Below are positions 1-64,000 of a stretch of 64,000 bases of DNA, one piece after another; position 1 is the stretch's first letter, and each line of letters begins with the position of its first letter. The translations under genes and the position numbers were made by a program. This DNA is from Marivivens geojensis (GTDB taxonomy: Bacteria > Pseudomonadota > Alphaproteobacteria > Rhodobacterales > Rhodobacteraceae). Where the stretch lies: NCBI RefSeq assembly GCF_023540835.1, contig NZ_JALKCU010000001.1:1054001-1118000 (forward strand), given 5' to 3'. A model generated the notes under the pieces. The model was not told the origin of the DNA. It did no database searches and worked only from the letters and a program-made list of their open reading frames with translations.

Positions 1-131
1 TGGGCCTGATCGATAAGATCAGAGAGATGCGCCAATCCTTCGAGGCTCAGCACGTTCATGGATTTGTTGGGCACATCCCAAGTGATAACGGCGACGCCAT
101 CGGCGTCTGTGGTCATGGTGAAATCGGTCAT
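1..131 (-). CDS. FadB-type 3-hydroxyacyl-CoA dehydrogenase/enoyl-CoA hydratase, N-terminal fragment
   Basis: Only the first 43 residues lie in the window; the gene continues beyond position 1. The reading frame starts with ATG at 131 (MTDFTMTTDADGVAVITWD...) and runs into a segment with PNKSMNVLS, which looks like the first strand of the enoyl-CoA hydratase (crotonase) fold at the N terminus of multifunctional FadB/FadJ proteins. It starts 13 bp after the thiolase stop on the same strand, and the FadA-FadB pairing is the classic beta-oxidation arrangement. FadB-type enzymes hydrate trans-2-enoyl-CoA and oxidise the 3-hydroxyacyl-CoA with NAD. From this fragment a stand-alone enoyl-CoA hydratase cannot be excluded; the neighbours favour the fusion enzyme. 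Confidence 0.75.
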   Translation of the reverse strand, partial: MTDFTMTTDADGVAVITWDVPNKSMNVLSLEGLAHLSDLIDQA

Positions 132-144
132 TGTCTTACCTCCC

Positions 145-1356
145 TCAGACGCGTTCGATAATGGTTGCGGCACCCATGCCGGATGCGATGCACAGGGTGG
201 CAAGGCCTGTGCCTTTGCCTGTGCGCTCTAGTTCGTCGAGCAGGGTGCCGATGATGATCGCGCCTGTCGCACCCAAGGGGTGGCCCATCGCAATCGAACC
301 GCCGTTGACGTTGACGACCGATGGATCGACGTTGAACGCCTGCATGAAGCGAAGAACGACCGAAGCGAAGGCTTCGTTCACTTCAAACAGATCAATGTCA
401 GAAATCGACATACCGCTGTCGGCGAGGATCTTTTCGGTCACAGGAACAGGACCCGTGAGCATGATCGTCGGATCGGTCCCGATTTTCGCGGTGGCGCGGA
501 TGCGAGCACGCGGTTTCAAGCCATATTTTTCGCCGAACTCTTTGTTACCGATCAGAACGCCAGCAGAGCCGTCTACGATGCCCGAAGAGTTCCCTGCGTG
601 GTGGATATGATTGATCCGTTCCAAATGTGGGTATTTCATCAGGGCGATTTTGTCGAAACCTGGCATCACTTCGCCCATGTCCTTGAATGACGCCTTGAGC
701 CCGCCGAGCATCTCTGTGGTCGTGCCGGGGCGCATGTATTCGTCATGATCAAGAATGGTGAGACCGTTTTGGTCAATCACAGGCACCACCGATTTGGCAA
801 AGCGGTTATCGTCCCATGCGGCCTTGGCGCGCCGTTGAGATTCAACCGCGAGCGCGTCTGCGTCCTCACGGCTAAAGCCGTACTCGGTCGCAATGATGTC
901 TGCCGAAATGCCTTGGGGGACGAAATAGGTGTCCATCGCAATCGACGGATCAACGGCAATCGCGGCACCATCACTGCCCATTGCAACGCGGCCCATCATT
1001 TCAACGCCGCCTGCGATGTAAGCCATGCCCGCGCCGCCCTTAATCTGGTTCGCGGCAATATTCACGGCTTCCATGCCTGAGGCGCAGAACCGGTTGATGG
1101 CAAGGCCCGGGATCGATTGGTCAAGGTCAGAGGCCAAAACCGCAGTCCGCGCCAAACAGCCGCCCTGTTCACCAACTTGGGTCACGTTGCCCCAGATCAC
1201 ATCTTCAACCGCGTGACCGTCTAGGCCATTGCGGGATTTTAGAGCGTTCAGAACATTTGCCGACAGGCGCACGGATGTCACTTCGTGCAGGCTACCGTCT
1301 TTGCGGCCCTTGCCCCGCGGCGTTCGGATCGCGTCGTAGATATAGGCTTCGGTCAT
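145..1356 (-). CDS. acetyl-CoA acyltransferase (thiolase, FadA-like)
   Basis: This is a 403-residue thiolase, the full family length. The nucleophilic cysteine is Cys91 in NRFCASGMEA, the catalytic histidine His359 lies in GGSIAMGHPLGATGA, and the second cysteine Cys389 lies in CIASGMGAAT. Thiolases cleave 3-ketoacyl-CoA to acetyl-CoA and a shortened acyl-CoA, or catalyse the reverse condensation. Because a FadB-type gene follows 13 bp downstream and an acyl-CoA dehydrogenase and MerR regulator lie upstream on the same strand, degradative beta-oxidation (FadA role) is more likely than biosynthetic acetoacetyl-CoA formation. The GST gene ends only 10 bp upstream, so these genes probably share a transcript. 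Confidence 0.93.
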   Translation of the reverse strand: MTEAYIYDAIRTPRGKGRKDGSLHEVTSVRLSANVLNALKSRNGLDGHAVEDVIWGNVTQVGEQGGCLARTAVLASDLDQSIPGLAINRFCASGMEAVNIAANQIKGGAGMAYIAGGVEMMGRVAMGSDGAAIAVDPSIAMDTYFVPQGISADIIATEYGFSREDADALAVESQRRAKAAWDDNRFAKSVVPVIDQNGLTILDHDEYMRPGTTTEMLGGLKASFKDMGEVMPGFDKIALMKYPHLERINHIHHAGNSSGIVDGSAGVLIGNKEFGEKYGLKPRARIRATAKIGTDPTIMLTGPVPVTEKILADSGMSISDIDLFEVNEAFASVVLRFMQAFNVDPSVVNVNGGSIAMGHPLGATGAIIIGTLLDELERTGKGTGLATLCIASGMGAATIIERV

Positions 1357-1366
1357 TCAGTCCTCC

Positions 1367-1999
1367 TCAGGCCGCAGGAAATGCGCGGCGCATCAAATCG
1401 TATGGGTGTTTCCAACCGGGCAGAGCCGCGATGCGGTCGAGCCAACGGTCGATATTGGGATAATCCTTGCGGTCGAACCCAAAGGGTTCGGGGTAATAAA
1501 GGTAGGCACAGCAGGACAGATCAGCATTGGTGACAGAGTTGCCAACGATCCAGTCGCGCCCTTCGAGGTGCGTCTCCAGCGTTGCAAAAGCCGCCTTCAG
1601 TCGACCGCTGACAAATCCGATGACCTCTTGTGGGCGTTTCTCTTCGGGTAGGAAATTCATCAGGAACCGCAGCATCCCCGCTTGGGACGAGAATTTGTGG
1701 TTATCCCAAAGGACCCAGCGCAGCACTTCGGACGCTTCACGGTCGTTCGCGCCACCGAATTTGCCTGTCTCTTTTGAGAGGTGATCCAAGATCGCGCCCG
1801 ATTGGGTCAGCACCAATTCGCCATCCACATAAACGGGGCATTCGCCCATCTCGTTCACTGCGCGAAACTCTGGGCTGCGCGATCCGCCTGCGAAGAAATC
1901 GACATAAATCGGGTCCCAGTCGACCTTGGCCAAGGTCAGAGCGAGTGCCACTTTGTACGAATGGCCGCTCTCCCCAAAACAATAGAGTTGTTTGGTCAC
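1367..1999 (-). CDS. glutathione S-transferase family protein
   Basis: This is a 210-residue protein with the two-domain GST layout. Residues 1-80 are a thioredoxin-like domain starting MTKQLYCFGESGHSYKV and containing the cis-proline/GSH-site segment MGECPVYVDGELVLTQSGAI. The helical C-terminal domain includes the N-capping-box region TNADLSCCAYLYY. It lies 10 bp upstream of the thiolase gene within the fatty-acid degradation cluster, and GST genes are often found among such genes in Rhodobacterales. The substrate is unknown; a detoxifying role for reactive acyl or enoyl products is inference from the context. The ATG at 1999 is preceded by a good AGGAGGA ribosome-binding site. Confidence 0.88.
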   Translation of the reverse strand: MTKQLYCFGESGHSYKVALALTLAKVDWDPIYVDFFAGGSRSPEFRAVNEMGECPVYVDGELVLTQSGAILDHLSKETGKFGGANDREASEVLRWVLWDNHKFSSQAGMLRFLMNFLPEEKRPQEVIGFVSGRLKAAFATLETHLEGRDWIVGNSVTNADLSCCAYLYYPEPFGFDRKDYPNIDRWLDRIAALPGWKHPYDLMRRAFPAA

Positions 2000-2029
2000 T
2001 GTCTCGTCCTCCTCAGTTCACCGTAAGCG

Positions 2030-2050
2030 CCGGGGGTTTTCCACCCCCGG
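2030..2050. repeat. GC-rich perfect hairpin in the GST leader region
   Basis: CCGGGGGT (2030-2037) and ACCCCCGG (2043-2050) form an 8-bp perfect stem with a 5-base loop, about 30 bp upstream of the GST start codon. No T-tract follows on the GST strand, so it is not an obvious terminator there. It could be a leader structure in the GST-thiolase transcript, or only one of the GGGGGTCCGGGGG-type intergenic motifs common in this group. Confidence 0.5.
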
Positions 2051-2156
2051 ACCCCCGGAGAGTTGTTGCAGCAAGGTGAACTGGCCACCTTTATCTTTTT
2101 TTAACGCCACCCTCTTATTCAGACCCCAAGGTACAGGTTGGAGAACCCAGGGCCCT

Positions 2157-2228
2157 GCAAGGTGAAGCCCTGTCCCGCGTCCTCCGAGAGAATGTCGCGG
2201 GCAGGGTGGAACTTTCGTTTCACCTTGC
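2157..2228. repeat. long interrupted inverted repeat between acyl-CoA dehydrogenase and GST genes
   Basis: GCAAGGTGAA (2157-2166) is exactly inverted at 2219-2228, and inside it GCCCTGTCCCGC (2167-2178) pairs imperfectly with GCGGGCAGGGT (2197-2207). A related shorter inverted pair, AAGGTG/CACCTT, lies at 2073-2091 and is followed by a T-rich run on the plus strand. The 286-bp gap between the acyl-CoA dehydrogenase stop and the GST start is otherwise empty. The repeat could fold in the operon mRNA as a segmenting or stabilising structure; its function is unknown. Confidence 0.55.
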
Positions 2229-2285
2229 CGTAACAACTCCCGCCGGAGGCTCCGACCGCGGGGAAGGGCGGTGCCAGATCAAAGT

Positions 2286-4058
2286 TTAGAACTGCTCTGC
2301 TGACAAATCCATGACAGTCTCCGCACCCGTTTCGATGCGGGCCAAATGCATCGCGCAGGCGGGCAGTTGGCGTGCCATGTAGTATTTGCCGGTTGCGATT
2401 TTGCCCTCGTAGAACGCGGTGTCGGAAGCGCCATTGTCGAGTGCGGAGTAGGAAGCTGCTGCCATCCGTGTCCACATCAGGCCGAGGCAAACATGACCCA
2501 TGAGGTGCATGAAGTCATAGGAGCCCGAGAGAGCGTTATTCGGGTTTTTCATGCCGTTCTGCATGAAATACATGCCCGCCGCTTGCATCTGTTTTGACGC
2601 ATTTTTCAGGCCTTCGACAAAGGGTTGCATCCGCTCATCGGTGTGGGCTTTGCACTCTGCCTTGACCATCTCAAAGAAGGCCATGACGTGTTTGCCACCG
2701 TCTTGGGCCAGTTTGCGGCCAACGAGGTCGAGCGCTTGGATGCCGTTTGCGCCTTCATAGATCATGGCAATCCGCGCATCGCGGGCGAATTGGGACATGC
2801 CCCATTCTTCGATGTAGCCGTGACCGCCGTAGACCTGCTGGGCTTGTACGGCCATTTCAAAACCTTTGTCGGTTTGGAAGCCCTTGATCACAGGCGTGAG
2901 CAAGGAGACTAGGCCATCGGCCGCCGCATCGCCAGAACGGTGTGCGCGGTCGATCAGGTTTGCGCCCCAGTAGGTCAACGCCCGCGCGCCTTCGGTAAAG
3001 GACTTTTGGTCCATCAGATTGCGGCGGATATCGGGGTGCACGATCAGCGGGTCAGCGGGACCGTTGGGGTTTTCTGCGCCCGTTACAGCGCGCCCCTGCA
3101 GGCGGTCTTTGGCATAGGCAACCGCGTTTTGGTAGGCGGCTTCGGATTGGGCATAGCCCTGAAGGCCTACGCCCAAACGAGCCTCGTTCATCATGGTGAA
3201 CATGGCGCGCATGCCTTTGTGCGCCTCGCCCACCAGATAGCCCGTCGCACCGTCGTAATTCATCACGCAGGTCGCGTTGCCGTGGATGCCCATTTTCTCT
3301 TCGATCTTTCCGACCGAAACCGCGTTGCGGTCGCCAAGCGAACCGTCATCATTCACCATGATTTTGGGCACGATGAAGAGCGAGACGCCTTTGATGCCTT
3401 CGGGGCCACCGACGATTTTCGCGAGAACAAGGTGGATGACGTTCTCGGACAGGTCGTGGTCACCCGCCGAGATAAAGATCTTTTGGCCTGTGATTTTGTA
3501 GCTGCCGTCGTCCTGCGGCTCTGCCTTGGTCCGCATGAGGCCCAAATCGGTGCCGCAATGCGGTTCGGTCAGGTTCATCGTGCCGGTCCAGTCACAGGTG
3601 ACCATCTTGGGTAGGAATTTCGCCTTTAGCTCGTCCGAGGCGTGGGCGTGGATCGCGGAGTATGCGCCGTGGGTCAGGCCCTGATACATGTTGAAGGCCA
3701 TATTGGCCGACACGAAGGGTTCCATCACGGCGGTGTTGAACACGTAAGGCAGACCCTGACCGCCGTATTCGGGGTCACAGTCAAGCGCGGTCCAGCCGCC
3801 TTCTTTCATTTGGTCAAAGGCCGCCTTGAACCCTGTCGGTGTGCGGATCACACCGTTTTCATAGGTGCAGCCTTCGGTGTCGCCAACCGCGTTCAGCGGG
3901 GCCAAAACTTCCGACGCGATTTTGCCAGCTTCTTCGAGCACGGCAGAAGTGAAATCGCGGTCCAGCTCGTCGTATCCGGCGATATCTTGTTCCGAGACCT
4001 TCAACAGGTCGTGCAGGACGAATTGGATATCTTTGATGGGGGCGGTGTAGCTGGGCAT
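2286..4058 (-). CDS. acyl-CoA dehydrogenase (long FadE/DmdC-like form)
   Basis: The protein has 590 residues from the ATG at 4058, longer than the ~380-residue short-chain family and typical of the roughly 590-600-residue FadE/DmdC-like group, which has an extra N-terminal helix domain and a C-terminal extension. Hallmarks are the FAD-contact segment [12 protein letters not shown], the [20 protein letters not shown] signature and the catalytic-base region [14 protein letters not shown]. It oxidises acyl-CoA to trans-2-enoyl-CoA with electron transfer flavoprotein as acceptor. An in-frame extension to 4145 exists, but GGAGGAG sits just upstream of the 4058 ATG, and [15 protein letters not shown] is the usual start of this family. 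It follows a MerR gene by 38 bp and probably supplies the first step for the thiolase and FadB genes downstream. The exact substrate (fatty acyl versus methylmercaptopropionyl-CoA) cannot be decided here. Confidence 0.92.
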
Positions 4059-4096
4059 TGTGCGGTCTTCTCCTCCGGTGGTGTGGGAAGGGCGCC

Positions 4097-4516
4097 TTAA
4101 GCCGCCCGTTCCGCGCGTAATTTCGCCAAATGTTGGCGACCCCATTCGATCTGCTGTCGGAGATCGTCGATGGCGGTTTCCAACTCGGCCTTTTGTTGCT
4201 CCATCTCGGCCAGATGTTGTTTGGCCACTTCGTAGGTCTTTACCAGCTGGGTTTCTTGCTGGTCGTCCAGTTCGTAGAGGTCGAGGAGCTGTCGGATTTC
4301 TTCCAGCGAGAAACCGAAGCGCTTACCGCGCAGGATCAGTTTCAAGCGGGCCCGATCACGTTTGGTAAACAGGCGTTTTTGCCCGTCACGGATCGGAAAC
4401 AACAGCTCTTTGGCCTCGTAGAACCGCAAAGTGCGAGGTGTTACGTCGTAGGCGTCACACATCTCGCGGATGGTCATAGTCTGGTTAGTTGTTTCGTTCA
4501 TGTTCGTCTCGCTCAT
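4097..4516 (-). CDS. MerR family transcriptional regulator (first gene of the beta-oxidation cluster)
   Basis: This is a 139-residue protein. The N-terminal winged helix-turn-helix of the MerR type spans about residues 14-80 ([20 protein letters not shown], then [32 protein letters not shown]). A glutamine/glutamate-rich dimerising coiled coil (about residues 85-130) follows. There is no cysteine-rich C-terminal metal site, so it is unlikely to be a metal sensor. In proteobacteria MerR proteins of this size next to acyl-CoA dehydrogenase and thiolase genes (LiuR-like) control fatty or branched-chain acid catabolism. The gene lies 38 bp upstream of the acyl-CoA dehydrogenase and has a LiuR-like palindrome in its own promoter region, which suggests autoregulation of the cluster. 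Confidence 0.9.
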
Positions 4517-4571
4517 GCGTTGACGTTATGGTAGCGCAATCTGCAAAGACAGTTTCACCATACAAGCCAAG

Positions 4572-4587
4572 TTTACCAGAACGTAAA
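4572..4587. promoter_or_regulatory. candidate MerR/LiuR-type operator
   Basis: TTTACCAGAACGTAAA is a near-perfect 16-bp palindrome (extended GTTTAC/GTAAAC arms at 4571-4576 and 4583-4588) located 56-71 bp upstream of the MerR start codon. It resembles the TTTACGT-n-ACGTAAA sites of LiuR-like MerR regulators. Smaller related motifs are nearby: TTACGTAA at 4638-4645 and CACGT-AAG-ACGTG at 4683-4695. The link to either MerR protein is inference. Confidence 0.5.
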
Positions 4588-4715
4588 CGAAACGCTGCGT
4601 CATTTTTCAGTATGACGAAAGGTCATTAAAGCTGTCGTTACGTAAGGCGAAATAATGTGAGCGTGCGGAATAACAATTTCCACACGTAAGACGTGAATTT
4701 TCAATTTGGGGTGGC

Positions 4716-5084
4716 TTAGCCGAGCGAGGCCAGCGTGTCGTCGCGGAGTGATTCCAGCTCTGCGATGGTTTGTTCGAGCTGGATCTTTTGCTCTGCCAGC
4801 TCAGCGAGCTGACCATTTGCCATCTCGACCCAACGGCGCATCTGCGCGTCGGTGCCTTCTTTTTCGTAGATCAAGAGCCACTGACGGATGTCTTCGAGCG
4901 AAAAGCCAAAGCGGCGACCGCGGAGGATCAGCGTCATTCGGGCGATTTCGCGGGCCCCGTAGAAGCGTGACCGACCTTCGCGCAAAGGGGAGATGAGTTC
5001 GATATATTCGTAATACCGTAGGGTCCGCGGCGTCACATCGAACTTCGCGCACATTTCTTTGAATGTCAGACGTGTATCCGGCAT
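4716..5084 (-). CDS. MerR family transcriptional regulator (second copy)
   Basis: This is a 122-residue MerR-type regulator paralogous to the one at 4097-4516. It has the helix-turn-helix [21 protein letters not shown], the wing segment GARE-IARMTLILRGRRFGFSLEDIRQWL, and a C-terminal helix with leucine/glutamine heptads (about residues 80-115) for dimerisation. It has no cysteine cluster. About 200 bp separate it from the next MerR gene on the same strand, and a thioesterase gene diverges from it at 5221. The conserved core shared with the neighbour suggests a local duplication. It may control the thioesterases, the beta-oxidation genes, or both; this cannot be read from the sequence alone. 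Confidence 0.9.
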   Translation of the reverse strand: MPDTRLTFKEMCAKFDVTPRTLRYYEYIELISPLREGRSRFYGAREIARMTLILRGRRFGFSLEDIRQWLLIYEKEGTDAQMRRWVEMANGQLAELAEQKIQLEQTIAELESLRDDTLASLG

Positions 5085-5220
5085 CTATCTCTCCCTCTTG
5101 ACCACACTAAGGCGAAAAAAAACGATGGGCAACCGCTCCTGACGCGACGGTAAATCTTCGACCAAGTCTTGCGTGTTTCCTCTGGATCGTGAACCAATGG
5201 AGCAACTAAAAGGATTGCCC

Positions 5221-5676
5221 ATGACTGACGAACCTCAACACCATCAAAATCGCAAGGCTCTGCTTGCTGATCAGTTTATCGCGACCCTTCCACACGCCAA
5301 AGCCTTGGCGATGCGGATGGTCGCCATCGGTGATGGGATGGCAACGATTGAGATGGATTATGACGAACGGTTCATTGGTGATCCCGAGACGGGCGTGATC
5401 CATGGCGGCGCGGTGTCTGCGCTGATGGACACGTGTGGTGGGGCGGCTGTGATGAGCCATCCGTCCTGTGCCGGTGGAACCGCCACGTTGGATTTGCGGA
5501 TTGATTACATGCGCCCAGCGACCCCAGGTCAAAAAATCACAGCGACGGCAGAATGCTATCACGTGACCCGCAGCGTGGCCTTTGTGCGGGCAACTGCCAC
5601 GGACGAGGATACAGCGCGGCCTGTGGCGACAGCGACGGGGGCCTTCACGGTCGACGGCAGTAAGGGGGGCAAGTGA
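5221..5676 (+). CDS. PaaI-family hotdog thioesterase (first of a pair)
   Basis: The protein has 151 residues from ATG 5221, which is preceded by AAAAGG; an ATG at 5173 has no good ribosome-binding site. It carries the hotdog-fold thioesterase signature around [19 protein letters not shown], in which the HGG motif and the downstream aspartate are the usual active-site elements. [16 protein letters not shown] is the central beta strand typical of PaaI/YdiI proteins. Such enzymes hydrolyse acyl-CoA thioesters, often hydroxyphenylacetyl-CoA or medium-chain acyl-CoA; the substrate here is unknown. It shares one base with a second hotdog gene downstream, so the two may form a heteromer or act on related substrates. 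Confidence 0.88.
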
Positions 5677-6176
5677 TGCGCAAACCAGAACCCGTTCAAG
5701 TGATCAAACAACGCCGTGATGCGGCCTTGGAAAAGCTGATCAGTGGCGTGCCCTATATCCAGTTCCTCGGCATCCAGTTTGACCGCCGTGGCGATGAATT
5801 GACCGCCGTGCTGCCGTTTGACGACAAACTAATCGGCAACCCGATGTTGCCAGCGATCCACGGCGGCGTGACGGCTGCGTTTCTTGAAACCACGGCGCTG
5901 ATCGAATTGGCGTGGGGGATGATGTGGCAAGAGATCGAGAGCGGCTCGGCTCCTGATTTCCAAATGGGTGATGCGCCGATCCGTTTGCCAAAGACCATCG
6001 ATTTCACAGTGGATTATCTGCGCTCTGGTCTGCCGCGCGATGCCTACGCACGGGCAACGATCAACAGGTCAGGCCGCCGCTACGCGAGCGTTCATGTGGA
6101 AGGCTGGCAGGACAATCGGTCGCGTCTCTTTGCGCAGGCCACAGGGCATTTCCTCATGCCGTCCAGCAATGGCTGA
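5676..6176 (+). CDS. PaaI-family hotdog thioesterase (second of a pair)
   Basis: This is a 166-residue hotdog protein starting at ATG 5676, whose A is the last base of the previous stop codon (TGATG), indicating translational coupling; a GTG at 5673 is an alternative start. The motif PAIHGGVTAAFLETTALIEL replaces the usual active-site aspartate with Glu-Thr, and TIDFTVDYLRSGLPRD matches the central strand of the fold. The last 8 bp overlap the start of the MATE gene. The three genes therefore form one operon. Its activity is inferred as acyl-CoA thioesterase; the altered active-site helix relative to the upstream paralogue suggests a different substrate or a structural role. Confidence 0.85.
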   Translation: MRKPEPVQVIKQRRDAALEKLISGVPYIQFLGIQFDRRGDELTAVLPFDDKLIGNPMLPAIHGGVTAAFLETTALIELAWGMMWQEIESGSAPDFQMGDAPIRLPKTIDFTVDYLRSGLPRDAYARATINRSGRRYASVHVEGWQDNRSRLFAQATGHFLMPSSNG

Positions 6177-7467
6177 CCTGAGCCATCGGCGCATCCTCAA
6201 GATCGCCGTTCCTATCGTCCTTGCCAATGTGACCGTCCCTTTGCTGGGGTTGGTGGATACGGGTGTGGTCGGTCAATTGGGCGCGGCAGAGCCTATCGGT
6301 GCTGTGGCCATAGGCGCGATGATCCTCACCTCTATCTACTGGGTGTTCGGGTTTCTGCGTATGGGCACCACGGGCCTCACGAGCCAAGCCATCGGGGCAG
6401 GGCACGCGGGCGAGGTTTCGGCGCTGCTTTTTCGCGGGCTTCTTTTGGGTGGTGGATTTGGGGCGGTCATCATCCTTTTGCAAATGCCCATCTTTGCGCT
6501 CTCGCTCTATCTCTCACCGGGGAGTGTCGGGGTTGAGGCGCTGGCCCATGATTATATGTCGGTGCGTGTGTGGTCCGCGCCTGCGGCGATCGCGCTCTAT
6601 GCGGTGAACGGCTGGCTGATCGCGGCAGAGCGGACGCGGGCGGTGCTCCTCCTACAGATCGTGATGAACGGGACGAACATCCTGCTCGATGTTTTGTTCG
6701 TGTTGGGTCTCGGCTGGGGTGTCGCTGGCGTTGCAGGGGCGACCTTTATCGCGGAATGGCTAGGGTTGGCGCTGGGCCTATGGCTCTGCCGTGATGCACT
6801 GCGGACAAGGGTCGGTTGGCCGGCGATCCTCGATCCTGCGCGGCTAAAGAATATGGCGGCGGTCAACACCGATATTCTGATCCGCTCGTTGGGTTTGCTC
6901 GCGGTTTTTGTGCTGTTCATTTTTTGGGGCGCTGGGTTTGGCGATGTGCCGTTGGCCGCGAACCAAGTGCTGTTGCAGTTCACTTCTGTCACGGCGTTTG
7001 CCTTGGACGGGTTCGCTTTTGCTGCGGAAACGCTGGTGGGTAAGGCCTTTGGGCGGCGCAATCCGTCAGAGCTACGTCAGGCCGCCTTACGTAGTTCGGC
7101 GTGGGGGCTGGGGGCATCGGTCCTGATGGCGGTAGGGTTCTGGCTGGGCGGCGGCACGATCATCGACATTTTGACCACCGCACCTGATGTGCGCGAAGAA
7201 GCGCGGATTTACCTGCCGTACATGGCAGTTGCGCCGATCCTTGGCCTGCCTGCGTTCATGTTTGACGGCATTTTCATCGGGGCAACCCGCAGTCGCGATA
7301 TGCGCAACATGAGTATCTTGTCGCTTGGGTTCTATCTGGTTGCTGCACTGACGCTGATGCCAGTCTTTGGCAACCACGGGCTCTGGATGGCGATGATGGT
7401 CAGCTATTGCGCGCGGGGGCTAACGCTCGCGATCCGCTACCCCGCACTGGAACGTGCCGCGGTCTAA
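6169..7467 (+). CDS. MATE family efflux transporter (DinF-like)
   Basis: The protein has 432 residues from ATG 6169, which overlaps the thioesterase end by 8 bp. About twelve hydrophobic membrane segments are visible, beginning ILKIAVPIVLANVTVPLLG, and PLLGLVDTGVVGQLGAAEPIGAV is the MATE family N-terminal signature with the conserved aspartate in the first lobe. The second lobe repeats the pattern from about residue 225. MATE proteins are inner-membrane Na+ or H+ antiporters that export drugs and metabolites, and the DinF subgroup is the closest by length and sequence style. The longer frame upstream of 6169 is only the overlapping thioesterase region. The substrate is unknown. The last 4 bp overlap the convergent arsC gene. 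Confidence 0.9.
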   Translation: MADLSHRRILKIAVPIVLANVTVPLLGLVDTGVVGQLGAAEPIGAVAIGAMILTSIYWVFGFLRMGTTGLTSQAIGAGHAGEVSALLFRGLLLGGGFGAVIILLQMPIFALSLYLSPGSVGVEALAHDYMSVRVWSAPAAIALYAVNGWLIAAERTRAVLLLQIVMNGTNILLDVLFVLGLGWGVAGVAGATFIAEWLGLALGLWLCRDALRTRVGWPAILDPARLKNMAAVNTDILIRSLGLLAVFVLFIFWGAGFGDVPLAANQVLLQFTSVTAFALDGFAFAAETLVGKAFGRRNPSELRQAALRSSAWGLGASVLMAVGFWLGGGTIIDILTTAPDVREEARIYLPYMAVAPILGLPAFMFDGIFIGATRSRDMRNMSILSLGFYLVAALTLMPVFGNHGLWMAMMVSYCARGLTLAIRYPALERAAV

Positions 7468-7802
7468 AGGATCGCGAGCACGTTTTCGGGCGGACGGCCA
7501 AGTGCCGCGCGGCCATTCGCAAATACGATGGGGCGTTCGATCAGCTTGGGATTGGCAGCCATCGCGTCAATCAGTTGATCGTCGTGGGCATTCGCAAGGT
7601 CGAGGTCCTTGAACAGCGCCTCTTTGCGCCGCACCAATTCGCCCGCCGCGAGGCCCAATATGGCGAGGGCCGAGCGCAGTTCATCAGCCGTAGGCACATC
7701 GTCGAGATAGAGACGAACCTCTGGCGTGATCCCTTTGTCGGCCAAAAGAGCGAGCGTCTCGCGGCTCTTGCTGCAGCGGGGATTGTGCCAGATGGTGATC
7801 AT
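7464..7802 (-). CDS. arsC: arsenate reductase (glutaredoxin-type, ArsC family)
   Basis: This is a 112-residue protein of the ArsC/Spx thioredoxin-like family. The catalytic cysteine is in [12 protein letters not shown] (Cys10), with the family arginine region [14 protein letters not shown] and the C-terminal [19 protein letters not shown]. ArsC reduces arsenate to arsenite with glutathione and glutaredoxin. No arsR, arsB or acr3 gene is nearby, so the physiological role may be different; family members without an ars operon are common. It overlaps the end of pyrD by 4 bp (ATGA-type coupling) and is the last gene of a DUF952-pyrD-arsC operon. Confidence 0.88.
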
Positions 7803-8851
7803 GTCCAGTCGCCCCGTCCCGTGCCGACAGCATCCGCAACATTGGCAAAACCGTCGCGGGCCAGAAGTGCGTCCAGACCCCGTGCGATGTCATCCGCGAG
7901 GCTGATGCCGCCGTAGACCAGCGCGGTGTAGAGCTGCACGGCAGATGCGCCTGCGCGGATTTTCTGATAGGCTTGTTCAGCGCTGCCAACACCGCCGACA
8001 CCGATAATAGGAAGGGTGGTCAGGCCAGACAGACGCGCCAGCAGGCGGGTCGATTTTTCAAAGACGGGCTGCCCCGAAAGGCCGCCTTTTTCGTCTTTAT
8101 GCGCGCTGCGCAGACCATCCCGCGACAGTGTTGTGTTCGTCGCGATGATCCCCGCGATGCCAGAGGCATTGGCGACCTCAGCTACGTCGTCGAGTTCTTC
8201 GTGGGTCAGATCAGGTGCGATCTTGAGGAAGATCGGCAGCGGTTTTGCCAAACCGGCGTTCGTCTCAATCACACCAGCCAAGAGCGCGGCGAGCGCATCC
8301 TTGCCCTGCAGATCGCGAAGCTTTTCGGTATTCGGACTAGACACGTTGACCGTTGCGAAATCGAGATGGGCACCGCAACGGGCCAGAACGCGAGCGAAAT
8401 CCGCTGCGCGGTCTTCGCTGTCTTTGTTGGCGCCGAGGTTGAGGCCGATGATGCCCCCACGCGGTCGATTGGCAAGGCGGGTCGCGGCGGCTTCCATGCC
8501 TTCGTTGTTAAAGCCAAAACGGTTGATCGCGGCTTGATCCTCGGTGAGGCGGAAGAGGCGGGGTTTTGGATTGCCTGGCTGCGGGCGCGGCGTGATCGCG
8601 CCGACCTCTACAAATCCGAAGCCGCATTTCGCCAAAGCGTGCAGCGCGGTCGCGTTTTTATCAAAACCAGCGGCCAGACCGACAGGGTTCGGCAGCGACA
8701 TGCCAGCCACCGTGGTCGAAAGGCGTGGCGTGCTGAACGGGCCAGCCTTGGGGCCGAGGCCGAGGTTCAGCGATTTCAGAGCAAGGCCATGCGCCACTTC
8801 GGGGTCGGTGGAGCGCAGGACGCGCATCCCGATTTGTTCAAGTAGGGTCAT
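7799..8851 (-). CDS. pyrD: dihydroorotate dehydrogenase (quinone), class 2
   Basis: This is a 350-residue class 2 PyrD. An N-terminal membrane-associating helix region (about residues 1-40) precedes a TIM barrel that binds FMN. Readable landmarks are [15 protein letters not shown] near the start, [16 protein letters not shown] containing the catalytic-serine loop, [13 protein letters not shown], and the phosphate-binding [30 protein letters not shown] at the end. It oxidises dihydroorotate to orotate in pyrimidine synthesis and passes electrons to the quinone pool at the inner membrane. It starts within the stop of the DUF952 gene and its own stop overlaps arsC, so the three genes are translationally coupled. 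Confidence 0.95.
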
Positions 8852-9180
8852 GCGAGCTCCGGAAACTGATGAACGCCGTCAACGAGCGGTAGGGGTTTGT
8901 CCCATAAAATATCGGTCATCCGCAGCGGGCGGTAGAGATGTGGGAACAACTGACCACCGCGCGAGGGTTCCCAGACCAGCGGATCGAGGCTGTCAGCCTC
9001 AAGCGCGAGAAGGACCAGACCATCTTCGCCAGCGAAGTGTTTCGCGGCGGTTTCTTGGGCCTGTTCAGCGGTGGAAAAATGCACATAGCCGTCGATCACA
9101 TCGATCGGCGCACCGAGGGTTTCGCCCTTGGCCTGCAGCTCTGCCCACTCTGGGGCGCGGAAGATTTTGTAGATCAGCAT
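8848..9180 (-). CDS. DUF952 domain-containing protein
   Basis: This is a 110-residue protein matching the small DUF952 family in length and pattern: MLIYKIF at the start, [18 protein letters not shown] in the first half, and [17 protein letters not shown] near the end. The histidine in HFSTAEQ and the arginine and histidine in the LFPHLYRPL segment recall ADP-ribosyl-binding or transferase-like folds, but no activity is established. It is the first gene of the pyrD-arsC operon (4-bp overlap with pyrD). Association with pyrD is common in Rhodobacterales; its role there is unknown. Confidence 0.85.
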
Positions 9181-9349
9181 GGCGCGGTGATGCCTTTGTC
9201 CCCCGATTTGGTCAAGAGTGCATCAATTTCGGGCAGGCATCTGACACCAGCTTGTTACGTGGCGGTAATAGGTCGACAGGATGCAGGCAATATTTGACTC
9301 AATAGTCAGTTCTGCCCAAGCTGATCGAATATCAACCAGGGGGATCCCA

Positions 9350-10912
9350 ATGATTACACGTATTCTAGCATCGTCTTGTGCTCTTGCGCTGTCTGCCGGC
9401 GCTGCAATGGCGGATTATTCGCTGACCATTTTGCACACGAACGACTTCCACGCTCGCTTTGAACCGATCAGCAAATACGATTCGACGTGCTCTGCAGAGG
9501 ACAACACCGCTGGTGATTGTTTCGGCGGCACCGCGCGTCTGGTGACGGCAGTGGCCGAGGCTCGTGCGCGGTCGAACAACTCGATCCTCGTTGATGGTGG
9601 CGACCAATTCCAAGGCACGCTGTTCTACACCTTCTATAAGGGCGCGATGGCGGCGGAGTTCATGAACCTCTTGGGCTACGACGGTATGACCGTTGGTAAC
9701 CACGAATTCGACGATGGCCCCGAAGTTCTGCGCGGCTTTATGGACAGCGTTGAGTTTCCCGTGCTGATGTCGAACGCTGATTTCTCGGGCGAAGCACTGC
9801 TGTCGGACAAACTGTTGAAGTCCACCGTGATCGAGCGCGGCGGCGAAAAGATCGGCCTGATCGGTTTGACACCACATGACACCGATGAATTGGCCAGCCC
9901 CGGTCCGAACGTGATCTTCACCGATCCTGTGGATGCTGTTCAGGGCGAGGTGGATAAACTGACCGCTGAGGGCGTGAACAAGATTATCGTTCTGTCCCAC
10001 TCCGGCTATTCGGTGGACCAGCGCGTTGCGGCTGAAACCACGGGTGTAGATGTGATCGTAGGTGGTCACACGAATACCCTCTTGGGCGAGATGGACAACG
10101 CCGAAGGTCCGTATCCGACAATGGTTAACAATACCGCGATTGTGTCGGCCTATGCCTACGGCAAGTTCCTTGGCGAGCTGAACGTCACCTTTGACGACGA
10201 CGGCAACCTGACCGAGGCTTCGGGTCAACCGATCCTGATCAACGGCGAAGTTGCAGAAGATGCGGCGGTTGTCGCGCGTATCGGTGAACTGGCTCAGCCG
10301 CTTGAAGAAGTGCGCAATCGCGTTGTGGCCGAAACCGCGGCCGAAATCGTTGGTGTGCGTGAAGACTGCCGTGCGCGTGAATGTGCGATGGGGTCGTTGA
10401 TCGCGGACGCGATGCTGGCACGTGTTGCGGATCAAGGCATCCAGATCGCAATCCAGAACGGTGGTGGTATTCGCGCGTCTATCGACGCTGGTCCTGTCAC
10501 CATGGGGGAAGTGCTGACCGTTCTGCCGTTCCAGAACACTCTTTCGACATTCCAAGTGTCGGGTGAGACGATGGTTGCGGCGCTCGAAAACGGTGCGAGC
10601 CAGTGGGAAGAAGGCGCAGGCCGTTTCCCACAGGTCGCAGGCATGAGCTTTACCGTTGATCCGTCGAAACCAGCGGGCGAACGTGTGTCGGACGTGATGG
10701 TTGCAGGCGCGCCGATTGATCCGGCTGCGACTTACGGCGTTGTGTCAAACAACTACGTGCGCAATGGCGGCGACGGCTATGGTATGTTTGTAGACGCGTC
10801 GAACGTCTATGACTTTGGCCCTGACCTCGCCGATGTTCTGGCTGAATACCTTGCCGCTCAATCGCCGTTCACACCATATACCGACGGTCGTATCACGGTT
10901 GTTGGCGAATAA
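9350..10912 (+). CDS. periplasmic 5'-nucleotidase / 2',3'-cyclic phosphodiesterase family protein
   Basis: The protein has 520 residues from ATG 9350; the upstream in-frame ATG at 9281 would put extra residues before a clear signal peptide (MITRILASSCALALSAGAAMA). The N-terminal metallophosphoesterase domain shows the dinuclear metal ligands in LHTNDFHAR, DGGDQFQGT, VGNHEFDDG, LSHSGYSVD and GGHTNT. The C-terminal 5'-nucleotidase domain shows IQNGGGIRASIDAG and SNNYVRNGGDGYGMF, which form the nucleoside pocket. It hydrolyses extracellular or periplasmic nucleotides and so scavenges nucleosides and phosphate. The gene stands alone between divergent DUF952 and a downstream terminator. A PhoB site was not recognised. 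Confidence 0.93.
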   Translation: MITRILASSCALALSAGAAMADYSLTILHTNDFHARFEPISKYDSTCSAEDNTAGDCFGGTARLVTAVAEARARSNNSILVDGGDQFQGTLFYTFYKGAMAAEFMNLLGYDGMTVGNHEFDDGPEVLRGFMDSVEFPVLMSNADFSGEALLSDKLLKSTVIERGGEKIGLIGLTPHDTDELASPGPNVIFTDPVDAVQGEVDKLTAEGVNKIIVLSHSGYSVDQRVAAETTGVDVIVGGHTNTLLGEMDNAEGPYPTMVNNTAIVSAYAYGKFLGELNVTFDDDGNLTEASGQPILINGEVAEDAAVVARIGELAQPLEEVRNRVVAETAAEIVGVREDCRARECAMGSLIADAMLARVADQGIQIAIQNGGGIRASIDAGPVTMGEVLTVLPFQNTLSTFQVSGETMVAALENGASQWEEGAGRFPQVAGMSFTVDPSKPAGERVSDVMVAGAPIDPAATYGVVSNNYVRNGGDGYGMFVDASNVYDFGPDLADVLAEYLAAQSPFTPYTDGRITVVGE

Positions 10913-10938
10913 TCCCCGCCACATCGAGTAAATCATTG

Positions 10939-10968
10939 GCCCCTGCCGCATGCGGCGGGGGCTTTTCG
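10939..10968 (+). terminator. intrinsic terminator after the 5'-nucleotidase gene
   Basis: GCCCCTGCCGC (10939-10949) pairs with GCGGCGGGGGC (10952-10962) with one G-U pair, followed by TTTTCGTTT. It lies 27 bp after the stop codon. Confidence 0.8.
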
Positions 10969-10997
10969 TTTGCGGGGGAGGGTGGCACACTGCGGCT

Positions 10998-11306
10998 ATG
11001 GACCATCCCTTGCTCGACCTGATCAACGCCCGCATTGCCGAAGCGGAAAAAGACGGTGCCTTTGACAACCTCGAAGGCGCAGGAAAGCCGTTGCCGCCCT
11101 GTGATGATCCCGAAAATGCGCTGATCAATCGGGTGATCCGCGAAAACGGCGCCGTGCCAGAATTCGTCACTTTGGGCCGTGAATTGCGTAAACTGCGCGA
11201 AGAATTGGCCGAGGAGACAGACCGCACGCGGCGGCATCAGTTGCTCAAGGATATGTCGATGCTCGAGGCGCGAATTGACCTGTCACGTAAGGCTTTCGCC
11301 CGCTGA
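10998..11306 (+). CDS. DUF1992 (DnaJ subfamily C member 28-like) conserved protein
   Basis: This is a 102-residue soluble protein starting at ATG 10998. It has the DUF1992 features: INARIAEAEKDGAFDNLEGAGKPL near the N terminus, where the LxGxGKPL motif is characteristic, and NRVIRENGAVPEFV in the middle, followed by a charged coiled-coil-like helix LGRELRKLREELAEETDRT. The family is related to the region of eukaryotic DNAJC28 outside the J domain, and its function in bacteria is unknown. Its stop overlaps the SRAP start (TGATG), so the two are coupled. The upstream alternative start at 10950 lies inside the terminator stem-loop and is rejected. Confidence 0.85.
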   Translation: MDHPLLDLINARIAEAEKDGAFDNLEGAGKPLPPCDDPENALINRVIRENGAVPEFVTLGRELRKLREELAEETDRTRRHQLLKDMSMLEARIDLSRKAFAR

Positions 11307-11965
11307 TGTGTGGGCGCATGGCCATCACGCTGCCGCATGATGCGATGGCGCAGATGTTTTCTGCGGCAAAGTCCAACACATTGCCCTCGGATGAACCGAA
11401 CTGGAACGTTTGTCCGACAACTATGATTGCGGCTGTGACCAGCCACGATAACGTGCGGCATTTGCGGCCGATGCGCTGGGGGTTCATTCCGACGTGGTAT
11501 GACAAACCGAACGGCGGCCCACTGTTGATCAACGCCCGCGCCGAAACCATCGCCGAAAAACCCGCGTTTCGTGAGGCGTGTCGGCAAAGGAGATGCTTGA
11601 TCGCTGCAGATGGATTTTATGAATGGCACCGCGATGGCGATACGCCGCTGCCCTATTGGGTGACGCGAACCGATGGTGCACCGATGGTGTTTGGGGGGAT
11701 TTGGCAAAACTGGGGGGATCAGGCGACTTGCGCGATTGTCACCACCGATGCCAATGCGGATATGGCGCCGATCCACGATCGTCTACCATTGATCCTGCCG
11801 CCCGATGACTGGGCGCTATGGCTGGGCGAAGCGGGGCACGGGGCGGCAAAATTGATGACACCCGCCAAAGAAGGGGTCCTTTCCCTTCGGCGGGTGTCGA
11901 AAGCCGTCAATTCGAATCGTGCGACCGGACCGGAACTGATCGAGCCACTGATCGAAGACGAATGA
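11306..11965 (+). CDS. SOS response-associated peptidase (SRAP/YedK, HMCES homologue)
   Basis: This is a 219-residue SRAP domain protein. The invariant catalytic cysteine is residue 2 (MCGRMA), which must be exposed by removal of the initiator methionine. NARAETIAEKPAF carries the conserved asparagine, arginine and glutamate, GFYEWH carries the second glutamate region, and MAPIHDRLPLIL carries the active-site histidine. SRAP proteins form a thiazolidine crosslink between Cys2 and abasic sites in single-stranded DNA and shield them from error-prone repair. The start shares its A with the DUF1992 stop codon. No LexA box was recognised upstream, consistent with being second in an operon. Confidence 0.93.
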   Translation: MCGRMAITLPHDAMAQMFSAAKSNTLPSDEPNWNVCPTTMIAAVTSHDNVRHLRPMRWGFIPTWYDKPNGGPLLINARAETIAEKPAFREACRQRRCLIAADGFYEWHRDGDTPLPYWVTRTDGAPMVFGGIWQNWGDQATCAIVTTDANADMAPIHDRLPLILPPDDWALWLGEAGHGAAKLMTPAKEGVLSLRRVSKAVNSNRATGPELIEPLIEDE

Positions 11966-12361
11966 TCAGTTGTTACCGCTGGTCGTCGTGGTGTCCGGTG
12001 CCTCTTCGATCGGGGGTTCATCAAAGCTGAACGCGCCATGCTGCTCTTCATCGGCAAGAGAAGACGTGAACTCTAGCACCGTGCCTTCATTCACTTGCAT
12101 GAGAAAGGTCTCACCCTTTTCCAGCGAAGGGCTGGTCCATTGGACGATCTGGTTGTCCTCAAAGGGGATTGCGCTGATCACGCGGGCGTTGTCGGCCTGA
12201 TTGTTGAACTGTACGACCTCGCCCGGATCAACATAGGTGGTGAGGGGAAAAAAACCGAAATCGGTAATCACCACGGTTTGATACTGATGTTCAGTATCGG
12301 CGTTCAGCATAGTTGCAGTCGACAGAACCGCCATCGATGCGAGCATAGCAATGCGAAGCAT
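11966..12361 (-). CDS. exported cupredoxin-like protein lacking copper ligands
   Basis: The protein has 131 residues from ATG 12361; GGAGG sits 5 bases upstream of this codon, which favours it over the ATG at 12373. A signal peptide (MLRIAMLASMAVLSTATMLNA) is followed by a single beta-rich domain with the cupredoxin style: FGFFPLTTYVDPGEVVQFNN, then WTSPSLEKGETFLMQV, then LEFTSS. In copper-binding members a His follows the FNN segment and a Cys-x-x-His pair sits in the last strands; here the first position reads NARVIS and no cysteine is present in the mature protein. A threonine/asparagine-rich tail (TTTTSGNN) ends it. Function unknown; a structural or protein-binding role is inference. Convergent with SRAP, 0 bp apart. 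Confidence 0.7.
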   Translation of the reverse strand: MLRIAMLASMAVLSTATMLNADTEHQYQTVVITDFGFFPLTTYVDPGEVVQFNNQADNARVISAIPFEDNQIVQWTSPSLEKGETFLMQVNEGTVLEFTSSLADEEQHGAFSFDEPPIEEAPDTTTTSGNN

Positions 12362-12465
12362 CATCGCCTCCATAAATGAAATATGCCCCCATTCGGAGCA
12401 TCACGTATACGATTAGGTAGGTAATTCGGCAGAAATAAGGCGCGAAAAAGGCTGAAAACTGCGTC

Positions 12466-12494
12466 TTGAACTTCCCCCAAAGGCTGGACTATAT
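12466..12494 (+). promoter_or_regulatory. promoter of tRNA-Gly(TCC)
   Basis: TTGAAC (12466-12471), a 17-bp spacer and CTATAT (12489-12494) match the alphaproteobacterial housekeeping sigma factor consensus. The tRNA 5' end lies 10 bp further on. Confidence 0.7.
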
Positions 12495-12504
12495 GGTTCT
12501 GCAC

Positions 12505-12578
12505 GCGGGTGTTGTGTAATGGTAAGACCTCAGCCTTCCAAGCTGATGACACGGGTTCGATTCCCGTCACCCGCTCCA
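12505..12578 (+). tRNA. tRNA-Gly (anticodon TCC)
   Basis: Acceptor stem GCGGGTG (12505-12511) pairs with CACCCGC (12568-12574); the discriminator base is T and CCA is encoded (12576-12578). The anticodon stem CAGC...GCTG encloses CTTCCAA, giving anticodon TCC, and the T arm reads ACGGGTTCGATTCCCGT. It is a 74-nt gene including CCA. Confidence 0.96.
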
Positions 12579-12684
12579 AAATCCCCTCAGTTTCGGTCCT
12601 TATAGTCTTTTGCGGCAACCCCGCGCTTGTGATTGCGCGTTGTGGTCAGTATCAACCCGACAACGACTTTGAAGGCGAGGATTC

Positions 12685-14481
12685 ATGGCAAAGGCACCAA
12701 TTGACGTGGCGGGACAAGACCGCGCCCGATCCAAACGTGTTTCAGCACTTGGTGGGTTGTGGCCCTTTATACGGCCGTACCGTCTGATGGTCCTTGCGGC
12801 CTTTGTGGCGCTGTCGGTGACGGCGATGATTTCGTTGATCCTGCCTTTGGCCGTGCGTCGTGTGGTTGATAACTTTGAAGGCGGCACATCGCCCCTGTTG
12901 AACCAATATTTCGGCGCCGCCTTGATCATCGTTGCGCTTTTGGCGATGGGCACAGCGGTGCGCTACTACCTTGTGACCCGTTTGGGCGAACGTGTGGTTG
13001 CCGATATCCGCGAAGCCGTGTTCGACCGCATGGTCGGCATGAGCCCATCGTTCTACGAAAATATCATGACGGGCGAAGTGCTGAGCCGCATTACAACGGA
13101 CACCACATTGATCCTATCCGTGATCGGGTCGTCCGTGTCAGTCGCGCTGCGCAACGTGTTTGTGTTCGTTGGTGGTATGGTTCTGTTGATGATGACATCG
13201 GCGAAATTGACGGGGTTGGTTTTGCTGATCGTCCCTGCAGTCATCGTGCCGATCGTCGTTTTGGGCCGCCGTTTACGCCAGTTGGGCCGCGAAAACCAAG
13301 ACTGGATCGCTAATTCGTCGGGCTCGGCATCAGAGGCGCTATTGTCGGTTCAGACCGTTCAGGCCTTCACCCAAGAGGACCGCACTCGCGAGAAATTCCG
13401 CAAGGTGACAGAGCAGAGCTTTGCCAGCGCAAAGCGCCGCATCCTGACCCGCGCGATGATGACGATGATCGTTATTTTCCTGATCTTCTCGGGCGTTGTT
13501 GGTGTCTTGTGGATCGGTGCGCGTGACGTTGGCGCGGATCAGATGTCGGTGGGCGAACTGGTTCAGTTTGTGATCTATGCTGTAATGGTGGCTGGTGCCG
13601 TTGGAGCACTGACCGAGATTTGGGGCGAACTTCAGCGTGCCGCCGGAGCGACCGAGCGGTTGATCGAACTTCTGAATGCGAACGATAGCGTGACCGATCC
13701 GGCGCAGGCTGTGGCGACACCGAAGATGGAGAAGGGCCAGATCTCATTCGAGGATGTGACGTTCTTCTATCCGTCCCGTCCGAATGCACCTGCGCTCAAT
13801 GCGATCAGCCTTGATGTGGCTCCGGGTGAAACCGTGGCATTGGTCGGTCCGTCTGGGGCGGGGAAATCGACGATTATTCAACTGCTTTTGCGGTTCTATG
13901 ATCCGAACAGTGGCGCGATCAAGTTGGACGGCGTTGACCTTCGGAACATGACCCGTGCTGACTTCCGTCAGCAGATCGCTTTGGTGCCTCAAGACGCGGT
14001 CATCTTTGCCGATACGGCGCGTGAAAACATCCGTTTTGGCCGTCCGTCGGCAACAGATGCGGAAGTTGAGGCCGCTGCGAAGGCTGCCGCCGCACATGAT
14101 TTCTTGACCGCATTGCCCGAAGGCTACGATACCTATGTCGGTGAACGTGGCGTGATGCTGTCGGGTGGTCAAAAGCAGCGCATCGCGATTGCACGCGCGA
14201 TCCTTCGTGATGCACCGATCCTTTTGTTGGACGAGGCGACATCGGCACTTGATGCTGAAAGCGAACGTTTGGTGCAGGCTGCAGTCGATGAATTGGCAAG
14301 CACTCGCACCACGCTGATTATTGCGCACCGTTTGGCGACAGTGAAAAAGGCCGACCGCATTGTGGTCTTCGAAGACGGTCAGATCGTCGCCATCGGCACG
14401 CATGACGCGCTGGTCGCCGAGGGCGGGCTCTACGCGCGTCTTGCACGACTTCAGTTTACTGACGGTATCGCTGCGGAATAA
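12685..14481 (+). CDS. ABC exporter, fused permease and ATPase (MsbA/LmrA type)
   Basis: This is a 598-residue half-transporter. Six transmembrane helices (about residues 25-315) precede a nucleotide-binding domain (about 345-590). The ATPase shows Walker A GPSGAGKSTI, the Q-loop region VPQDAVIFADTARENIRFG, signature LSGGQKQRIAIARAIL, Walker B ILLLDEATSALD and switch histidine IIAHRLAT. As a homodimer it would export lipids, peptides or drugs across the inner membrane. The gene begins about 100 bp after tRNA-Gly, and no accessory membrane-fusion protein is adjacent. Rhodobacterales carry several such exporters; assignment as the essential lipid A flippase MsbA is not justified by sequence alone. 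Confidence 0.92.
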   Translation: MAKAPIDVAGQDRARSKRVSALGGLWPFIRPYRLMVLAAFVALSVTAMISLILPLAVRRVVDNFEGGTSPLLNQYFGAALIIVALLAMGTAVRYYLVTRLGERVVADIREAVFDRMVGMSPSFYENIMTGEVLSRITTDTTLILSVIGSSVSVALRNVFVFVGGMVLLMMTSAKLTGLVLLIVPAVIVPIVVLGRRLRQLGRENQDWIANSSGSASEALLSVQTVQAFTQEDRTREKFRKVTEQSFASAKRRILTRAMMTMIVIFLIFSGVVGVLWIGARDVGADQMSVGELVQFVIYAVMVAGAVGALTEIWGELQRAAGATERLIELLNANDSVTDPAQAVATPKMEKGQISFEDVTFFYPSRPNAPALNAISLDVAPGETVALVGPSGAGKSTIIQLLLRFYDPNSGAIKLDGVDLRNMTRADFRQQIALVPQDAVIFADTARENIRFGRPSATDAEVEAAAKAAAAHDFLTALPEGYDTYVGERGVMLSGGQKQRIAIARAILRDAPILLLDEATSALDAESERLVQAAVDELASTRTTLIIAHRLATVKKADRIVVFEDGQIVAIGTHDALVAEGGLYARLARLQFTDGIAAE

Positions 14482-14577
14482 TCGCATTTTCGCAGCGTCA
14501 TACTTGCGTTCAGGGGGGGGCATACCCCATCTTTCCTGTTAATCGCGCTTCACATGCGCACAAGGGGAGGAGACGGC

Positions 14578-16470
14578 ATGACCTATGCCACACTAGCGGA
14601 CCGTGCCGCGATCATGGCTGAAAAGCCGTGGGAAGATCGTAATCAGCCAAAGACAATGTATGAATTGTTGCACCGGACCACCACCGCACATGGTGGCCGT
14701 CCTGCTGTGACCTTCCAAATGTTCTCTGATCCCGATGCGCCAGCGGAAACGCTGTCGTGGTCGGAATTGCATGACCAAACCTGCCGCACGGCGAACCTGT
14801 TCCGTAGTCTAGGCGTCGGTGAAAATGATGTTGTGGCCTATCTCATGCCCAACAGCACAGAAACGGTATTAACCTATCTTGGCGGGCAGATTGCGGGCAT
14901 CGTGAACCCTATCAATCCGCTTCTCGACGCTGAACACATCGGTGGTATTCTGCGCGAAACGGGGGCAAAGGTTCTCGTGACGCTTCGGGCCTTCCCAAAG
15001 ACTGACATCGCGCAAAAAGCAGCCGAGGCGGTCAAGCTGGCGCCGAACGTAAAGACCGTCGTTGAAGTGGATTTGCTGCGCTATATGACCGGCCTGAAAA
15101 AGCTGATCATTCCGCTGATCCGCCCAAAGGTGCCTGTATCGCACAGCGCGAAAGTCATCGATTTCAATAAGTCGATTGCCAAGCAACCGACCAAACTGAC
15201 CTTTGCTGACAGCACAGGCGACCGCGTTGCAGCCTATTTCCATACGGGCGGTACGACGGGTCTGCCAAAGATCGTGCAGCACAAATATTCGGGCATCATC
15301 TACAACGCGTGGCTGGGTGACAGGCTGCTGTTCAAACCCGAAGACGTGCAAATCTGTCCGCTTCCACTGTTCCACGTGTTCGCGACGATTGTGTCGCTCG
15401 GTGCGTCGCTCGGCTCTGGTGCGCATTACGTGTTGCCGACCCCTGCGGGCTATCGTGGCGACGGCGTGTTCGATAACTTCTGGAAGCTGATCGAACGCCA
15501 TAAGGTGACGTTTATGATCACCGTGCCCACGGCGATCGCCGCCCTGATGCAGCGTCCTGTGAATGCGGATATTTCATCCCTGCAGCTCGCCTTCTGTGGC
15601 TCTGCACCGCTGCCCGTGGAGCTGTATAAACGGTTCGAACAATCGGCCAAGGTCACCATCTGCGAAGGCTACGGCCTGACCGAGGCAACCTGCCTTGTGT
15701 CGATCAACCCACCTGATGGCGAAAAGAAAATCGGGTCTATCGGCTTCCCGTTCCCCTACACTGACGTGAAGATTTTCGACCACGTCACGCATGAGGAATG
15801 CGGCACCGATCAAATCGGCGAGATTTGCCTCTCCAGCCCAGGTGTGAACATGGGCGCGACCTATACCGAGGCAGCCAAGAACGCAGACCTTTATTATCCA
15901 GGTGATCTGGGGCCGACCCAATACCTACGGACGGGCGACTTGGGCCGCATTGATGCGGACGGCTATCTCTGGATCACGGGCCGCGCAAAAGACCTCATCA
16001 TCCGTTCGGGCCACAACATCGATCCCGCCGAGATCGAAGAGGCGCTAGCGGGCCACCCGAAAATCGCCTTTGCGGGCGCGATTGGTCAGCCTGACAGCTA
16101 CGCGGGCGAACTGCCTTGCGCTTATGTCGAATTGATCGACGGGGCAGAGGCGACGGTCGAGGAACTCATGGCTTTTGCCAAAGAGAAAATCCACGAACGT
16201 GCAGCGCATCCGAAGCATCTAGAGATTTTGGATGAACTGCCAAAAACGGCGGTCGGTAAGATCTTTAAACCCGATCTGCGGAAACGTGCGATCACCCGCG
16301 TCTATAACGAGGCTTTGGCGGCTGCGGGTCTTGCCGCAGAAGTGGTCGAAGTGGTCGAGGACAAAAAGCTGGGCTTGGTCGCTAAACTGGCTCGCACGGG
16401 CGAGGTTGATGACGAGGCTGTCGCGACCTGCCTTGGTGCGCATACCCGTCCGTGGGCGTGGGCCGCGTAA
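14578..16470 (+). CDS. acyl-CoA synthetase (AMP-forming), FadD-like
   Basis: The protein has 630 residues from ATG 14578, which follows a GGGGAGGAG ribosome-binding site; the in-frame start at 14554 lies upstream of that site. It is an ANL-superfamily enzyme with the AMP-binding P-loop YFHTGGTTGLPKIVQHKYSG at about residues 219-238, the A5 motif CEGYGLTEAT, the hinge region RTGDLGRIDADGYLWITGR and the C-terminal catalytic lysine in LPKTAVGKIFKPDLR. It activates a carboxylic acid with ATP to acyl-AMP and then transfers the acyl group to CoA. Length and style fit a fatty acyl-CoA synthetase that would feed the beta-oxidation enzymes, but chain length or aromatic preference cannot be read. It is followed by a strong terminator, so it is probably transcribed alone. 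Confidence 0.9.
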   Translation: MTYATLADRAAIMAEKPWEDRNQPKTMYELLHRTTTAHGGRPAVTFQMFSDPDAPAETLSWSELHDQTCRTANLFRSLGVGENDVVAYLMPNSTETVLTYLGGQIAGIVNPINPLLDAEHIGGILRETGAKVLVTLRAFPKTDIAQKAAEAVKLAPNVKTVVEVDLLRYMTGLKKLIIPLIRPKVPVSHSAKVIDFNKSIAKQPTKLTFADSTGDRVAAYFHTGGTTGLPKIVQHKYSGIIYNAWLGDRLLFKPEDVQICPLPLFHVFATIVSLGASLGSGAHYVLPTPAGYRGDGVFDNFWKLIERHKVTFMITVPTAIAALMQRPVNADISSLQLAFCGSAPLPVELYKRFEQSAKVTICEGYGLTEATCLVSINPPDGEKKIGSIGFPFPYTDVKIFDHVTHEECGTDQIGEICLSSPGVNMGATYTEAAKNADLYYPGDLGPTQYLRTGDLGRIDADGYLWITGRAKDLIIRSGHNIDPAEIEEALAGHPKIAFAGAIGQPDSYAGELPCAYVELIDGAEATVEELMAFAKEKIHERAAHPKHLEILDELPKTAVGKIFKPDLRKRAITRVYNEALAAAGLAAEVVEVVEDKKLGLVAKLARTGEVDDEAVATCLGAHTRPWAWAA

Positions 16471-16495
16471 ATATCGGTACGTGTTGATAGAACAG

Positions 16496-16535
16496 AATGG
16501 CAGCGTCGATCTATCGACGCTGCCATTTTCGTTTT
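16496..16535 (+). terminator. strong intrinsic terminator after the acyl-CoA synthetase gene
   Basis: ATGGCAGCGTCGAT (16497-16510) and ATCGACGCTGCCAT (16513-16526) form a 14-bp perfect stem, followed by TTTCGTTTTTA. Confidence 0.85.
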
Positions 16536-16609
16536 TACGGGCTGAAACGGTAGACTTGGGGCATGAAGGGGCAGATAAGCGGCGCAAGTTTTAGAAAAAG
16601 GATGTCATT

Positions 16610-17119
16610 ATGACTTGCGAGTTTTGCGGTGCCGCTGACACCACCGAAGTCACCATTTCTCCCCGTGAGGATACCATTGCGCTCTGTGCGACCTGCGCTG
16701 AAGGTCTGTCGGGCGCCCCGACCGATGCCCCGCATTGGCAGTGCCTGAACGGTGCGATTTGGTCTGAAACCCCAGCGGTTCAGGTTGCGGCCTTCCGCGT
16801 TCTCAAGGCACTAGATGCGGCTTGGGCGAATGACGTGCTCGATGGTGTTTACCTTGATCCAGAAGTTCAAGCATGGGCTGAGGCTGGCATTTCCGAGGTG
16901 AGCGACGTCGTCCACAAAGACAGCAACGGCACCGTTCTGGCGAACGGCGACACGGTGACCTTGATCAAGGATCTTCCAGTGAAGGGTGCGGGCTTTACCG
17001 CGAAACGTGGCACGGCTGTGCGGAACATTTCGTTGGTGCCTGATAACGCGGGCCATATCGAAGGCCGCGTTGAGGGTCAGCGGATCGTGATCCTGACCCA
17101 ATTCGTCAAAAAGAACTAA
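16610..17119 (+). CDS. phnA: PhnA family zinc-ribbon protein
   Basis: This is a 169-residue protein. The N-terminal zinc ribbon has paired cysteines in CEFCGA (Cys3, Cys6) and CATCAEG, and the C-terminal PhnA SH3-like domain (about residues 100-168) contains VHKDSNGTVLANGDTVTLIKDL and VKGAGFTAKRGT. The family was named for the phosphonate gene cluster of E. coli, but PhnA is not required for phosphonate breakdown there and its function is unresolved. No other phn gene is in this window. The ATG at 16610 follows AAAAAGGATG. A 9-bp perfect inverted repeat (17126-17144) after the stop lacks a T-tract. Confidence 0.88.
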   Translation: MTCEFCGAADTTEVTISPREDTIALCATCAEGLSGAPTDAPHWQCLNGAIWSETPAVQVAAFRVLKALDAAWANDVLDGVYLDPEVQAWAEAGISEVSDVVHKDSNGTVLANGDTVTLIKDLPVKGAGFTAKRGTAVRNISLVPDNAGHIEGRVEGQRIVILTQFVKKN

Positions 17120-17170
17120 GGGATCGTGGGGGCAGTGCCCCCACATCTAACCTTTGGGCAAGGGTCGCGC

Positions 17171-17464
17171 TCAGCGCTTTGCGGCGCGACGTCTGAGCAT
17201 GATGAAATGGATGATCACCGTCAGGAGCAAGCCACCGGCGAGTAGGGCGGCCAGTGGAAGTGTCACGATCAGCATCCAACCCGAGAGGGTCCACCCCGCA
17301 AGTGTCGGTCCCCAATCGTAACTGTCCACGATACATGGGAATGTTGCGTTTTCAGTGACTGTGCAGCGGTGTTTGTCAGCAAACCATCCAACCCAAGTCA
17401 GCACGGCGATAGGGCTTAGGCACAGGGCGATCAACGTGATCCATATGCCGTAGAGCCATCGCAT
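17171..17464 (-). CDS. small membrane protein, unknown function
   Basis: This is a 97-residue protein with two strongly hydrophobic segments, about residues 3-25 (LYGIWITLIALCLSPIAVLT) and 58-88 (TLSGWMLIVTLPLAALLAGG and beyond), and an arginine-rich end LRRRAAKR. Two cysteines (HRC and FPC) lie in the short loop between the helices, which would face the periplasm if the basic C terminus is cytoplasmic. It begins 29 bp downstream of the hisA stop on the same strand and may be cotranscribed with hisA. I do not recognise a named family. Confidence 0.65.
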   Translation of the reverse strand: MRWLYGIWITLIALCLSPIAVLTWVGWFADKHRCTVTENATFPCIVDSYDWGPTLAGWTLSGWMLIVTLPLAALLAGGLLLTVIIHFIMLRRRAAKR

Positions 17465-17493
17465 TTAGGTGCGGCCTTTGTTGGCTGGGCCAA

Positions 17494-18216
17494 TCACCCC
17501 TTCAACACTTTCAGCGCTTCGCCCAGATCAATCGCGCCGTCATAGAGCGCGCGGCCAGAGATCGCGCCGTTCAGCGCTGCGCCGCAGTTTTTCAGGTTCC
17601 GCAGATCGTCGAGCGAGGACACGCCGCCAGAGGCGATCACTGGGATCGACATGGCGTTGGCCAGTTCTGCTGTGGCTTCGACGTTCGGGCCTTGCATCGC
17701 GCCGTCACGGTTAATGTCGGTGTAGATGATGGCCGACACGCCTGCGTCCTCGAAGGAGCGGGCGAGGTCGATGACGTTGACGTTGGTTTCTTCGGCCCAG
17801 CCTTTGGTCGCGACTTTGCCATTGCGGGCATCGATGCCGACGGCGACGTGACCAGGGAAGGCCTTGCAGGCTTCGCGCACCAGATCAGGGTTTTCGACCG
17901 CGACGGTGCCGAGGATCACGCGGGTCAGGCCCTTATCGAGCCAGCGTTCGATTGTTGCCATGTCGCGGATACCACCACCGAGCTGGGCAGGGACCTTGCA
18001 CTGTTTGAGGATTTCTTCGACGGGGGCCGCGTTCACGGGTTCACCAGCAAAGGCGCCGTTAAGGTCCACAAGGTGCAGCCATTCGCAGCCAGCGTTCACG
18101 AACTCCAGCGCTTGAGCGGCGGGGTTTTCGTTGAAAACCGTCGCTTGATCCATTTCACCTTTGTAGAGGCGTACGGCATTGCCGTCTTTGAGGTCGATAG
18201 CAGGATAGAGGATCAT
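17494..18216 (-). CDS. hisA: phosphoribosylformimino-5-aminoimidazole carboxamide ribotide isomerase
   Basis: The protein has 240 residues from ATG 18216, the usual HisA length; the 13-residue N-terminal extension to 18255 is not part of the family. It is a (beta/alpha)8 barrel starting [20 protein letters not shown], with the general acid/base aspartate in AIDLKDG and the second in [12 protein letters not shown]. The phosphate-binding loops are QLGGGIRD and [11 protein letters not shown]. HisA converts ProFAR to PRFAR in histidine synthesis. Upstream on the opposite strand is a DUF2147 gene, so hisA has its own promoter here, and no hisF gene follows it, unlike the common hisBHAF order. Confidence 0.95.
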
Positions 18217-18349
18217 AGCGGGCACCCGTTTGTCTGTTTGCCTGTCCTTAACCACGCAGAGGCTAGAATTGCAACGAACCCAACGTCAGACTTGATTGGA
18301 ATCGGTCATGATGAGCAGGCTGATCGCAACGAGAACATGGGAGGAAGAC

Positions 18350-18736
18350 ATGAAGACACTCGCACTGGCAGCAATTGCTGCATTGGGATTTGCGGGCGCG
18401 GCGCTGGCCGATCCGCTTGAAGGAATGTGGCGCACGGTTGCAGATGATAACGGCAACTCTGGCCTGATTTCGGTTGCACCCTGTGGTGATCAACTCTGTG
18501 GAACGCTGATCAAGTCGTTCGATAGCGCGGGGGCAGAAATGGCATCCGAAAACATCGGCCGTCAGATCATCTATGAAACCGTTGCGAACGGCGACGGCAC
18601 CTATTCCGGCAAGGTTTGGTCCCCAGACCGCGATAAGGTGTATAACTCTAAACTCGTGCTGAGCGGTGATACGCTTGAGGTGAACGGATGCGTTCTCATG
18701 ATCTGCCGCAACGGCGGCACGTGGATGCGTCAGTAA
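18350..18736 (+). CDS. DUF2147 domain-containing exported protein
   Basis: The protein has 128 residues from ATG 18350, preceded by GGGAGGAAG. The signal peptide MKTLALAAIAALGFAGAALA is followed by a DUF2147 domain: DPLEGMWRT at the start, then VAPCGDQLCGTLI with its cysteine pair, and WSPDRDKVYNSKLVLSGDTLEVNGCVLMICRNGGTWMR, whose cysteines may form a second disulfide. The W-x-x-P-x-x-G-K-Y-like core resembles small lipocalin-like beta barrels. It is periplasmic; its function is unknown. The gene sits between hisA and hisH in the opposite orientation, converging on hisH. Confidence 0.85.
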   Translation: MKTLALAAIAALGFAGAALADPLEGMWRTVADDNGNSGLISVAPCGDQLCGTLIKSFDSAGAEMASENIGRQIIYETVANGDGTYSGKVWSPDRDKVYNSKLVLSGDTLEVNGCVLMICRNGGTWMRQ

Positions 18737-18742
18737 AAACGC

Positions 18743-18768
18743 AAGGGCGCCGCGAGGCGCCCTTTTTT
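18743..18768. terminator. bidirectional intrinsic terminator between the DUF2147 gene and hisH
   Basis: GGGCGCC (18745-18751), loop GCGA, GGCGCCC (18756-18762), then TTTTTT on the plus strand. Reading the minus strand, the same hairpin is followed by TTGCGTTTTTAC. The T-tract overlaps the hisH stop codon. Confidence 0.85.
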
Positions 18769-19408
18769 ATGGCTTCCAGTTCAGGAAATTCGCAATGAGC
18801 CGTAGCCCCGTTGCTTGCGATTTTTCTGGGTGGAACTGGGTTCCGACCACGTTGTCTCGGCCCACAATCGCGGTGATGTCTCCAGCGTAATCCACATGAG
18901 CGATCCTCTGGGCGGGGTCGCTGACTTTCATGTGGTAGGAGTGCACGAAATAAGCGTGGTCACCCGTTTTGATACCGTCCAGCACGGGGTGCGGGTTGTC
19001 GATCACCAGATCGTTCCAGCCCATATGTGGCACCTTTAGCGTCGCATCCGCTGGGGTGATCCTAACGATCTCGCCGCCGATCCAGTCGAACCCTGCGGTT
19101 TCTTCGTATTCGTGACCGAGCGTGGCGAGCATTTGCATACCGACGCAGATGCCGAGGAACGGTTTGCCGTCCTTTTCCACCGCTTCAACGATGGCTTCAG
19201 CCAAACCGCCCATGTCATTGAGCGCCTTGCGGCAGGCAGGGAACGCACCGTCACCCGGAAGGACGATGCGATCCGCTTTGGCCACAACATCGGGTTCGGA
19301 GGTGACAACAACCGTGCCACGCCCCGCTTCATGCGCCATCCGCTCAAAGGCCTTGTGAGCCGAATGGAGGTTGCCGCTGTCGTAATCTACAAGCGCAATC
19401 AGGCTCAT
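18767..19408 (-). CDS. hisH: imidazole glycerol phosphate synthase, glutaminase subunit
   Basis: This is a 213-residue class I glutamine amidotransferase. The nucleophile cysteine is in [11 protein letters not shown], and the histidine and glutamate of the triad are in [10 protein letters not shown] near the C terminus. The N-terminal [20 protein letters not shown] is the HisH family start. HisH releases ammonia from glutamine and channels it into HisF, which forms imidazole glycerol phosphate and AICAR. The partner hisF is not in this window. The start overlaps the hisB stop by 4 bp, indicating translational coupling. Confidence 0.95.
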
Positions 19409-19992
19409 AGCGCGCCTTTGGTTGACGGGAGGCTGCCAGCCATGCGCGGATCGGACTCAACAGCCATGCGCAGCGACTTTGCGACCGCCTTGAACGCGGA
19501 TTCTGCGATGTGGTGACTGTTCACGCCGTGCACGAGGTCGATGTGCAAGGTGATGCCACCGTGCAACGCCAGCGCCTGAAAGAATTCGCGGACGAGTTCG
19601 GTGTCAAAGGCACCAATTTTCTGGGACGGGAAATCGCAGTTCCAGATCAGGAACGACCGACCCGATAGGTCGAGCGCGGCACGCACCTGAGTGTCATCCA
19701 TCGCCAGCGCAAAGTGGCCGTAGCGGTTGATGCCTTTTTTGTCGCCCAATGCCTGCACCAGTGCCTGACCGATGGCGATACCTGTGTCTTCGACGGTGTG
19801 GTGATCGTCGATGTGGTAGTCGCCTTTGGCGCGGATGGTCATGTCGATCAGAGAGTGACGCGACAACTGGTCGAGCATGTGGTCAAAGAACCCGACGCCA
19901 GTTTGGTTGTCATAGGTGCCTGTGCCGTCGAGGTTCAGTTCAACTTCGATCGACGTTTCGGCGGTTTTTCTCGAGATCTTTGCGGTGCGCAT
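19405..19992 (-). CDS. hisB: imidazoleglycerol-phosphate dehydratase
   Basis: This is a 195-residue monofunctional HisB, the length of the dehydratase alone, without the histidinol phosphatase domain of the enterobacterial fusion. Two metal-binding repeats are visible: [17 protein letters not shown] in the first half and [13 protein letters not shown] in the second. The [15 protein letters not shown] segment is also typical. It removes water from imidazole glycerol phosphate with two Mn ions in a 24-subunit shell. It is the first gene of hisB-hisH, with 4-bp overlap. Confidence 0.95.
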
Positions 19993-20060
19993 GGGGCCTC
20001 CGTTCGCTTACGAGGGCCTTATACGGCGGGGCAGGGGGTAGGCCAAGCACTGAAAAACAA

Positions 20061-20082
20061 AAGGACGCCCAAGGGCGTCCTG
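20061..20082 (-). terminator. terminator of the tRNA-Gly pair
   Basis: AGGACGCCC (20062-20070), loop AA, GGGCGTCCT (20073-20081). On the minus strand the hairpin is followed by TTTGTTTTTCAG. It lies 15 bp past the 3' end of the promoter-distal tRNA. Confidence 0.75.
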
Positions 20083-20096
20083 TTTGGTGGTCCATC

Positions 20097-20171
20097 TGGA
20101 GCGGGCGAGGCGATTCGAACGCCCGACCCTAACCTTGGCAAGGTTATGCTCTACCCCTGAGCTACGCCCGC
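20097..20171 (-). tRNA. tRNA-Gly (anticodon GCC), copy 2
   Basis: Read on the minus strand, GCGGGCG pairs with CGCCCGC, the D arm is AGCTCAGGGGTAGAGC, the anticodon loop is TTGCCAA inside AACC/GGTT, the T arm is GGGCGTTCGAATCGCC, and CCA is encoded (20097-20099). It is identical in sequence to the copy at 20190-20264. Confidence 0.97.
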
Positions 20172-20189
20172 TTCCGTTATGGACCGACT

Positions 20190-20264
20190 TGGAGCGGGCG
20201 AGGCGATTCGAACGCCCGACCCTAACCTTGGCAAGGTTATGCTCTACCCCTGAGCTACGCCCGC
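20190..20264 (-). tRNA. tRNA-Gly (anticodon GCC), copy 1
   Basis: Identical 75-nt gene to the copy at 20097-20171, including the encoded CCA (20190-20192). The two are separated by 18 bp and share one promoter and one terminator. They are a tandem duplication, presumably for gene dosage, since GGC/GGT glycine codons are frequent in the surrounding genes. Confidence 0.97.
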
Positions 20265-20282
20265 TTCCGTGTCAGTGGGCGT

Positions 20283-20311
20283 GAGATATGAAAAGGCGCG
20301 GGGGGCTGCAA
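20283..20311 (-). promoter_or_regulatory. possible promoter of the tRNA-Gly pair
   Basis: On the minus strand TTGCAG (20306-20311), a 17-bp spacer and TATCTC (20283-20288) precede the tRNA 5' end by about 18 bp. The match to consensus is modest; position is the main support. Confidence 0.4.
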
Positions 20312-20363
20312 GAGGAAAATGAAGGTCACCGCGAAATTTTTCCAACTTTTTCCGAAAACAGAA

Positions 20364-20392
20364 CGGGCGCCCGAAGGCGCCCGTGGTTTTAT
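20364..20392 (-). terminator. terminator of pyruvate carboxylase
   Basis: CGGGCGCC (20364-20371), tetraloop CGAA (UUCG on the transcribed strand), GGCGCCCG (20376-20383). On the minus strand the tail is TTCTGTTTTC. It lies immediately after the stop codon. Confidence 0.75.
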
Positions 20393-23300
20393 CATTCGAA
20401 CTCGATCAGAAGATCCTTGGCGTCGATCTGTCCGCCTGCTGTGACATGGACCGCTTTGACGACGGCATCTCGGTCGGCGTGAATCCCTGTCTCCATCTTC
20501 ATCGCTTCGATGGTGAGCAGGAGGTCGCCCGCTTTGACCTCTTTGCCAGCTTGGGCCGCAATGGTCGCGACAACACCAGGCATAGGCGCACCGATGTGGT
20601 TCGGGTTGCCAGCCTCGGCTTTCGGGCGGCTTGCCTTCGTCGCTGTGACGGCACGGTTCGGAACGCGGATGGTGCGCGGCTGACCGTTGATTTCAAAGAA
20701 CACTTTCACTTCAGCGTTTTCATCCATGTCACCGACCGCCTGCAGACGGATTTCCAGCGTTTTGCCCGGATCGATTTCGGCGCTGATTTCTTCGCCTGCG
20801 TCCATACCGTAGAAGAAGGTACGTGTCGGCAGCGTGCGAACGGGGCCGTAGGTGCGGTGGCGACCCATGTAATCAAGGAAGACCTTAGGGTACATCAGGT
20901 AGCCGTTGAGGTCTTCATCATCGATCTTTTTGCCATCCAAGAGGGCCGTTAGCTCTGCCCGCTTTTCGTCGAGGTCAATCGGGGCGAGGTGTTTGCCCGG
21001 TCGATCTGTGATCGGTGTGTCGCCTTTGAGCACCTTGGTCTGGATCGCGGTAGGCCAGCCACCTGGAGGTTGGCCAAGGCTGCCTTTCATCATGTCAACG
21101 ACCGAGTCGGGGAAGACAACATCGGTGGTCGGGTCCTGAACTTGATCTTTGGTCAGACCTTGGGACACCATCATGAGAGCCATATCGCCAACGACTTTGG
21201 ACGATGGGGTCACTTTGACGATGTCACCGAACATCATGTTCACGTCGGCATAGGCCTGTGCGACCTCGTGCCAACGGTCCTCTAGGCCGAGGCTGCGTGC
21301 CTGTGCCTTGAGGTTGGTGAACTGACCACCCGGCATTTCGTGCAGGTAGACTTCGGACGCTGGCGATTGGAGGCCAGATTCGAAGGCGGTGTACTGCGCG
21401 CGCACCTGTTCCCAGTAGTTCGACAGTTCACGGATCGACGCAATATCGAGGCCGGTGTCACGGTCAGAGCCTTTGAGCGCTTCAACGATGGAGCCCAAGG
21501 TCGGCTGCGATGTGCCACCAGAAAAGGCGTCCATTGCCGCGTCCACAACGTCGACGCCCGCAGCCGACGCCGCCAGAACGGTCGCGATCGACGCGCCCGA
21601 TGTGTCGTGGGTGTGGAAGTGGATTGGTAGACCGACCTCTTGTTTCAGGGCGGTGACGAGAGCGGTCGCGGCGGATGGTTTCAAGAGACCCGCCATGTCC
21701 TTGAGGCCAAGAACATGGGCGCCAGCTGCTTCGAGTTCTTTGGCCATACCGACGTAGTATTTCAGGTCATACTTCGAACGGTTTGGATCAAGTAGGTCGC
21801 CTGTGTAGCAAATCGTGCCTTCGCAGACCTTTTTCGCATCAATGACCGCGTCCATTGCAACGCGCATGTTTTCAACCCAGTTGAGGCTGTCAAACACGCG
21901 GAACACGTCAACGCCAGAGGTCGCGGCCTGACGTACGAATTCTTGCACGACGTTGTCGGGGTAGTTCGTGTAGCCAACACCGTTCGATGCGCGCAGAAGC
22001 ATCTGGGTCATGATGTTCGGCATCGCGGTGCGGATGTCGCGCAGGCGCTGCCACGGACATTCCTGCAAGAAGCGGTAGGCCACGTCAAAGGTCGCACCAC
22101 CCCAACATTCGACCGAGAAGAGACCGGACATGTTCTGTGCGTAGGCAGGCGCCGCCTTAATCATGTCGATGGACCGCATACGAGTTGCCAGCAACGACTG
22201 GTGGCCGTCACGCATGGTCGTGTCGGTTATCAGAAGCTGTTTTTGCTGGTGCATCCAGTCCGCAATCGCCTCGGGGCCAAATTGGTCGAGGATTTGACGC
22301 GTGCCGCTCTGAACTTCGCCTTTGCCGGGTAGGACGGGGGGCTTGGGCGCTTTCAGTTCTGCATGGGGTTTCGGACGCCCTGCAGTTTCGGGGTGACCAT
22401 TCACGGTGATGTCGGCGATATACGTCAAGATCTTGGTCGCACGGTCGCGGCGTTTATTGAACTGGAACAGCTCTGGCGTCGTGTCGATGAACTTTGTCGT
22501 GTATTCGTAGTTCAGGAACGTCGGGTGTTTGAGCAGGTTTATTACAAACTCGATGTTTGTGGACACACCGCGGATACGGAATTCGCGGAGCGCACGGTCC
22601 ATCCGCGCAATCGCCATCTCAGGGGTTGGTGCGCGTGCTGTAATTTTGGTTAAGAGCGAGTCGTAGTAGCGGGTGATCACTGCACCTGAATAAGCAGTAC
22701 CGCCGTCCAGACGGATGCCTGGACCTGTTGCCGAACGGTAGGTTTGGATGCGGCCATAGTCAGGGATAAAGTTGTTCGACGGATCTTCGGTGGTAACGCG
22801 GCACTGGAGCGCGTGGCCGTCGAGTTGCACGTCATATTGCGAAGCGCAGCCCGTTGCATCGACGATGGATTTCCCTTCGGCGATCAGGATTTGCGCACGA
22901 ACGATGTCGATGCCTGTAACCTCTTCGGTGACGGTGTGTTCCACCTGAACGCGGGGGTTTACTTCGATAAAATAAAACTCGCCCGAATCCATATCCATCA
23001 GAAATTCGACGGTGCCTGCGCATTCGTAATTCACGTGTTCGCAGATTTTCTTGCCCAAGTTACACAGGCGCTCGCGCTGCGTGGCGGACAGATATGGGGC
23101 AGGGGCGCGTTCGACGACTTTTTGGTTGCGGCGCTGAACCGAACAGTCACGTTCCCATAGGTGATAGATGTTGCCCTTTTTATCGCCAAGGATCTGCACC
23201 TCGACGTGGCGGGCACGAAGAATCATCTTTTCCAGATAGCCTTCGCCGTTGCCGAACGCGGCCTCTGCTTCGCGACGACCTTCGCGGACTTTTTCCTCAA

Positions 23301-23838
23301 GCTCTGCTTCGTTCATAATCGGGCGCATGCCGCGACCGCCGCCGCCCCACGATGCCTTGAGCATCAGCGGGTAGCCAACTTCGGCGGCCTGAACACGGAT
23401 GATATCCATGTTTTCGCCCAAAACTTCGGTTGCTGGAATGACGGGAACGCCAGCCTCCATCGCGACCTTACGGGCGCTGGCCTTATCGCCCAGCTCGCGC
23501 ATGGTTTTCGCTTTGGGGCCGATAAACGTGATGCCGTTGCGATCGCAGGCATCAACGAAATCGGGGTTTTCCGACAAAAGGCCGTAACCGGGGTGGATGG
23601 CGTCCGCGCCGGACATTTTGGCGACGCGGATCATCTCATCGATAGACAGGTAGGCGGCAACAGGGCCTAGTCCCTCGCCAATGCGGTAGGCTTCGTCAGC
23701 CTTAAAACGGTGAAGGCCGAGTTTGTCTTCTTCGGCGTAGACCGCAACGGTCTTTTTCCCCATCTCGTTCGCGGCCCGCATAATGCGGATCGCGATTTCA
23801 CCGCGGTTGGCGATCAGAATCTTTTTGAACTCGGCCAT
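20392..23838 (-). CDS. pyc: pyruvate carboxylase
   Basis: This is a full-length 1148-residue single-chain enzyme. Order: biotin carboxylase domain (about residues 1-455; KASWGGGGRGMR glycine loop, EVNPRVQVEHTVTE), carboxyltransferase domain (about 530-830; TTMRDGHQSLLATRMR start, CWGGATFDVAYRF, LGLKDMAGLLKP, FHTHDTSG), conserved tetramerisation region, and C-terminal biotinyl domain with the modified lysine Lys1114 in EAMKMETG. It converts pyruvate, bicarbonate and ATP to oxaloacetate to replenish the TCA cycle and start gluconeogenesis. AAAGGAG precedes the ATG. A LacI-type palindrome lies about 75-95 bp upstream. Confidence 0.97.
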   Translation of the reverse strand: MAEFKKILIANRGEIAIRIMRAANEMGKKTVAVYAEEDKLGLHRFKADEAYRIGEGLGPVAAYLSIDEMIRVAKMSGADAIHPGYGLLSENPDFVDACDRNGITFIGPKAKTMRELGDKASARKVAMEAGVPVIPATEVLGENMDIIRVQAAEVGYPLMLKASWGGGGRGMRPIMNEAELEEKVREGRREAEAAFGNGEGYLEKMILRARHVEVQILGDKKGNIYHLWERDCSVQRRNQKVVERAPAPYLSATQRERLCNLGKKICEHVNYECAGTVEFLMDMDSGEFYFIEVNPRVQVEHTVTEEVTGIDIVRAQILIAEGKSIVDATGCASQYDVQLDGHALQCRVTTEDPSNNFIPDYGRIQTYRSATGPGIRLDGGTAYSGAVITRYYDSLLTKITARAPTPEMAIARMDRALREFRIRGVSTNIEFVINLLKHPTFLNYEYTTKFIDTTPELFQFNKRRDRATKILTYIADITVNGHPETAGRPKPHAELKAPKPPVLPGKGEVQSGTRQILDQFGPEAIADWMHQQKQLLITDTTMRDGHQSLLATRMRSIDMIKAAPAYAQNMSGLFSVECWGGATFDVAYRFLQECPWQRLRDIRTAMPNIMTQMLLRASNGVGYTNYPDNVVQEFVRQAATSGVDVFRVFDSLNWVENMRVAMDAVIDAKKVCEGTICYTGDLLDPNRSKYDLKYYVGMAKELEAAGAHVLGLKDMAGLLKPSAATALVTALKQEVGLPIHFHTHDTSGASIATVLAASAAGVDVVDAAMDAFSGGTSQPTLGSIVEALKGSDRDTGLDIASIRELSNYWEQVRAQYTAFESGLQSPASEVYLHEMPGGQFTNLKAQARSLGLEDRWHEVAQAYADVNMMFGDIVKVTPSSKVVGDMALMMVSQGLTKDQVQDPTTDVVFPDSVVDMMKGSLGQPPGGWPTAIQTKVLKGDTPITDRPGKHLAPIDLDEKRAELTALLDGKKIDDEDLNGYLMYPKVFLDYMGRHRTYGPVRTLPTRTFFYGMDAGEEISAEIDPGKTLEIRLQAVGDMDENAEVKVFFEINGQPRTIRVPNRAVTATKASRPKAEAGNPNHIGAPMPGVVATIAAQAGKEVKAGDLLLTIEAMKMETGIHADRDAVVKAVHVTAGGQIDAKDLLIEFE

Positions 23839-23910
23839 AGTCGGGCACTCCTTTGCAGATGCAGCAAAGGTGTAGAAAGATTCTGCGGCTGCGTAAACAG
23901 CTTTTTTGAC

Positions 23911-23932
23911 GATATGTTAGCGATAACATATC
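23911..23932. promoter_or_regulatory. candidate LacI-family operator upstream of pyc
   Basis: GATATGTTA-GCGA-TAACATATC is an inverted repeat with perfect 9-bp arms, 73-94 bp upstream of the pyc start codon. Its core TGTTAGCGATAACA has the form of LacI/GntR-type sites (ATGTTA-n4-TAACAT). In alphaproteobacteria LacI regulators of central carbon metabolism (CceR, PckR) control this class of gene. No T-tract follows on the minus strand, so a terminator for the MFS gene is less likely. Confidence 0.5.
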
Positions 23933-23951
23933 TTTTGTATAAAATAATCGA

Positions 23952-25445
23952 TTATTCTGACGCTGGGGCCTGTCGGTTGTGGAGAGGAATTTCCTTCATC
24001 AACAGGGAGAGCGCGAAGGCTATCACACCCAATGAAGCTGCAATCCAAAAGATCGGATGGATGGCGTTCACAACGCTATCTGCGACCAAACCGCGTGCTT
24101 CCTCTGGCAAGCCGTGCAGCATTTGCGGGCCAATCTCGCCGTTGAATTCGACGGCAGTGCCAAGGCCAGCCGCCATACGTGCCGCAAAGAGGGCACCGAA
24201 CGCAGCAACTGCGAGCGATCCGCCGACCTGACGGAACATTAGACCCGCCGCCGTTGCGGTGCCCAAGGTTTCACGCGGCACAGCGTTTTGCACGGCGGTG
24301 GTCAGAACGGGGAATGTTGTCCCCATGCCAAGGCCGAATGTGGCGAGCGACAGGCTGAAACGCAGGGTCGAGGTGTATTGATCGATGGTTGATAGGGCGA
24401 TCATGCCGAGCACGATAAAGACCGCACCGATGATCGGCAGAATGCGGTATTTCCCTGTTTTGCCCATCCAGCGGCCCGATGTGGTCGAGCCGAGCAGGAT
24501 ACCAAAGGTCATTGGGATCAGCATGAGGCCCGATACGGTCGGGGAGACGCCCTTTGCGATTTGTAGGTAGATTGGCAGGAAGGTGACAGAGCCGAACATC
24601 GCTGCACCGATGATAAAGCTGATCGCCGAGGTCGTTGAAAACACGTTCAGTTTGAACAGTTTCAGCGGAAGGATCGGCTCTGCAGCGCGGGATTCAATAT
24701 AGACAAACGCGATGGTGCTGGTGAGCGAGAGGGTTATCAGGCCGATAAAAGTTGGGCTGTTCCATGCGATTGTGTTGCCACCCAGCGATGTTGCTAGCGT
24801 CAGTGATGCCAGCGCGATCGAGAGGGTTGCAGCCCCCCACCAGTCGATAGAGTGCTTGACCCGACGACCAGTCGGTTTGAACGCCATCGCAAAGCCTGCG
24901 ACCGCAGCGGCGCCGAACGGGATGTTGATGTAGAAAATCCAGTGCCATGTGAAGGCTTCGACGAACCAACCACCAATGAGCGGCCCGATCACAGAGGACA
25001 TAGAGAAGACGGCAGCGAAAATGCCTTGGACCTTTGCGCGGTCACGGGGCGGGATCACGTCACCGATAACAGAGAGGGCGAGGACGAAGAGACCGCCACC
25101 ACCTAGTCCCTGAAGCGCACGGGCGAGGATCAGGAAGGTCATCGAATTGGCGAGGCCACAAAGCGCGGAACCCAAGAGGAACAGGCCAACCGAGACAAAT
25201 ACCGTATTTCGACGTCCGTAGAGGTCACCGATCTTACCGTAAAGTGGCGCAACAACGGTCGAGGCCAGCATATAGGCCGTCACGACCCAGCTGAGGTGCT
25301 CCAACCCGCCAAGGTCGGCGACGATGGTCGGTAGGGCGGTCGACACGATGGTTTGGTCGAGTGCGGCCAGCAGCAAAAGCACCCCGATGGATGCAATAAT
25401 TAGTCGTGTCGACCCTGTATGGGTCGGAGTGGGTGCAGCGGTCAT
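23952..25445 (-). CDS. MFS drug exporter, DHA2 (14-TMS, EmrB/QacA-like) family
   Basis: This is a 497-residue major facilitator, the length of the 14-helix DHA2 group. Motif D1/C-type signature LLLLAALDQTIVSTALPTI in the first helix carries the conserved aspartate, motif A GKIGDLYGRR follows helix 2, and ARALQGLGGGGLF corresponds to motif B. IGPLIGGWFVEAFTWHWIFYINIP is the antiporter motif C region. It is predicted to export hydrophobic drugs or toxic acids using the proton gradient. It diverges from a MarR gene, a pairing typical of substrate-induced exporters, and has a good promoter with a palindrome beside it. Confidence 0.92.
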   Translation of the reverse strand: MTAAPTPTHTGSTRLIIASIGVLLLLAALDQTIVSTALPTIVADLGGLEHLSWVVTAYMLASTVVAPLYGKIGDLYGRRNTVFVSVGLFLLGSALCGLANSMTFLILARALQGLGGGGLFVLALSVIGDVIPPRDRAKVQGIFAAVFSMSSVIGPLIGGWFVEAFTWHWIFYINIPFGAAAVAGFAMAFKPTGRRVKHSIDWWGAATLSIALASLTLATSLGGNTIAWNSPTFIGLITLSLTSTIAFVYIESRAAEPILPLKLFKLNVFSTTSAISFIIGAAMFGSVTFLPIYLQIAKGVSPTVSGLMLIPMTFGILLGSTTSGRWMGKTGKYRILPIIGAVFIVLGMIALSTIDQYTSTLRFSLSLATFGLGMGTTFPVLTTAVQNAVPRETLGTATAAGLMFRQVGGSLAVAAFGALFAARMAAGLGTAVEFNGEIGPQMLHGLPEEARGLVADSVVNAIHPIFWIAASLGVIAFALSLLMKEIPLHNRQAPASE

Positions 25446-25490
25446 TGGGGCTCCAGTTTTCTACGGGTGCGTTGCCCGTGATTTCCTCTT

Positions 25491-25519
25491 TATCTAGCGG
25501 AAATGAAATTTATGTGTCA
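25491..25519 (-). promoter_or_regulatory. promoter of the MFS exporter gene
   Basis: On the minus strand TTGACA (25514-25519), 17-bp spacer, TAGATA (25491-25496). The start codon is 46 bp downstream of the -10 element, with GGAG close to the ATG. Confidence 0.65.
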
Positions 25520-25520
25520 A

Positions 25521-25536
25521 TAGCACATAATTGTGC
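25521..25536. promoter_or_regulatory. candidate MarR operator
   Basis: AGCACA-TAAT-TGTGCT is an interrupted palindrome that abuts the -35 element of the MFS promoter and lies 48 bp upstream of the MarR start. Size and placement fit a MarR-family operator controlling both divergent genes. Confidence 0.5.
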
Positions 25537-25583
25537 TTAGCATCTAATTGACTTGTGCGAATATGTGAGTAGACACGGACGCC

Positions 25584-26138
25584 ATGACGAAGATGCCAAA
25601 GAAATTTCACGACAATGTGCCCGAACTTCTGGCTGACGCTGGTTTCGGGCCAGACATGATTGATGCCTTGTTGGATCTCGACGGGACGATGTTCCTTTGG
25701 CATCGGGCGTCGTCCAAAGGTGAAGTGCCTGCGAAAATTCTGGCGGAGTTGGGTTCAAGCGTCGAGGTTGGCCAGTTCTACGCCATGACAGCGATTTTCC
25801 GTATCCAAGAAGGCATCGGGCGCGATGGGGCAGAGCCTGCAACGATTGGTCTCCTCGCTGAGGAAATGAACATCGATCCTTCGCGTGCGAGCCGTGTGGC
25901 AAGTGACTTGATCGCCAAAGGTCTGGTGCGTCGTGAGGCGGCTCAAGATGATGGTCGAAAGTCGATCTTGGTCCTGACGGATGCGGCGGTTGCGCTGTTT
26001 CGGTCCTATAAGGAACTGAAATGGGCAAAGGTCATCGAGGTTTATCGGGACTGGAACGCAGATGATATCGCGACCTTTTCCCGACTCCTTGGGCGATATG
26101 TCGGCGACATGCGCCGTGTTTTGCATGGGCAAGACTAA
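25584..26138 (+). CDS. MarR family transcriptional regulator
   Basis: This is a 184-residue winged-helix regulator. The recognition region is about residues 85-125: TIGLLAEEMNIDPSRASRVASDLIAKGLVRREAAQDDGRKS, where the D-x-R-K/R-S wing is characteristic of MarR. The helices before and after form the dimerisation domain. Divergent from a DHA2 exporter with a palindrome between them, it is likely a repressor released by an exporter substrate. No strong ribosome-binding site precedes ATG 25584; the ATG at 25593 is an alternative start. Confidence 0.9.
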   Translation: MTKMPKKFHDNVPELLADAGFGPDMIDALLDLDGTMFLWHRASSKGEVPAKILAELGSSVEVGQFYAMTAIFRIQEGIGRDGAEPATIGLLAEEMNIDPSRASRVASDLIAKGLVRREAAQDDGRKSILVLTDAAVALFRSYKELKWAKVIEVYRDWNADDIATFSRLLGRYVGDMRRVLHGQD

Positions 26139-26198
26139 CTAGAACATAATGCGAACAGACGCTTTCCTCGCGTCCAGAGTTGCGCTATTTATCCTGCC

Positions 26199-28640
26199 AT
26201 GAGCAGCTATTCCGATGATGACGCCTTTGAGGCGGCCGAAATGTCCTTGTCCCAGCGCGCTATGATGGCGTCGCGGCCCACGCCCTATCTGGATGATCTT
26301 AATCCAGCGCAGCGAGAGGCAGTCGAGGCCTTGGATGGCCCCGTTTTGATGTTGGCTGGCGCCGGAACGGGCAAGACAAAGGCGTTGACCACGCGGATTG
26401 TTCACCTGCTCGCCACGGGCAAGGCGCGTCCCAATGAAATCCTTTCGGTGACGTTCACCAACAAAGCTGCGCGCGAAATGAAAGAGCGTGTTGGCCGTTT
26501 GTTGGGCGAAGCGGTCGAGGGCATGCCGTGGATGGGCACCTTCCACTCGGTCTGTGTCAAACTCTTGCGCCGTCACGCCGAACTGATCGGGATGGACGAC
26601 CGCAACGCTCTGATCGAAGGGCGCCCTTCGCTGCACCTGAAATCGAATTTTACGATCCTCGATACTGACGATCAGATCCGCCTGCTCAAGCAGTTGATCG
26701 AGGCGAATAACATCGACGCCAAACGCTGGCCGCCACGGATGCTGGCGGGAATCATTGATAGCTGGAAAAACCGTGCATGGACGCCCGACAAGGTGCCGAC
26801 CCGCGAGGCCGCTGCCTTTGATGGCAAGGCGATTGACCTCTACGATCAGTACCAGCGTCGTTTGCTAGAGCTGAACGCCGTCGATTTTGGCGACCTTCTG
26901 TTGCACATGGTCACGATTTTCCAGACCCATCAGGACGTTCTGGATCAATACCAACGCTGGTTCCGCTATGTGATGGTGGACGAATATCAGGACACCAACG
27001 TCGCCCAGTATCTTTGGTTGCGCCTCCTTGCCGGTGGTCACAAAAACATCTGCTGCGTGGGTGATGACGACCAGTCGATCTATGGCTGGCGCGGGGCCGA
27101 GGTTGGCAACATCCTCAAGTTCGAAAAGGATTTCCCCGGGGCCAAGGTCGTTCGGCTGGAGCAAAACTACCGCTCTACTCCGCATATCCTTGCCGCCGCA
27201 TCTGGGGTGATTGCAGGCAACAAGGGGCGTTTGGGTAAAACGCTCTGGACCGACCGAGAGGAAGGCGAGCGTGTCCGTCTGATCGGACATTGGGATGGCG
27301 AAGAAGAGGCCCGTTGGATCGGCGAAGAAATCGAGGCGATGCAGCGCGGCACTCGCGGAATGGCCCCGCGTTCGCTCGACGATATGGCGATTCTCGTGCG
27401 GGCATCGCATCAGATGCGCGCGTTTGAGGACCGTTTCCTGACCATCGGCCTGCCATATCGCGTCATCGGTGGCCCCCGTTTCTATGAGCGTTTGGAAATC
27501 CGCGATGCGATGGCCTATTTCCGTCTCGCCGTTTCGCAGGATGACGACCTCGCATTCGAGCGGATTGTGAACACACCCAAACGTGGTCTGGGTGACAAGG
27601 CGATCCAAACAATTCAGCGCATGGCGCGGGATAACGGCGTGAACCTTGTTGAGGGCGCGCGGCTTTGTGTCGACACTGGCGCGATCAAAGGCAAGGGCGG
27701 CGCGGCGTTGGGCCAGTTGGTTCAGGGGCTCGACCGTTGGTATCAGCAGTTACGGGATGAGGCGGATACCCACATCGAAGTGGCTGAGATGATCCTCGAC
27801 GAATCTGGCTACACCACGATGTGGATGAACGACAAAACGCCAGAGGCGCCGGGGCGGCTAGAGAACCTTAAGGAATTGGTCAAAGCGCTCGAGAATTTTG
27901 ATAACCTTCAAGGATTCCTCGAACATATCGCGCTGATCATGGACAACGATTCCGAGGATGCTGAGGAAAAGGTCAGCATCATGACGCTGCACGCGGCAAA
28001 AGGTTTGGAATTCCCTGCCGTGTTCCTTCCAGGGTGGGAGGACGGTTTGTTCCCGTCTCAGCGCAGCATGGATGAAAGCGGGCTGAAGGGTTTGGAAGAG
28101 GAACGCCGCCTTGCTTATGTCGGCATCACCCGTGCCGAAGAGGTCTGCACGATTTCCTTTGCCGCGAACCGTCGGGTCTATGGTCAGTGGCAGAGCCAGC
28201 TTCCCAGCCGTTTCATCGACGAATTGCCCGTTGATCACGTGGAAATTCTGACGCCTCCGGGGCTTTATGGTGGGGGCTATGGCGCCGCTGGCATGTCGTC
28301 GAGCGCGTCGCCTGCCTATGCGATGAAAGCCGCATCAACCATAGAGGAACGCGTCGGTAAGGCCGACGTTTACAACTCTCCCGGTTGGAAGCGGATGCAA
28401 GCGCGGAGCCAGAGCCGTGGTATGGCTCAGCCGTCCGAGGTGCGTGGGTTGACCATCGATGCGACCGCTGTGTCGTCCTTCACCATTGGCGATCGCGTGT
28501 TCCACCAGAAATTCGGATATGGCGAAGTGATGGAGATTGAGGGCGATAAGCTGGATATCGAATTCGATAAGGCGGGTTCAAAGAAGGTCGTCGCGAAATT
28601 TATCGTCTCTGCGGCGCAGGCAAACGATGTTCCATTTTAG
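26199..28640 (+). CDS. uvrD: ATP-dependent DNA helicase, UvrD/PcrA family
   Basis: This is an 813-residue superfamily 1A helicase. Motif Ia/Walker A is GAGTGKTKAL (about residues 53-62), followed by VTFTNKAAREMKERV, Walker B VDEYQDTN, motif III DDDQSIYGWRGA, motif IV LEQNYRST, motif V TLHAAKGLEFPAVF and motif VI YVGITRAEE. The C terminus ends in the Tudor-like PcrA tail (IGDRVFHQKFGYGEVMEIEG). It unwinds DNA 3' to 5' in nucleotide excision and mismatch repair and removes RecA filaments. Standalone gene. uvrD is the most likely assignment; a second paralogue elsewhere cannot be excluded. Confidence 0.93.
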   Translation: MSSYSDDDAFEAAEMSLSQRAMMASRPTPYLDDLNPAQREAVEALDGPVLMLAGAGTGKTKALTTRIVHLLATGKARPNEILSVTFTNKAAREMKERVGRLLGEAVEGMPWMGTFHSVCVKLLRRHAELIGMDDRNALIEGRPSLHLKSNFTILDTDDQIRLLKQLIEANNIDAKRWPPRMLAGIIDSWKNRAWTPDKVPTREAAAFDGKAIDLYDQYQRRLLELNAVDFGDLLLHMVTIFQTHQDVLDQYQRWFRYVMVDEYQDTNVAQYLWLRLLAGGHKNICCVGDDDQSIYGWRGAEVGNILKFEKDFPGAKVVRLEQNYRSTPHILAAASGVIAGNKGRLGKTLWTDREEGERVRLIGHWDGEEEARWIGEEIEAMQRGTRGMAPRSLDDMAILVRASHQMRAFEDRFLTIGLPYRVIGGPRFYERLEIRDAMAYFRLAVSQDDDLAFERIVNTPKRGLGDKAIQTIQRMARDNGVNLVEGARLCVDTGAIKGKGGAALGQLVQGLDRWYQQLRDEADTHIEVAEMILDESGYTTMWMNDKTPEAPGRLENLKELVKALENFDNLQGFLEHIALIMDNDSEDAEEKVSIMTLHAAKGLEFPAVFLPGWEDGLFPSQRSMDESGLKGLEEERRLAYVGITRAEEVCTISFAANRRVYGQWQSQLPSRFIDELPVDHVEILTPPGLYGGGYGAAGMSSSASPAYAMKAASTIEERVGKADVYNSPGWKRMQARSQSRGMAQPSEVRGLTIDATAVSSFTIGDRVFHQKFGYGEVMEIEGDKLDIEFDKAGSKKVVAKFIVSAAQANDVPF

Positions 28641-28705
28641 GGTTTCGCCTTTAACGTGCATCGCGTAGCTTGCTCGGAAACCCGAGTGAGTTAAGGGGTA
28701 CGAGT

Positions 28706-29251
28706 ATGGCTTTGGCAGCCGAACGGGCAGACTACGCATTACAAAAGGCGATGGAACAGTTTTGGGCCGTCGGTATTGAGGCGACCCCTTATCCAGAGTT
28801 GGTCAAGGTCACAGGGCTGAGCCGAAAGGCGCTCTATCAGCAGTGGCCCGACAAAACGCGGTTGGTGCATGACGCCTTGGATCGCTACCGTAAATCCGTG
28901 CTCATTGATCAATGTGAGATATTCAAAACACCTGGTCCAGCGGCGGTGACACGGTTTTGGGATACTCTTGAGGCTTCGGTTGTTCCTGATTGGCAGGGGT
29001 GTTTTTTGCTTCGCTCGGCAGCGGGCGAGTTGCGCCATGATGAAGAGGCGCGGCAGATGTATACGGAACACCTATCCACCATTCAGCGCGGGATCATGAT
29101 GTCATTGAAGGGGCACCACAAGGACCCAGCGGGTGCTGCGTGGCAGGCGGTCGGGGTGATGACTTTGGTCACGGCACTGGCGGGGCAGGGCATGCCCTTG
29201 GCCATGCTCAAGCCCGTTTTTGCGGCAGGTCGTGCGGCAACTGCGTTCTAG
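28706..29251 (+). CDS. TetR-like transcriptional regulator
   Basis: The protein has 181 residues from ATG 28706, with AAGGGG upstream; the in-frame start at 28670 precedes that site. Residues 1-50 look like a TetR helix-turn-helix (ALQKAMEQFWAVGIEATPYPELVKVTGLSRKALYQQWPDKTRL), where GLSRKALYQQWPDK corresponds to the usual GVSKGTLYHHFPSK recognition helix. The C-terminal helical domain contains HLSTIQRGIMMSLKG and would hold the ligand. Its stop overlaps the convergent LysE gene by 4 bp. Regulation of that exporter is possible, but no operator was identified. Confidence 0.82.
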   Translation: MALAAERADYALQKAMEQFWAVGIEATPYPELVKVTGLSRKALYQQWPDKTRLVHDALDRYRKSVLIDQCEIFKTPGPAAVTRFWDTLEASVVPDWQGCFLLRSAAGELRHDEEARQMYTEHLSTIQRGIMMSLKGHHKDPAGAAWQAVGVMTLVTALAGQGMPLAMLKPVFAAGRAATAF

Positions 29252-29850
29252 TGACCGCGGATAATCGGGATAAGGGTCAACACCAATAGAACGGCCATGG
29301 TGATGTTAAACGCCCGCAGTCGACCATGATTGTTCAAAAAACGCCGCGCCTGTTGGCCCAATGCGTTCCAGAAAAAGATCGAAGGCAGGTTGGTGCACAT
29401 GAACGTGAGAGCCACCAGCAGAACCTGCGAAAAAGAATGGTCTGAAGTGTAGGCGCTGATCGCGGTCAGGGCCATGAACCAGCCCTTGGGGTTCACCCAT
29501 TGAAACGCTGCGGCCTGTAGGAATGTCAATGGTTTGCCTTCTGCCTCTGGTGCGTCTGGCGATTTGGGCGCGGCATTCGCGATCTTCCACGACAGATAGA
29601 TCAGATAGGCGACCGAGCCCCATTTCATCATGACCAGCATGATCGGAAAGGTGTCAAACACCTGCACCAGCCCTGCGCCCAGTACAACGATCATAAAGGA
29701 ATGGCCCAAGCCCACGCCCAGAATATGCGGGATCGAACGGCGAATGCCAAAGTTGGCCCCTGAGGCCATCAACATCATGTTGTTCGGCCCTGGCGTGATG
29801 GAGCTGACAAAGGCAAAGCCGATCAGGGCGAGGATCAATTCGTAAGTCAT
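29248..29850 (-). CDS. LysE family translocator
   Basis: The protein has 200 residues from ATG 29850 (a longer frame starts at 29886). It is a small inner-membrane protein with about six hydrophobic segments and the family signature SSITPGPNNMMLMASGANFG near the N terminus, followed by GLGHSFMIVVLGAGL. FQWVNPKGWFMALTAI is a second conserved LysE/RhtB element. LysE/RhtB proteins export amino acids such as lysine, arginine, threonine and homoserine. The substrate is unknown. It lies immediately downstream of the DUF1127-hairpin array on the same strand, separated by a terminator-like hairpin at 29915-29947. Confidence 0.9.
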   Translation of the reverse strand: MTYELILALIGFAFVSSITPGPNNMMLMASGANFGIRRSIPHILGVGLGHSFMIVVLGAGLVQVFDTFPIMLVMMKWGSVAYLIYLSWKIANAAPKSPDAPEAEGKPLTFLQAAAFQWVNPKGWFMALTAISAYTSDHSFSQVLLVALTFMCTNLPSIFFWNALGQQARRFLNNHGRLRAFNITMAVLLVLTLIPIIRGH

Positions 29851-29914
29851 GTCTCGTGCTGTGACAAATGTCTCAGGGCGCTGCAATCGAAATCGTGAGG
29901 GCTAGAAAAGCGAA

Positions 29915-29947
29915 CGGCGGCACCCGGGAGGAGGAGGGGTGCCGCCG
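29915..29947 (-). repeat. CcsR-type hairpin 1 (promoter-distal, terminator-like)
   Basis: An 11-bp perfect stem, CGGCGGCACCC (29915-29925) with GGGTGCCGCCG (29937-29947), around an 11-nt loop GGGAGGAGGAG on the plus strand. On the minus strand it is followed by TTCGCTTTTC, so this unit probably also ends transcription of the array. Confidence 0.8.
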
Positions 29948-29956
29948 TGCTATTCG

Positions 29957-29989
29957 GCGAACGCTCAGGGAGGAGGAGAGAGCATTCGC
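29957..29989 (-). repeat. CcsR-type hairpin 2
   Basis: Stem 29957-29966 with 29980-29989, 10 bp, including one pair that is G-U only in the minus-strand RNA. The 13-nt loop is canonical (29967-29979). Confidence 0.8.
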
Positions 29990-30002
29990 TTGGCGAAGCG
30001 TC

Positions 30003-30025
30003 CGGTCAGGGAGGAGGAGAGACCA
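30003..30025 (-). repeat. CcsR-type hairpin 3
   Basis: Short stem GGTC/GACC (30004-30007 with 30021-30024), extended by one minus-strand G-U pair. Canonical loop at 30008-30020. This is the weakest stem of the array. Confidence 0.7.
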
Positions 30026-30041
30026 TCTGCTTCTATGCGAA

Positions 30042-30066
30042 ACCTTCAGGGAGGAGGAGAGAAGGT
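30042..30066 (-). repeat. CcsR-type hairpin 4
   Basis: Stem ACCTTC/GAAGGT, 6 bp (30042-30047 with 30061-30066). Canonical loop at 30048-30060. Confidence 0.75.
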
Positions 30067-30084
30067 CCCGTATCTGAATTTGGT

Positions 30085-30119
30085 GCGGCGGGATCAGGGA
30101 GGAGGAGAGATCCCGCCGC
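30085..30119 (-). repeat. CcsR-type hairpin 5
   Basis: An 11-bp perfect stem GCGGCGGGATC/GATCCCGCCGC (30085-30095 with 30109-30119). Canonical loop at 30096-30108. Confidence 0.82.
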
Positions 30120-30125
30120 TATTTC

Positions 30126-30157
30126 ACGGACCTTCAGGGAGGAGGAGGAGGGCCCGT
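30126..30157 (-). repeat. CcsR-type hairpin 6, expanded loop
   Basis: Stem ACGGACC/GGCCCGT (30126-30132 with 30151-30157) with one minus-strand G-U pair. The 18-nt loop carries one additional GGA triplet compared with the other units, extending the complementarity to G/A-rich sequences. Confidence 0.7.
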
Positions 30158-30172
30158 AAACTCTGTTCTTTT

Positions 30173-30211
30173 GCGGCAGCCCCCTAGGGAGGAGGAGAAG
30201 GGGGCCGCCGC
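30173..30211 (-). repeat. CcsR-type hairpin 7
   Basis: Longest stem, 13 bp, 30173-30185 with 30199-30211, including one pair that is G-U only on the minus strand. Canonical loop at 30186-30198. Confidence 0.82.
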
Positions 30212-30218
30212 TTTAGTT

Positions 30219-30253
30219 ACGATCCGCTCAGGGAGGAGGAGAGAGCAGATCGT
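30219..30253 (-). repeat. CcsR-type hairpin 8
   Basis: An 11-bp stem, 30219-30229 with 30243-30253, with one minus-strand G-U pair. Canonical loop at 30230-30242. Only 3 nt separate it from hairpin 9. Confidence 0.82.
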
Positions 30254-30256
30254 TGT

Positions 30257-30289
30257 CGATGGTCCCAGGGAGGAGGAGAGGGACCGTCG
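30257..30289 (-). repeat. CcsR-type hairpin 9 (nearest the DUF1127 gene)
   Basis: Stem 30257-30266 with 30280-30289, 9 of 10 positions paired on the minus strand (one A-C mismatch that would be G-U on the plus strand). Canonical loop at 30267-30279. It starts about 11 nt after the DUF1127 stop codon. Confidence 0.8.
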
Positions 30290-30300
30290 TATTCTATATC

Positions 30301-30507
30301 TTAGGCGCCGTAGGCAGCTTCGATTGCGATGCTTTTGATCATCGAGCGGGAGATGCCCAGATCAGCAAGTTCGCGGCCAGAGAGCTGCGACAGTTCGTTG
30401 ATTGTCGCGCGGTATACTTTGTATTTGGCGAAGCGGTCAGCGAGGGTTGCGAAGAAGCCGCCGAAGGCGGGAGTGAAACCAGTGCGGACGTCGTTTGCGT
30501 AAGCCAT
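30301..30507 (-). CDS. DUF1127 small basic protein, CcaF1-like RNA-binding candidate
   Basis: This is a 68-residue protein ending in the DUF1127 motif: a short arginine-containing helix YKVYRATINELSQLSGRELADLGISRSMI, where L-s-d-r-e-L-a-D-i-G-i-s-R is the family signature. The N-terminal half (MAYANDVRTGFTPAFGGFFA) is a less conserved extension. In Rhodobacter sphaeroides the DUF1127 protein CcaF1 binds RNA, promotes maturation of CcsR sRNAs and affects RNA turnover; its gene is upstream of those sRNAs in one transcript. The identical arrangement here supports the same role. I see no confident -35/-10; in Rhodobacter this promoter is read by RpoH-type sigma factors. The 278 bp upstream, to the mrp start, holds no other gene. 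Confidence 0.88.
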   Translation of the reverse strand: MAYANDVRTGFTPAFGGFFATLADRFAKYKVYRATINELSQLSGRELADLGISRSMIKSIAIEAAYGA

Positions 30508-30785
30508 CTTATTCTCTTTTCATCGTGTCCCGCATCGGGCGGGGCTGTTTCATCTTTCGGCGTGTTGTAGTTCGCCGTGGCATCTTGCTGCCGTTGGACC
30601 TAATTTGGCGCTAATGCTGCGAATGCACAATTGGGACTTTCGTCAATGCCGCCATGCAGCAAATGCATATGAAGTGCTGACCTATTTCACATAGGCGTTA
30701 CATTGCAGGGGAATTGGGTTGTGATTTGCCTATTCCGTGACATGTTTTGCCGCTGAATTGGGCAGAGTTTGAACAGGAGGGTCTG

Positions 30786-31859
30786 GTGACCTTAGGGAAA
30801 GATACGGTTCTTGAGATATTGAACGGCATTGCGCTGCCCGCAGGTGGGACGCTGGTGTCCAAAGATCTTGTTCGGGCCTTGACGGTTGAGGGTGGGCAGA
30901 TTCGCTTTGTGCTTGAGGCGCCCACGCCAGACGAAGCACGCACGTTGGAGCCCGTTCGTCTGGCGGCGGTCGAGGCCTTGCGCGCTGTTGAAGGTGTCAC
31001 GGATGTGCAAGCTGTGATTACAGCGCATGGACCATCGAAACCCGCGCAGCCTGCGCCGAGCCTCAAGGTCGGTCGTCACCCGACGCCCCAAGCTGGCCCA
31101 CAGGGTGTGCCTGGTGTTAAGCGGATCATCGCCATCGGATCGGGTAAGGGCGGCGTTGGGAAATCCACCGTGTCGAGCAACCTCGCCGTTGCTTTGGCGA
31201 AAGCTGGTAAAAAGGTCGGTCTACTAGATGCAGATATATATGGTCCCAGCCAGCCGCGGATGATGGGCATCACGGGGCGGCCATCGTCGCCTGATGGCGA
31301 ACATATAGAACCGCTTCACGCGCACGGCGTTACAGTCATGTCCATTGGCCTGCTCGTTGATCCGGACAAGGCGGTGATCTGGCGCGGCCCGATGCTGATG
31401 GGTGCGTTGCAGCAGATGCTTGGTCAGGTGAACTGGGGCGAGCTGGATGTCTTGCTGATCGACCTGCCGCCGGGGACGGGCGATATTCAACTGTCGCTTT
31501 GCCAAAAGACCCACATGACGGGCGCTATTGTTGTATCGACCCCGCAGGACGTGGCGCTGATTGATGCGCGTAAGGCGATTGATATGTTCAATACCCTCAA
31601 GACGCCGATCTTGGGTCTGATTGAAAACATGTCGACCTTCCATTGCCCGAATTGCGGACATGAAGCGCATATCTTTGGGCATGGTGGGGTGGCTGCGGCG
31701 TCCCAAGAACTATCGGTTCCTTTCTTGGGATCGCTTCCAATCGACCTTGATACCCGACTGGCGGGTGATGCGGGGACACCTGTTGCCGCTGGTGGGGGCG
31801 CAATGGCCGATGCCTATGCAAGTCTCGCCTCGAAGTTGATCGAGGGCGGTCTGGTGTAA
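30786..31859 (+). CDS. mrp: Mrp/NBP35 family iron-sulfur cluster carrier ATPase
   Basis: The protein has 357 residues from GTG 30786, which follows AGGAGG at a 5-base spacing; the ATG at 30747 lacks such a site. An N-terminal DUF59 (MIP18-like) domain, about residues 5-80, is followed by a deviant P-loop ATPase: [25 protein letters not shown], then [16 protein letters not shown] and [11 protein letters not shown]. The CxxC pair that holds a bridging 4Fe-4S cluster in the dimer is [16 protein letters not shown]. Mrp proteins deliver clusters to target apoproteins. A strong terminator follows. Confidence 0.95.
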
Positions 31860-31886
31860 TTTCATTTTTCGAACTTTTTGGTTCTC

Positions 31887-31924
31887 AGGGCCGTTCGGTT
31901 GTTCACCGGACGGCCCTTTGTGTT
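31887..31924 (+). terminator. intrinsic terminator of mrp
   Basis: AGGGCCGTTCGGT (31887-31899) pairs with ACCGGACGGCCCT (31905-31917) with one G-U pair, then TTGTGTT. It isolates mrp from the dcw leader. Confidence 0.8.
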
Positions 31925-31931
31925 GCAGATA

Positions 31932-32112
31932 TGGAATCCTATGGAACTGATCTTGGTTCCCAATTTGAATCTGGCTTGCGGTTGCACTCAATCCGAATCA
32001 CTGCGGCGTGATTTTCAGTGAATTTCAGGAACGTATGTGGAACATTTTCGCCCCAGATGATCATGAATGGGAGACGATGGAATTTTTTGTGAATCCCATG
32101 GAACTTGTGGAG
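31932..32112 (+). promoter_or_regulatory. scattered TGGRA repeats upstream of the dcw promoter
   Basis: Plus-strand TGGAA/TGGGA/TGGAG pentamers occur at 31932, 31942, 32038, 32068, 32078, 32099 and 32108. The pairs 31932/31942 and 32068/32078 have exact 10-bp spacing, and 32038, 32068, 32078 and 32108 are in the same 10-bp register. This looks like a diffuse extension of the MraZ-box cluster at 32212-32246. The stretch has no gene. Confidence 0.4.
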
Positions 32113-32211
32113 CAAGGTTTTTGAAATCTATATGTTGTGCTTTTGTTTATCACTTGTGCCACAAACTGCGTCATCTCACGGTCGTGTGACTCCTTGGTTA
32201 TCATTGGTATT

Positions 32212-32246
32212 GCCCAGCTATCCCCATTAAGTTCCATGAGATTCCA
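32212..32246 (-). promoter_or_regulatory. candidate MraZ box array (four repeats, 10-bp period)
   Basis: On the minus strand TGGAA, TGGAA, TGGGG and TGGGC occur at 32242-32246, 32232-32236, 32222-32226 and 32212-32216, each separated by 5 bp. E. coli MraZ binds three TGGGN repeats separated by 5 bp. The array ends 8 bp upstream of the predicted -35 element of the dcw leader promoter, so autoregulation by MraZ is likely. Confidence 0.65.
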
Positions 32247-32254
32247 GAAAGTTG

Positions 32255-32283
32255 TTGCCAGACTCCGTCCCAATCGGCATATT
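32255..32283 (+). promoter_or_regulatory. predicted promoter of the dcw leader/UpsM-like RNA
   Basis: TTGCCA (32255-32260), 17-bp spacer, CATATT (32278-32283). Transcription would start near 32290, giving a leader of about 260 nt before mraZ. Confidence 0.55.
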
Positions 32284-32289
32284 CAACTC

Positions 32290-32510
32290 ATCGGAAGCAG
32301 AGTGATAACAAATACCAAGGGCCGAACTTAAAAAGAGCCCAGAGGCGAAAATAGCAGGTTTCATACAGGCACACGCTTCTTCCGAATGATAGATCCGGCG
32401 CGCGAGCGAGCAGACATCCCCCCAGGTGGCGCGCGTTGCTGGACTTCCCGAAAGGGACGGTGGCGGCGGATCGAACAGTGGCAGCAGTTCGATCCGCCGT
32501 TCCCTTTTCG
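32290..32510 (+). ncRNA. upsM: UpsM-like leader RNA of the dcw cluster
   Basis: The region between the predicted start near 32290 and mraZ has no protein gene. It ends in a strong hairpin: a perfect 13-bp stem CGGCGGATCGAAC (32464-32476) with GTTCGATCCGCCG (32487-32499), followed by the U-rich TTCCCTTTTC. In R. sphaeroides the dcw cluster is preceded by an unusually long leader from which the abundant sRNA UpsM (about 200 nt) is made by partial termination and RNase E processing. Length, position and terminator match. The tail can also pair back with 32447-32457, which gives a competing longer stem and could modulate read-through into mraZ. The exact 5' end is inferred. Confidence 0.6.
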
Positions 32511-32512
32511 GG
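32447..32512 (+). terminator. attenuator-like double hairpin before mraZ
   Basis: Inner stem 32464-32476/32487-32499 (13 bp perfect) with U-rich tail. Outer stem CCCGAAAGGGA (32447-32457) with TCCCTTTTCGGG (32501-32512), one bulged T. Formation of the outer stem would sequester the U-tract. Confidence 0.65.
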
Positions 32513-32550
32513 GTCGGTGAAATCGGGGGCAGGTAAGAGGGACCGCACAA

Positions 32551-33051
32551 GTGGTTCAGGCGTTTGAAGGCGAATACACCCAGCGGGTGGATAAAAAGGG
32601 ACGCATGTCGATCCCTGCCGATTTTCGTCGCGTCCTGCTCTCTGGTGATCCCGAAGCCGAAGCCCGCGGCAATCCCCGTTTGAAAATCGTCTACGGTCAG
32701 CACCTGAAGAACTGCGTGCAAGCCTATACGATCAATGAATATCAGCGCGTCATTGATGATATCTATGCGATGCCGCGCGAACGCTCTGCCGATCAAAAAC
32801 GTCTTGCCCACCTCTATGTGACGCAGTCGATCACGCTCGATGTCGATAAAGATGGTCGCGTGATCCTGCCAAAGTCGATCCGCGATAAGCTGTCGATCGA
32901 AGAGGGTGATGTGTATTTCCGTGGTCTCGTTGGAACCTTCGAGATGTGGAGCAACGATATCTTCCAGTCCACAGTCAACGCAGACATTGATGATTGGCTT
33001 GACGGCATGGATGATGACTTTGACCCGTTGTCATTGTTGGGGGGCAGCTGA
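32551..33051 (+). CDS. mraZ: MraZ, transcriptional regulator of the dcw cluster
   Basis: The protein has 166 residues from GTG 32551 ([25 protein letters not shown] follows). Two SpoVT/AbrB-type beta-barrel repeats are visible, the first with [16 protein letters not shown] and the second with [16 protein letters not shown], each holding the DxxGR motif that binds DNA. MraZ forms large rings and binds TGGGN repeats upstream of its own operon, and it represses division genes in E. coli. Candidate boxes are 300-340 bp upstream at the leader promoter. The stop overlaps the rsmH start (TGATG). Confidence 0.95.
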
Positions 33052-34019
33052 TGTCGTCCCCAACCGATCCTCATATTCCCGTTCTTATCAGGCCGCTCAT
33101 TCGGGCGGTCTCGCCTGTTTCTGGTATCTGGCTTGATGGCACGTTTGGCGCGGGCGGCTATACCCGTGCGCTGTTGGAGGCGGGTGCTGATAAGGTTATC
33201 GGAGTGGACAGAGATCCGCTGGCGTTTGAGATGGCAAAGCCGTGGATCGGGGATTTCGGCGACCGGATTGAATTCGTGCAAGGCACCTTCTCGGACATGG
33301 ATCAATATGCGCAGAACCTTGATGGGGTTGTGCTCGATCTAGGCGTGTCGTCGATGCAGTTGGACCTCGCGGAGCGCGGCTTTTCGTTCATGAAAGAAGG
33401 CCCCCTCGATATGCGGATGAGCCAGTCGGGCACCTCTGCAGCGGACCTTTGTAACGAACTGGACGAAGAAGAGCTTGCCGATATTATCTACCTTTACGGT
33501 GAAGAACGCGCGAGCCGCCGCATCGCAAAGGCTATCGTTAAGGCGCGCCCGCTGACGACCACGCTGCAACTCGCGAAAATCGTTGAAAGCTGCTTGCCGC
33601 GTCCAAAGCCTGGGCAGAGCCATCCCGCGACCCGCACGTTCCAGGCGCTGCGCATCGCGGTAAATGATGAATACGGTCAGTTGGCCGAGGGCCTTATGGC
33701 TGCTGAGCGGGCATTGAAACCGGGTGGTCTATTGGCTGTTGTGACGTTCCATTCGGTCGAAGATCGGATGACGAAACGGTTCTTCCAGTCGCGGTCGGGC
33801 AGGACAGCAAATGCGAACCGTTACGCGCCTGAATTGGCGCAAGACAAACCTGCGTTCGAAATGGTCGAGAAAAAGGCCATTGGTCCGGATCAGCAAGAAT
33901 TGACGGAAAACCCGAGGTCACGTTCCGCAAAGCTGCGCGTTGCGCGCCGAACTGATGCGCCATCGGGAGAAATGGATCGCAAGGCGCTTGGTATGCCTCT
34001 GCGTAAAGGGGAGCGGTAA
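33051..34019 (+). CDS. rsmH: 16S rRNA (cytosine1402-N4)-methyltransferase
   Basis: This is a 322-residue SAM-dependent methyltransferase (MraW). The SAM-binding elements are [29 protein letters not shown] and [32 protein letters not shown]; the catalytic-loop region is [23 protein letters not shown], and [16 protein letters not shown] is at the end. It methylates N4 of C1402 in the ribosomal P site and fine-tunes start-codon selection. It overlaps mraZ at its start and ftsL at its end by one base each. Conserved place in dcw clusters. Confidence 0.96.
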
Positions 34020-34375
34020 TGCGTAGCCTGTTGTATGTTTTGTCCGCGCTTGGGGTCATTGCATTGGCGTTTTGGGCCTATCAGGAAAACTACCGCACTC
34101 AAGATTCCATTAAACATGTCAGGCAGTTGAGCCGCGAAATTGCGGCGGCAAATTCCAGCCTGCGGATGTTGCGGGCAGAGTGGGCCTATCTGAACCGTCC
34201 TGACCGTCTTCGCGACCTCGTTGATCTGAACTTTGACCGTCTGGGGCTTTTGCCGCTGATGCCCGATGGCTTTGGCCGTGTGGATCAAGTGATCTATCCT
34301 TCGCTTCCGCTTTTGCCCGTGTCGGGCCGTATCGTAGAAGTGTCGAGCGATGGTGATGCGGAGGGCTCCCTATGA
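34019..34375 (+). CDS. ftsL: cell division protein FtsL
   Basis: This is a 118-residue bitopic membrane protein. The single transmembrane helix is LLYVLSALGVIALAFWAY (about residues 4-21). It is followed by a periplasmic coiled coil (TQDSIKHVRQLSREIAAANSSLRMLRAEWAYLNRPDRL), in which the AEWAYLxxPDRL segment is the alphaproteobacterial FtsL hallmark. FtsL joins FtsB and FtsQ and activates FtsWI. Start and stop overlap the neighbours rsmH and ftsI (1 and 4 bp), so it is translationally coupled. Confidence 0.92.
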   Translation: MRSLLYVLSALGVIALAFWAYQENYRTQDSIKHVRQLSREIAAANSSLRMLRAEWAYLNRPDRLRDLVDLNFDRLGLLPLMPDGFGRVDQVIYPSLPLLPVSGRIVEVSSDGDAEGSL

Positions 34376-36153
34376 TCCGCACCCCGCTGCGTCCGCTGGC
34401 CCGTATCCTGAACGCCCGTCAAGCAGGGGAAAACCCTGACGCGATTGAGGCCGAAAATAAGCGCATTCGTCACGAAGCCATGCGTGACACGGACCGCGTG
34501 CGGGCCGAAAGCCGTCTTTACATTTTGGGCGGTTGTTTCTTTTTTGCGTTCACAGCGATCATTCTAAAAATGGGTGTGATTGCAACGACCTTACCCGAAG
34601 AACCTCAAGTATCGCGGGGCGGTGATCCGATCCTGTCGATGCGCTCGGATATCGTCGACCGCGAAGGTCGCGTTCTGGCAACGAACTTTGACACCTACGC
34701 TGTTTACGCGCATCCGCGCGACATGATCGATCCAGAGGTGGCTGCTTCTGAACTCGCGCGGATTTTCCCAGAGCTGGACGAAGAGCGCCTCCTCAAGGAT
34801 TTCACGGGCAATCGTAGTTTTGTCTGGATCCGTCGTCAGATCAGCCCCGAGCAGATGCAAGAAGTCTTTGACATCGGTGAACCAGGGCTGCTGTTCGGGC
34901 CACGCGAAATGCGCCTTTATCCTAACGGTCCAGTTGCAAGCCACATCCTTGGTGGATCGAACTTTGGCCGTGAAGGCGTTGATTCTGCTGAAATCGTAGG
35001 TATTGCGGGGGTTGAGCGTCAGTTTGACGATTACCTTCGTGATCCCGCTAATGGTGGTGCGCCGCTTCAGTTATCGATCGACCTGACCATTCAGGCTGCA
35101 ACCGAACGCGTTCTTGCGGGCGGTATGATGCTTATGAACGCCAAAGGTGCTGCTGCAGTACTTATGGACGTGCACACGGGCGAAATTATCTCGATGGCGT
35201 CGCTGCCCGACTTTGACCCGAACAATCGTCCGACCGTTTTGACCCAAGGCGATCAGTCCGATAGCCCGCTGTTCAACCGCGCGGTGCAGGGCGTTTACGA
35301 ATTGGGCTCTACGTTCAAGATTTTGGCTGTAGCTCAGGCGCTGGAACTTGGCTTGGTCAATCCTGACACCATGATCCAAACCCAGCCTGCGATCCGCATC
35401 GGTGGCTTTGCGATCAACGACTTCCACAGCTATGGCCGCGAGAACAGCGTTACGGATGTGATCGCGAAATCGTCGAACATCGGCACTGCGCATATCGCGG
35501 AAATGATCGGTGGCGAACGCCAGCAAGAATTCCTGCGGACGTTGGGCATCCTCGATGTATCGCCCGTTGAGCTGAGCGAAGCCCGTGCTGGTCGTCCGCA
35601 GTATCCCCGCGATTGGACGCCAATCAACACGATGACAATTTCGTATGGGCACGGTGTGGCAGCATCGCCGCTTCACCTTGCGTCGGCTTATGCGACGCTT
35701 GCGAACGGTGGTCGTTTGGTGACGCCGACGTTGATTCATGATGCGTCCAACACGGTCGGCGAACGGGTGATCAGCGAAACAACGGCACGTCAGTCGGTGG
35801 ATATGTTGCGGCAAGTTGTAACCCGCGGCACTGCATCCTTTGGTGAGGTTGCAGGCTATGAGGTCGCTGGTAAAACAGGGACTGCCGACAAAGTGCGTCC
35901 GACAGGTGGCTACTACGACGACAAGGTCATCGCGACCTTCGCGTCGGTCTTCCCCGCGTCCGACCCGAAATACGTCCTCGTTGTCACCTTGGATGAACCG
36001 AATGACACCACAGGATCAGAGCCGCGCCGCACCGCAGGTTGGACGGCTGTGCCTGTCGCAGCAGAGATGATCCGCCGTGTTGCACCCTTGCTCGGGTTGC
36101 GACCGAATATTGAAACTCCCCTTATGACGGGTGTATCGCTCGCTACAGAATAA
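34372..36153 (+). CDS. ftsI: peptidoglycan D,D-transpeptidase FtsI (PBP3)
   Basis: This is a 593-residue division transpeptidase. Order: cytoplasmic tail, transmembrane helix at about residues 48-73, PBP dimerisation/pedestal domain, transpeptidase domain. Active-site motifs are S313-T-F-K316, S367-S-N and K502-T-G-T505. The cytoplasmic tail before the helix is about 47 residues, longer than in E. coli. It crosslinks septal peptidoglycan together with FtsW. It overlaps ftsL by 4 bp and is followed after 14 bp by murE. Confidence 0.96.
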   Translation: MIRTPLRPLARILNARQAGENPDAIEAENKRIRHEAMRDTDRVRAESRLYILGGCFFFAFTAIILKMGVIATTLPEEPQVSRGGDPILSMRSDIVDREGRVLATNFDTYAVYAHPRDMIDPEVAASELARIFPELDEERLLKDFTGNRSFVWIRRQISPEQMQEVFDIGEPGLLFGPREMRLYPNGPVASHILGGSNFGREGVDSAEIVGIAGVERQFDDYLRDPANGGAPLQLSIDLTIQAATERVLAGGMMLMNAKGAAAVLMDVHTGEIISMASLPDFDPNNRPTVLTQGDQSDSPLFNRAVQGVYELGSTFKILAVAQALELGLVNPDTMIQTQPAIRIGGFAINDFHSYGRENSVTDVIAKSSNIGTAHIAEMIGGERQQEFLRTLGILDVSPVELSEARAGRPQYPRDWTPINTMTISYGHGVAASPLHLASAYATLANGGRLVTPTLIHDASNTVGERVISETTARQSVDMLRQVVTRGTASFGEVAGYEVAGKTGTADKVRPTGGYYDDKVIATFASVFPASDPKYVLVVTLDEPNDTTGSEPRRTAGWTAVPVAAEMIRRVAPLLGLRPNIETPLMTGVSLATE

Positions 36154-36167
36154 AAGGGGCATTTCAT

Positions 36168-37673
36168 ATGGCAGGCGCTGCGCAAAAGACGGTCACATTG
36201 TCAGACCTAGGACTGACGGCACAGGGGGCCTGCGATGCGCGGGTCAACGCGATCACCATCGATAGTCGCGACGTTATGCCAGGTGCCCTCTTTGGTGCAA
36301 TGCCAGGAAGCAACGTGCACGGCGCTGCATATATCGGCACGGCGCTGGAGAATGGTGCGGCTGCGATCCTGACCGACCGCGCTGGAGCTGAACTGGCCGC
36401 TGACGTTCTAGCCGATAGCAGTGCGTGTTTGATTATTTCCGAAGACCCGCGTCAGACCTTGGCACAAACGGCTGCACTCTTCTTTGGTGCACAGCCAGAG
36501 GTCGCCGTTGCAGTGACGGGGACCAATGGGAAAACCTCTGTCTCTACATTTTGCCGTCAGATTTGGACGGAACTGGGCCTTGAGGCTGTGAACCTCGGCA
36601 CCACAGGCGTTGAAGGGGCATGGACTTATCCGCTCCGCCACACGACCCCCGATCCGATCACATTGCAGCGGGTTCTGGCCTCTGCCGCGACCGAAGGCGT
36701 GACCCATGTCGCGATGGAGGCATCCTCGCACGGGCTCGATCAGCGGCGTTTGGATGGTGTGATGTTGGCGGCGGCTGGGTTTACGAACTTTACCCAAGAC
36801 CACCTCGACTATCACAAAACGTTTGAGGCTTATTTCGACGCGAAGATGGGCCTTTTTGATCGTGTGCTACCGCCCGAAGGCACGGCGGTGATCAACCTCG
36901 ATGATCCCAAGGGGATCGACGTGCTTCGCATTGCCGAACAACGTGGCCATGAGGTTCTCGGCGTTGGCCGTTCTGATCTGGCACGGTTGCGGCTCTTGTC
37001 GCAGCGGTTTGATGCGACGGGGCAGGATTTGCGGTTTGACTGGCAGGGTGAAATTCACCTGACCCGTCTGAACCTCATTGGCGGATTTCAGGCGGAAAAC
37101 GTGCTCCTTGCGGCGGGTCTCGTGATCAGCGCAGGGGCAGATCCGAAAGACGTTTTTGATACCCTACCGCATCTGACGACAGTGCGGGGTCGAATGCAAT
37201 TGGCCGCCACACGCGACAACGGCGCGGCGGTCTATGTTGATTACGCGCACACGCCTGATGCTATCGAAACCGCGCTGCAAGCCATTCGCCCGCATGTGAT
37301 GGGGCGCATTATTGCGATTGTTGGCGCTGGTGGTGATCGTGACACCACGAAACGCCCGCTGATGGGCGCCGCTGCGGCTGAGAATGCCGATGTCGTGATT
37401 GTGACCGACGATAACCCTCGGTCCGAGGACCCCGCCCTGATCCGCGCCGCCGTGATTGAAGGCGCGCACCGTGTTCGGACCAAAGATGTCTACGAGGTCG
37501 GTGATCGTGCCGAGGCGATCCTGCGGGCCGCAGACATGCTCCAACCGGGTGATGCGCTTCTTGTCGCAGGTAAGGGCCACGAGACGGGCCAGATCGTTGG
37601 CACCGATGTGCTGCATTTCGATGATGTAGAGGTCGCGTCCCAAGCCGTCCTCGCGCTGGATGGGAAAATCTGA
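36168..37673 (+). CDS. murE: UDP-MurNAc-L-Ala-D-Glu:meso-diaminopimelate ligase
   Basis: This is a 501-residue Mur ligase. The ATP-binding P-loop TGTNGKTS is at residues 117-124. The meso-DAP specificity motif DNPR is present in VTDDNPRSEDP, which predicts diaminopimelate rather than lysine in the peptide. GHETGQ near the C terminus is the last-domain motif. It adds the third residue to the peptidoglycan stem peptide in the cytoplasm. AAAAGGGGC precedes the ATG. The stop overlaps the murF start by one base. Confidence 0.97.
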   Translation: MAGAAQKTVTLSDLGLTAQGACDARVNAITIDSRDVMPGALFGAMPGSNVHGAAYIGTALENGAAAILTDRAGAELAADVLADSSACLIISEDPRQTLAQTAALFFGAQPEVAVAVTGTNGKTSVSTFCRQIWTELGLEAVNLGTTGVEGAWTYPLRHTTPDPITLQRVLASAATEGVTHVAMEASSHGLDQRRLDGVMLAAAGFTNFTQDHLDYHKTFEAYFDAKMGLFDRVLPPEGTAVINLDDPKGIDVLRIAEQRGHEVLGVGRSDLARLRLLSQRFDATGQDLRFDWQGEIHLTRLNLIGGFQAENVLLAAGLVISAGADPKDVFDTLPHLTTVRGRMQLAATRDNGAAVYVDYAHTPDAIETALQAIRPHVMGRIIAIVGAGGDRDTTKRPLMGAAAAENADVVIVTDDNPRSEDPALIRAAVIEGAHRVRTKDVYEVGDRAEAILRAADMLQPGDALLVAGKGHETGQIVGTDVLHFDDVEVASQAVLALDGKI

Positions 37674-39121
37674 TGACAACGCCGCTTTGGACTTCGCGTG
37701 ATGCTGTGGCCGCAACGGGTGGCACGGCGACCTGTGACTGGTCGGTCACTGGCGTGTCGATTGATACCCGAACCCTGCAAGAGGGTGACCTCTTTGTCGC
37801 GCTCAAAGCGGCGCGGGATGGGCATGATTTCGTAGCGCAGGCTTTGGCGTCCGGGGCAGGGGCGGCATTGGTCACGCACCGTCCCGAAGGTGTTGCAGAA
37901 GATGCGCCGCTGCTGATCGTCGACGATGTTCTGACGGCGTTAGAAGATTTGGGGCGCGCAGCACGTGCGCGGACAAAGGCCCGCGTCGTTGCTGTGACGG
38001 GGTCGGTCGGCAAAACCTCGACCAAGGAAATGCTACGCGATGTCTTGGGCACCCAAGGCAAAACTCACGCGGCAGAGGCGTCTTACAACAATCACTGGGG
38101 CGTTCCGCTGACCTTGGCGCGGATGCCTGCGGACACGAAATACGCGGTGATCGAAATCGGGATGAACCACCCCGGAGAGATCGCACCGCTCGCTAAAATG
38201 GCGCGTCCACATGTGGTCATGATCACGACCGTTGCCGCCGCGCACCTTGAGGCGTTTGAAAATATCGACGGGATCGCCCGCGAAAAGTCCGCGATTTGCG
38301 AGGGGTTAGAGCCCAAAGGCACCGCCGTTCTGAACGGTGACCTGTCGAATTCGCAAATCTTGATCGATGCCGCCCGTGCCAAAGGCGCGAAGGTCATCAC
38401 CTTTGGTCAGTCCAAAGGATGCCATCACCGTATGCTCGACCTTCGGATTTGCGAAGGTGCGACGGTGGCGCAGGCCCGTGCATGGCGTACGCCTGTGTTG
38501 CTTAAGGTTGCGACCGAGGGCCGTCACTTTGCCATGAACGCCTTGGGCGTGGTGGCAGTGGTGCAGGCGCTTGGCGCGGATCGGACCAAAGCGATGCTCG
38601 ACCTCGGGCAATGGTCGCCTCCTGCTGGGCGTGGCCTCTCTGAACAGATCGTCACCGATCCCGCGCGCGATGGTCACTACTTTGATCTGATCGACGATGC
38701 GTTCAACGCGAACCCCACGTCGCTCTCTGCGAGCCTCGAAGTTCTGGCCGCGCGCAAGCCGCGCAACGGCTTTGGCCGCTATGCCAAAGGTCGCCGCGTT
38801 GCGATCCTCGGGGATATGCTGGAGCTTGGTCCCGATGAGATCGCATTGCACGCTGGGATGGTGAACGATCAGTCGATTGCAGATATTCAGGTGGTCCACT
38901 GCGTCGGCAATCGTATGCGTCATATGTGGGAAGCGCTCCCCGAAGGGAAACGCGGCCACTGGGAAGAAACCGCACAAGATCTCATCCCTGATATTAACCG
39001 TTTGGTAGACAGCGGTGACGTTGTTTTGGTTAAAGGGTCCAAAGGCAGCAAAGTCAGCCTAGTCGTTGACGCGCTCCGTAAATTGGGGCAACGCAGAGCC
39101 AAGTCCGAACAAGAGGCCTGA
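37673..39121 (+). CDS. murF: UDP-MurNAc-tripeptide--D-alanyl-D-alanine ligase
   Basis: This is a 482-residue Mur ligase with P-loop [13 protein letters not shown] (about residues 109-121), [18 protein letters not shown] following it, [19 protein letters not shown] in the central domain and [16 protein letters not shown] in the C-terminal part. It adds D-Ala-D-Ala to complete the UDP-MurNAc-pentapeptide. It follows murE with one shared base and precedes mraY by 5 bp. Confidence 0.97.
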
Positions 39122-39126
39122 TTTTT

Positions 39127-40209
39127 ATGCTGTATTTGTTAACATACCTGTCTGATGGCGGCGATTTTTTTAACCTTTTCCGCTACATCTCTTTCCGCGC
39201 GGGCGGTGCATTCCTCACCGCGCTCATTTTCGGTTTCATGTTCGGGAAACCGCTGATCAACGTTTTGCGTCGCAAGCAGGGCAAGGGGCAGCCGATCCGC
39301 TCTGACGGTCCAGAGGGTCACTTTGTCAAAGCTGGCACGCCGACAATGGGCGGGCTGTTGATCGTTGGGGCTTTGGCGTTTTCGACAATCCTTTGGGCGC
39401 GGATGGATAACCCGTTTGTGCTGATGGTGCTGTTCGTCACCCTGTCTTATGCGATGATTGGTTTCGCTGACGACTACGCAAAGGTTAGTAAGCAAAGCAC
39501 CGATGGCGTGTCGGGCAAGGTGCGTCTTGTTCTCGGGTTTGGCGTCGCGGCACTGGCGGGGTTTTGGGCGTCCTACTTCCACCCCGAGGCGTTATCCAAC
39601 GAACTGGCGTTCCCGATCTTTAAGAACCTTCTGGTCGATCTGGGCTTCCTCTTTGTGCCCTTCGCGATGCTCGTCATCGTGGGTGCGGCGAATGCTGTGA
39701 ACTTTACCGATGGCTTGGATGGTCTGGCTGTTATGCCTGTGATGATCGCGGCGGCGACCTTTGGGATTATCGCGTATGCTGTCGGTCGCGTCGACTTTAC
39801 CGAATACCTTGAAGTGCATTATGTCCCAGAAGCAGGCGAGATCACCATTTTCTGCGCGGCCCTAATTGGCGGCGGTCTTGGGTTCCTGTGGTATAACGCA
39901 CCGCCCGCGGCTGTGTTCATGGGCGACACGGGTTCCCTCGCGCTGGGTGGTGCCTTGGGCGCGATTGCAGTTGCGACAAAGCACGAGATCGTTCTGTCGA
40001 TCGTCGGCGGCCTCTTTGTGATGGAGACCCTGTCGGTGATCATTCAGGTCGCGTATTTCAAACGCACGGGCAAACGTGTGTTCCTGATGGCGCCGATCCA
40101 CCACCACTACGAAAAGAAGGGCTGGTCAGAGCCGCAGATCGTGATCCGCTTCTGGATTATCTCGCTCATCCTTGCGATGATCGGTCTGGCGACGCTCAAA
40201 GTCCGCTAA
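39127..40209 (+). CDS. mraY: phospho-N-acetylmuramoyl-pentapeptide transferase
   Basis: This is a 360-residue integral membrane enzyme with about ten hydrophobic segments. Conserved cytoplasmic loops are readable: [19 protein letters not shown] (the DD pair), [22 protein letters not shown] and [12 protein letters not shown]. It transfers phospho-MurNAc-pentapeptide to undecaprenyl phosphate and makes lipid I. It is preceded by murF (5 bp) and followed by murD (24 bp). Confidence 0.97.
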
Positions 40210-40233
40210 TTCCAATATCATACTGAGGTTCTC

Positions 40234-41634
40234 ATGATCCCCGTTCTCGGTTTCGAAGATCAGACCGTTGCTGTCCTTGGCCTTGGTCGGTCGGGGCGGG
40301 CCACGGCGGCTGCGCTCAATGCGGGCGGAGCACGTGCGGTGGCATGGGACGACAACCCTGCCGCACGTGAAGCAGCAGAGGCCGAAGGGATCGAATTGCG
40401 CGACATGACGCGGCAGGGGGCCTTTGATGGCGTATCCTGTTTGGTCGTTTCCCCTGGTATTCCGCACCTCTATCCTGCGCCGAACCCTGTGATTGCTGCG
40501 GCTTGGGACGCAGGTGTTGCGGTCGATAACGACATCGGCTTATTTTTTCGATCCTTTGCGACCTACACATGGGACGATTTCGATCAACAGCCCAAGGTGA
40601 TCGCTGTTACGGGGTCGAACGGGAAATCGACAACATCGGCCTTGATCCACCACATCCTCACCGAAGCAGGCCGCCCGACCCAATTGGCGGGCAACATCGG
40701 TCGTGGCGTTTTGGACATCGATCCCGCCCGCGATGGTGAGGTTGTGGTGCTGGAACTGTCGTCTTACCAAACCGATCTTGCCCGTGCGATGACGCCCGAT
40801 GTGGGTGTCTTCACCAACCTGTCGCCTGACCATTTGGATCGGCACGCGGGATTGGGTGGCTATTTCGCGGCCAAGCGCCGTCTGTTCGCCGAAGGTGGTC
40901 CCGATCGCTGCGTGATTGGCGTGGACGAGGTTGAGGGGCGTTACCTCGCCAACCAGCTGTCCGAAGGGCAGGCGGATGATCGTGTGATCCGTATTTCCTC
41001 GGCTCGGAAATTGGACGGCGAAGGCTGGACGGTCTTTGCGCGAAAAGGGTTCCTCGCTGAATGGCGCAAGGGGCGTCAGGTGGCGTCGATTGATATGCGC
41101 GGCATCCTTGGCCTTCCGGGGGGCCATAATCACCAGAACGCGTGCGCCGCCTATGCGGCCTGTCGCACCTTGGGTATCGGCCCCAAGACGATTGAAGAAG
41201 CGATGAAGACCTACCCCGGTCTGCCGCACCGCAGCCAGTTGATCGGCGAAAAAGACGGCGTGCGCTATGTGAATGACAGTAAGGCTACGAACGTCGATAG
41301 CGCGGCAAAGGCGCTGCAGGCGTTTCCGCGTATCCGCTGGATTTGTGGCGGTCTGCAGAAAGAGGGCGGCTTGGACGGTTTGTTGCCGCATCTAAGCGCT
41401 GTGGCGAAGGCCTATGTGATTGGCCGTGAAGCCGCACAATTCGCGATGCAGCTTGGTGGGGTGGAGGCTGAGGTCTGCACCACGATGGAGGCAGCGGTTG
41501 CTCGTGCGAGCGCCGAAGCAGAGGCGGGCGATACGGTCCTGCTAGCGCCTGCCTGCGCGAGTTTCGATCAATACGACAACTTCGAAAAGCGCGGCGATGA
41601 TTTCGCGGCGCAAGTGCGGGCGATTATCGGTTAA
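40234..41634 (+). CDS. murD: UDP-MurNAc-L-alanine:D-glutamate ligase
   Basis: This is a 466-residue Mur ligase. The N-terminal UMAG-binding fold begins [17 protein letters not shown]; the P-loop is [12 protein letters not shown]; then [28 protein letters not shown] and [15 protein letters not shown]. The last motif with SKATN is typical of MurD. It adds D-glutamate to UDP-MurNAc-L-Ala in the cytoplasm. A convergent flavoprotein gene ends 8 bp after its stop. Confidence 0.97.
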
Positions 41635-41641
41635 AGGCAGG

Positions 41642-42823
41642 TCAGGCGCGGTTCGCGATTGCTGTGCCTGCGGCATGGGCAGAGGCCCACGCCCATTGGA
41701 AGTTATATCCGCCGAGCCAACCTGTGACATCCACGGATTCCCCGATGAAGTAGAGGCCGTCGACCTGTTTTGCTTCCATCGTTGTTGAGGATAGGCCGTC
41801 TGTGTCGACGCCGCCTAGTGTGACTTCGGCGGTGCGGTAACCTTCGGTGCCAGTGGGTTTGACCTGCCAATGAGAAAGAGCGAGGCGGAGGTTTTCAATC
41901 CGTCCGTCCGACCATTCCGCGCAATTGCCTGAGAGGTCGAATTCGGCGGTTAGGTGATCGACTAGGCGCGACGGGAGAACGCGGGCGAGGATGGTTGTGA
42001 TTGATTTGCGGGGATCGCTGCTGCGCGCCTTGCGAAGTGTTTCGGTCAGATCAATCGTTGGGATTAGATCGATGTCGACCGCTTCGCCGCTGGTCCAATA
42101 ACTTGAGACTTGAAGCATCGCAGGGCCAGAGAGGCCACGGTGGGTACACAAGAGCGCTTCGGCAAAGGCTGGGCCAGTGGTGGCGCGGGCCAAAACAGGG
42201 AGGGCGATGCCTGACACTTCAGCAAAGCGGCTGTCGGAAAAGGTAAACGGCACGAGGGCGGGACGCGTTTCTGTGACCGCGAGACCGAACTGCTCTGCGA
42301 TTTGATAGGCGAAGCCCGTGGCGCCCATTTTCGGGATTGATTTGCCGCCCGTGGCAACGACCAGATGATCGGCTTCGACGGTGATGTCTTTGCCATTGCG
42401 GCGCAGGGACACGGTAAAACGGTCGGTATGGCGTACTTCGATGATTTCGGTTTCAAGCCAGAGCTTCGCGCCTGCCTTTTCCGCCTCGGTTACCAACATA
42501 TTCACGATGTCTTTGGCGGAGTTATCGCAGAACAATTGGCCGAGCGTCTTTTCGTGCCAGCCTATGCCATGGGCACTCACCAGCCCGATGAAATCCCATG
42601 GGGTGTAGCGGGCGAGCGCGGATTTGCAGAAGTGAGGGTTCTGGCTGAGGAAGTTCTTAGCCGACACGTCCATATTCGTGAAATTGCAGCGCCCACCGCC
42701 TGAAATGCGGATCTTTTCGCCCGCACGTTTCGCGTGGTCGACAACCAACACATCGCGACCCGCATGGGCAGCGCAGAACAGGCCGGCGGCACCGGCACCA
42801 AGGATGAGCGTACGAACCTTCAT
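41642..42823 (-). CDS. NAD(P)/FAD-dependent oxidoreductase, BaiN/HI0933 (YhiN) family
   Basis: This is a 393-residue flavoprotein. The N-terminal FAD-binding Rossmann motif is ILGAGAAGLFCAAHAG, followed by the family signature RISGGGRCNFTNMD. VVATGGKSIPKMGATGFAYQIAEQFG lies in the middle, and the terminal FAD contact is YFIGESVDVTGWLGGYNFQWAWASAHAAG. The group is annotated variously as aminoacetone oxidase-like or BaiN; the physiological reaction is uncertain. It is transcribed against the dcw cluster, between murD and ftsW, and splits the operon so that ftsW needs its own promoter in the 155-bp divergent gap. Confidence 0.9.
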   Translation of the reverse strand: MKVRTLILGAGAAGLFCAAHAGRDVLVVDHAKRAGEKIRISGGGRCNFTNMDVSAKNFLSQNPHFCKSALARYTPWDFIGLVSAHGIGWHEKTLGQLFCDNSAKDIVNMLVTEAEKAGAKLWLETEIIEVRHTDRFTVSLRRNGKDITVEADHLVVATGGKSIPKMGATGFAYQIAEQFGLAVTETRPALVPFTFSDSRFAEVSGIALPVLARATTGPAFAEALLCTHRGLSGPAMLQVSSYWTSGEAVDIDLIPTIDLTETLRKARSSDPRKSITTILARVLPSRLVDHLTAEFDLSGNCAEWSDGRIENLRLALSHWQVKPTGTEGYRTAEVTLGGVDTDGLSSTTMEAKQVDGLYFIGESVDVTGWLGGYNFQWAWASAHAAGTAIANRA

Positions 42824-42978
42824 GTGCCTTCCCTGACGGCTTTTGACTGATCGCGCAAGTGGTCAGAAGGAATCCGCCGATTCAGCTTATTTTGCTGGCC
42901 TTTTTAGAGGGCTCTGATTACTATCAACATCAGATCCGGCAAACGGACGATATTGAGGCAGTTAGCGGTAAGAGTTCC

Positions 42979-44145
42979 ATGACAGAGATGGTCTATGGAT
43001 CGATTCCGGTGCAAACCGGCGATCCCATCCTCCCACGGTGGTGGCGTACGATTGATAAATGGACGCTGTCCTGCGTTCTGGCATTGTTTGCTATCGGGCT
43101 ATTGCTGGGGCTTGCGGCCTCTCCACCGCTTGCTGAACGCAACGATAAAGAACCATTTTACTACGTGATCAAGCAGGCCCAATTCGGTGGCCTTGCAATG
43201 ATCGTGATGTTTGTCACTTCGATGATGACGCCGAAACTGGTGCGCCGTTTGGCGACCTTGGGCTTTATCGCTGCCTTTGTTGCGGTGCTGGCACTGCCGT
43301 TTATCGGAACCGATTTTGGCAAGGGCGCGGTGCGCTGGTTGTCGCTGGGCGGGCTGTCAGTGCAGCCGTCCGAGTTCCTCAAGCCTGGGTTCATTGTGGT
43401 TGCGGCTTGGCTGATGTCCGCGAGCCAAGAAATCGGCGGCCCTCCGGGTAAGCTCTATTCCTTTATCCTTACCGCAGCGATCGTTTTGATCCTTGCGCTG
43501 CAGCCCGACTTTGGTCAGGCGTCGTTGGTGCTCTTTGGCTGGTGCGTGATCTATTTCGTCGCTGGCGCACCGATGCTGTTGCTGGTGGGCGTGGCGGGGA
43601 TGACGACCCTTGCGGGGTCCTTTGCTTATATGAACTCCGAACACTTTGCGCGTCGTATCGACGGGTTCCTGAACCCCGAGGTCGATCCGCGCACGCAGCT
43701 GGGTTATGCGACCAACGCGATCCGCGAAGGTGGTCTGTTCGGCGTGGGTGTCGGCGAAGGTCAGGTGAAAATGAGCCTGCCTGACGCGCATACCGACTTT
43801 ATCATTGCGGTTGCCGCCGAAGAATACGGTCTGGTTCTGGTTCTGCTGGTGGTCGCGCTTTATGCGGCTGTGGTGATCCGTTCGCTGCACCGTCTGTCCA
43901 AAGAACGCGATCCGTTCATTCGTCTGGCGGGCACAGGTCTGGCCTGCATGTTCTCGGTTCAGGCGATGATTAACATGGGTGTTGCGGTGCGTCTGCTTCC
44001 AGCCAAGGGGATGACGCTTCCGTTCGTGTCCTATGGCGGGTCGTCGGTGATTGCGTCGGGCATTGTGATGGGGATGCTTCTGGCCTTTACGCGGTCGCGA
44101 CCGCAGGGCCAAATTGGTGATATCTTTAGCCGTCGGGGGCGATAA
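42979..44145 (+). CDS. ftsW: lipid II polymerase FtsW (SEDS family)
   Basis: The protein has 388 residues from ATG 42979; an in-frame extension to 42859 would reach into the divergent promoter region and is not expected. It has about ten membrane helices. The SEDS features are [18 protein letters not shown] (with the conserved glutamate after the serine), [12 protein letters not shown], and the C-terminal [18 protein letters not shown]. It polymerises septal glycan strands together with FtsI. The stop overlaps murG by one base. Confidence 0.95.
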
Positions 44146-45233
44146 TGGCTAAACCTTTACTCGTAATCGCAGCGGGGGGGACTGGGGGGCATATGTTCCC
44201 AGCCCAAGCCCTCGCCGAAGCGATGCTGGCCAAGGGCTGGCGTGTTCAACTGACGACCGACGCACGGGGCGCGCGTTATGCGGGTGGTTTCCCTGATGCG
44301 GTCGAGGTGATCGAACTGGGAAGTGCTACCTTTGCGCGTGGCGGTGCCGCAGCCAAAGCGCTGGTGCCGTTCAAAATCGCGGGCGGTGTTCTGTCGGCCC
44401 TATTGCGTATGTTGCGGGACAAACCTGCGATGGTCGTTGGTTTTGGCGGCTATCCGTCGATCCCTGCGATGACTGCTGCGATGATCTTGCGCCGTCCACG
44501 CATGATCCATGAACAAAACGGTGTGCTGGGGCGTGTGAACACGATATTTGCAAAACGCGTGACAAAGATCGCTTGCGGGACGTGGCCGACCACTTTGCCT
44601 GAGGGCGTGGATGGTGAACACACAGGAAACCCAGTACGCGGTGCGGTCCTTGCGCGGGCAGGGGCGGGGTATATCGAACCGGGTGAATACCCGATGTCCA
44701 TTCTCGTAATTGGGGGCAGTCAGGGTGCACGCATCCTGTCCGACGCGGTTCCTGCAGCCATTGCAGCGCTACCAGATGCCATCCGACGTTTCGTGCGCGT
44801 GTCCCATCAGGCGCGTCCCGAAGATATGGAACGCGTCCAGTCGGCCTATGCCCAATCTGGGATCAAGGCCGATGTGCAGCCGTTCTTTACCGATATCCCC
44901 GAACGCATGGCCGAAGCGCAGCTGGTCATCAGCCGCTCTGGTGCATCCTCTGTTGCGGATATTTCCGTCATCGGGCGCCCTGCGATCCTGATCCCCTTTG
45001 CGGCGGCGACCGCTGATCACCAGACCGCTAATGCGCGGGGTCTATCTGATGCTGGTGCGGCGATCCTGATGCCTGAATCTCAGGTCTCGGCAGAGAGCCT
45101 TTCGGCTCAGATCGAACTCATTTTGTCGAATGCGCAAGGTGCCGCGCAAATGGCTGCGGCGGCCTTGTCATGCGGCTTGCCGGATGCGACAGAGCGCTTG
45201 GTGACGCTGGTCGAAGAACTGGCGGTTCAATAA
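44145..45233 (+). CDS. murG: undecaprenyldiphospho-muramoylpentapeptide beta-N-acetylglucosaminyltransferase
   Basis: This is a 362-residue GT28 glycosyltransferase: N-terminal [19 protein letters not shown] loop, [12 protein letters not shown], second glycine loop [14 protein letters not shown], and the UDP-GlcNAc site [24 protein letters not shown] with [15 protein letters not shown] after it. It forms lipid II from lipid I on the inner face of the membrane. It directly follows ftsW with a one-base overlap. Confidence 0.97.
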
Positions 45234-45250
45234 TAAGAAAGACGAACGAT

Positions 45251-46651
45251 ATGAACTCTGCAACCAAACTGCCCATCGATGTCGGTGCGATCCATTTTGT
45301 CGGGATTGGCGGCATCGGGATGTCTGGCATCGCCGAAGTTTTGGTGAACTTTGGCTATACGGTGCAGGGGTCTGATGCGAAAACGTCAAAGATCACAGAT
45401 CGTCTGGCGGGGATGGGCGTGACCATTTTTGAAGGTCAGGTCGCAGAAAACCTAAACGACGCGCAGGTCGTTGTTATTTCGTCGGCGATCAAACCGGGTA
45501 ACCCCGAACTGGACGAAGCCCGCCGTCGTGGCCTGCCGATTGTGCGCCGCGCGGAAATGCTGGCTGAACTGATGCGCCTGAAATCGAACGTCGCCGTTGC
45601 GGGCACGCACGGTAAAACGACGACGACCACGATGGTATCGGCGCTCCTCGACCACGGGAACTTTGACCCGACCGTTGTGAACGGTGGGATCATTCACGCC
45701 TACGGGTCGAATGCACGTGTGGGCGAAGGTGAATGGATGGTAGTCGAGGCGGATGAATCCGACGGCACCTTTAACCGCCTGCCTGCGACCATCGCGATTG
45801 TGACCAACATTGACCCAGAGCATATGGAGCACTGGGGCAGCATCGAAAACCTACGCAAAGGGTTTTACGATTTCGTCTCGAACATCCCGTTTTATGGCGT
45901 GGCTGTGTGCTGCACCGATCACCCTGAGGTTCAGTCGCTCGTTGGTAAAATCACCGACCGCCGCGTGATCACGTATGGGTTCAACACTCAGGCCGATGTG
46001 CGTGCAATCAACCTGCACTACAAAGCGGGCGTTGCACATTTTGACGTGGCGCTTCAGGTCGAAGACGATGTGATCGAAGGCTGCACCTTGCCTATGCCGG
46101 GGGATCACAACGTATCGAACGCGCTGTCTGCGGTCGCCGTGGCACGTCACCTCGGCATGAAAAAAGACGAAATCCGCGAGGCTCTGGCAAAGTTCGGTGG
46201 CGTGAACCGCCGCTTTACCAAGGTGGGTGAAGTCCTCGGTGGCGTGACCATCATTGACGACTACGGCCACCATCCTGTCGAAATCGCCGCCGTGCTCAAG
46301 GCCGCACGTCAAGCTTGTGATGGCCGCGTGATTGCCGTGCACCAGCCGCACCGCTACAGCCGTCTGTCGTCGCTGTTCGAAGATTTCTGCTCTTGTTTTA
46401 ACGAAGCCGATGTCGTTGCCATCGCTGAGGTCTACGCAGCAGGTGAACAGCCGATCGAAGGCGCGAGCCGTGATGACCTTGTTGCCGGTTTGATCCGCCA
46501 CGGCCACCGTCATGCGCGTGCCCTGATTTCCGAAGAAGATCTGGAGCGTTTGGTTCGCGAACAGGCGCGTCCCGGTGATATGGTTGTCTGCCTCGGGGCG
46601 GGGACGATCAGCACTTGGGCGAATAACCTGCCCGAGCGGATGAAGGCGTGA
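45251..46651 (+). CDS. murC: UDP-N-acetylmuramate--L-alanine ligase
   Basis: The protein has 466 residues from ATG 45251, which lies 17 bp after murG; the longer frame back to 45170 overlaps murG and is rejected. Landmarks are the UDP-binding [17 protein letters not shown], the P-loop [31 protein letters not shown] and [18 protein letters not shown] near the end. It starts the stem peptide by adding L-alanine to UDP-MurNAc. The stop overlaps the next small gene by 4 bp. Confidence 0.97.
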
Positions 46652-46914
46652 CCCTCACGGTATCGGTCATAGCGATCTGCATTTGGCTCTTTGCGGCCAA
46701 TATCGCTGCGCTGATACCGAGCAAAGATAACCACTGGTCGCGGGCCTATTTCCTGATCGCGACTGGTGCCCCCATTGTGGTTTGGGTCTTTTTCGAAAAT
46801 GGGGTGCTGATTGGTTTGGTCGCGCTGGCCGCGTCTGGATCGGTGCTTCGGTGGCCATTGTACTATGCGGGACGCTGGGTCCTGCGGCTTGGCAGTCGTG
46901 TGTTGAATAGGTAA
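46648..46914 (+). CDS. DUF2484 small membrane protein between murC and murB
   Basis: The protein has 88 residues from GTG 46648, overlapping the murC stop by 4 bp. Three hydrophobic stretches are visible: residues 3-22 ([20 protein letters not shown]), 34-52 ([19 protein letters not shown]) and 53-72. The [16 protein letters not shown] segment is the conserved part of the DUF2484 family, which is found at this position in Rhodobacterales dcw clusters. Function unknown. Translational coupling with murC and 9 bp to murB suggest a role in envelope synthesis or division, which is inference from context. Confidence 0.82.
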
Positions 46915-46923
46915 ACCGCGCGT

Positions 46924-47868
46924 ATGACGCTTGATTTTGATCTCCCCCCTGTGCGCGGCACATTGACCGAAAACCGTTCGTTGGCAGAGCTGACATGGAT
47001 GCGCGTGGGCGGTCCCGCAGATGTGCTGTTTCAACCTGCCGATGCAGATGATCTGGCCCAGTTTCTGGCAGATCTCGACCCGTCGGTGCCTGTTTTTGCG
47101 ATGGGTGTCGGATCGAACCTTATCGTGCGCGATGGCGGTATTCGTGGCGTCGTGATCCGTCTGGGGCGTGGATTCAACGGCATTGAAGTTGATGGGACAG
47201 AGGTTCGTGCGGGCGCTGCGGCTCTTGACGCGCATGTGGCACGTCGGGCGGCGGAAAACGGCGTGAACTTGACCTTCTTGCGCACTATCCCAGGGTCCAT
47301 CGGTGGGGCGGTTCGAATGAATGCGGGCTGCTATGGTGAATACGTAAGCGATTATTTGCGCAGTGTGGATGTGATCCATCGGGATGGTCGTCGTGAAACG
47401 CTCCCTGCTGAGGCGCTCAATCTGCGCTACCGTCAGTCCGATCTGGCCGAGGGTGCTGTGATCGTTGGCGCGGTGTTTGACGGAGTAGCGGGTGAACCAG
47501 ATGCGCTGGCCGCAAAGATGGACGCACAGTTACAGAAACGCGACGAAACCCAACCTACAAAGGACAGAACCGCTGGGTCGACCTTCCGAAATCCTGTCGG
47601 GTATTCCTCAACAGGGCAGGCGGATGACAACCACGATCTGAAAGCGTGGAAGGTGATTGACGACGCGGGAATGCGTGGCGCGACCCGTGGCGGCGCGATC
47701 ATGAACGTCAAACATTCCAATTTCTTGACCAACGCGGGCGGGGCGACGGCTGCCGATCTCGAAGGATTGGGCGAGGACGTGCGGAAAAAGGTTTACGATT
47801 CCAGTGGAATAACGCTAGAATGGGAAATCATGAGGGTCGGAGAGCCGGCCTCTGATTTCCAAGACTAA
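46924..47868 (+). CDS. murB: UDP-N-acetylenolpyruvoylglucosamine reductase
   Basis: This is a 314-residue FAD enzyme. FAD-binding elements are [34 protein letters not shown] and [22 protein letters not shown]; the proton-donating serine lies in [11 protein letters not shown], and [20 protein letters not shown] is the third-domain segment. The C-terminal glutamate region is [13 protein letters not shown]. It reduces enolpyruvyl-UDP-GlcNAc to UDP-MurNAc with NADPH. Confidence 0.96.
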
Positions 47869-47952
47869 ATTACAGGCAGTTCGACACCCGAAAACGGGGC
47901 GGACATTTTGAAAACAGACGTGTCGCAAAGGCACGCAGGTGAGGCAGAGGGA

Positions 47953-48867
47953 ATGTCGGGCAGGACAAACCCAAAAGTGGCTGTGTTGATGGGTGGACCG
48001 TCGGCTGAACGTGAGGTGTCCCTCTCGTCCGGTAAAGAGTGCGTCGCTGCGCTACAGGCTGCTGGGTTCCAGACTATCGCGATTGATGCGGGCGCCGATT
48101 TGGCGGCACGCCTCGATGCGGAACGTCCTGACGTTGTGTTCAATGCTCTGCATGGCCGTTGGGGTGAGGACGGTTGCGTCCAAGGTCTGCTCGAATGGCT
48201 GCGCCTCCCTTATACTCACTCTGGCGTTCTGGCCTCGGCCCTCGCAATGGACAAAGAAAAAACCAAAGCTGCCTATCGTGCGGCTGGTTTGCCTGTTGTG
48301 GAAAGCATTCTTGCAACCAAGGCTGAGGTTGCGTTGCGCCATGTGATGCCCGCGCCGTACGTTGTGAAACCTTATAACGAAGGTTCTTCGGTCGGTGTGT
48401 ATATCGTCCACGAGGGCGCGAACACGCCACCCGACCTGTCCGACGATATGCCTGACGTTCTGATGGTCGAAGCCTTTGTTCCCGGTCGCGAATTGACCAC
48501 GGCAGTGATGGGGGATCGTGCGCTCGGCGTGACAGACATCATCACCGATGGCTGGTACGACTACACTGCGAAATACACTACTGGCGGATCACGCCATGTG
48601 ATCCCTGCCGATATCCCTGCAGAGATTTACGAGGCCTGCCTCGACTATGCTGTTCGGGCGCATCAGGCGCTTGGCTGTCGTGGGTTATCGCGCACGGATT
48701 TCCGTTGGGATGAGGCGCGCGGGCTAGACGGTCTGATCCTTCTTGAGACGAATACCCAACCGGGGATGACGCCAACATCGCTCGCGCCTGAACAGGCTGC
48801 GCATGCGGGTGTGGATTTCCCGTCGCTGTGTAAATGGCTTGTGGAGGACGCAACATGCGACCGCTGA
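47953..48867 (+). CDS. ddl: D-alanine--D-alanine ligase
   Basis: The protein has 304 residues from ATG 47953, preceded by GAGGCAGAGGGA; a TTG-started longer frame begins at 47908. ATP-grasp fold with N-terminal [37 protein letters not shown], the central [24 protein letters not shown] and the metal site [18 protein letters not shown]. It makes the D-Ala-D-Ala dipeptide used by MurF. The last 13 bp overlap ftsQ. Confidence 0.95.
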
Positions 48868-49748
48868 TCGGCCAACGCGAACCCCAAGGCATGCGCCATG
48901 ATCCGTCACCGTCCAAGTGGCAGTACCGCTATGAACGTTGGATGCTCACGCCAATCTATCGCCGTCTGATCCGAACGGGTCTGCCTGTCCTGATGGTTTC
49001 GGCGCTGGTCGGGATTTACGTGATGGACGGGGATCGTCGTCAGGCGATCTCGGACGGCTATAACGACATGGTGCGCAGTTTCCAGCAGCGGCCCGAATTC
49101 ATGCTCTCGGCGATGGCGGTTGATGGCGTAGATACTGAGACCGCGACTGCGATCCGTAGCGTGCTGAACTACAACTTCCCTGTGTCCTCGTTTGACCTCG
49201 ACCTCGAAGAGGGGCGTCGTCGCGTCGAAGAGGTGGCCGTGGTGGAGCGCGCGACTTTGCGGATCAAACCAGGTGGAATTCTGCAGGTGCTTGTCACGCC
49301 GCGCGTCCCTGTCGCCATGTGGCGTCAGGGTGATGCGCTGCACCTCGTGGATGCGAGCGGGCGTGTGATTGCCGATGTGCAATCGCGCGGTGATCGGGCT
49401 GAGTTGCCGTTGATCGCTGGTGACGGGGCAAAGGATGCCCTGACCGAGGCAATGTCGATATTTGCAGCCGCTGGCCCTGTAGCCCCGCGGGTGCGCGGTT
49501 TGGTGCGTATGGGCGAACGCCGCTGGGATGTGGTGTTGGATCGGGATCAGCGCATTTTGCTGCCTGAAACCGACGCTGTTACATCCTTTGAGCGGGTCGT
49601 CGTGATGAGCCAGACCCAAGATCTACTCGAACGCGATGTCGCTGTGGTCGACATGCGGAACAAAGACCGACCGACCTTGCGGTTGGGGGAAAGCGGCGCT
49701 GCTGAAATGCGCCGAATAAATGCAGACGTCTCAGGGGCCGGTAACTAA
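48855..49748 (+). CDS. ftsQ: cell division protein FtsQ
   Basis: The protein has 297 residues from ATG 48855, with GGAGG 8 bases upstream; the ATG at 48834 lies before that site. Cytoplasmic tail of about 40 residues, one transmembrane helix ([20 protein letters not shown], about 36-55), then a POTRA domain ([23 protein letters not shown]) and the FtsQ/DivIB beta domain ([29 protein letters not shown]). It bridges cytoplasmic and periplasmic divisome parts with FtsL and FtsB. It overlaps ddl by 13 bp and ftsA by one base. Confidence 0.93.
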
Positions 49749-51082
49749 TGAAGCAGCTTTATGAAACCCAACGTGCGATGCGCAACATGCGTAAGGCCGC
49801 TCTCCAACGGGGATTGATCGCTATTCTCGACGTTGGCACGTCCAAGGTGGCTTGCCTCGTTCTGCGGTTCGATGGGCCAGAACGTAGCCGTGGCGAAGAC
49901 GGTGTTGGCTCGCTTGCGGGTCAGTCGTCGTTCCGCGTGATTGGCGCCGCGACCACCCGTTCGCGCGGTGTGCGTTTCGGCGAAGTTGACGCGATGCAGG
50001 AAACCGAACGCGCCATTCGAACGGCTGTTCAGGCTGCGCAAAAGATGGCTGGCGTTCGTGTTGACCACGTGATCGCCTGTCTGTCGGGTGCACGTCCGCG
50101 GTCCTATGGTTTGGCGGGCGATGTGAATGTGAGCGGTGAGGTTGTTTCGGGCGAAGATATCGGTCGCGTTCTGGCGGCCTGCGATATGCCTGATCTGGGC
50201 GAGGGGCGCGAAGTGCTTCACGCGCAGCTAATCAACTTTAACCTCGATCACCGCACGGGCATGTCCGATCCGCGCGGTCATGCGGGCAATGTGCTGTCTA
50301 CCGATATGCACCTCCTGTCGGTCGATGCGGTCGCGATGCAGAACTTGTTCCAGTGTATCCGTCGCTGTGACCTCGAACTCGCTGGTATTGCGTCGTCGGC
50401 CTATGTGTCGGGGATTTCATCGCTGGTTGAGGACGAACAAGAATTGGGTGCGGCCTGTATTGATATGGGTGGCGGATCGACAGGCGTGTCGATCTTTATG
50501 AAGAAACACATGATCTATGCTGACAGCGTCCGCATGGGTGGTGATCACGTGACCCAAGATATCTCTATGGGCCTGCAGGTCCCTCATGCCATCGCTGAGC
50601 GGATCAAGACATTCTACGGCGGCGTTGTGGCCACAGGCATGGACGACCGCGAGCAAATTGAAATCGGTGGCGATACCGGCGATTGGGAACGTGATCGTCG
50701 CACGGTTAGCCGTGCCGAGTTGATCGGCATCATGCGCCCGCGTGTTGAGGAAATCCTTGAAGAAGCCCGCGCGCGCCTCGATGCGGCTGGGTTCGAATAT
50801 CTGCCAAGCCAGCAGATCGTTCTGACAGGTGGCGCGAGCCAAATTCCTGGGCTGGATGGGCTGGCGAGCCGTATCCTTGGTCAACAAGTGCGCCTCGGTC
50901 GTCCGCTGCGTGTTCAAGGCCTCCCGCAGGCAGCAACAGGTCCCGCATTTGCGGCGGCTGTCGGCCTGACGTTGTTCGCGGCGCACCCGCAAGATGAGTG
51001 GTGGGATTTCGAGGTTCCGACCGAGAGCTACCCGTCCCGTTCGCTCAAACGCGCGGTGAAATGGTTCAAGGACAACTGGTAA
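49748..51082 (+). CDS. ftsA: cell division protein FtsA
   Basis: This is a 444-residue actin-like ATPase. Phosphate-binding loops are LIAILDVGTSKVACLVLRF and ACIDMGGGSTGVSIFMK; the adenosine motif is IVLTGGASQIPGL. The C-terminal amphipathic helix that anchors FtsA to the membrane is SLKRAVKWFKDNW. It tethers FtsZ to the inner membrane and recruits late division proteins. A terminator follows 47 bp after the stop. Confidence 0.96.
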   Translation: MKQLYETQRAMRNMRKAALQRGLIAILDVGTSKVACLVLRFDGPERSRGEDGVGSLAGQSSFRVIGAATTRSRGVRFGEVDAMQETERAIRTAVQAAQKMAGVRVDHVIACLSGARPRSYGLAGDVNVSGEVVSGEDIGRVLAACDMPDLGEGREVLHAQLINFNLDHRTGMSDPRGHAGNVLSTDMHLLSVDAVAMQNLFQCIRRCDLELAGIASSAYVSGISSLVEDEQELGAACIDMGGGSTGVSIFMKKHMIYADSVRMGGDHVTQDISMGLQVPHAIAERIKTFYGGVVATGMDDREQIEIGGDTGDWERDRRTVSRAELIGIMRPRVEEILEEARARLDAAGFEYLPSQQIVLTGGASQIPGLDGLASRILGQQVRLGRPLRVQGLPQAATGPAFAAAVGLTLFAAHPQDEWWDFEVPTESYPSRSLKRAVKWFKDNW

Positions 51083-51129
51083 TACGCAAGATTTCGCCGA
51101 TTCATCCAAATCAAGCGATTTTGCCCACT

Positions 51130-51157
51130 AAACCCGCAATATTTTGCGGGTTTTCTG
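51130..51157 (+). terminator. intrinsic terminator between ftsA and ftsZ
   Basis: AAACCCGCAA (51130-51139), loop TATT, TTGCGGGTTT (51144-51153), then TTCTGCGTTTTT. It implies that ftsZ is at least partly transcribed from its own promoter. Confidence 0.75.
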
Positions 51158-51166
51158 CGTTTTTCC

Positions 51167-51195
51167 CGTGACGTTGCGATTCTGACACGCTAGAC
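51167..51195 (+). promoter_or_regulatory. possible ftsZ promoter
   Basis: GTGACG (51167-51172), 17-bp spacer, TAGACT (51190-51195). Moderate match; its position between the ftsA terminator and ftsZ is the main support. Confidence 0.4.
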
Positions 51196-51261
51196 TGTGG
51201 ATTAATCAGTTGAAGAGTGCCCGGTTTGGGACGGGCCCCAAAACATACAGGCGGACAGAGT

Positions 51262-52812
51262 ATGGCATTGAACCTTTCCATGCCCGGGCAAGAAGAGCTC
51301 AAGCCCCGGATTACCGTATTTGGCGTTGGCGGTGCAGGCGGCAATGCGGTCAATAACATGATCGAAAAAGAACTTGAGGGTGTGGAGTTCGTTGTTGCGA
51401 ACACCGACGCGCAAGCTCTGCAGCAGTCGAAATCGGCATCCAAGATCCAGATGGGTCTGAAAGTCACCGAAGGTCTGGGCGCTGGCGCTCGTCCCTCGGT
51501 TGGTTCTGCTGCCGCTGAAGAAAGCATCGAGCAGATCGTTGACCATCTGGCTGGCGCACACATGTGCTTTATCACCGCTGGTATGGGCGGCGGCACCGGC
51601 ACTGGCGCGGCACCGATCATCGCGCAGGCAGCTCGTGAGCTGGGCGTTTTGACTGTTGGCGTCGTGACCAAGCCGTTCCAGTTCGAAGGCGGTAAACGCA
51701 TGAAGCAAGCGGAAGCAGGCGTTGAAGCACTGCAGAAGGTTGTTGATACGCTGATCATCATTCCGAACCAGAACCTATTCCGTCTGGCGACCGAAAAAAC
51801 CACCTTTACCGAAGCCTTCGCTATGGCTGACGACGTTCTGTATCAGGGCGTTAAAGGCGTGACTGACCTCATGGTTCGTCCGGGCCTGATCAACCTCGAC
51901 TTTGCTGACGTTCGTTCCGTAATGGACGAAATGGGCAAGGCAATGATGGGCACTGGCGAAGCAACTGGTGAAAACCGCGCAATCGACGCGGCAGAGCAGG
52001 CGATTGCGAACCCGCTTCTCGACGAAATCAGCCTCGAAGGTGCGCGTGGTGTTCTGATCAACATCACTGGTGGCTACGACCTGACCCTCTTCGAACTCGA
52101 CGAAGCTGCGAACAAAATCCGCGAGAAAGTTGATCCCGACGCAAACATCATCGTTGGTTCGACCCTCGATCCGAACATGGACGGCGCAATGCGCGTGTCC
52201 GTGGTTGCGACAGGCATCGACGCATCGGTCGGCCAAGTTGAAGCACCGCTTCCGCGCCGTAGCATGTCGGCTCCGCTGACCCAGACCGTATCGGCTGAAA
52301 TGCCTGCCGCGGAACCAGCTCCGACTCCTGCACCTGTTGCAGAGACCGCTGCTGACGATCGCACTCTGTTTGATGATGCGTTCGAAGCAGATACCTCACA
52401 AGACGATGGTTTCGACGGTTTCGAACCGCAAGTCGAAGACGATCTGCCGCCGCCGGCTTACCAGCCGCGTCCGGAAACCCAGTTCGCTCCGGCTGAGGCA
52501 TTCGTTGCTCCGCGCGCACCTGCACCGGGTACACCGTCGCCTGAGGCACTTGCTCGTCTCGAAGCAGCAGTCCGCAAGCCATCCGCACCTGCAGCTCCGG
52601 CACCTGCTGCAGAAGCAGAGGCTCCGCGTCGTGGGTTCGGGATCAACAACCTGATCAACCGCATGACAGGCCACTCTGACGCAGAGCCTGCACAGACCGC
52701 TCCGTCCCGCGCTCAGCCGCAGGTTCACGCGGTCCGCGAAGAGGCAAAAGCAGCCGATCCAGAGCAAGAACGGATCGAGATTCCTGCTTTCCTGCGCCGT
52801 CAAGCGAACTAA
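51262..52812 (+). CDS. ftsZ: cell division protein FtsZ
   Basis: The protein has 516 residues from ATG 51262; the earlier ATG at 51217 lies in the leader. Tubulin-like GTPase with the signature GGGTGTGA at about residues 109-116 and the T7 synergy loop [11 protein letters not shown]. The polymerising core ends near residue 320. A long alanine/proline/glutamate-rich linker (about 320-500) then leads to the conserved C-terminal peptide [12 protein letters not shown] that binds FtsA and other partners. The linker is much longer than in E. coli, as usual in alphaproteobacteria. Confidence 0.97.
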
Positions 52813-52832
52813 CAAACTGACATAATTCAGTG

Positions 52833-52864
52833 AAAAGGCCGTCCATTGGGCGGCCTTTTTGTTT
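52833..52864 (+). terminator. intrinsic terminator of ftsZ
   Basis: AAGGCCGTCC (52835-52844), loop ATT, GGGCGGCCTT (52848-52857) with one G-U pair, followed by TTTGTTT. Confidence 0.85.
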
Positions 52865-52885
52865 GTTAAACAATGGTTTAACAAA
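52862..52885. promoter_or_regulatory. AT-rich perfect inverted repeat upstream of lpxC (possible CtrA-like site)
   Basis: TTTGTTAAAC-AATG-GTTTAACAAA has perfect 10-bp arms. It lies about 95 bp upstream of the lpxC start and directly after the ftsZ terminator tail. The half-sites contain TTAA separated by 8 bp; the CtrA consensus is TTAA-n7-TTAA, so the match is close but off by one. Confidence 0.4.
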
Positions 52886-52979
52886 ACTGTTTCATATGTT
52901 TCAGTCCGTTGCAAAGAGTGAGTTGAGGGTTCCCAGCACCCGTCTTAAATGAGTGTCAGTAACAAAAGGGCGCATTTAC

Positions 52980-53897
52980 GTGCAGACCACACTGAACACT
53001 GACCTGACATTTGATGGCGTTGGATTGCATTCGGGCAAACCAGCGCGGCTTGTCTTGCGACCTGCACCTGCGGGCCATGGTATCGTGTTTCGTCGTGTGG
53101 ACCTCGCGTCTGATCGCGATATGCCCGCCCTGTGGGATCACGTGATCCAAGAGCCGCTGAACACCCGTCTGACCAATGACGCGGGCACCAGCGTTTCGAC
53201 CATTGAACATCTTATGGCGGCCTTGTCGGGCACGGGCGTTCACAACGTTCTGTGCGAAATCGACGGCCCCGAGGTTCCGATCCTCGACGGGAGCGCGGCA
53301 CAGTTTGTGCGTGCGATTGTCACAGCAGGCCTGCATCGTTTGGGTGCGCCGCTCCGCGCGATTGAAGTGCTGGACGTGATCGAAGTGCAAAACGGCGATG
53401 CAATTGCGCGCCTGTCGCCAGCGACTTCGCTGCAGATGGATTTCGAAATCGAATTCCCCGATGCGGCGATTGGCCAGCAGCAAAAGACGCTGAACATGGC
53501 CAATGGTGCCTTTGTGCGCGAGCTCTGCGATAGTCGCACGTTCTGCCGTATGCGTGACGTCGATGCGATGCACGCGGCAGGGCTTGCGCTGGGTGGCACG
53601 CTGGAAAATGCTGTTGTGGTTGAAGGTAACGATATCCTCAGCCCGGGTGGCCTGCGTCACAAAGACGAAGCTGTGCGTCATAAGATGCTGGACGCTTTGG
53701 GTGATTTGTATACGGCGGGTGCGCCGATCCTTGGTCGGTATTCGGGCCACCGTGCGGGCCACGCCCTGACCAACAAACTGTTGCGTGCAATGTTTGAACG
53801 CCCCGACGCATGGCGTTGGGTCACCTGCGATGCATCCATCGCCGCTCGTCTCCCAGGTGTGGGCGTAAATATCGCCGATCTGAGCCGGGTCGCCTGA
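52980..53897 (+). CDS. lpxC: UDP-3-O-acyl-N-acetylglucosamine deacetylase
   Basis: The protein has 305 residues from GTG 52980, reading V/M-QTTLNTDLTFDGVGLHSG, the usual family start; an ATG at 52953 is possible but has no ribosome-binding site, whereas AAAAGGGC lies 10 bases before the GTG. Zinc ligands are the histidine in STIEHLMAAL and the paired His/Asp in the RHKMLDALGDLY region; GRYSGHRAGHALTNKLL contains the catalytic histidine. LpxC commits UDP-acyl-GlcNAc to lipid A. Its position after ftsZ matches the alphaproteobacterial order. Confidence 0.96.
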   Translation: MQTTLNTDLTFDGVGLHSGKPARLVLRPAPAGHGIVFRRVDLASDRDMPALWDHVIQEPLNTRLTNDAGTSVSTIEHLMAALSGTGVHNVLCEIDGPEVPILDGSAAQFVRAIVTAGLHRLGAPLRAIEVLDVIEVQNGDAIARLSPATSLQMDFEIEFPDAAIGQQQKTLNMANGAFVRELCDSRTFCRMRDVDAMHAAGLALGGTLENAVVVEGNDILSPGGLRHKDEAVRHKMLDALGDLYTAGAPILGRYSGHRAGHALTNKLLRAMFERPDAWRWVTCDASIAARLPGVGVNIADLSRVA

Positions 53898-54019
53898 GTG
53901 TGACTGCGACAAGTGGCAAAAGGCATTTTGCCCTGCATTTTTCTATGCTAGACCAAGACGAAACACGATCGACGCAGCCCGTCGGTCGACTGATCGAGCA
54001 ATGAAAATTGGGGGCGTTC

Positions 54020-54874
54020 ATGTTAAGCCGTAGTCGGGCCACGAAAGCACGAACCATCCTGTCTGTCGCGTTCTTGTCTGTCGCCACGTTGACGGCCTGT
54101 AATTCCTTTGACCCAAAGGTCGAAGGGGCGCTTGAGCAATTTTCTGCCGAAGAGATTTATCAGCGTGGTGAATACGAACTCGAACGCGGTCGCGAGTCCG
54201 ACGCAGCGTTTTATTTCGGTGAGATCGAACGCCTTTATCCCTATTCTGAATGGGCGAAACGTGCGCTGATTATGCAGGCCTTCGCCTATCACCGTGACAA
54301 AGATTACGAAAATAGCCGTGCTGCGGCACAGCGGTTCTTGAACTTCTACCCAGCGGACGGTGATGCGGCCTATGCGCAGTATCTGTTGGCCTTGTCCTAC
54401 TATGATCAGATCGACGAAGTTGGTCGCGATCAGGGTCTGACGTTCCAAGCGCTTCAAGCACTGCGAGCAGTGATCGAAAACTATCCTGACAGCGAATATG
54501 CGCGGTCGGCGATTTTGAAGTTCGATTTGGCCTTTGATCACCTCGCGGCCAAAGAAATGGAAATCGGGCGCTTCTATTTGAAACGGGGCCACTATCAGGC
54601 CGCTGCGAACCGTTTCCGCGTTGTGGTCGAGTCGTTCCAGACCACCAGCCACACACCAGAAGCCCTGCACCGTTTGGTGGAGTGTTACCTGTCGCTCGGT
54701 CTTGTTGAAGAGGCGCAGACCGCAGGGGCCATCCTCGGCCATAACTTCCAATCGACCGAATGGTATGCGGATAGCTATAAGCTGCTGACCGAAGGCGGGC
54801 TGGAGCCGTCCTTGATCGGGGACAGCTGGCTGGCGGCGGTCTATCGCCAGATGATCCGTGGCGAATGGCTCTAA
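54020..54874 (+). CDS. bamD: outer membrane protein assembly factor BamD
   Basis: The protein has 284 residues from ATG 54020. A lipoprotein signal peptide ends in the lipobox LTAC, with the lipid-modified Cys27. The mature protein has about five tetratricopeptide-like repeats (SAEEIYQRGEYELERGRESDAAFYFGEIERLYPYSEWAKRA... is the first). BamD is the essential lipoprotein partner of BamA that helps insert beta-barrel proteins in the outer membrane. A TTG upstream at 54008 is less likely as start. It lies between lpxC and recN, a common Rhodobacterales order. Confidence 0.93.
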   Translation: MLSRSRATKARTILSVAFLSVATLTACNSFDPKVEGALEQFSAEEIYQRGEYELERGRESDAAFYFGEIERLYPYSEWAKRALIMQAFAYHRDKDYENSRAAAQRFLNFYPADGDAAYAQYLLALSYYDQIDEVGRDQGLTFQALQALRAVIENYPDSEYARSAILKFDLAFDHLAAKEMEIGRFYLKRGHYQAAANRFRVVVESFQTTSHTPEALHRLVECYLSLGLVEEAQTAGAILGHNFQSTEWYADSYKLLTEGGLEPSLIGDSWLAAVYRQMIRGEWL

Positions 54875-54910
54875 GGGGAGGCGGGGGAAACCCTGCTGGA
54901 CGCTGACACA

Positions 54911-56560
54911 ATGCTGCGCGGTTTAGATATCCGAGATATGCTGATCATTGATCGGTTGGAGCTAGAGTTCCAACCGGGCCTCAACGTGCTCACGGGTGAA
55001 ACAGGCGCGGGTAAGTCGATCCTACTGGACTCCCTTGGTTTTGTACTGGGCTGGCGCGGTCGTGCCGACCTCGTGAGGCAGGGCGCAGAGCAGGGCGAAG
55101 TTGTTGCGGTGTTCGACCTTCCGTCGGGCCATGCGGCTGAGGCGGTTCTGCAAGAAGCTGGGATTGAGGCGGACGGGGAACTGATCTTGCGTCGTATCAA
55201 CACGGCTGACGGGCGCAAGACCGCGTGGGTCAATGATCGTCGGGTGAGCGGTGAGGTCCTGCGCCAACTCTCTGACACGCTAATCGAACTGCACGGCCAA
55301 CATGATGACCGTGGTCTTTTGAACCCACGTGGGCATCGGTTGCTCTTGGACGATTTTGCGCAGGTGTTCGATCTGATCGACGCGACCCGTGCGGCGTGGC
55401 GGGGATTGGCGCAATCGCGCAAGGCGCTGATCGCGGCAGAGGCAAAGATTGCAGAGACCCGCGCCGAAGAAGAGTTTTTGCGCCATGCGGTGGGGGAGTT
55501 GGACAAACTCGACCCGCAACCCGGTGAAGAGGCGACCTTGGACGGTAAACGCCGTTTGATGCAGGCCGCCGAAAAGATCCGCAATGATATTTCTCAGGCC
55601 TTTAACGCGTTGTCGTATGAGGGCGCTGAGGGGTTGATGTCGAATGCGGCAAGGTGGCTCGGCGATGCGGCGGACAAGGCTGAGGGGCGTCTGGATGCGC
55701 CGTTATCGGCCTTATCGCGGGCGATGGATGAATTGGGTGAAGCACAGCGCGGGATCGAAGAATGCCTCGACTCGCTCGACTTTAACCCTGCCGATCTCGA
55801 ATTGACGGAAGAGCGTTTGTTCGCAATTCGTGGTCTGGCGCGCAAATATGCTGTTCTACCAGATGATCTGTCTGCACATGCGGATGGCCTAAGGGCCAAG
55901 TTGGACTTGTTGGATGGCGGGGAACGTGACCTCGCGGCGCTACAGGTTGCGGTGAAGGCGGCAGAGCAAACCTATGATGCGGCAGCCAGCGCATTGACCG
56001 AAGCACGGGTTGAAGCGGCTTCCCGACTCGATGCTGCTATGGCGTCGGAACTGGCACCGTTGAAAATGGAACGTGCGGTTTTCAAAACCGATGTTGTGGT
56101 TGGCGAAGAAGGCCCCGAAGGACGCGATGATGTGGCGTTTACTGTCGCGACGAACCCCGGTGCGCCATCCGGCCCGCTCAACAAAATCGCGTCGGGCGGT
56201 GAATTGAGCCGTTTCCTCTTGGCGCTCAAGGTCTGTTTGTCGGCGGGCACGACGGGCATCACGATGATCTTTGACGAAATTGACCGTGGTGTGGGCGGCG
56301 CGACCGCCGATGCGGTTGGTCGCCGATTGGCAGGGCTTGCCGCGGCAGGTCAGGTATTGGTCGTCACCCATTCGCCGCAAGTGGCAGCACTGGGCGGGCA
56401 CCATTGGCGGGTTGAGAAACGCCAGACCGAAACGCAAACCTTGTCGACCGTGGTGCCATTGGGTGCGGATGAACGCGTAGATGAAATCGCGCGGATGATC
56501 TCTGGTGACCGCATCACCGAAGAAGCCCGCGCCGCGGCACGCGCATTGCTCAGCGCCTAA
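54911..56560 (+). CDS. recN: DNA repair protein RecN
   Basis: This is a 549-residue SMC-like protein: Walker A GETGAGKS at residues 29-36 and LIELHGQHDDRGLLNP in the N-terminal head, a central coiled coil from about 150 to 370, and the C-terminal head with SGGELSRFLLALKVCLS, Walker B MIFDEIDRGVGGATADAVGRRL and VTHSPQVAALGGHHWRVEK. It acts early in double-strand break repair. It starts 36 bp after bamD. Confidence 0.95.
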   Translation: MLRGLDIRDMLIIDRLELEFQPGLNVLTGETGAGKSILLDSLGFVLGWRGRADLVRQGAEQGEVVAVFDLPSGHAAEAVLQEAGIEADGELILRRINTADGRKTAWVNDRRVSGEVLRQLSDTLIELHGQHDDRGLLNPRGHRLLLDDFAQVFDLIDATRAAWRGLAQSRKALIAAEAKIAETRAEEEFLRHAVGELDKLDPQPGEEATLDGKRRLMQAAEKIRNDISQAFNALSYEGAEGLMSNAARWLGDAADKAEGRLDAPLSALSRAMDELGEAQRGIEECLDSLDFNPADLELTEERLFAIRGLARKYAVLPDDLSAHADGLRAKLDLLDGGERDLAALQVAVKAAEQTYDAAASALTEARVEAASRLDAAMASELAPLKMERAVFKTDVVVGEEGPEGRDDVAFTVATNPGAPSGPLNKIASGGELSRFLLALKVCLSAGTTGITMIFDEIDRGVGGATADAVGRRLAGLAAAGQVLVVTHSPQVAALGGHHWRVEKRQTETQTLSTVVPLGADERVDEIARMISGDRITEEARAAARALLSA

Positions 56561-56561
56561 T

Positions 56562-56588
56562 AAAAACGGGCCACCCGAAGGTGACCCG
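56562..56588 (-). terminator. minus-strand terminator facing recN
   Basis: On the minus strand CGGGTCACC-TTCG-GGTGGCCCG with one G-U pair, followed by TTTTTATT. No T-tract exists on the plus strand, so it does not look like a recN terminator. Confidence 0.6.
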
Positions 56589-56681
56589 CTACCGTTCTAT
56601 AGAAAACCCGTCAGCCACTCACAGACATTCGGTTCAAAATCTTAGCGCCCGAATGGGAATATACTTAGGTATAAAAACTGT
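56562..56681 (-). ncRNA. candidate minus-strand small RNA between recN and the CLC gene
   Basis: A minus-strand promoter-like sequence (TTAACA at 56711-56716, 17-bp spacer, TATACG at 56688-56693) lies about 120 nt upstream of a minus-strand intrinsic terminator at 56562-56588. Both flanking genes are on the plus strand and no protein frame of note lies between. The combination predicts a transcript of about 120 nt. No known family was recognised. Confidence 0.35.
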
Positions 56682-56687
56682 GCCTAA

Positions 56688-56716
56688 CGTATAGTTGAAT
56701 TGTGACGCTTTGTTAA
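56688..56716 (-). promoter_or_regulatory. minus-strand promoter-like element
   Basis: TTAACA (56711-56716), 17-bp spacer, TATACG (56688-56693) read on the minus strand. It would drive the candidate RNA at 56562-56681. The gap from 56561 to 56864 contains no gene besides this. Confidence 0.4.
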
Positions 56717-56864
56717 CCCTTTTCTGGAACGAACGCGCTAATTTAACGATGACGTTGCGGAAACTTTGGGATTTGCGGGCCTAAATCGCTGAAATGACGC
56801 GACAATGCTTGGTCCATTAACTGAACTGGCCTACACAGACATTAAACGAACCAGTGGGCCAGCG

Positions 56865-58550
56865 ATGTCGACGAAGACGACTCAGCACGTGAAATCCGCC
56901 AGTAGCGCCGTCGTCAAAGCTATGGCCGACACCCTGCGCACCATTCGAACCAAAGGGCCGAGCGAGATTCAGTTCTGGTTCATCGCTCTGATGATCGGGA
57001 TTGGCGGTGGCCTTATCGCGATGGGGTTCCGACTGGGGATCGAGAGCCTTCAGTCCTTTGTGTACCAAACCAATCAGGTGGCGCGCCTGCATCGGTCTGC
57101 TGCTATGCTCGACTGGTATTGGATCGTGCTGATCCCCGTATGTGGCGGTCTGATTGTCGGCCTGATCCTTGATCGGTTTACACCTGATGGGCGCGTGCGG
57201 GCGGTGGCCGATGTTATTGAAGGGGCCGCACTGCGCGATGGACGGGTTGAAAAACGCGAAGGTCTGGCCTCTGCTGCCGCAAGCTTTGTGACCTTGGCGA
57301 CGGGTGGTTCGTCTGGGCGTGAGGGGCCTGTTGTCCACCTCGTGGGTGTTTTGGCGACCTACGTGAGCGGGTTGATCAAGGCGGACGGCGTGACGGGGCG
57401 TGACCTATTGGGCTGCGCTGTGGCTGCGGGCGTATCTGCGAGCTTTAACGCGCCGATTGCGGGGGCGCTCTTTGCGCTCGAAGTCGTCCTGCGCCATTTC
57501 GCGATGCGGGCCTTTGCGCCGATAGTGATTGCCTCTGTCGCGGGCACGGTGGTCAGTCGGATGATCCACGGCGATGTGACAGAGTATTTTCTGCCGACCA
57601 CGACAGCCCTTCGGTTCTATGTCGAATTGCCGGCCTTTATCCTCTTGGGCCTTCTTAGCGGTGTTCTTGCCATCGTGCTGATGCGGTCGATCTTTTGGGC
57701 GGATACCATCGGAACCGCGGTTCAAACAAAGTTGCGCATCCCACGTGCGCTGCGCCCTGCGATCGCAGGTGGGGTGCTGGGCGTGATCGCGCTTTGGTTC
57801 CCACATATTATCGGAGTTGGATACGGGATCACGTCAGACGCGCTCTCTGGTCGGTTGCTGTTCTGGCAAGCCGTCGTCTTTGCTGCGGTCAAAGTCATCG
57901 CGGTCGCCATCACAATGGGCGGACGCATGGGGGGTGGTGTCTTTTCGCCTGCTTTGGTTGTCGGATCGCTCGCAGGGTTGGCGTTTGGTATGGTGGCAAC
58001 GGGGCTTTTGCCTGACTATTCAGGCACGGCAGCGCTCTATGCGCTTGCAGGGATGGGGGCCGTTGCGGCGGCGGTTTTGGGCGCGCCGATCTCAACCACG
58101 TTGATCGTGTTTGAACTGACAGGTGATTGGCAAACAGGGCTTGCCGTCATGGTCGCTGTCTCCATGTCGACAGCCGTATCGTCACGGTTTATCGCGGGGT
58201 CGTTCTTCCTCACTCAGTTGGAGCGTCGGGGCGTGCGGATCGCGGCAGGACCACAGGCTTATCTGTTGTCCACCTTTGATGTCGCTACGGTGATGCGGTC
58301 GATGGATCACCCGCGCGGCGCGTCGCTTGAAGACTGCGAGGCGCTCATTCAGCGTGGTATCTACGTGGCGCATGATGCCACGCTCGACCGTGCGATGCCC
58401 TTGTTTGAAAACAGCGGGGAATCCTTTGTTCCTGTGGTGCGACAAAAGAAAGACGCCCCAGCAGAGGTGCGGGGCGCCTTGTTCCATGTAGATGCCTTGC
58501 GTGCGTTTAACCGTGCTCTTGCCGCTGTCTCAGCCGAAGAACATGCCTAG
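56865..58550 (+). CDS. CLC family chloride channel/antiporter
   Basis: The protein has 561 residues if it starts at ATG 56865; an in-frame ATG at 56805 would add 20 residues and no start has a clear ribosome-binding site. It is an integral membrane protein with many helices. CLC selectivity motifs are GGSSGREGPVVHLVG (with the gating glutamate in GREGP, corresponding to Glu148 of E. coli ClcA) and MGGRMGGGVFSPALVVGS. A cytoplasmic tail of about 90 residues contains two CBS-like stretches (VMRSMDHPRGASLEDCEALIQ and ESFVPVVRQKKDAPAEV). The gating glutamate suggests a Cl-/H+ exchanger; this remains inference. Confidence 0.88.
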   Translation: MSTKTTQHVKSASSAVVKAMADTLRTIRTKGPSEIQFWFIALMIGIGGGLIAMGFRLGIESLQSFVYQTNQVARLHRSAAMLDWYWIVLIPVCGGLIVGLILDRFTPDGRVRAVADVIEGAALRDGRVEKREGLASAAASFVTLATGGSSGREGPVVHLVGVLATYVSGLIKADGVTGRDLLGCAVAAGVSASFNAPIAGALFALEVVLRHFAMRAFAPIVIASVAGTVVSRMIHGDVTEYFLPTTTALRFYVELPAFILLGLLSGVLAIVLMRSIFWADTIGTAVQTKLRIPRALRPAIAGGVLGVIALWFPHIIGVGYGITSDALSGRLLFWQAVVFAAVKVIAVAITMGGRMGGGVFSPALVVGSLAGLAFGMVATGLLPDYSGTAALYALAGMGAVAAAVLGAPISTTLIVFELTGDWQTGLAVMVAVSMSTAVSSRFIAGSFFLTQLERRGVRIAAGPQAYLLSTFDVATVMRSMDHPRGASLEDCEALIQRGIYVAHDATLDRAMPLFENSGESFVPVVRQKKDAPAEVRGALFHVDALRAFNRALAAVSAEEHA

Positions 58551-58551
58551 G

Positions 58552-58893
58552 CTAAACCTGCTCTACCGCGACTTTGCTGGTATAGAAGGCAAGGTAATCT
58601 TTGATCTGTGACACCGCTTCAGATGGGTTTTCATAGGACCAAACAGCGTCTTTGATCGGGCCGCTTTTTGCGACGATCGTGAAATAACGGGCGTCACCTT
58701 TGCGCGGGCAATGCGAGGTCGCGTCGGATTCATCCAAGAACGCCATCGCGATGTCCGAACGCGGGAAATAGATCACAGGCGCCATATCGCCTTCGACCAA
58801 TTCCAGCGCGTCAGAGCTTTCGCCCAGAACAGCGCCGCCAGCGCGAACAACCCAGGTGCCTCCAGCGGGACGAATAGTGATGTGGTCGGCCAT
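58552..58893 (-). CDS. DUF427 domain-containing protein
   Basis: The protein has 113 residues from ATG 58893, preceded by AAGGGAGGGG; the frame extends upstream to 59058 without start support. It shows the DUF427 pattern: GGTWVVRAGGAVLGESSDALEL, VIYFPRSDIAMAFL, CPRKGDARYFTIV and AVWSYENPSEAVSQIKDYLAFY. The conserved C-P-x-K-G-x-A-x-Y/W segment is the family core. Function unknown. It is a separate minus-strand unit, convergent with the CLC gene by 1 bp. Confidence 0.88.
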   Translation of the reverse strand: MADHITIRPAGGTWVVRAGGAVLGESSDALELVEGDMAPVIYFPRSDIAMAFLDESDATSHCPRKGDARYFTIVAKSGPIKDAVWSYENPSEAVSQIKDYLAFYTSKVAVEQV

Positions 58894-58958
58894 TGTGGCC
58901 CCTCCCTTGTGTGTCTTTGAGTTGCCTGTTGATACAGGCCGCATGTTACGATTTGGCG

Positions 58959-60722
58959 TCAGAGCGGCGCACACGCCTGCTCGAGCCAGTGTTTGGCCGC
59001 AGCATCCAGATTTGCCCCCACCTTGTCCAGCACGGTCGCATGGTAACTGTCGATCCACGACACTTCGTCGCGGGACAGCAGGGTGAGGTCTATTAGCCGA
59101 CGATCAAGGGGCACCCATGTCAGCGTCTCAAACGAGAGATGATTACGGTGCGCGTCTCCTCCGGCAATTGGCGGCGCGGGTTGAACAACGATCAGGTTCT
59201 CAATCCGAATGCCAAAGGCCTTGGCACGGTAGTAGCCGGGTTCATTCGACAATACCATCCCGGGTCGCAAAGGAATGTCCGAAACACGGCTAAGACGTTG
59301 CGGCCCTTCGTGAACGCAAAGGTATGATCCGACGCCGTGACCCGTCCCGTGATCGAAATCGAGGCCTGCTGTCCAAAGTGGGAACCGCGCGAGGGAATCG
59401 AGATGTGCGCCCGTGACCCCGTTCGGGAACCGCGCACGGCTGATCGCGATCATGCCTTGGAGGACGCGGGTATAGCAGGCGCGTTCCTCTGCGCCGACAG
59501 CTCCGATTGCAATGGTGCGCGTGATGTCGGTCGTGCCGTCCTGATACTGCCCGCCCGAATCGAGGACGAGCAGATCACCGTCCTGAAGCTGGCGGTTGGT
59601 GTCATGGGTCACACGATAGTGGATGATGGCCCCGTTCGGACCGCTGCCCGCAATGGTATCAAAAGAGATATCCCGCAGCGCGCCAGTCTCTGCTCTGAAG
59701 TGTTCGAGTTTGGTCACCACATCGATCTCAGTGACATATCCCGCTCCGTCGAGCCAATGCAGGAAACGGCACATGGCAACCGCATCACGTAGGTGCGCTG
59801 TTCGGGCTCCTGCAATCTCTGTCGGGTTCTTGCAGGCTTTGGGCAGAACGCAGGGATCGCGCCCCTCAACAGGATTGGCGAGAGTTTCGCCGATGATCTG
59901 CGGGCAGGTCGTTGGATCAACCAGAACTGCGCCATCGAGCGACCTTAGGGTAGGCACAAAGGCGTCTTCGCCGTGAACCGTCACCTCGGCCCCAAGGTGA
60001 TCCATGATTGCATCGGTTTTGCCAGCGCGGGCAAAGAGGTCAACGCGTCCGTCCGCATAGAGAATGGCAAAGCACTGCGGCACGGGGTTGCGTGGGATAT
60101 CCGCGCCACGAATATTCAAAAGCCACGCGATAGAGTCGGGCAGGGTCAGAACGGCCGCAGCCTGTCCATTGTCCCGCAGGCCTTTGGCAAGGCGGGCCCG
60201 TTTGTCGTCGTGGCTTTCCCCTGCGAGGGTATCAGGCTGCACAAAGAATGGTGCGGCAGGTGGGGCAGGGCGGTCGACCCAAATCTGATCGACCAGATTA
60301 GGGCAGGCGACCATATTGGCTTGGTCGCGCAGACTTTTGATTTCGCTGATTGTATGCAGCCATGGGTCAAAGCCGATGGTTCGGCCTTCTGCGTGGTCTT
60401 CCAGCCAGTCACCTAGCTTTACCTCGGGCCAATCGACGGGGGTGAATACATCTGCCGCCTGTTCGCGCACTTGCAGGCGATAACGGCCATCGACAAAGAG
60501 ACCCGCCTGATCCGCTAAGACAGCACAAAAGCCCGCCGATCCCGTAAAGCCTGTCAGCCACGCCAGACGTTCATCACAGGCCGCAACGTATTCGCCTTGA
60601 TGGGCATCTGCGCGTGGGACAAGGAATCCATCCACCCCTACGGCCGCCATTTGGATGCGTAGTTTCGATAGCCGCTCTGGCCCCGCTTCCCCAGAAAACG
60701 CAGTCTCAAAGGTCTGGAACAT
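58959..60722 (-). CDS. Xaa-Pro aminopeptidase (M24B, aminopeptidase P family)
   Basis: This is a 587-residue peptidase with the three-domain layout of the long eukaryote-like aminopeptidase P: two creatinase-like N-terminal domains (about residues 1-310) and a C-terminal pita-bread catalytic domain. Metal ligands are the aspartates in LVLDSGGQYQDGTTDITRT, the histidine in GTGHGVGSYLCVHEGPQ, and the glutamates in VLSNEPGYY and GIRIENLIVV. It removes the N-terminal residue before proline. Cytoplasmic, no signal peptide. It follows cobT by 30 bp on the same strand. Confidence 0.93.
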   Translation of the reverse strand: MFQTFETAFSGEAGPERLSKLRIQMAAVGVDGFLVPRADAHQGEYVAACDERLAWLTGFTGSAGFCAVLADQAGLFVDGRYRLQVREQAADVFTPVDWPEVKLGDWLEDHAEGRTIGFDPWLHTISEIKSLRDQANMVACPNLVDQIWVDRPAPPAAPFFVQPDTLAGESHDDKRARLAKGLRDNGQAAAVLTLPDSIAWLLNIRGADIPRNPVPQCFAILYADGRVDLFARAGKTDAIMDHLGAEVTVHGEDAFVPTLRSLDGAVLVDPTTCPQIIGETLANPVEGRDPCVLPKACKNPTEIAGARTAHLRDAVAMCRFLHWLDGAGYVTEIDVVTKLEHFRAETGALRDISFDTIAGSGPNGAIIHYRVTHDTNRQLQDGDLLVLDSGGQYQDGTTDITRTIAIGAVGAEERACYTRVLQGMIAISRARFPNGVTGAHLDSLARFPLWTAGLDFDHGTGHGVGSYLCVHEGPQRLSRVSDIPLRPGMVLSNEPGYYRAKAFGIRIENLIVVQPAPPIAGGDAHRNHLSFETLTWVPLDRRLIDLTLLSRDEVSWIDSYHATVLDKVGANLDAAAKHWLEQACAPL

Positions 60723-60752
60723 AGCCGCCTCTTTTCATTTTAATACAGGTGG

Positions 60753-62624
60753 TTAGCCCGCCTTGCGGATGCCTGCGAACCGTGCGCGTGCCCGAGGATC
60801 AGAGTCAAAAAGGCTCGCCAATTGTTCGGTCATCGCACCTGCCAACTGATCCGCATCGGTGATGGTCACTGCGCGGTCGTAATACCGTGTCACATCGTGG
60901 CCGATCCCGATTGCCATCAGCTCGACTGCCATGCGCTTTTCGATCATGGCGATCACGTCACGCAGGTGTTTTTCGAGGTAATTGGCGGGGTTCACCGACA
61001 ATGTGCTGTCATCAACGGGCGCGCCATCGGAAATCACCATGAGGATTTTGCGCTGCTCACGGCGAGCCATCATACGGCGGTGCGCCCATTCCAGAGCCTC
61101 CCCGTCGATGTTCTCTTTCAAGAGGCCTTCTTTCATCATCAGACCAAGGTTCGCACGGGTCCGACGCATCGGGGCGTCCGCGGATTTATAGACGATGTGG
61201 CGTAGGTCGTTCAGGCGACCCGGCTGCAAGGGGCGACCCTCGGCCAGCCATTTTTCGCGACTCTGGCCGCCTTTCCACGCTTTGGTGGTAAAGCCCAGAA
61301 CCTCGACCTTGACCGCGCAGCGTTCCAGTGTGCGTGCGAGAACGTCCGCACAGATCGCAGCGATCGAGATAGGGCGACCGCGCATAGAGCCGGAGTTATC
61401 CAGCAAGAGCGTCACGACGGTATCGCGGAAATCGGTGTCTTTTTCCCATTTGAACGACAGCGGTGTGGTCGGGTTTGCAACCACACGGGCAAGGCGGCCT
61501 GCGTCGAGGATGCCTTCTTCTTTGTCGAATTCCCATGACCGGTTCTGCTGGGCCTGAAGGCGGCGTTGCAGTTTGTTCGCAAGGCGCGACACAGCGCCCT
61601 TCAGCGGCTCTAGCTGCTGGTCAAGGTAAGCGCGGAGGCGTTCCAGTTCGGCGGGTTCGGCGAGTTCCTCAGCACCGATTTCTTCGTCGAATTCGGTTTT
61701 ATAGACGCTGTAGTTCGGATCAGCGTCCGAGATCGGCGCAGGCGGCGGAGGATCGAGAGGGGCCTCGCCCTCTGGCATCTCGGTTTCTTCGTCGAATTCG
61801 GAATCAGCCATGTCGTCGGCGCTGACTTGCGCCTGTTGCTGATCCTGCTGCTGGTCCTGGGACTGTTCGGGGCTTGCTTCGGCCTCGTCCTCTTGACCAT
61901 CGTCTTCGCCATCGGTTTCAGGATTGTCCTCAGCCTCGTCCTGTTCGGCCGTTTCGTCGTTCTGATCGTCCTCAACATCGGGATCGTCGCCGAGTTGATC
62001 GCCGTAACCCAGATCCTCAATGATCTTACGTGCGAATTTCGCAAAGGCGCGTTGATCGCTGAGTGTATCCTCTAGTGCTTCAAGCGTTCCACCAGCCTGA
62101 TCCTCGATGAACCCACGCCATAGTTCCATCACGTTGTCCGCACCCTTGGGCAGGGAACGACCTGTGGCGAGGTGGCGGATCAGATAACCAGCGGCCACAG
62201 ACAATGGCGCGTCAGTGGACGAGCTGATCTGGTCATAGCCCTTGCGAGTTGCCTCAGTCGCGATCTTTGCGTCGATGTTCGAAGCGGTGCCGGGCATGTA
62301 GCGGGCGCCGACGGCCTCGACCCGAGCGGATTCCATCGCATCGTAAATTTCTTTCGCCAACTGGCCTTGGGGGGCGTAGCGGGACGCGATCGCGGCATCG
62401 TGGAATTTATGGCGCAGCGCCAACGCATCCGCCGTTCCGCGTGCCAGCAAAACCTCGTCGCGGGTCATGCGGCGGCTGACCTGCGGAAGGCGCACAGAAT
62501 CCTTGGTCAGACCTGGAGGGTCCACCGAATAGGTCACCGATAGATCGGCGTCATCGGCCATAACCTTGGTCGCTTCGGCCAATGCCTTTTTAAACGGATC
62601 GGCGGGGTTATCTGAGGGTTTCAT
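60753..62624 (-). CDS. cobT: cobaltochelatase subunit CobT
   Basis: This is a 623-residue protein. The C-terminal von Willebrand A domain begins near residue 400 with a MIDAS site, [20 protein letters not shown] (DxSxS). The middle part (about residues 205-300) is an extremely acidic and glutamine-rich linker. The N-terminal domain (about 1-200) contains [26 protein letters not shown]. With the AAA+ subunit CobS and the large CobN it inserts cobalt into hydrogenobyrinate a,c-diamide in aerobic B12 synthesis. cobS is 600 bp upstream on the same strand, with one small gene between. Confidence 0.95.
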
Positions 62625-62693
62625 GCGGGCAGCCTTCGGGTCATCATTGCGACTAACCTAGACCGACGATTGGGCAATGACCAGTGGTCGGGA

Positions 62694-63086
62694 TCAGTTG
62701 AATAACAGCAAATCGCGGCATTCTGCGATCGCTGCCTCGGCGCGGGTTTCGGCCCAGACCGCATCGGCCCCGTCAATGGTATAAGCGGCGCGCGTCAAAA
62801 GCATCGCATGGGCCTGTTTCGCATTAATTCGCCAGTCCATCACGCGGATACGATCCGTGTCGGGCATGATCGCATCAATGAGCATAAGCATCATTTCGCG
62901 GTCCTGTTCAAAGTCTCCCGCGTCGCTTTTTCCAAAGAGCCACGAATGTTCCATTTGCGCTGAAAAACGCCCTGCGCAGATCGCAAAAATCCGAAGGTCT
63001 TCGTTGGCCGCATTGTTGAGCGCTGGCGCGGGCAGGGCCCCGACCAGCATGAAAAACACCGCAAGGAAAGTTTTCAAACCGCTCAT
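62694..63086 (-). CDS. exported hypothetical protein between cobS and cobT
   Basis: The protein has 130 residues and a signal peptide (about residues 1-22, MSGLKTFLAVFFMLVGALPAPA) followed by a helical domain with NEDLRIFAICAGRFSAQMEHSW, where the cysteine is one of two (the other is in AIAECRDLLLFN, near the C terminus). The two cysteines could form a disulfide in the periplasm. I recognise no family; similar short C-x-G-R-F-S-A-x-x-E-H exported proteins occur in Rhodobacterales. It lies between the two cobaltochelatase genes in the same orientation; the functional link is unproven because the cobaltochelatase is cytoplasmic. Confidence 0.65.
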   Translation of the reverse strand: MSGLKTFLAVFFMLVGALPAPALNNAANEDLRIFAICAGRFSAQMEHSWLFGKSDAGDFEQDREMMLMLIDAIMPDTDRIRVMDWRINAKQAHAMLLTRAAYTIDGADAVWAETRAEAAIAECRDLLLFN

Positions 63087-63160
63087 ACTGTGATCTTTTA
63101 TGACATTTTTATGTCAATCAACTGTGCAGTTTGAAAACTATCCCGATGCACCTAGAGCGC

Positions 63161-63201
63161 GAAAAGGCACAGGGGCCCGCACTTTCGTGCAAGCCCCTGC
63201 C
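63161..63201 (-). terminator. terminator-like hairpin after cobS
   Basis: CAGGGGC (63170-63176) pairs with GCCCCTG (63193-63199), with a smaller inner stem GCAC/GTGC. On the minus strand it is followed by TGCCTTTTCG. Confidence 0.55.
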
Positions 63202-63226
63202 AAATTATTCAATTTTTTCAGATAGA

Positions 63227-64000
63227 TCAGAGAGCGATTGACGCAGCCGATTCCGGCAGTTCTTCGTCAAAACAACGCTGGTAGAACTCTGCCACGGTCT
63301 GGCGTTCCAACTCGTCACATTTGTTGAGGAAGGTCAGGCGGAACGCATAACCAACATCGCGGAAGATCTCTGCGTTCGCAGCCCAAGCAATTACGGTCCG
63401 CGGCGACATAACTGTCGACAGGTCGCCGTTCATGAACGCGGTGCGGGTCAGGTCAGCAACGGTCACCATCTGGCTGATGATCTTGCGACCCTTTTCGTTG
63501 TTGTAGTGCGGTGCCTTCGACAGGATGATCGCGGCTTCGGCGTCGTGACTGAGGTAGTTCAGCGTCGCTACGAGCGACCAACGGTCCATCTGGGCTTGGT
63601 TGATCTGTTGAGTGCCGTGGTAGAGGCCAGTGGTATCACCTAGGCCCACAGTGTTTGCAGTCGCGAACAGGCGGAAATACGGGTTCGGCGTGATGATTTC
63701 GTTCTGATCCAAGAGGGTCAGTTTACCATCATGTTCGAGAACTCGCTGAATCACGAACATAACGTCCGCACGGCCCGCATCGTATTCGTCGAACACGATC
63801 GCAGTCGGGTTGCGCAGCGCCCACGGAAGGATGCCTTCGTGGAATTCAGTGACTTGTTTGCCGTCTTTCAGTTTGATCGCGTCTTTACCGATCAGGTCGA
63901 TACGGGAAATGTGGCTGTCGAGGTTCACACGAACGGTCGGCCAGTTCAGGCGCGCCGCGATCTGTTCGATGTGAGTCGATTTACCCGTGCCGTGGTAGCC
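63227..64000 (-). CDS. cobS: cobaltochelatase subunit CobS, N terminus outside the window
   Basis: 258 residues are visible; the gene begins beyond position 64000. The fragment opens with the Walker A loop [15 protein letters not shown], followed by [13 protein letters not shown], the Walker B region [18 protein letters not shown], the sensor segment [20 protein letters not shown] and the arginine-finger region further on. CobS is an AAA+ MoxR-type ATPase that forms a ring with CobT and powers cobalt insertion by CobN. The visible 258 residues cover most of the AAA+ module and the C-terminal lid; about 70 N-terminal residues are missing. Confidence 0.95.

Follow-up and report, generated by a model that had tools for sequence, protein, structure and literature searches.

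A conserved LysR-type box upstream of a DUF1127 gene and its nine-hairpin cuckoo-type RNA array suggests a candidate regulator in Rhodobacteraceae

In the 64-kb stretch of Marivivens geojensis DNA analysed here (the window), a DUF1127 gene is followed by tandem hairpins, for which an earlier note had claimed homology to the CcsR or cuckoo RNAs. What kind of array is this, and what would switch it on? The array belongs to the cuckoo/alpha-r14 family, of which it is an ordinary and well-formed representative, and holds nothing new in itself; the new element is its promoter, where a conserved box, as judged from the sequence, suggests which regulator may act on the array.

A nine-hairpin array of the alpha-r14 family behind a DUF1127 gene

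A motif scan of the window revealed nine copies of CTCCTCCTCCC, all on the minus strand (29926–30278), compared to 0.04 expected from shuffles over 64 kb. Each copy lies in the loop of a predicted hairpin (–13.5 to –31.2 kcal/mol upon folding of 55-nt segments), and the nine stem-loops with their anti-Shine-Dalgarno loops occupy 30289–29909, at loop-to-loop spacings of 37, 44, 50, 40, 48, 40, 41 and 42 nt. Hairpins 1, 2, 3, 5, 6, 7 and 8 display the identical loop UCUCCUCCUCCCU, hairpin 4 carries an extra triplet and hairpin 9 an 11-nt core (CUCCUCCUCCC); all nine stem sequences differ from one another. The earlier note had read the same hairpin count, 37–50-nt spacing, strand, loop inventory and stem diversity from the letters, and scan and folding recovered them.

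Folding together with covariation in the genus supports hairpins 2 (30219–30253), 3 (30173–30211), 4 (30123–30160), 5 (30085–30119), 6 (30038–30070), 7 (29995–30033) and 8 (29957–29989), all on the minus strand; support from the genus alignment is weak for hairpin 1 (30257–30289, minus; 67.9% of cells paired). The G+C-rich hairpin 9 (29909–29951, minus) and the T-run behind it, read directly from the sequence, probably constitute an intrinsic terminator, which thus bears the motif in its loop as well. The linkers between successive hairpins measure 3, 7, 12, 3, 14, 4, 5 and 5 nt, the only long ones being an A-rich linker of 12 nt before hairpin 4 and an A/U-rich linker of 14 nt before hairpin 6, a candidate RNase E site; the 12 nt ahead of hairpin 1 form the 3′ side of the DUF1127 gene. 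These lengths suggest a grouping into 3+2+4 hairpins, where the earlier note had considered two hairpins per mature RNA.

The ccaF1-like DUF1127 gene (30301–30507, minus; 68 aa; 49.5 bits against PF06568, cut-off 23.3) lies directly upstream on the same strand, and the array (29909–30289) is probably the 3′ UTR of its transcript. The encoded protein is 97% identical to that of Marivivens donghaensis KCTC 42776, the nearest named relative found. The Rfam model RF02344 (alpha-r14) exceeded its gathering threshold of 58.8 bits twice (72.6 and 65.5 bits), over 30171–30295 (hairpins 1–3) and 29909–30037 (hairpins 7–9), with hairpins 4–6 (30033–30165) scoring below it at 54.8 bits. At E 0.001 or better, the model matched 245 of 295 family genomes and none of 14 control genomes; 37 of the 295 passed the Rfam cut-off. 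Of 73 family loci, window included, 70 had a DUF1127-like ORF on the same strand as the array. With two matches above gathering, the DUF1127 gene upstream and its recurrence across the family, the proposed CcsR/cuckoo homology is supported; CcsR RNAs share the loop motif. Alpha-r14 RNAs are described, in the available text of PMC10746234, as three hairpins with an identical CCUCCUCCC in each and highly different stems, so that a constant loop on stems of varying sequence is not a new observation.

The size of the array is unremarkable, too. The 73 loci comprise the window and 72 fetched loci (12 from pattern hits and the 60 best-scoring RF02344 loci), and strong arrays are over-represented among them as a result of this selection. 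Arrays held 2 to 19 hairpins (median 8), with fewer than nine in 49 loci, nine in 9 (window included) and more in 15; these counts are approximate, because the second scanner that produced them returned fewer hairpins than the first in some loci (5 vs. 8 in L095, 19 vs. 24 in L134), the first having been replaced after finding 7 of the 9 window hairpins. Array size was therefore rejected as a special feature, and the suggestion that this array is slightly larger than in Rhodobacter is unremarkable against this range. As is exemplified by L113 (37, 67, 42, 72, 40, 66, 42, 67, 42, 74 and 40 nt), alternating spacings in several loci point to two-hairpin units; other loci look, by eye, as if they end in a three-hairpin unit. 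A very large array, that of L134 in genome G194 (19 to 24 hairpins, depending on the scanner), shows a three-hairpin higher-order repeat with a spacing of ~47/93 nt.

Covariation was assessed in an alignment of six arrays from the genus, a seventh (L035, seven hairpins) being left out. Stems were paired in 92.7% of 587 cells and two-sided changes were seen in 24 of 101 stem pairs, values that none of 500 shuffles reached in either case; further pair types were less clear, their count being reached by 20 of 500 shuffles. Sliding the structures along the alignment lowered the paired cells to 34–47%, a control in which the unshifted structure has an advantage, as it was taken from the window sequence itself. 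Stem pairs are thus maintained by compensatory change and not by simple drift. The earlier view that loops stay constant while stems drift holds for the loops, which are nearly invariant, and for the differing stems, but not for the drift: individual hairpins were recognisable, by eye, as orthologues across the genus arrays.

A LysR-type box and the promoter of the array

Upstream of the DUF1127 gene, positions 30644–30658 (CAATGCCGCCATGCA) read TGCATGGCGGCATTG on the transcribed minus strand, a LysR-type (VtlR/LsrB-like) box that agrees at 14 of 15 positions with the published VtlR binding motif, quoted as CAATGCAGCCATGCA (PMC12595884). This is the sole exact match in the 3.18-Mb genome, one-mismatch sites being found at C12:66745 and C13:148026, and it lies 136 nt upstream of the DUF1127 start. 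Within 350 nt upstream, 64 of the 70 DUF1127-array loci, window included, match the box at 12 to 14 of 14 scored positions; 12 of 14 was reached by 1.2% of 1400 dinucleotide shuffles, a figure that overstates independence because the loci are related. The box is on the transcribed strand in 64/64 cases and 80–141 nt before the start codon in 63/64 (25 nt in L116). The six loci that score below 12 count against a LysR model, as does the GG in the window box where the Rhizobiales VtlR consensus GCAT-N3-TG-N3-T has TG. That consensus is the box given for Agrobacterium tumefaciens, whose VtlR directly controls three sRNAs according to the available text of PMC7486931.

Among 28 named loci (at least six from genomes of the 70-locus set), 23 scored 12 or higher and five below. 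Hairpin loci that lack a DUF1127 hit (n = 8) were evenly split: the box plus TTGTGCA is found upstream in L090, L103, L107 and L270, and no box in L266, L268, L269 and L271. Further DUF1127 loci possess the box in L265 and L267 and none in L273. In a class-wide scan, two of four family genomes had the exact box–TTGTGCA pattern, compared to none of 285 genomes from other families; this promoter form thus looks family-restricted, or has diverged elsewhere. A different arrangement was observed in L264 (genome G085, about 1500–2260), where one of two tandem boxes precedes a stand-alone two-hairpin unit and the other a DUF1127 gene with hairpins of its own; the family search with RF02344 had found nothing in G085.

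Alignment of the 64 upstream regions on the box revealed a consensus in which it is preceded by TATGCATTTGC and followed by ATTGTGCA-N2-GCAGCA. In the window, these minus-strand elements correspond to TATGCATTTGC directly 5′ of the box (30659–30669), TTGTGC as the probable –35 element (30625–30630) and GCAGCA within the spacer (30615–30620), followed by a putative –10-like CAAATT (30602–30607) 17 nt after TTGTGC, which is a degenerate hexamer in the relatives. A TTG-type –35 element stands 27–28 nt downstream of the box start in 63 of 64 regions, and a degenerate –10-like hexamer occurred at a spacing of 16 (26 times), 17 (29 times) or 18 nt (three times) among 63 loci, as counted without a shuffle control. 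The array promoter hence contains a conserved –35/–10-like pair, from which sigma specificity is not readable. An AGGTCA half-site (30678–30683, minus) lies 25 nt upstream of the box and recurs in 22 of 64 loci, always at that distance. The intergenic region is common to the array promoter and a divergent gene on the plus strand (30747–31859) for an Mrp/NUBPL-type iron-sulphur P-loop NTPase.

An LsrB-like LysR protein widespread in the family

The genome contains 22 matches to the LysR-type HTH, from which a candidate was picked for its top HTH score and its resemblance to LsrB; the PDB search was run on this candidate alone, and all 22 were compared with LsrB afterwards. The gene (L231:1495–2400, that is G000:C11:351957–352862) encodes a protein whose best PDB match is 9hh1 (E 7.4e-68; next 5e-29), the LsrB of A. 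tumefaciens (PMC11975290). In the comparison with all 22 loci, LsrB again matched the L231 protein best (230 bits, next 141; 38.9% identity over 296 columns), the two being best matches in both directions, and 47 of the first 64 residues, in the N-terminal DNA-binding region, are identical. Homologues at E 1e-50 or better were present in 117 of 120 family genomes, with 50 to 100% identity and a few as fragments. A search of five proteins against NCBIfam gave no family at its cut-off among the best 25 matches.

The redox cysteines of LsrB (C144, C236, C244 and C273) are absent, with V, V, V and A in their places in 10/10 proteins (the candidate and nine relatives), and, in contrast to A. tumefaciens, no LysR gene was found beside the trxB that was located. 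We therefore call the protein LsrB-like and make no claim of LsrB-type redox sensing. A box-like sequence, GGTTGCATAGCTGCTATG (L231 1421–1438), was noticed by eye upstream of the gene in only two of ten loci (G000 and G006), which is why autoregulation is not claimed. Six of ten loci likewise show, by eye, an AGGTCA...TGACCT palindrome ahead of the LysR gene. A second regulator at AGGTCA sites may link the promoters of the array and of the LysR gene. Genomes in which RF02344 had no match showed a lower LysR identity (median 70, 19 genomes) than those in which it had one (median 78, 94 genomes), a difference confounded by phylogeny; 7 of the 120 genomes had been dropped from this comparison (G000, G006, G034 and G144, and G028, G063 and G120, in which the LysR protein had no match), and G147 was counted as negative because it was missing among the listed positives, 30 negative genomes not being itemised.

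LsrB was called unique to Rhizobiales in 2025, in the accessible part of PMC11975290, and control of sRNAs by VtlR/LsrB varies even there, S. meliloti LsrB not controlling the AbcR RNAs in the account available from PMC7486931. In the literature covered by our search, outside of which most subscription papers fall, we found no LysR control of these operons, no treatment of CcsR together with VtlR/LsrB, nothing on VtlR in Rhodobacteraceae and nothing on LsrB at this operon in Rhodobacterales.

Proposed control of the array and comparison with known systems

We favour, at a probability of about 0.68, a LysR-activated DUF1127-array transcript that is cut into anti-Shine-Dalgarno sRNAs, which lower the translation or stability of many mRNAs. 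From the conserved box and the presence of the LysR protein, we infer that a regulator of the VtlR/LsrB kind would bind 30644–30658 and activate the minus-strand promoter. The transcript would run from the DUF1127 gene through the nine hairpins and end at hairpin 9; its 3′ UTR would be cut in the A/U-rich linkers, probably by RNase E assisted by the DUF1127 protein, as in R. sphaeroides, to yield sRNAs with two to four hairpins each. Their exposed CUCCUCCUCCC loops may pair with ribosome-binding sites of the GGAGG type and thereby make many mRNAs less well translated or less stable, and the presence of several equal loops presumably raises dose and valency.

Extended to the family, this reading would make the near-universal Rhodobacteraceae VtlR/LsrB-like LysR protein a dedicated activator of a cuckoo regulon, with or without DUF1127; the DNA-binding region being kept and the redox cysteines lost, it would respond to another signal, and the anti-Shine-Dalgarno dose per promoter would be set by how many hairpins a locus has (2 to about 24). 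On this broader proposal, our judgement is evenly balanced.

Loop complements are abundant in the genome. GGGAGGA-N4-9-ATG occurs 56 times, compared to two for the reversed pattern; before ATG, AGGGAGG is found 50 times (reversed, three) and the canonical AAGGAGG 49 times (reversed, 15), all of these being pattern matches at any ATG, true start or otherwise. Pairing partners of the loops thus look plentiful and similar to ordinary ribosome-binding sites, and the comparable frequencies of AGGGAGG and AAGGAGG give no sign of target selectivity. Such non-selective abundance would suit hairpins that act as decoys, titrating a protein (the CcaF1-like DUF1127 protein or Hfq) or mimicking the 16S 3′ end, and silencing no chosen mRNAs. 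Many equal loops on different stems fit titration as well, and CcaF1, a DUF1127 protein, is reported to bind RNA (PMC10253847, as far as its text is available). Against this stand related RNAs described as acting on mRNAs: in the available texts, CcsR1–4 target the flhR mRNA (PMC8307010), and for NfeR1 many mRNA targets are predicted, reached through the same motif (PMC10746234). All in all, we consider decoys improbable, somewhat more so than a purely RpoH-driven operon.

That operon, transcribed from an RpoHI/RpoHII stress promoter as in R. sphaeroides, would leave the box to another regulator or a repressor, with the LsrB-like protein uninvolved; we hold it to be unlikely. It gains from the missing LsrB cysteines and from CYATnTT-like –10 elements in many relatives, which we take to resemble the alpha-proteobacterial heat-shock –10 element. 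It gains, too, from the published assignment of the R. sphaeroides promoter to RpoHI/RpoHII, where the accessible parts of PMC10253847 and PMC8307010 do not mention LysR control. The 14/15 agreement of the box with the VtlR motif, the 47/64 agreement of the candidate's N-terminus with LsrB and the wide distribution of both box and LysR protein in the family speak against it, and recognition by RpoH can coexist with activation by LysR. Far less probable is a leader or attenuator function for the LysE-type gene downstream (29251–29850), which is on the array strand and has its start codon ~60 nt past hairpin 9: the sequence following the array is common only to G000 and G006 (L039) and differs, by eye, in the other five genus arrays aligned, and the role was rejected on synteny. 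Equally dismissed, and the least credible of all, was a function of the plus strand, whose GGGAGGAGGAG repeats would serve as ribosome-binding sites or encode a repeat protein. Open frames do exist on that strand, but most spacings are not divisible by three, the hairpins show covariation, and it is the minus strand that carries the box, the promoter elements, the DUF1127 gene and the terminator-like hairpin; plus-strand coding was rejected on spacing and covariation.

If the box is real, a single ancestral regulator would be common to the cuckoo RNAs of Rhodobacteraceae and, in Rhizobiales, the sRNAs and DUF1127 genes under VtlR control, and redox sensing through LsrB cysteines would be argued against as the signal. 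The added value is that the regulator of CcsR-type operons becomes a directly testable hypothesis.

Three known systems come close to the one described here. NfeR1 of Sinorhizobium meliloti, an alpha-r14 RNA, resembles it in its CCUCCUCCC loops on differing stems and in the RF02344 model that fits hairpins 1–3 and 7–9 here; as far as it is described, it is a separate 123-nt transcript, whereas the present hairpins lie behind a DUF1127 gene. The ccaF1-CcsR1–4 operon of R. sphaeroides (CIN1 locus) has the same order of a DUF1127 gene, tandem RNAs and a 3′ terminator in the available text of PMC10253847, which gives it an RpoHI/RpoHII promoter, in contrast to the LysR-type box before the promoter here; it contains four named RNAs, compared to nine hairpins known from sequence. 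The VtlR/LsrB regulon of Rhizobiales, finally, shares the box and the DNA-binding region, and its targets, activated by VtlR in the accounts available, include sRNAs (PMC7486931) and DUF1127 genes (PMC12595884). The present system differs from it in belonging to another family, in lacking the trxB neighbour and the redox cysteines, and in having putative targets that carry cuckoo RNAs.
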